A DNA stretch of 64,000 nt. Origin: Haliclystus octoradiatus. Its lineage: Eukaryota; Cnidaria; Staurozoa; Stauromedusae; Haliclystidae. The notes beneath the pieces were generated by a model. It did not search any database, was not told where the DNA came from, and worked only from the letters and a program-made list of their open reading frames with translations. Made by a program: the position numbers and the translations under genes. The number at the start of each line of letters is the position of its first letter. Within the stretch, counting starts at the first letter, position 1. Location of the stretch: the NCBI GenBank assembly GCA_916610825.1, contig OU744447.1:15669751-15733750 (forward strand), given 5' to 3'. Positions 1 through 64,000 of this stretch are shown here, one piece after another.

Positions 1-606
1 GAGTTCATATGATTAAAAATATTTAGGTTTCATTCAAAATATCTAATGATGAGGGTTGCATGATAAAGATAGTATATAGTATGATATAATAAAATAGATT
101 CAAATTTACTAAAGCAAAGCAGGCGTAAAGTCTCTTATTGCATTTTAAAGGCCTTAAAGTTCTTTATTTTATAACCTATAGGCTATGTACTTCTGGCGAT
201 GTATTTTGTTTTGAAGTTTTATATACATTAATCAAAGAAATATTAAGCAACTTTCACTAAATGTGTGAACAGTTAAATCTTCTGAAAACTCGACTACGAA
301 GCTAGCCATCTTTTAACTTCACTTTCACACTGTTTTATTTTCTATTTCACCTGTGAATACAATGGCTGTATTTTCTGGACAGTATGCTTGCTTTTTACAT
401 ATATTACTTTGTACCTGTATTTAGTGTTTAATAAAAATGATTGAAACAGTGTTGGCATCACCCGTATCGCTCTTCTCTTTCTAGAGGAATGTCTCTTTTC
501 GCTGAGAGCAGTGATTGTAAATACTCCCTACTGATCTCAGATCAATTAGTGTTTAAAATAATTCTAATATCAGACATTGTGAAATTTCCTTTATCTATTG
601 TTGCAG
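1..606 (+). other. intron of OGDH, no exon seen
   Basis: This stretch precedes the first recognisable OGDH exon in the window. I looked for the conserved segment that should come just before [12 protein letters not shown] and did not find it, so it is read as intron. Short open frames here show no similarity I recognise. Confidence 0.6.
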
Positions 607-3600
607 GTGATGAGCTTGTTGATTCATGGTGATGCAGCTTTTGCTGGCCAAGGTGTTGTTTACGAGACATTTCATTTGAGTGATTTAGCTAATTATACAA
701 CCAAAGGAACTATTCACGTCGTTGTAAATAACCAGGTTTGTTTAGCATTCGTTTTTTTTAAACGTATCTGACAACGTTGAATTGCAGAATGTTTGTTCGT
801 TATCAATGTACAATGTACATTAATGGATTCCATATTGATTAAAGATATATAGGCTTATGTCTTCAATCAAAGTTATCAAGTATTAATCGGATGCAAACTG
901 TTTATCAGCACTTAATGACTACATTAATATTGATATCAATGTATTTGATATATTTATATTTGTATCATAAGTAATAGACCGATACAGTAACTAAAATCAA
1001 AGTGGAAAATTGTATGATATATTCAGCAAAGTGTGTTTTACTTCTGTTGTGGTATTGATTTGCCAATCAAACTGTCAAACTGTTGAATTTAAATTTCCAA
1101 ATTTGTTTCACTGACCTGTTCGTTATGACCATTATCAAGTATTGGAACTATTTCCTTTTTATTATCGACAATGTCATTGTTCTGAAAAACAATTGCTTTG
1201 TTGCAAGCTTGACAATGACGTTCCTTAGATCCTGCAGACGTCAACTTTTGTATTAATTTGTAGTAATGTTCAATGTCAAATATATCATCAGATAATCAAA
1301 TTTACTCCTACCAGGTACTATCAAACTTGATGCGTAATTTTGTCTGATTTCTTTATTTAATTTTGGTACCATTTTCTTAACAATGATGCAATGATTATCT
1401 TTCTATTAACAGATTGGTTTCACAACTGATCCACGTTTTTCAAGATCATCACCCTACTGTACAGATGTTGCTAAAGTAAGAATGAAACAATATCTACATT
1501 GTCTACATTATCTGGTATGACACAGATGTTTTTTCATGTGATGGATTTTTTCACCACATTGACTAACTCATCTTGACTTAGTTATAGCACGCTATGTCAG
1601 TCCCTTGTTCACTGAGCAGTACTGATGACGGCTAATGGCCAGAAACAAGTACTTGTCTGCTGCTACATTATCTAATATCTATAATTGAAAGCTGAATACT
1701 AATTCTCTGATGTAATTGATTAATAATTTTCTAATTCCAGGTAGTGCAAGCTCCAATTTTTCATGTCAATGCCGATGATCCAGAAGCAGTCATGCATGTC
1801 TGTAAAGTTGCTGCAGAGTACCGTAATGAATTTAGCAAAGATGTTGTAATCGATCTTGTAAGTCAACCAAAATGTTTTGGACAGTTACCAAGTATGAATT
1901 TGAATTTATGAGAATACAGTTGTTCTGTAACCTGAAACTGCTGCTTCGCAAATCCCAATTTTCGAAGCATTTCCTGATTTTGATAGACTCTTGATTCAAA
2001 GGCAACTGTTGGAATTTGATTAACTTCACCGAACAAAACTAATTAAAATATTAATAGATTGTCGATGTTGCATATTTTAACTTCTTTTGATAACATATCT
2101 GGAAAATTAACCAGTAGGGTGCTGATTGGTGTGCATTATACAGGGTTCTTAGTTTAAGTTAGATATATGCTTTCAAAACCCTTTTCTTCAACATATTTAT
2201 CTTTAAGGAAAATAATATTTGTATGATGTTTTATTATCTAATGCTACAGATTTTAACGAAATTTTAGGTATTATTAGCAAAAAACAAATGCACAATTTAT
2301 ACTTGAGAAAGTGTATATTTCTGAAAATTTGTAGATGTTTTTATAAGCTTTTTATTACGGCCACCTTTCAACCTTATATTTTTCTGTTAGGTTTGTTATC
2401 GTCGCAATGGTCACAATGAAGGTGATAATCCAATGTTCACTCAACCACTTATGTACAAACGAATTCAGAAACAAAAACCATGTGTTGAGCTATATGCAAA
2501 GAAGTTAATTAACGACGGTTCTGTAACAGATGAAGAATATCAGGTTGGTTGAACTAGATTGCAAGAGTGCACCAGAAATCACAAACTCTGATGTCCCCAA
2601 TTCAATGGAAGTTATAGATCATAGAAATGTTCAGACTTTTTTTATTAGACTACATATTATCTTATGTTGTTTTTCTACTTTTCTGGTTTGATTGTCTTTC
2701 AATACAACAATGTTGAGATTCCTAGAAGCAATCTGCTGTAATAGAATTCCGATTTTGTAATTTTATGCTTTTGAAGCCTAATCCGATAAATCAATTGAAA
2801 ATGCTCACCCAACGCATTGAGCAACTGCGTTACAGGGCTGTGATTCTGGTAAGGATCGTTGTAGTTAATAATCTCTACTTCAACTTTTTGAAAGTAATGA
2901 CATTTTTGTCCCTGTTGGATTATTGATTTAGCCTGTAGCCATCATATTATCAAGGACTTATACTAGCCTACATATTATCAAGTATTTCTAAATAATACCA
3001 ACTTAAAGTCCACACTATTTATCAATTTTTTCAGAGCGAAAGAAATAATTATCAAGAAATACTCGAGAAAGCATTTGAAAAAGCTAAAGAAGAGCTAGAA
3101 ATTCAATTAGATCTATGGCTTGATTCACCTTGGAAAGGTTTGCATATTACCAAATCACAGTTTTCATAACAAATTTGTCTGTGAGAGAGTGGGGCATAAA
3201 TGTGTGTGTCAGTTGATATGTCAAGAATGCCTGATTGAACTTTATTTCTATTAAACTTTTTATCGGATGATGATACAGTGTGGAAGAATGCGAGATATAG
3301 AATTCCCGCGCCATAAATATCTACATCATGATTTCAATGTTCAATCCTTTTTCAGTAAATTCCTTATGATTGCAATTTGATTCATTATTGTCAAGATATT
3401 ATATTAGAACCAAGATAGTCTAACTCAGATTTGTGTTTTGAAGAGTTTTAAACAGGCCATAATATTATCTTACCTTTGTGAAAATCAACCAAATAAAATG
3501 TATTTAACATGATCCTCAAGTATTGAATAATTCAAATTTGTTGGACAAAGATGTTGTTTTTAAATTTGATTTATTCAATATTTGAGGATGTTAAATACAT

Positions 3601-6600
3601 TTTATTTGGTTGATTTTCACAAAGGTAAGATAATATTATGGCCTGTTTAAAACTCCTTCAAACACAAATCTGAGTTAGACTATTTTGGTTCTATTATAAT
3701 ATCTTGTTATTATCATTAACTCAATTTTCAATAATAATTATGCAAATGAACCATGGACCAGATCATGGGAGGATGATGTAGTTTTCATTCAGCTAACTTC
3801 ATTTGCTTTTGGTTCTAGGCTTTTTCAAGGAAGATGGTTCATTTGGTCCTTTGCGTCCATCAGGTGTTGAACTTGACACGCTGATGCATATAGGAGAAAA
3901 ATTCAGCACAGTCCCTGAGGGACTTACAATTCATAAAGGTTAGTAGCATGAGTGACAACCATCCAAATACCTTACTCGCCCTCTATATATTTAAAAAGGC
4001 TCAACACCTGTTCAGCATCTCAATGATCAACTTTGTATTTGTATTACATTTAGGTCTCAAACGTGTATTAGATGGTCGAAAAGAAATGCTTAAAAACAAT
4101 GAAGTAGATTGGGCTCTTGGTGAGGCACTAGCGTTTGGCTCATTATTAAAAGAAAAGATCCATGTTAGATTGAGTGGACAAGATGTGGAGAGAGGCACAT
4201 TTAGGTAAGTTTCAGAGCAATATCAGATTCCAAAATCAAAATTACTGGATAGAAAGTTGCCAAAATTCAAGTAGCATTCGGCATTGTATGTATTTTCATT
4301 TAAAACAGAACTCCAATTTAATGCTGCTATTGTATGAGAATTATATTTAATATTGTATCAGAATTCCTTGAATGTACTATCTACTCCACTGTAATGCATT
4401 CCTCTAATGAAAAACATCTCAAATTGTACATTAGTTACATACAGCACTGACAGCAGGCCTGGTTTGTTCATCCCAGAGGAGAGGACTTTTTGAGTTTTTC
4501 TATCACAAATAAGGGCTGGATTTAAAACTAAAACTTCAGATTGTAACTTCTACTGTGTTATGACATCACATAATACCGGTATGCCTTATTGTGATATCGA
4601 ATTCAATGTTTTACTTATATTTGCAGTCATCGCCATCATGTTCTTCATGACCAAGATAGAGATGGCATCCGTTCAGTACCATTGAATCAATTATACAGTG
4701 ATCAAGCAGAATATACTGTTTGCAACAGCTCGTTGTCAGAATATGCTGTTTTAGGTAAACCATACACTATTTACATTTTCTCTACTTTTGACTTCTAGCA
4801 TCCCTATGTGTTAAATAGGCCTACCCTAAGATAGAAGAACGGAAATCTGCATGTTGAATGTTGATCCTAATAAGGGAACAAGAGAAGTTGATTATGTTCT
4901 AATTCGCTTCTTATTCAAATTCAGACATCTTGTTTGGAAGCGTAAAGACTTTATATCACTGTCATCCTTCCAGTAACCAGACCCCGTCATTGCAAACAAG
5001 CATCATCCCTTGTTTTGACGAAAATAAAAATATTATAAGCTCCCTCAGAGTTTTTTCTACGGTATTGTTTGTTATTGTCCCAATGGAAAACCGGGGGATG
5101 AATCTGGCATGTGTTTTTATGTTTCCTTGTTGTTCATTTAGCACTTATGATCTGGATATTAAATTTCTAATGTACTATCTTTTGATAGGGTTTGAGCTTG
5201 GTTACAGTATGACTAATCCATATGCATTGATCCTATGGGAAGCACAGTTTGGTGATTTCATGAACACAGCTCAGGTACAATTTGTTACAATATAATACAG
5301 TCAAACCTGTTTTAATGGCCACCTCTATTCATTGGCCACCTGTCTATAGTGGTCATTCTAGCAATGTCAAAAATAGTATTTTCTATTGAATCAACCATTT
5401 AGAATTGTATATATATACCTCATGCGTATAATGATCAATCTATCTACTTCTCTTATCTGATGCATCTAACAGCTGTTTTAACTACAACCACAGACAATAA
5501 CTATGTTACTCATAAACCTTCATATTTGGCTATTTGGTCCTTCAATTCTAGCCATCTGTCTATTTTTATCTCAGTGTATTATTGATCAATTCTTGAGCAG
5601 TGGCCAAGATAAATGGATACGGCAAAGTGGTTTGGTGATGTTGCTACCTCATGGCTACGAAGGAATGGTTAGTTTAATCTAAGTCATCAATTAATTGACT
5701 GTGTTACAGTTTGTAACCCAATTTGTCTTCAATCTTTATGGTTCTGCTCTTGTAACTACTTCTATTAGCCCTGTCTCTGTAAATTTTCTTATTATCTGGG
5801 TGATGTCCCCTTTGGAGGAACATTGGAGGTGGATACATATAGCACACCAGTGGATGAAAATGCCATGTTTACTTTCTACTCATAGCTATGTTCACCTGAT
5901 TACTATTTAACGCACCATTAAAGAGTTTCGAATGACCAGCAGCCTTTGCTTTGTTTTGTTGTCTTGATTACAAGAAACGAGGCTAATCCTCTGGAAAGTG
6001 ACGTCAGCGCTCACGTCAGAGGATTGTCCTCGTGACTGTTGCTACGGAAAGACACGACAGAAAGCTCGAAAAAATAGTCTGGTTTATCAATTTCAATTTT
6101 GAATAAATCTCAATTCTTACTTGTCGAAACGCAAAGTCTATGACCATAGATAGCCAACAAATGTATACGGTTCAAAAATAAATAGCAGAATGGGAGTGAC
6201 GGTCCGATAATATCTGTCTGAGAAGTTTGACGCAAATTAAGACAACTTAGAAAAATGTACTTTCAAATCAACACTTAATAAATTCATATGATTCTAAATT
6301 TTACAATTTACGTGCATAAATACTGCAGGTAAACAATGCAATATAAAACATACATAGGTATGTAACTAACTATTTTTAGACGAAACCTACGTGTTTACAA
6401 ACATAATTTGGAGTCAATGATCAAACAAAGTATCCGTATTAAAAATCGAATTCACCTGGTGTTATAATTAATTTCATTTTGTTTCGGCGATAAATTTCGA
6501 TTTTGAATGCTAACAAATCTCTTCCCGTTCTTTCAATCCCTAATATTCTTGTATCAAGTAAGCACCAACATGAAATTCTGAATCAGTCGAGTTCAGTTGT

Positions 6601-9600
6601 AGCTTTCAATGTTTCAACTCTGTCTACCATCCTCAATTCTTATGACGCTAGTAGCAGGTGAATTGATTTTCGTGGTACACATTTATTCAAACGTCGAAAG
6701 CCCTTACGACATCCACCTGTATTGCTCTTACAACTTTCCAAAAATTCCAAACCAGTTCGTTGATAAACAACTTAGCAGAATGCTAAAATGTTCGTTTTAC
6801 GAAATGTTTTTGCAAAATTGCGCGTGTGTGCAAAGGAGACACAAAGGCGGGCCGTGTATCATGAAAACGAGTGATTGAAATATGGGTCCAGATTTCAAAG
6901 ACAAAAATATGCAAAGGCTGCTGGTCATTTTATGGTCTTTAAGACAACATTTTGATTTAAATACAAATTACATAAGTTTCGTTTTTAGCTATGTACATTG
7001 TTAGAGTTTGGCATACACTTCAATAGAATTTGGTCTCCTATGATGTCAATTATATCCTAAGTTACTATCCCGAGTAGCTTATCTAAATGCCATTTGCTTA
7101 TTACACTGTATTACTGTTTCCATTACAGGGACCAGAACATTCCAGTGCCAGACCTGAGAGATTCCTTCAACTTAGCAATGACGACCCTGACACATTCCCT
7201 GTAAGTATATTCCAATGATATTACATATACACAGCTACAGGCAATTACAAATATCACTTTAGTGAACTTGAAATATATATCGAGTTTGAATTACATATGA
7301 ATTAAAATACAGAACACAATTTTGATTAGAAATATGACTGGTGTCAATGAAACGTCTACATCAAACCAAGCAATATGATTGATCAAGCAGAAATCAAGAG
7401 AGATCTGCTTTAGATACGAAAATCAATATAACATCCAGACATCAGGAGTCCTGTTTTCTTCAATTACTACCTTCAATGTCGTATACTTATTCGTATTAAA
7501 GATAGTGCATTACTGTTTTTAGGCAGTGAAAATATTGGCATAATAACCCTGACTCTGTCTTTGTCACTATCAGCTGATGTCACCATCACCTTCAGTTCAT
7601 TATTGTTGAAATTTCACTGATTGCTTAGAAGACAAAATAATGTAAAAAACCTCAAAGAAAGATTATCAAAAGTTTTGCTTACTGTATTTTGAAACACATA
7701 CACATGAGTTTTGTTGAATTTGTACTGGCAATCAGTAACCAAGATGAACCAGCCCTTTGTGACATCCTGAGTACATGTAAATTGAGGCTTTTGAATGTAC
7801 TGTGGAATCGCCTTCTGTATAATTTTTCTTATTTTTTAGCCTTGGATCACTTGATCAACATCCATTAAGATCATTCATGATTAGTGACAGAGTTTTTCTA
7901 TTTGATTTCTTTCAGGAATTCTCACCAGAAGAATTTGAACTGATGCAACTTTATAATTGTAACTGGCAGGTAAGTTCTGAGTTGCAGATTTTATCAAGCC
8001 TGTACACTGCATGTAAGCATTTCCCTCTGCAATTGTCCCAGATGTTGCATAGTTATACATATTAGATTGTTTAGATGTTATTTATTGTTACAATTATCAA
8101 TGTCTTAGGATATCTGGTTGTTGAAGTATGTTTTATTTATAATTTTATTTTCAGATAGTGAACTGTACTACACCAGCTAATTATTTCCATGTTTTGCGTC
8201 GTCAACTCAAGATGGACTTCCGTAAACCGGTAAGCAATATATGCACAGTTATTAAGTCCTGCTCTACAACACTGTTATTCTTGAATTTTGTCATTAATGT
8301 GGTTTCTTTTGTTACTTCATAGCTCATCATTATGACACCTAAAAGTCTTTTAAGGCTTGATGCAGCCAGATCAAAGCTAGAAGAGATGACACCAGATTCT
8401 ACCTTCCATCGTATCATCATAGAAAAAGGTGTAGCATCTAATAACCCAGCAGATGTAAAGAAACTTATATTCTGCACTGGTAAAATCTACTACGAAATTG
8501 CAAAGGTATGAATTCGGCGTATGAATTGCATGTGGCTTATTAGTTACAAGTATTCCCATGATTAGGGGACTAGATGAAAAGGGGTAGCAGAATTACAGAG
8601 CAACCTGTCTTCAAACATGTCTTTGTGTTTGGATTTTTCATTATATTTCTCTCGTAGATCAACTAATTTAGAGAGTCACTGACAGTTTTCCAATTATATC
8701 CAAAACGTTCAGACCTTATCTGTTGAATATGCTGTGCCCACGCTTTCTGTATTATGCAAATATTAAGATTATTGACAGTATATTGTATATTGTAGTTTTG
8801 TGACAAGTGATAAATTGTTTTCCAGGGAAGAGCTGCTGCTGGCTTAGATGACAAGATTGCTGTAGCACGAATGGAGCAGGTAAGATCACTCCCATGGCCA
8901 TGGAAATATTCTAATAATCAGAGTTGATGTCCTCTTATCACAGAATGGAGCTTGATTGAGATTATAATCTCAATGCACTGGTAGCTCAATGGCAGAGTAT
9001 CCGCACTCGTCGGTTTGTATTTCTCTGTAACTCTGGTGATGTCTCCCAAATAAACCAGCACATGTGTGCACAGGTTGACTATCAGTTATGTCATATGTAA
9101 TGCACTGAAAAATGTAATATTATAATATGTTTTATTATTCTTTTTATTATTGTATCATGCCTTACCAGGTTCCCATTCACCTTTGATATAACTCTGATTG
9201 TTTATTTAGATTTGAAATTCACTTTTTGTGTTGAACTAGTAAGGTCATGTTTCATTCTTGGTACAGTACAGTGAAACCTGTATATAACAGCCATCTATGA
9301 GAGGTAGAGACCACTATAGACAGGTGGTCTTTATATACAGGTTTGATTCAATAGGAAATACTATTTTAGACATTGCAAGAGTGACCACTATGGACACGTG
9401 GCCGTTGTATAGAATTGACCGTTATAACAGGTTTGACTGTAATAACATAATCATCCGGTTTCAAGATGATTTCAGGATAATTTCTACAACATATATTTTT
9501 TCAAAATTGCACTAGTATAGTTGTATGGCAAATTCAATTGAAGTTTGTAAATTTAGTGCACATTTTCCAAACATTCCGTTAGATAGATGGCATCAGAAGA

Positions 9601-10613
9601 TAATCACATCCAAATGACATTTTTTCATTTTTCTGTTTAGATCTCACCATTCCCATTTGATTTGGTAAAAGCTGAAGCTGAGAAGTATCCCAATGCTGTC
9701 ATCGAATGGGTGCAAGAGGAACCGAAAAACATGGGTGCATGGACGTATGTTCACCCTAGGATGTGCACAGCTACAGAACACATACGCCATATTGGGTAAG
9801 TTTATTACAGTACTGTATATCTCAATATAATACTATTGGCACTCAATCAGTCTCCGAAGGCTAGCAAATTACCAAATGGCAAAGAATATCATTTTTATAA
9901 TCTTGAAGCTGGGTCATGCATTTGCTATTGCATGAATTATGATTAAAATACAGTATAGAACATTATAGTTTTACAATTCCTTATATAATTAAAATGTCGC
10001 AATTGCTGTTTGAAAAAATAAAGTCCAAAAATAAGATATTATGATCCGATTTGTCTCTCTAAAAGTTTGTGAATGATTTTAGAAAGCATATTCTTGTTCT
10101 ACGTTATTGTTATGCTAAAACACAATCTCAACCAAGTCATCTCCATCTCCTTTTAGCCGTCAGAGCTAAACGAGAGGTGGGTGGATCTTTTTTTAGTATC
10201 CGGATTCCGGATCCAATCTGGATCGGATAAGTAGACATCCCAATCCTTGTTCAGGGATAAAATTTATCATAATTCAGATCTCCTCAATGGATCCAAAATA
10301 AAATTGTGCCAGGTATTCGACTAACAATGTAAAGATGTGACCTGATCCTTTTATCCGGGTCCAGCCCATATGACTATTTAACAATTAGACAATACATACA
10401 CGTTTTAAGTACTGTAAATAGCTGCCAGAGTAGTCATTTAAATATATGGCCTGGCTGAGTTAAGTGTGTTGCCTTGAGAAACTGATTATTGAACTGATTT
10501 TTTTATTTAGTTATGTTGGTCGTACTACATCTGCATCTGCTGCAACTGGAAGTAAGAAGCAACATACAAATGAACAGCAAAAGACAATCACTGATGCTTT
10601 AGATCTCGATTAA
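607..10613 (+). CDS. OGDH: 2-oxoglutarate dehydrogenase E1 (OGDH), C-terminal 612 residues, 5' partial
   Basis: E1 component of the mitochondrial 2-oxoglutarate dehydrogenase complex: ThDP-dependent decarboxylation of 2-oxoglutarate and transfer to the E2 lipoyl group in the TCA cycle. Seventeen exons join in one open frame: 607-735, 1413-1475, 1741-1857, 2391-2543, 3035-3137, 3819-3938, 4054-4204, 4627-4754, 5189-5274, 5575-5667, 7129-7200, 7916-7969, 8155-8229, 8323-8505, 8826-8879, 9641-9795, 10511-10613. All show AG acceptors and GT donors and the phases agree. Recognisable blocks are [24 protein letters not shown] (cofactor/Mg region), [35 protein letters not shown] and the terminal ALDLD. 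Vertebrate OGDH is about 1020 residues, so the N-terminal 40% lies upstream of the window. The sequence matches OGDH/OGDHL rather than DHTKD1. Introns hold several MITEs and a foldback palindrome. Confidence 0.96.
3392..3706. repeat. foldback palindrome, arms about 148 bp, in an OGDH intron
   Basis: The left arm (about 3392-3540) and right arm (about 3561-3706) are near-perfect reverse complements separated by about 20 bp. The arms differ only by a few substitutions and small indels, for example CATGATCCTCAAG against CATCCTCAAA. It lies between exons 3035-3137 and 3819-3938. The OGDH pre-mRNA could fold here into a long hairpin. It looks like a young foldback or hairpin MITE; no clear target duplication was found. 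Confidence 0.85.
5298..5486. mobile_element. pogo/Tc1-type MITE, family 1 copy
   Basis: It starts with CAGTCAAACCTG directly after a TA and contains the family landmarks GGCCACC and CTATAGTGGTCATT. The right terminal repeat is degenerate (near ACAGCTGTTTTAACTACA). It sits in an OGDH intron. The family is defined from the better-preserved copy at 9269-9439. Confidence 0.6.
5922..6938. mobile_element. TTAA-flanked non-autonomous DNA transposon candidate, about 1.0 kb
   Basis: Both ends carry the inverted repeat AATGACCAGCAGCCTTTGC (5931-5949 and its complement near 6910-6928), each about 9 bp inside a TTAA tetranucleotide (5918-5921 and 6939-6942). That fits a TTAA target duplication of the kind made by piggyBac-type transposases, though the terminal bases are not typical piggyBac. 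The interior has an 89-codon open frame at 6609-6878 with a hydrophobic N-terminus and several cysteines, which I do not recognise, and a double TGACGTCA/ACGTCA cluster near 5999-6026. The element fills most of the OGDH intron between 5667 and 7129. Confidence 0.6.
8973..9110 (+). mobile_element. tRNA-derived SINE, plus-strand copy
   Basis: The head TGCACTGGTAGCTCAATGG resembles a tRNA A box. It is followed by a degenerate B-box region and a body ending near ACAGGTTGACTATC. The same order of blocks occurs on the minus strand at 46505-46679, which shows a dispersed family. It lies in an OGDH intron. No cloverleaf can be drawn, so it is not a functional tRNA. Confidence 0.55.
9269..9439. mobile_element. 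pogo/Tc1-type MITE, family 1, best copy
   Basis: A 171-bp element with terminal inverted repeats CAGTGAAACCTGTATATAAC and (complement) CAGTCAAACCTGTTATAACG, flanked on both sides by TA (9267-9268 and 9440-9441). CAGT ends with TA duplication are typical of the pogo branch of the Tc1/mariner superfamily. There is no coding capacity. Relatives occur at 5298, 32236, 34455, 39566, 50123 and 61448. Confidence 0.8.
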
Positions 10614-10797
10614 TTTTATTTGATATTAAGAATATTTCAATTTCAATTGGTTTTAAAAATAATGTAGTCTTAATTAAAAATGATAGTTTTTGACATTTGT
10701 TTGTGAATGTATGTGTTTTGAAGTTCATCAATGCACTGTACTCTTTGTATATATAGATATGTTAAGTCTTCTAGATCTGTAATTGAGTAATGTTGAC

Positions 10798-10803
10798 AAT
10801 AAA
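10798..10803 (+). terminator. AATAAA polyadenylation signal of OGDH
   Basis: A canonical AATAAA hexamer lies 185 bp after the OGDH stop codon in AT-rich DNA. It is the first perfect signal downstream, so a short 3' UTR is inferred. Confidence 0.6.
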
Positions 10804-11002
10804 TATGCTTCACACCTCGAATTGGTTGAAATGTTTATACTTGTTGCCATAATTATACTCATCATATAATAGCTGGTGTGTCGAACTTCTTTTCAACGAT
10901 TTGCTAATCATTTGATACGGAACCTATTCCCCGTTAGCAATTCATATGTACTGACTTAATTGATTTATTAAAACCTTTATATGATCTCGTGTTTTGTACG
11001 AT

Positions 11003-11220
11003 AAACTGTAGTTGGGTAATTTTGTAACCATTCTAAATAACACGCAACAACTATAACAACAGTGTGATTAGATTAATGTATTTAAATTTTTATCATAATA
11101 TTTTCACCGAAGGGCAGCGAAAATATTATGATAAAAATTTAAATATATTATCTAATCACACTGTTGTTATAGTTGTTGCGTGTTATTTAGAATGGTTACA
11201 AAATTACCCAACTACAGTTT
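11003..11220. repeat. near-perfect palindrome, about 100-bp arms
   Basis: The sequence from AAACTGTAGTTGGGTAATTT at 11003 returns as its reverse complement ending at 11220, around a short centre (CACCGAAGGGCAGCG, about 11105-11119). Only a few mismatches separate the arms. It lies about 0.4 kb beyond the OGDH stop codon and could fold into a long hairpin. Confidence 0.9.
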
Positions 11221-11265
11221 AATTCATATGTAATAAGCCGAATAAGATAGATATGGGAAAGCTTA

Positions 11266-11337
11266 ATACGGTCATATAGCCAGAGCCTTCCATTAGGAAT
11301 CCCAATAGAATAGAAGGATCTGGCTATATGACCGTAT
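11266..11337. repeat. short inverted repeat, 25-bp arms
   Basis: ATACGGTCATATAGCCAGAG with following CCTTC is mirrored by GAAGGATCTGGCTATATGAC with CGTAT, with about 20 bp between. One mismatch. It follows the larger palindrome by 45 bp. Confidence 0.8.
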
Positions 11338-11606
11338 CCAGTGTGAATAGTCTAAAAACCTGCTTATTACACCATGATTGAATACAAAATTACATTCTCC
11401 AATCATGTCATTTTAATAAACATGTGTTACGCTCACTATCGTGACTAATTAGTAAATAATGAGGCTCCTATATTAACAAAAATGACAATTACGCAGACCT
11501 TACATGATATTAGGTTGCAGTGTGCAACACTAACAACACAGCAAGCCGAATCTTTTTGAGTTCCTGCCCATTTTTATCACCAATCTTTTGTAGTACTACT
11601 GTAGTA

Positions 11607-11662
11607 TCATATTTGGGTGGATTCTATAACATAGCCAAGTCGTGCAAGCCGTGACGTCACAT
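11607..11662 (-). repeat. inverted copy of an H2A.Z-promoter segment with CRE
   Basis: Read on the minus strand, this segment matches 18862-18911: both have ATGTGACGTCA, then GCACGACTTGGCTATG, then TTATAGAATC, with a few differences. It includes a TGACGTCA palindrome. The two copies face each other across 7.2 kb that contains the LINE. Confidence 0.75.
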
Positions 11663-12404
11663 ATGTTTGAAAGTGAGATTATGATAATAGTTAAACAGAG
11701 GCTTGTTGCAAAACATAATAAGCGGGAAACATGAAATTTGATGTCGACAAACGGCATAGATCGAACTATGTACAGTATGACAGTATGGATAGCGATGAGG
11801 CTATCAATGAATGTCCACTATGTCTATACTACACATAAATTCACAAACAGGATTAGGTATATTTTTCGAAAACTTTAATGATACATAAGATGATACATAT
11901 TCTGGTTGGCGGTTATATCATAAAGATTAAAGAATAAATAAATATACTGTGAGTCCGACATGAATGTTTTACGCTTGCATTTAACGTGACCCATGTATAA
12001 AGAAATGATAGAAAAACAATAGCAATTTTTTGTATTTTAGTCAAAAATTCGAAGAAGCTTTGCCTTCTCTCCTGAAGTTTTAGAAAGCCTTTGGTCGTCC
12101 ACTTCAGGAAGCGATGATGGAATTTTAAACCCTTTCGATGGCATAGCATTCATAAGTGCAGGCAATTGTTTTTATCAATGCCAACAGATGAACGATATTG
12201 ATGCAATCGTCAAGGAAAGAAGAAACAAGATGGTGGGAGTTGTGGGATAGCTTCTCTGTTGGTTGGGGTTTTTGGGAATTTTTATGCAAAATAGTCCTCC
12301 TGAAAAATTGGGAATGAAACAACAACACAATCTGGAAAATTATGTCAATTTACCAAAGAAAGGACAACGGAGGACCGTGACTTTAAAAACTATGACCTCC
12401 ACAC

Positions 12405-12701
12405 CAGGGGCGCCGGAGCCATAAGACAACAGAGGCAGACCCCGCATAAAGGGCACCTTGCAGCAAAAATGTTTTCACTGTACAATGTTGTTGCCCCCCC
12501 CAATTTCCCAACAAAATTTTGAGACATTTCGTCAAGCAAAATGGACACCTACCACCTAGGTCACAGGCATGTATAGCATACGCCTGTTGTTGTTGTACTG
12601 TTGTTTTTTCATCTTCCTTTAACGTGGTTGATCTGGAAAGTTTATGATACTTACACATAAGGGCACCTACTGCCCTTATACCCCCAGCTCCGACGCCCCT
12701 G
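12405..12701. mobile_element. hAT-like MITE with TSD TCCACAC
   Basis: A 297-bp element with ends CAGGGGCGCCGGAGCC and (complement) CAGGGGCGTCGGAGCTGG, flanked by a 7-bp direct repeat TCCACAC at 12398-12404 and 12702-12708. The CAGGGGCG termini and a 7-8 bp duplication are typical of hAT-superfamily elements. The 115-codon open frame running through it on the minus strand is incidental. Confidence 0.8.
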
Positions 12702-14004
12702 TCCACACATTTATAACTGTAGGCTACCATGGAATTTCATTTCAAATATTATATAACTATCACTTCAAATACAAGTGGATACGAACAAAAAATAGATTAG
12801 TCGACTGATAGTTTGTACCAAGTGACGTATTTTGAAACATGACACAAATAATGATCAAATATAACCAGCAAATATTATAAAGTCAATAATCTTATAATCA
12901 ATATTTGTATGTTGTGGACTAATCTAGAACAGGCCAAGGTAATGATGACACACATGACCACATAATAATCAAGAATACACCATAGTGACATCTTGAGGCT
13001 ACCCAGTTGACCTCTCCTGAAAATTGAAAATTTGCAACATTAATTGACACTAACTAAGAATAATTTACATCAAAGGAACCCCAAAATGTTCCAATAAGGA
13101 TGTCGAGAGTGGATAAATAGAATAAGTAGAAACAACAGCAACGAAAGTTAACCCGAAAACAGAATGCTGTGTTTGCAAATAACACTTTCACAGGAATTGT
13201 CAAATTTCAGTGAACGAAAAGGTGACGGATTCGGCTAAAGCCATTGGCTGGAAGTGTGAATTGTGTGCAGAACCATCAAATGAATTTATGTAATTTCTGC
13301 TTCATATATATATGCTTAGCTATAAACCATGCCCAAATGTACGAGAGTGGTCTATCTATAGGCCTACTCGTGGCAAATTTTGAATGATTTATTATTGAAG
13401 ATAAAATAGCCTAGCCCTACAGTTCAACATAGTCATTAATTATTGCTGCGAGCCATGCAAGTAGCTTTCTAATCGTATTTAATGAAAATTCAGCGATGTC
13501 ATTGGAATTCTTTCAAGTCACTTTTTTCTTAGTATGTCGTTGTGAAAACTCAGATTGATTCCTGCATAAAATGATGTCATCACGTTGCTGAAGTTAAACA
13601 ATGTATTTGCTCGACTTTGCGGTGTCATAGGAATTTTTTTGTGTCAGTGGAAATGATAGATGTCCGTAATAGCGAATATCACATGGCGTAAATATCAAAT
13701 TCAGGATCCAAATAACGTAGTCACCATTGTTCGCTTCATTTGAATTATACAGCGGCAGAAGTAAAGGAATAGGGTTACTGGGCTAGGCTATTAATATTGC
13801 TATCATTACCATTGAAATCATCACTTCGTCTTTGGAGAAATTATTTGGTTGATAGTGTACTATTCAAATTACTATTGGGATATTATTAAATCCATATTCG
13901 AGAGTGTAGGCTATAACAATCTACAACGTCTAGACTCTCGATCCTTGATAGGAGATGAATTTTTATAAAAACACCAATGACCTCCTTTATTTGACCCATT
14001 ACAG

Positions 14005-14150
14005 TTGACAGCCATTGCGCTGTGCAAGTAGCCTACGTTATGCAATATATCCAAATTTATGAAACATCTTACTAATCAGTAACCTTTGCTGCTTGCAGCA
14101 TTATTTGGATATCTTGCATAAATCATTTGCACAGCACAATGGCTGTTAAT
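14005..14150. repeat. imperfect inverted repeat, about 55-bp arms
   Basis: GACAGCCATTGCGCTGTGCA near the left end pairs with TGCACAGCACAATGGCTGTT near the right end, and inner parts (ATGCAATATATCCAAAT / ATTTGGATATCTTGCAT) also pair. Mismatches show it is older than the 3.4-kb and 11.0-kb palindromes. Confidence 0.75.
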
Positions 14151-14321
14151 TAGCTGTTTGATAACGTCGTAAATCCCTTGTCAAATATGTGGCTTATATT
14201 TATATAGTAACACAAATTCATATACAGTTACATTGCATATCGAAAGCGTTATATACAATCATGATTTCATTCCAAAACAAATTCTACTCAAGTAAATATA
14301 GTGTATTTATAGTTTAAAACT

Positions 14322-14353
<32 letters not shown>

Positions 14354-14483
14354 TTATTCAGAACCTTTAAGTTATACAAACTTTTTTTCAAAGGACTGAT
14401 ACATAGCTAAGTTGACAGGAAAACAAACATTAAGTAAAAAAACAGGCATAAATAACAGGAAAGAGTGGTAAGTGTAAAGTATA

Positions 14484-17400
14484 CTAAGAACGTAAGTGCT
14501 TCTCAAGGAGACGTTTGAAAGTAGGCCTGCTTTGGACTTCCTTCATTGCAGACGGTAGATCGTTCCACTTATGCGCACCAGCGTCTTGAAATGAATGACG
14601 ATGGCTCGACTTGATGTAAATGTCATTGTGGGCGTGAGATCTTGTTCTGGTGGAATACGGCAGTTGGAAAAAGTCGGAAAGCAAAGGAGGAGCTAGTTTG
14701 AATTTAATTTTATGAGTGAACATTAGTTGATGCGATGTTATTCTGTCTCTAACAGAAAGCCAACCTAGTTGACTTTGCATATCAGAGACACGAGTGCGAT
14801 AGTTACAACGGAGCACTGTCCTCATTCCTCTGTTTTGCAATCTCTGGAGGCGATCTAGATGTTCGGTTTTACAGTTCCCCCATACGACAGCGCAGTAGTC
14901 AAAGTGTGGCAAAACAATGGTGTTATAAATAGTTCTAGCTGCTTCTTGCGGTATGAAGCGTCTCACGTATTTCAAAACGCCCAAGCTTCTATTTATTTTC
15001 TTATTAATTGCTATGACATGTTTGTCGAAAGATAGGGTATTGTCTATTAAAATGCCTAGGTATTTTAAAAGATCTACTCTTTCGACAGGTTTGTCATCCA
15101 GCTTTATTATTAAATCGACGTGTTCTTGTTTATTAAGTTTTGGCCTGGAGCCTATTACCATGCAGTTAGTTTTATTTATATTTAATGTTAGTTTATTTGC
15201 ACACAGCCAGGCATGTATTTCAATCAGATCTGACTGTAAAATTTCTTCAACGTCTTTCAAATCTTTACGGGCTACATACAAAAGCGTATCATCTGCATAT
15301 AGATTTATTTTACAGTTATTTACAGAGTTACAAATATCATTTATATAAATAAGAAAGAGTAGCGGCCCAAGGATTGACCCTTGAGGAACTCCGTATTTAA
15401 TTACACCTAAATTTGAATTTACACTATTTATATTAACAATTTGTTTTCTATTCAATAAATAAGATTTAAAAAAATTTAAGCTATTTACATCACTGCCGTA
15501 TAATTTTAATTTATCTAATAATATATACAAGTCTACAGTATCAAATGCCTTTTTAAGATCAATACTAATTACACCTATAAGATTTCTATTTAAAATATTA
15601 TTGAAACAAAACTCAGAAAAATTTAACACACTACCGTCTGTCGAATGGTTTTTACGAAAACCAAATTGGTAATTAGTTAATAAATTATGTTTTGATAAAT
15701 AATAATTTAACTGGGTATGAGCAATTTTTTCTAAAAGTTTGGAGATTATCGGAAGGACTGAAATTGGACGATAATTGGTTCTCTCAGTTATGGCATCCCC
15801 TTTGTGTAAAGGGATAACCTTTGCTGTTTTCAGAGCTTCAGGAAAGACACCATCCCTGAGAGAAAGATTGAATATTCTAGTCAAGCCTGGTGCAATGCTG
15901 TGTGCAGTTAATTTTAAAAGCCTAGTTTCTATGTTATCGATACCTACAGATCGTTTATTTGGTAGTTTATATATTAAATTTTCTGTTTCTAAAATTGAAA
16001 TTGACTGAAATTGAAATTGATTTGCTAAGATATCTACATTTGTTATATTATTTATAAAATTTGTTGTTAAAGTCATTGGATTATAATTTGTTGACTGAAT
16101 AGACGAGGCTAATTTATTTGCAATATCTAAAAAATAATTGTTAAATTCATTTGCTATGGTTATATTATCAGTAATTGGTTTATCATTTATGTTAAGAGTA
16201 TTAATATTTACATTTTTTAATTTATTTGGTAAAATCTCTTTCAGAAATTTCCACATTTGTTTAGGATTTCCTTTGTTTTCTAATATATTTTGATGATAAT
16301 AATTTTTCTTGCATTGCCTAAAATAATTTGTAAATTGATTCCTAGTTTTTTTAAATAAATTGAAATAAATTGCATCATTTGTTCTAATAAATATTTTATG
16401 GTAATTATCGCGCTTATTTTTCAACATTCTGGCATGGTCATCTAAAAAACTTTTTTTCTTTTTTGATTTCACTCTGATTTGTTTAAGCGGTGCAATCTCA
16501 TTTACAATGGTATTGAATACTGCTTGCCATGCATAATATGTATCATCGACGGTGGTGAAAAAGTTTAAAAAATCCCAATTGGTTTGTTGTATGGCAAGAT
16601 TAAGCGATGCTGCATCTAGATCTTTATAATTTCGGGTTAGTGTTAGTTTATGATTACGTACAGGTTTTTTGGCGTTGGTTTTATAAATATAATAATTCAT
16701 TTGGTGATCTGCCAATATATCTAAGGTGACACCGGTTTCAAATAGATCACCGTGTAAATTTGAAATCGCTAAATCTATACAAGTGGATGATGTATTTGTA
16801 ATACGTGTGGGTGATGTTATGTGTTGGTTAAAATTATTTTCAGTAAGAATCGCTGTTAATTTGCGTGTCATTGATGAATTGGAATTAAGCGTGTTAATGT
16901 TAAAATCACCTAAAATTATACTTGACTTATCATTATGATCTAAATAACCTATAAAATTTGAAAATTCGTCTAAATAATCTATGTGTGCGTGTGGATGCCT
17001 ATATATACATGTAATAAATAAATTGTTTCGAGTGTGTGGTATTTGAAGTTCTATTGTGATGCTCATTAAATTAAAATTATTGTATAAAGATGGAACCTTG
17101 AATAAATAGCCTGACTTTATATATATTAAAACACCTTGTTTACCGACAAATTGACCACTGTTATCATACCTGATGGGAGAACTGTAGCCATCCAGAGATA
17201 TGAGGTTGTCTGGTATCTCAGGGGATAGCCAGGTCTCTGTCAAACAGAGGACGTCTGGGCAGCGCTCCGCGATGAAATTAATGATGCTATCAAAATGAGT
17301 TAATACTCCTCCTTGCCCAGAATTGAGATGGCAGATCTTCAAGCCACTGGTGTCCGTGTAGACCTCTCCACCATCCACACATCCAGAAGTACCATCAGGA

Positions 17401-17663
17401 CCAGGGTTAGTTTCAATGTCTCCAGCAAGAAGCAAAATTAGCAGCAAAAAAATTAAATATTTACAGTATTTATATTTTATAACTAAATTAGGTTTAAATA
17501 AAAATAAAGAAGTAGATAATGAAAGAAAATTATTGTTTTGTATATACAGAAAGTTGAAGCCAGTTTTTGATGCATTAACAGTGGCTTGTGTTGATAAATT
17601 GCAGACATATGGACGACATTGACTTTGTAATACGATAAGTGTTATAAGATAACTGACAAACAT
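14484..17663 (-). CDS. LINE polyprotein: 2A-like leader, AP endonuclease, reverse transcriptase
   Basis: 1059 residues, uninterrupted. Residues 1-80 are a hydrophobic leader ending LIFLLLILLLA. Residues 81-89 are GDIETNPGP, a match to the 2A ribosome-skipping consensus DxExNPGP. An AP-type endonuclease follows (about 108-325) with ETWLS near 143, LGDFNINTL near 251 and LADHQMN near 318. The reverse transcriptase (about 600-880) shows NYRPISVLP, SIDLKKAFDTVD, GVPQGSILGPLLF and LYADDTLLYV; the YADD catalytic pair is at 791-792. The C-terminal part carries the usual LGWLSVRDRI region. It nicks target DNA and copies its RNA there. No separate ORF1 is visible upstream. The start is the first ATG after the monomers, so the 2A site would release a peptide of about 88 residues from the enzyme. 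Confidence 0.93.
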   Translation of the reverse strand: MFVSYLITLIVLQSQCRPYVCNLSTQATVNASKTGFNFLYIQNNNFLSLSTSLFLFKPNLVIKYKYCKYLIFLLLILLLAGDIETNPGPDGTSGCVDGGEVYTDTSGLKICHLNSGQGGVLTHFDSIINFIAERCPDVLCLTETWLSPEIPDNLISLDGYSSPIRYDNSGQFVGKQGVLIYIKSGYLFKVPSLYNNFNLMSITIELQIPHTRNNLFITCIYRHPHAHIDYLDEFSNFIGYLDHNDKSSIILGDFNINTLNSNSSMTRKLTAILTENNFNQHITSPTRITNTSSTCIDLAISNLHGDLFETGVTLDILADHQMNYYIYKTNAKKPVRNHKLTLTRNYKDLDAASLNLAIQQTNWDFLNFFTTVDDTYYAWQAVFNTIVNEIAPLKQIRVKSKKKKSFLDDHARMLKNKRDNYHKIFIRTNDAIYFNLFKKTRNQFTNYFRQCKKNYYHQNILENKGNPKQMWKFLKEILPNKLKNVNINTLNINDKPITDNITIANEFNNYFLDIANKLASSIQSTNYNPMTLTTNFINNITNVDILANQFQFQSISILETENLIYKLPNKRSVGIDNIETRLLKLTAHSIAPGLTRIFNLSLRDGVFPEALKTAKVIPLHKGDAITERTNYRPISVLPIISKLLEKIAHTQLNYYLSKHNLLTNYQFGFRKNHSTDGSVLNFSEFCFNNILNRNLIGVISIDLKKAFDTVDLYILLDKLKLYGSDVNSLNFFKSYLLNRKQIVNINSVNSNLGVIKYGVPQGSILGPLLFLIYINDICNSVNNCKINLYADDTLLYVARKDLKDVEEILQSDLIEIHAWLCANKLTLNINKTNCMVIGSRPKLNKQEHVDLIIKLDDKPVERVDLLKYLGILIDNTLSFDKHVIAINKKINRSLGVLKYVRRFIPQEAARTIYNTIVLPHFDYCAVVWGNCKTEHLDRLQRLQNRGMRTVLRCNYRTRVSDMQSQLGWLSVRDRITSHQLMFTHKIKFKLAPPLLSDFFQLPYSTRTRSHAHNDIYIKSSHRHSFQDAGAHKWNDLPSAMKEVQSRPTFKRLLEKHLRS
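17397..17423 (-). other. 2A-like translational recoding motif in LINE ORF
   Basis: The codons read GDIETNPGP directly after a run of leucines and alanine. In 2A peptides the ribosome fails to form the Gly-Pro bond and continues, giving two products; here the break would fall between residues 88 and 89. Such motifs are known at N-termini of some APE-type LINE proteins. Activity here is inferred from the motif alone. Confidence 0.85.
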
Positions 17664-17697
17664 GATAAAAGGGTCAGAAGGTCAAGTATCAACGAAA

Positions 17698-18229
17698 ACC
17701 AGCCAGCGAACAATAAAACCAATGAATAAAATATTAAACCAAACACCACAATGAGACAAATACAATAAAACCAATCAGAGAACAATAAATAATTTGAATG
17801 TACAATGTTTAACGGACAACTTTAAAGAGTAACAAATAAAATTAACTTTGACAAATAAAATGTACAACCAGCCAGCGAACAATAAAACCAATGAATAAAA
17901 TATTAAACCAAACACCACAATGAGACAAATACAATAAAACCAATCAGAGAACAATAAATAATTTGAATGTACAATGTTTAACGGACAACTTTAAAGAGTA
18001 ACAAATAAAACTAACTTTGACAAATAAAATGTACAACCAGCCAGCGAACAATAAAACCAATGAATAAAATATTAAACCAAACACCACAATGAGACAAATA
18101 CAATAAAACCAATCAGAGAACAATAAATAATTTGAATGTACAATGTTTAACGGACAATTTTAAAGAGTAACAAATAAAATTAACTTTGACAAATAAAATG
18201 TACAACCAGCCAGCGAACAATAAAACCAA
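17698..18229 (-). repeat. 169-bp tandem monomers, 3.15 copies, 5' region of LINE
   Basis: Units begin with ACCAGCCAGCGAACAATAAA at 17698, 17867, 18036 and 18205, so the period is exactly 169 bp. The three full units differ at only a handful of positions, and the fourth is cut after about 25 bp. They sit immediately before the LINE start codon, where other LINEs carry repeated promoter monomers; promoter function is inferred. Just beyond, AAACATGTAGACAAA occurs twice (about 18229-18266). Confidence 0.92.
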
Positions 18230-18861
18230 AACATGTAGACAAACTATGTTCAAACATGTAGACAAAAAAAGTTAATTATTACTAAAAATTATCAAACATG
18301 TTTATATATTCTTGGAGTTGATTAAACTATATAATATCATACCAAATACAACACACATATTTCTATGGGATTTTACCAATATGTTACTATCATTTCCCTA
18401 CACTTGGTCACTTCCTGCAGCACTATTACAATTTGTAACAGCAGTCAACAAGTAAATGAATAATTGTAGACCTATAGATTGACTGTTCAGTTGTTTAAAA
18501 TGATAATAATCGATATAGAAGATGTAACGCCTATAACCTACTATTGTAAATAATATAACCCTAACCAATCTTACCTTGAAAACTAGTGGATATCTTGTTT
18601 TCAAGGTTTTCGTTTCTGTAACATGCCTTTTGTATTAATTTAAATAATCCAATATTACTCACAAGCAATATCCATTGTACGAATTGACAGAACTTTATAC
18701 CAATAGCTAAATGCCAAATAATCAGAGCTAAATTCCCTACAGCTGAGAGTTTGAACAACCACATTCATTTCACTGCGCTTTACAGAATAAAATTCAAATG
18801 CAAACCATAAAATTTTAAATCGAACAGAAAGTCATGTGTCTTCTTCACCAGTCTTCTTCAG

Positions 18862-19104
18862 ATGTGACGTCAGCGCTCGCACGACTTGGCTATGTTATAG
18901 AATCTACCTCATATTTGGCGGGTAAATGCTGGCTATGTTATTGGTCAATACAGTTCCATTGTTTCTGATTGGTTAATTTTGATCATGTGACTTGATGTTG
19001 AGTGAAAATAAAGAAATCGTGATCAAGTCAAACTTATTTTATTCAAGCGCTCGAAGGGTTCGGAGAAATTTCAAGTCAAGAGAACTCAATTAAAACACTC
19101 TAAA
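18862..19104 (+). promoter_or_regulatory. H2A.Z promoter with CRE, E2F-like and CCAAT motifs
   Basis: Upstream of the H2A.Z ATG are a perfect CRE palindrome TGACGTCA (18865-18872), an E2F-like TTTGGCGGG (18914-18922) and two inverted CCAAT boxes ATTGG (18940-18944, 18968-18972). No clear TATA box. This set is common in promoters of histone and cell-cycle genes. Binding is inferred. The first 50 bp recur inverted at 11607-11662. Confidence 0.55.
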
Positions 19105-21016
19105 ATGGTAAGAAAACCAATAATTCTGCGTTGACGCTCATCCATTAGCCGTGTCTTATTATAAGTTAAGTTTAACAAGTTTCTCTCTTTCTTCAGGCTG
19201 GAGGAAAAGCTGGTAAAGATTCGAAGCCAAAGGCTAAGGCCATTTCAAGGTCCGCTCGGGCTGGACTTCAGGTAAATGAAATACCAATTCTTATTCGATA
19301 TACGCCAATAAAATCAGTTCACTTCTCAAGGCCAATGTTTGATTTTGAGTATCTTTTAGATTTATTTTCATTTTTAAGACTGGATTCCTATCTTATCTTA
19401 CAGTTTCCCGTTGGACGTATCCACCGTCACATGAAAACAAGAACTATGAGCCATGGCCGCGTTGGCGCCACAGCCGCTGTATACAGTGCTGCAATCTTAG
19501 AATACTTGACTGCTGAGGTAATTTCAGTTTATGTCCTTTCAAATTTCGCATAAACTTTTGCTTTGTATGTTAACTCTGAGCGCGCCATGACTTTTAGCGT
19601 ACCTGAAGTATTTGGCGCCAAAATTTTGAAAAACTGAACAATGATGAACTATAATAGCTCTCACTTTTCATGCTAATGTTTTAAAATATTGCCTTTAGTG
19701 TTGACAATAATTCTTGCAAATTATTTATTTTTCTCTATAATTTGCTGAGGGTTCTGTTTTCTTGTTTGTTATGCTAGAAGACTTCCACATTACATATGTA
19801 GTCTAAGCTTAAAAGGCTATAATTTCATTTGGAGGTTTACAATATTTATGCAAAACTTCAGAATAAATATAATAAAGTCAGTGTAAGATTATCAATGTCT
19901 TTCGACAACAGTTTCCACATTTTTAGTCTATAATCAGGGTTCTTTTATACAAAATATTTTCCTGTAAAGAATATTTCTGGCAGATTTGTTATCTTGATTC
20001 TTGTTATCAACTTTCAAGCTGCAATTTCATTATTTTCAAGGTTTTGGAATTAGCGGGTAATGCTTCAAAGGATTTAAAAGTAAAAAGAATATCACCCAGA
20101 CATTTACAGCTTGCCATTCGTGGTGACGAAGAACTTGATTGGCTCATCAAAGCAACGATAGCCGGTGGTGGTAAGTATATTTAATCAATTACATTAACTA
20201 GAATAGATTCATATTCTTGATAATAGTAGAAATGAAAAATGAATAGACACTAAAGGTGTGCGAATTGGATTTGAATTGACTTTCAGCTTCCGGATCAGGC
20301 TGATATTTTTCTTTTGGATCTTCAGAAAATTTTAGCATTATTTGTGCAGTTTCATTGTTTTAACACTATATTTAATGAAGCAATGTCATGTTCATCCTGA
20401 TTTAGAAAACTGCAGTGGAAATATTAGTAATTTTGGATAACATTTTTGGATCTGATTAATTACTATACGCTTGTTCAATCCAATCCGACTACCATAGTGG
20501 AATCCTTGAATTTGGAACGCCAGATATTTACGACAAAATTACGCCACGCCAAGTCAGCATTCAAGAATACGCCAAATTTAGTTGAAAACTATAGAAAATT
20601 ATCAAATTTCCACACCAAGGAAATCAAATTGGAGTAAAATCAACTCATTTCTACATCGGATATATCCGGCGTAACATACACTATTATCCGACTACTCTTT
20701 CTCCCACATATTTGGTAGACAAGAAATATCACAAGCATACTTGAAACATTTACATAAGATGTCCTTAGCAAAAAAAATTTAAACGCTTCCAGAAAACATA
20801 TGGGCTTGGCCATTCATTCCTATCATTTAAATCACAATTATTTTTTATGTGAACTGTGTAGCAGGTGTATTTTTTATTTCAAGTTATAAACTAATGTTGT
20901 TCCGTCCAATAACATATATGTATTATGTATGAACTTATCTTTCTTTCTTCTTAGGTGTCATCCCTCACATTCACAAGAGTTTAATCTCAAAGAAAGGATC
21001 AGGCAAACCAGCATAA
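19105..21016 (+). CDS. H2AZ: histone H2A.Z, complete, five coding exons
   Basis: Replication-independent H2A variant deposited in nucleosomes near promoters by SWR1/SRCAP-type remodellers. Exons are 19105-19107 (the ATG alone, followed by GTAAG), 19197-19271, 19404-19517, 20041-20170 and 20955-21016, giving 127 residues. It starts [10 protein letters not shown] and contains the H2A.Z-diagnostic segments [17 protein letters not shown] and the docking/C-terminal [13 protein letters not shown]. Departures from the vertebrate protein as I know it: Trp at residue 98 where Ser is usual (DEELDWLIK), [10 protein letters not shown] in the loop-1 region where HLKSRTTSHG is usual, and a short GSGKPA tail. 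Presence of introns is normal for this variant. GHITM follows 500 bp downstream on the same strand. Confidence 0.97.
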
Positions 21017-21515
21017 AACTTGGGGGTTGTAATTTATTTTTGTAATATATATATTATATGTATGTATGCATACTACGACAGCAGCACACAGACATCAAGG
21101 TCAAAGGATATTCATCACCTTTTATTGTAACTATTAATGCCTTAATATTCGGCACACAACATAACCTTTTAATTTGAATTGATCAGTATTACACAACAAT
21201 ATAGTTTTATAAGCGTTGTAAGATTTATATTGCATTGCTTGCTCTGTTTGTTTAATATCTCAAAGGAACAAAATTTTAAAACAATTATTTTTTGTTTTGT
21301 CTGTGTATCATGTCTCACTTGTCCGGCACCACAATGATCACAACTTGCACACTGATGATGTCTGTCACAATCATAAATTAATAGAAATCAGATGTAGGAA
21401 GAAATAGATGTAAAGTGGGGAAACCTGTTCAAAACTTTTAGGAACTGGGGCAAGCCAATTATTACATCTTTTCGTCCTGACTCAGCACTTTACGTAGGTT
21501 GTAGTCTTAGTCAAC

Positions 21516-24500
21516 ATGGCGTCTTATTTACTGCGAAACTGTACGTCTAAAATCATCCATGCAGCCAAACCAGCTACGATTTTGCTTGCACACTCTAGCA
21601 AGTCCTCTGGAAGATTAACCCTGCAAAGATTTGTGCAAGCCCAAGCAAAATCTGATGCTAGATCTTGGGAGACTGTTGCCAAGCCGAGAGGATTGTCAGG
21701 CAAGTAGAAATGTAGAAGAAAAAACATGACAATTCCAAGTCTGTCATAATATTATCGATTAATAAATGTTGTGTCTGTTATTAATTCATAAACACTAAAT
21801 ACCAAATTCTGTATCTCCAAGGGCTCTCATCTGCTGGTGTAAATAATACTTCATACAATGAATTTACATCATGTTTGCCATTCACAATCAGAGTTGTGAA
21901 TAGTCAAGATATAGCCTTCATATTACTTTTAAGTTCTGGTTGTTTATTAGTGGTATAGCTAACTCATTATGTAGATGTTTTGGCTATAGAACATGTGCGA
22001 TTGAAGTGTAGCCTAATTGAAGTCTAACACTAATTTATTTTGCCTAGTTCATTAATCAACTACTTATGATTAAATTTGGACATTATTGTAAGTTAAAGAA
22101 GGAGTCTCCTATATGCAATAGCAATAACATATTCGCTCACTCAATTTTGTGCAATTTCACGCATAACGCAATGAAAATTCAAATTTGAAGCATTCAACCA
22201 AAAATGCTTGACCTGATCTGTTTTTAAATCGCATAATTTAACAGGCAAAGTTTGAACGGTAAACATCGTGTTTGCAAATACTAAATTGTTTGGATGATCA
22301 AAAATACGTAAACAGGATTGAAGTTTGAAATAGGGGTCTGAGGGTTCACCCTGTTAGGTAATACGACCAAGCTTCAGATATCAGAATAGAAACAGTGTTG
22401 TAATAAAAATGACAGAGGTTACACACAGGGGAGAGGTGACAACGATATTGCAATATGCACTGGATTAACAACCCCCAGGATATTTTTTTAAATTCTGACA
22501 TCCAGGGTCAAACAAAAGTGGGATCCTGGGATCCTAGATCTCGGAAGGCTAGGCAAAATTCAGAAGAAAATTGATCAGAAGAAAATTGATGTTTTTAATG
22601 ATTTTCTGGTCAAACCTCAACAAGAAAATTCAGAAGAAAAAGTTTAAATGCCCCTAGGATTCTAGAAGGCTGAACCTTTTGTTGGACCCTGCTGACGTCC
22701 CAAATAGCGAATTTCGTTATTATTTTTACTCGAATTTTCTGTAAAACATATTAATGGAAACCATTGATTAGGCAATAACGCAGTTAAGAACGTCTTTTCA
22801 CGATTTTGCGAACAAAATATAGACCAATAACACATTGCATATAAGTGTGGAGGCCCCCTAAGAACGCCTTTATTAAACTTAAACTTGTTATTCCTAATTT
22901 ATTTTCCTCGAAATTGAGGCCTAGTCAGTTAGAATTCAGAATTGAAATTTATTGAAACAAAGTGAAATTACCAAGATACAAACAATTACAAGGAGGGTAA
23001 ATAGGGACACCTTTATTAAGTTTACTTGAACATCACATTGAACATCACATGGGGTAATTTGATTTAAAATTTGTTCTTACAAAACAATTTACAAATCATT
23101 TTTCTGAAAGAACCTCCACAAATAGACTATGTACTTTGATTCTTTTATGTTTAGCTGACAATGCAGGGCGTGCTGTGCTTGGTGCTGGTTGTTTTGTTGG
23201 TGTTGGAGCCCTTTGCTTTTATGGCCTTGGATTATCCAATGAAGTGGGAGCAATTGATAAAGCCAGGTATGTGTCATCATAATTTGCATACATTTTAATT
23301 GTCTGTTATCAGTTCTTTGCTTTTTAAACAATAATTAGCTACTTTATTATGCAAACCAATAGTATGCCCTCTATGGTAGGCCTATGTATAAAATTATAAC
23401 ATGCAGATGATGCAGTCAACGTGTCTGATAGCTGCTGTATGGCATAAAATTAGGAGTAGCAAAAATTACTATGTTCCTTCTTTGACTCTATTCATTTAGT
23501 AATTGTAAGTAGGTCTACTGTACAGTATAAAGTAGTTGGATGAGAAGAAAGTTTACTTTTCATGATTTTAATATGCACTGATTAAACATTGGTAAACAAT
23601 TGTATTTTTAGTGTTAATTTTAGTGTTACATTTTCAAATCTCATATTAACTGTTCGCATTCAGGTACTGGCCGGCTGAAGTGCGAAACCGTGTCAAATCA
23701 ACATACTTATACTTCACTGGTGGTATCGGGGTAACTGCTCTTGCTGCTTATGCTGTCAGTCAAAGTCGGCTAGTCGTTACTATGGCAACTGGGAACCGAT
23801 GGCTTGTAAGTGTAACTAATATGTGAAAATTGAAATTACTATTAATCAACCAAAACCCAATCATTCCCGCCATTACAATGCAATACTTTGTTTTGAAATT
23901 TTATAATGCTTTAGTTGTTGTTCATTTTAATAGATACTTGGAGGTAGTCTTGTTGCGATGATTGGATCCTCAATCGCCTGTCAATCGTTACCATATCAAC
24001 CAGGAATGAATGGAAAGCATCTTGCATGGCTAGGTAAGTTCTACTAAATGAAATTTTCTAATGTTTGTAGAACAAGTCCAAAGGTATAAGTATAATTTAG
24101 ATTCAGCAATGTTATTAATATTCATCTTCTGTATTTTTCTTTCCAGTCCATAGTGGTGTTATTGGAGCTGTTATTGCTCCCATGATGCTCCTTGGTGGTC
24201 CAATTGTTATGCGTGCAGCAATATACACAGCTGGTACAGTTGCAGCACTATCACTGACTGCTGCATCAGCTCCAGATGGAAAATTCTTAACATGGGGTGG
24301 TCCTCTTTCCTTGTGTCTCGGAGGCCTTTGTGTGGCTTCTTTAGGTAAGTCTCTCATTACTGTTTAAAGTTGTGAACAGGTAATCCTGGCACAGCATATT
24401 TGAAATCCTGGTTTCAATTCAGTTTAGACAGCGTGAAATTACCGTACTCTGGCCATTGACTTCATCAAAATTGAAAGGGATATTGCGCAATTATTGAAAG

Positions 24501-26174
24501 TCAAACTATCTTTAACACAATGTCAATTTAAAGTTAATTTAAAAAATATTTCAAAGATCATAAAGACATGTTTGTTTTATTAAAACTCTTTACCAGTTAA
24601 CATGCAACTGAAATGAAGGGTGTCCTACAAATGTCTTAAACTATAAAGAAATACAAATATTTTATTTTATCAGACAGCAGAATATAAGTGAATGGAAATG
24701 ATGAAACAGCATCATAAAAAGCACAGTATTATTCCCAATCTGCATTAAATCGACCATATAAAAATTATAAAAAGGACATTCCATATCAGCTGCCATGCTG
24801 ACACCGCTCTGAGTGGCAACCATCGTCAAGCTTTTATCTAGCTAGACAATTTGCGTCGTGCTTTATTGATCTACAGGTCTCGATTTTGCCAGGTTGCGCC
24901 AGAAAATTAGTGTGAAATATTGAATATTTTTTTATCGCACATTCACATTGTTGCCAGACAGTTTCCATGGTAGGCTGCAGTAGCCTAATATCAATTGTGG
25001 AGTTTTCTCCAATGTTCAAGGAGAAAGGACTTGGCAATCAAAGAGGCAATATTAAATTCTTCAATCATTTATCTTTCCAATTTATGCTAACTATAGCTTA
25101 CAAATTAGTCCAAATTACTACCGGTACCTAATAAGTTGACTCAGGTTGTAGGGTGATGAATAATGACACTGCAGTGTATAAAAGCAGATTATGGTTCAAC
25201 TAATGATTCACTAGGCCTACTATAGACTGATGGCCACTTTAGCAGATTAAAAAGTGATTAACCTTTTCCTTGTGTAGGTGGAATGTTCCTGCCTGCAGCA
25301 TCAGCTGCTTCAATGGGAATACAATCAGCAATGACGTACGGAGGGCTTGTTATATTTGGTGGGTTCATGTTATATGATACACAGAAGATTGTACGCTATG
25401 CCGAACAGTCAGCTTACCAAGGAATACCTTATGACCCCATTAATGCGTAAGTAGTTGTTAGTTATCAAGCATCGATTTGAATAGCTACATAATCTAAATG
25501 AGAATACTGTAGTGTTGATTGGAGCTGGCTTGCATATACTGCATCACAATTAATTCAAGTACAGTAGCCTACTGGTAGTGAAAATTAATCAATCTTTAAA
25601 TATTGCGCTCTCAGTTAATCCCAATCACTGTCACATCACATTGATAATCACCAGCATTTTATCTGGTCTAGCTAATTAAGTAACATCAATCAGGTTGAAT
25701 GTTTTCAGATTTTCACAAAACTTATAACTCCAGAATAATAAGTAAAACAACTACCAATCTGACATTGAATGCAAGGAGTAGGATAGGAAAGGGAACAAAG
25801 CAGTGCGTTGATGCATTGACATTTCAATTTTGTACATCATTATGGAATGCTCCTGAGTTGAAAAGCTCTGGGTTGACACAACAAGACCTCAGACCGGTTA
25901 TCCTAAGCGTCAACAATGTAAAGTAATTGCACTATGTAATGCTAATGGTTCAATTGTTGAAACAAAGCTCTACCTGTCTTTATAACAACAATACTTCAAT
26001 TCCAAGCTCAATCATTATTTTGTTTCACTGTTTGACACATGAAACTTATTTACATTAAACCATTAAACATTGATTATTAATTCTCTTTTCAGATCTCTTG
26101 GTATCTACATGGACACAATTAATATATTTATAAGGATAGTCATGATTCTTTCCGGAAATCAAAGACGGAAATAA
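21516..26174 (+). CDS. GHITM: GHITM / TMBIM5-like mitochondrial inner-membrane protein
   Basis: Seven exons: 21516-21699, 23155-23266, 23664-23805, 23934-24033, 24147-24344, 25278-25446, 26093-26174. They give 328 residues against about 345 in vertebrates. The N-terminus (MASYLLRNCTSKIIHAAK) is basic with no acidic residue before Asp47, fitting a mitochondrial presequence. The rest is a BAX-inhibitor-1 (TMBIM) fold with several hydrophobic helices and family blocks such as ALCFYGLGLSNEVGAI, GKHLAWLVHSGVIGAVIAP, RAAIYTAG, YGGLVIF and YDTQK, ending in a basic NQRRK. The family acts in cristae organisation and mitochondrial ion/proton exchange. Exon 1 joins exon 2 in frame only through a GC donor (CAG|GCAAGT at 21700). 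Its stop codon faces the ankyrin stop codon 0.67 kb away. Confidence 0.93.
22503..22691 (-). mobile_element. hAT-like MITE family 2, with 8-bp TSD
   Basis: A 189-bp element whose ends are CAGGGTCAAACAAAAG and (complement) CAGGGTCCAACAAAAG, flanked by CTGACATC (22495-22502) and CTGACGTC (22692-22699), an 8-bp duplication with one change. It lies in the first GHITM intron. Relatives in opposite orientation occur at 51135-51304 and 60240-60391. Confidence 0.8.
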
Positions 26175-26848
26175 ATGAGAAACAATTTGATTGATGTAGT
26201 TAGATGAAATATAATGCTGTTGCAATCTTGATTATAATAATTATGCTAACTATGATCGCTGTAATATACTACTTTAATTTTGTAAGAATTGCATAGCCAA
26301 ATTCGCAGTTTTATGAGAACTGTCCTCCTTAATTTCAGAATTACAAATTTTGTTTGTGTATTGATGTGATTTTCAGTAGGCCTACAAATCACAAATGTTC
26401 AGTTTAAATTCAACCATGGAGAAACAGTATATGTTTGGATCCAGTTCCGCATAAAAACATCAGATACAACTCCATCAAATCAGAGTGGCCCATTTGCCCC
26501 AAAACATCCCTAATTTCATATTTCTTGCAATGTCTCTGAAGTTTTCTCATGGAATCAGTAAGTGCAGTGCAGATTGATTGATTACTGGACATGTCGATAA
26601 AAGGTTCAACAAAATAGCCTATTACAATGGAAACCCCTGTACGTCAAACTGTTTCTAGTAAAAATAAATTAGTAAACATGATACATTTGAATACACTGAA
26701 ATCCATTTCTTTGTTATTTTAAAACGGAGAAATTAAAGCATGACATTGTATGACCATAATTTATAAAACTTTGACTGATTCCACATAACGAATCCTTTTT
26801 ACTTTAAACTATTATCTACTTCTTTCTTAATATTTACTACTTATAATT
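26175..26848. other. 3'-3' intergenic gap between GHITM and ankyrin
   Basis: About 670 bp between two convergent stop codons; it must hold both 3' UTRs. An AATAAA overlaps the GHITM stop (26170-26175) but is too close to be an obvious poly(A) signal. Nothing else is recognised. Confidence 0.5.
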
Positions 26849-54275
<27,427 letters not shown>

Positions 54276-55785
54276 TTTCAATAAATTACTTCGACAAATA
54301 CTCTCCTAATTCAATCTGTATCAATTCCAGTCCATGTATAATTGTCTAGAATAAAAATAGTGGAGCGTCGTATTAGATTCAATCCACAAAATCAAGAGAA
54401 ATTCCGAAATGAGATTTCCACAAACACGCTGAATGTTTCTTTCAGCTCAGGCACAATCAAAGAAGGCGGAGTTCATGATTTCGAGTTTAACAGCAGCTAG
54501 AAAGTAGCATATAAGACAATCGAGAGAAATAATATTTCAAGTTGATTGGTTTAAAGTCTATGAAAATACTACTTTGTCTCTGAGGCAAGGTTACAAATCT
54601 TATTCCCCGGGTTTCTCCCTGTAGAAAGTGATATCCTTTTCTATATTGTATTTTATAGATTTACTGAACCGTGTTGTCCACACCTTGATGCTAATGAAAG
54701 ATCAGTCCCATTTTATCAATAAGTCTAGTAATCTTAGAGACAGGCAGCTTGTTTGTCTGATTTAGAAGTATTATTTATTTTCGATCGATAAAAGAATCTC
54801 AATTTTCAATAACTTAGATCATCCGAAGGCCTAGAGGTTGATAAATGATAATTTAATAATTTCGTGAATGTTGAACTTGATGATGATAGGATCATCACGC
54901 TTTGATCATGCTTTGATTGAATGCATTAGCTATATTTCATTGTATTTAAGATAGGGAATACCTTACCAAATTGTCTTCAGTATACTGTATTCGAAAACAA
55001 CCAAATTGGAAAATGAAAAAATATTTGATTATTAAGGGAATAAAAAGGATTCTGGACACCTACTAATTCAGCTGAGACAGAATTAAAACAAATGTTTACA
55101 TTCTCTATTTATATGATTCTATTGCAAAGTAACTGTATACACTACATTCATTTTAAAATCTTATCATTCTATATAATTACGATTTAACTGCATATAATCA
55201 CTTTAAATATTTTTACAATCGAATCCGATCTAAGATGAATCAGATTGTATATAATTTACAGAACAAAATATGAAGGTTTCATTAATTCTTTACTGATGAA
55301 TGAATTAAATCTTGATCTTGACTTTAATAGTTTTGATGTCGATATCCTATTATAGTAATGAGGATCTTCAGAAAATCCAGATTATTGATGCCAATGAAGG
55401 GTTCTTAGATCAGATCCAATATCATGTTCAGCAATGGATGTGTCTGGATTTCAGACATGTATATTCAATGCAATTTATCAGATTGACATAGGTTCCATAT
55501 ATCGAATTCAAGGATTCAGCCACCAGAGTGATATATTAAATGATTGAGTTCATTCAAAGTAAGTCCACAGACTAACATATACCAGTACTGAGTAGATAAT
55601 TGTACGACTATTTACTGAATGGATACGATTACAATATAGTCAGAAGAGATACCACGGGGTTGAAGATTTGTGGAGTTACATTCCATACAATCCGGTACCT
55701 ATTACAGAAGGCCATAAAAACAAAATCAATAATGCAACATTTACTACTACATCGTGCATATCGGTTAAGAGCGTGACAGGATCTC
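54276..55785. other. intergenic region between USP48 3' end and ankyrin start
   Basis: It must contain the ankyrin promoter and 5' UTR just above 54275 and the USP48 3' UTR below 55786. I see no further gene, no strong TATA box, and no recognised repeat. Confidence 0.5.
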
Positions 55786-63799
<8,014 letters not shown>

Positions 63800-64000
63800 C
63801 TACAAATAAAATAAATACAGCATATCAAAGATATCTCTCTGTCGTATAATCATGCAGCAGCACTGAATGAACATTATGAATAGCTCATAACTAGTTTGTG
63901 AACAACTATTCTGAAGCCATAAATATAAATGAAGGTTGGCCAAATCCCTTGTTATCAAACAATTGAATGATTCCTAGCAATTTGATTGGTTGATTAAGCA

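Follow-up and report, generated by a model that had tools for sequence, protein, structure and literature searches.

In the window, by which we mean the whole 64-kb stretch of Haliclystus octoradiatus DNA analysed here, the interval 14484-17663 is occupied on the minus strand by one ATG-started ORF of 1059 codons, whose ATG lies at 17663 and which forms the coding part of a LINE copy (Table 1). The original prediction of an intact 1059-codon LINE frame was right as to the ORF, which is real, but did not give its strand, which is minus (17663..14484); read on the plus strand, frame 1 of this interval is full of stops. The ORF is the longest of three ATG ORFs of at least 150 aa in the window; open stretches in 30 sequences of 64 kb simulated with a first-order Markov model reached 174 codons at most. 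Pfam and PDB searches place an APE-type endonuclease and a reverse transcriptase (RT) within this single ORF, as is expected of a LINE, and the best PDB relatives were L1 ORF2p chains (1.3e-13), followed by weaker R2 proteins, both over the RT part. No relatives were confirmed in the viral contigs and prokaryote genomes scanned, the phage collection yielding just one record with a weak RT hit, at 23.9% identity, and neither Rfam at gathering scores nor a tRNA scan returned a match in the 64-kb window. Residues 81-89 read GDIETNPGP, the sole NPGP when the window is translated in all six frames, and the predicted placing of this motif ahead of the endonuclease is confirmed by the Exo_endo_phos match at residues 127-302.

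Table 1. Features of the LINE copy, in positions of the window
Feature	Position	Strand	Basis
Whole LINE copy, 5' monomer array to 3' GAT tail, 3908 bp as bounded here	14322..18229	-	Identity to other copies, differing flanks
5' UTR array, 169-bp monomer, 3.2 copies; sense strand without ATG	17697..18229	-	Tandem Repeats Finder
Single ORF, 1059 aa: leader, 2A, APE-type endonuclease, reverse transcriptase	14484..17663	-	ORF translation, Pfam
Leader, 88 residues (MF...NPG), predicted to be released by skipping	17400..17663	-	Translation; ATG is the first in the copy as bounded
Hydrophobic N-terminal segment FVSYLITLIVL, residues 2-12, signal-like candidate	17628..17660	-	Translation
N-x-S sequon N30-A-S32	17568..17576	-	Invariant in A, C, D alignment; also in B
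Leucine-rich stretch YLIFLLLILLLA, residues 69-80, directly before 2A	17424..17459	-	Translation
2A/StopGo core DIETNPG|P, residues 82-89, matching D(V/I)ExNPGP	17397..17420	-	Translation, six-frame search
APE-type endonuclease, Exo_endo_phos, residues 127-302	16758..17285	-	Pfam, 2e-9
Reverse transcriptase, RVT_1, residues 623-871, YADD	15051..15797	-	Pfam, 1.1e-31
3' UTR, 162 nt, AATAAA then (GAT)n tail	14322..14483	-	Same 3' end in seven other full-length open copies

A protein search of the host genome (262 Mb, 33 contigs), in which 43 of 7,933 candidates were scored and gave 47 rows, answered the suggestion that further copies with the same leader be sought: among the 43 scored candidates at least eight copies (L001-L008) span all 1059 residues at 100% without a stop, and the seven besides the window copy are 99.7-100% identical to it in DNA over about 3.8-3.9 kb. 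In the COX1 match of this genome, on contig C33, there are 8 TGA codons, and translating AGA as Arg preserves the conserved residues LLTDRN; this fits mitochondrial code 4 and so points to a sponge or a cnidarian. The bases past the 3' tail differ in all eight full-length copies, and the 5' flanks differ in the five with a visible array start. Eight near-identical copies with different flanks therefore look like separate recent insertions, and the window element is a member of a young, multi-copy, recently mobile LINE family. For its relatives we use the names subfamily A (the window copy), B (about 79-80% identical), C (L022, 66% identical, open, 1066 aa) and D (L064, 53-54% identical, open, 1047 aa), and distant family F (L065, open, 1082 aa). 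F shares 32% identity with A, the BLASTP alignment beginning at the G of GDIE, and five of its rows are full-length and free of stops. A further related LINE frame, L067, shares 30% identity with A and 33% with F; counted from its first ATG it has 966 aa, and it reads RDFN in place of the GDFN motif.

The copies are dispersed, agree at the 3' end and vary at the 5' end, as is characteristic of LINEs. The sequence AATAAAT(GAT)n ends all eight full-length open copies, with one small variant in L008, and the GAT tail has 7-11 repeats in the seven other than the window copy. On the 5' side the start of the array varies between copies, and in L002, L003 and L005 the 169-bp arrays extend past 1.4 kb. 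The 566 nt upstream of the window-copy start codon contain no ATG where base composition predicts 9.7; this depletion is moderately strong at most, since the array repeats one unit and the count amounts to about one 169-bp sample. An upstream ATG within the array or locus was likewise absent in 8 of the 9 A copies examined, L007 having one, while at eight loci of other subfamilies and variants, some of them perhaps 5'-incomplete, 1-10 ATGs were counted within 300 nt upstream of the start that was used. The same 566 nt also hold no stop-to-stop frame of at least 85 codons on the sense strand, and with neither an ATG nor such a frame the window copy therefore has no ORF1. Target-site duplications are typical of LINEs but do not define them, and in some CR1/L2-type LINEs they are absent or short; when 15 copies were examined for them, with the 5' ends taken from BLAST bounds, the longest shared flank word averaged 6.1 against 5.6 in mismatched pairs, and one copy of the 15 reached a shared word of 8, with no excess.

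The 2A core proved to be better kept than the leader. D(I/V)ExNPGP is present in 24 of 24 scored rows spanning the core, down to 53-54% identity, the rows being matched by coordinates to an exact pattern search for D(V/I/M)ExNPGP. Of the 47 rows, 25 start at or before codon 82, from which L010 was excluded as its 5' truncation falls within codon 82; L020 and L030, truncated at or in the site, begin after codon 82 and stand outside the count, and L023 was counted as keeping the core though a stop breaks its upstream frame. This count leans towards intact copies because the scored rows are the best of many candidates, and it includes decayed ones, for example L027 with 31 internal stops. Loss of the NPGP motif from most genomic copies, which would have spoken against the original prediction, was thus not what the scored copies showed, and the one variant reading, NPSP, comes from L019, a decayed copy with its leader in a separate piece that lies outside the 24-row count. 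In the F family the motif is present in all seven scored rows starting at F residue 1. Genome-wide, the exact core pattern gave 67 matches and its reversed control 0, and a looser pattern, GAY-NNN-GAR..., gave 74 against 1 in the control, the seven matches beyond the 67 being, from their look by eye, presumably 3' parts of tRNAs. In the L067 frame we found neither a 2A nor a comparable leader (one copy, maybe 5'-incomplete), nor was a 2A found in the partial sequences examined of L068 and L069, which belong to the same family; the skipping device may thus not be needed by every relative.

The leader ends in LLLILLLAG-DIETNPG|P, and its predicted length of 88 residues up to the G|P break was borne out by translation. 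Its earlier description as about 80 hydrophobic residues was too strongly worded: two hydrophobic stretches exist, at about residues 2-12 and 69-80, but the middle is polar. Against shuffles of the leader composition neither stretch stands out (p=0.52 for the N-terminal one, 0.13 for 69-80), and of ten hydropathy tests two fell below 0.05, namely the C N-terminus (p 0.044) and the F stretch before 2A (p 0.028). Subfamilies B and C start with MFVPHLIT and MFLPYLVT, so that A, B and C share MF(V/L)xxL(I/V)T, and the start of the D leader is weakly hydrophobic (KD 0.41). The MF start is absent from the A-like copies L031-L033, the B copy L034 has an in-frame ATG 12 codons further upstream, and the B copy L052 reads MSV. 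An N-x-S stands at the same place in four subfamilies (NAS in A, B and D, NES in C), and the alignment of A, C and D shares M1, N30, S32, G35, N37 and K63, followed by leucine-rich and 2A residues. Omega for the leader was 0.43 (A/B), 0.42 (A/C) and 0.49 (B/C), with upper bootstrap bounds of 0.87-1.15, the highest being that of A/B, and for the endonuclease 0.09, 0.14 and 0.14 in the same order. A random-placement test on the leader minus its last part gave P 0.016 for A/B and 0.013 for A/C, and 0.22, 0.13 and 0.33 for B/C, C/D and A/D; the 17-residue block NASKTGFNFLYIQNNNF, which is alike in A, B and C, gave 0.029 (A/B), 0.019 (A/C) and 0.26 (B/C). Both tests lean towards constraint, because the rows were protein-aligned and the block was chosen for its likeness. 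Judged from these comparisons of sequence, the 2A site is strongly constrained and the leader weakly so. Pfam returned nothing for the leader and no PDB hit to it went below E 0.41, AlphaFold on a three-row alignment gave a mean pLDDT of 30.2, and the A and F leaders have no clear sequence similarity; by eye, the F leader nevertheless has a layout like that of A (hydrophobic start, N-x-S, basic patch, leucine stretch, 2A).

Among 32 distinct core-bearing stretches, taken from the loci examined and forming part of the 67 matches, 26 carry directly before the core an L-rich hexapeptide whose last two residues are AG or SG (ILLLAG 10, LLLLAG 7, TLLLAG 4, LILLSG 4, TLLFAG 1), the others reading FMPLIC (3) and TVLLCG, HLMSCG and LLAKSG (1 each). 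According to PMC12846837, StopGo motifs 2 and 6 are L-rich, end in (A/S/C)G and have D at position 12, and motif 6 was among four motifs tested, all of which supported StopGo. With its ILLLAG and D at position 12 the window copy resembles this class in a by-eye comparison. Motifs 2, 4 and 6 are also associated there with Ser at position 15, after Glu; B and F have this Ser, but the window copy, as subfamily A, has Thr, and C and D have Leu. Since the context is like that of a described active class, the 2A of the window LINE is likely to be active in skipping. That NPGP could instead be a chance or relic feature without activity appears very improbable to us: the L067 frame without the motif would agree with it, but the 67 matches against none in the control, the core in every scored row spanning it and in families 32% identical, and the context of the described class all argue otherwise. 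The leader, for its part, could be an accessory peptide with a function of its own, acting as a small membrane protein in place of ORF1. The lack of an ORF1 in the window copy, the resemblance in layout to the leader of the distant family F, as judged by eye, and the likeness of NASKTGFNFLYIQNNNF in A/B and A/C are in favour of such a role; the B/C value for the same block, the weak constraint across the whole leader, the lack of Pfam or good PDB matches and the dissimilarity of the A and F leaders make us regard it as unlikely. Still less probable is its fuller form, in which a small glycosylated or tail-anchored membrane peptide, cut off by the 2A and made one-to-one with the enzyme of an ORF1-less LINE, would perhaps tether translation of the RNA to the ER or nuclear envelope, its layout being kept in two 32%-identical families.

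A different use of the same leader would be dual targeting, the unskipped product entering the secretory pathway by way of a leader signal and the skipped one staying cytosolic, with the ratio regulated. PMC4981915 supplies a precedent in sea urchin NLR proteins (SpNLR2A), where a 2A-like signal of 26 residues forms the N-terminus, and the window LINE is alike in that a hydrophobic stretch runs into a 2A near the N-terminus. The window copy differs in that its 2A ends an 88-aa LINE leader with a putative signal role; the SpNLR2A arrangement of a single N-terminal signal plus 2A of about 26 residues was not found in it, the core lying at residues 82-89. Dual targeting would fit the N-x-S kept in place in A-D and the hydrophobic start that A, B and C share. 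Against it stand the hydrophobic stretches of the window copy, which do not exceed leader shuffles, the weak D start and the missing MF of L031-L033, and it is hard to see what secretion would do for an enzyme working on chromosomes. We therefore hold dual targeting to be improbable, and a role of the leader as a signal sequence is weakly supported by its sequence. Geometry also bears on the matter. The exit tunnel spans 30-40 residues, as given in PMC2978324, so once Gly88 occupies the P site about the first 48-58 residues would already have emerged, while those from about 49-59 on, including the leucine stretch 69-80, would be inside the tunnel. Because the leucine stretch would thus be hidden when skipping takes place, SRP could recognise it only if skipping fails and the chain grows on. 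Any co-translational signal would have to sit at the very N-terminus, a part of the leader for which the original prediction proposed no such role. After release the stretch would leave the tunnel in the manner of a tail-anchored protein, or, should skipping fail, would act as an internal signal anchor. The same paper, PMC2978324, reports that the 2A reaction is inhibited in certain polyproteins with N-terminal signals; such inhibition would give a mixture of products.

Taken together, the window copy is very probably a full-length, recently mobile, single-ORF APE-type LINE whose 2A splits the leader from the enzyme. In this element, transcription would probably start inside the 169-bp monomer array, and ribosomes would scan through a 5' UTR lacking ATG, initiate at the first ATG they meet and translate the 88-residue leader. 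At NPG|P most ribosomes would, as the class of motif suggests, skip the Gly-Pro bond and release the leader, which, its leucine-rich stretch then being in the exit tunnel, would resemble a tail-anchored peptide; the endonuclease-reverse transcriptase would next be made as a separate protein starting with Pro, and failed skipping would leave a leader-enzyme fusion. The enzyme would copy the RNA by target-primed reverse transcription, which is established for LINEs.

This genome thus offers a LINE family that is young, keeps its skipping site and has eight near-identical full-length copies, together with a relative which seemingly does without the site, and this pairing makes it testable why some LINEs carry a skipped leader; an independent function of the leader, if proven, would raise the significance of the window LINE. 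In its 5' UTR tandem array, with a unit of about 0.2 kb and variable copy number, the element is like the mouse L1 monomer promoters in layout; its own unit is of 169 bp and T-rich, and the array is a candidate promoter. L1Tc of Trypanosoma cruzi, reportedly described by Heras et al. in 2006, is said to have a 2A in frame with LINE enzymes and is alike in this respect by description, in another host and another lineage. We agree with the original prediction that 2A-like sites in APE-type LINEs are established, and the open-framed window LINE, being of this kind, adds another such family to those already known. Odon et al. are said to have described 2A-like sequences in 2013 in APE-type non-LTR retrotransposons of the clades Rex1, Crack, L2, L2A, CR1 and Ingi. 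Those elements reportedly share with the window LINE an APE-type endonuclease and RT in one ORF and a DxExNPGP upstream of the endonuclease; the present description also covers the anatomy of the leader and the monomer 5' UTR.

To the right of the LINE in the window, we noticed a UPA_2 domain exon and three single ankyrin-repeat exons, which together probably constitute one host gene. Elsewhere in the window are two long ATT/TAA microsatellites, the longer of which overlaps and probably created a 175-aa ORF, and a short frame whose transketolase pyrimidine-binding match (25.4 bits) fell below the cut-off of 27.

Features of the window and a related LINE frame elsewhere in the genome
Feature	Position	Strand	Remark
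Transketolase-like short frame	4903-5295	+	sub-threshold
UPA_2 domain exon	30136-30984	-
Single ankyrin-repeat exon	37081-37374	-
Single ankyrin-repeat exon	40386-40646	-
Single ankyrin-repeat exon	43932-44294	-
ATT/TAA microsatellite	49471-49654		61 units
ORF	56488-57015		175 aa
ATT/TAA microsatellite	56556-56964		136 units
Related LINE frame (L067)	G000:C4:23691500-23695600		966 aa from first ATG

Among other core-motif loci of the same genome (G000), DIELNPGP was observed three times in short frames spaced ~50 kb apart (L042-L044; G000:C2 near 3.70, 3.75 and 3.80 Mb), preceded by C, not G; inspection by eye recognised no LINE domain in L042 and L043. A short frame with GDVETNPGP (L063, G000:C8:10962501) ends at a stop 27 codons past the start of NPGP, and no endonuclease was seen in it. 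At L049 (G000:C2:27542775), GDIEKNPGP lies directly 5' of broken endonuclease-like frames, which by eye belong to a different LINE type.

Three copies of a variant resembling the window LINE's subfamily A, differing in the N-terminal part of the leader, were found ~43 kb apart (L031-L033; G000:C1:1930600, 1973520 and 2017850) and are perhaps the product of host tandem duplication. The L067 frame shows neither a 2A nor a hydrophobic leader, and its family may offer a natural contrast to the 2A-bearing LINEs.
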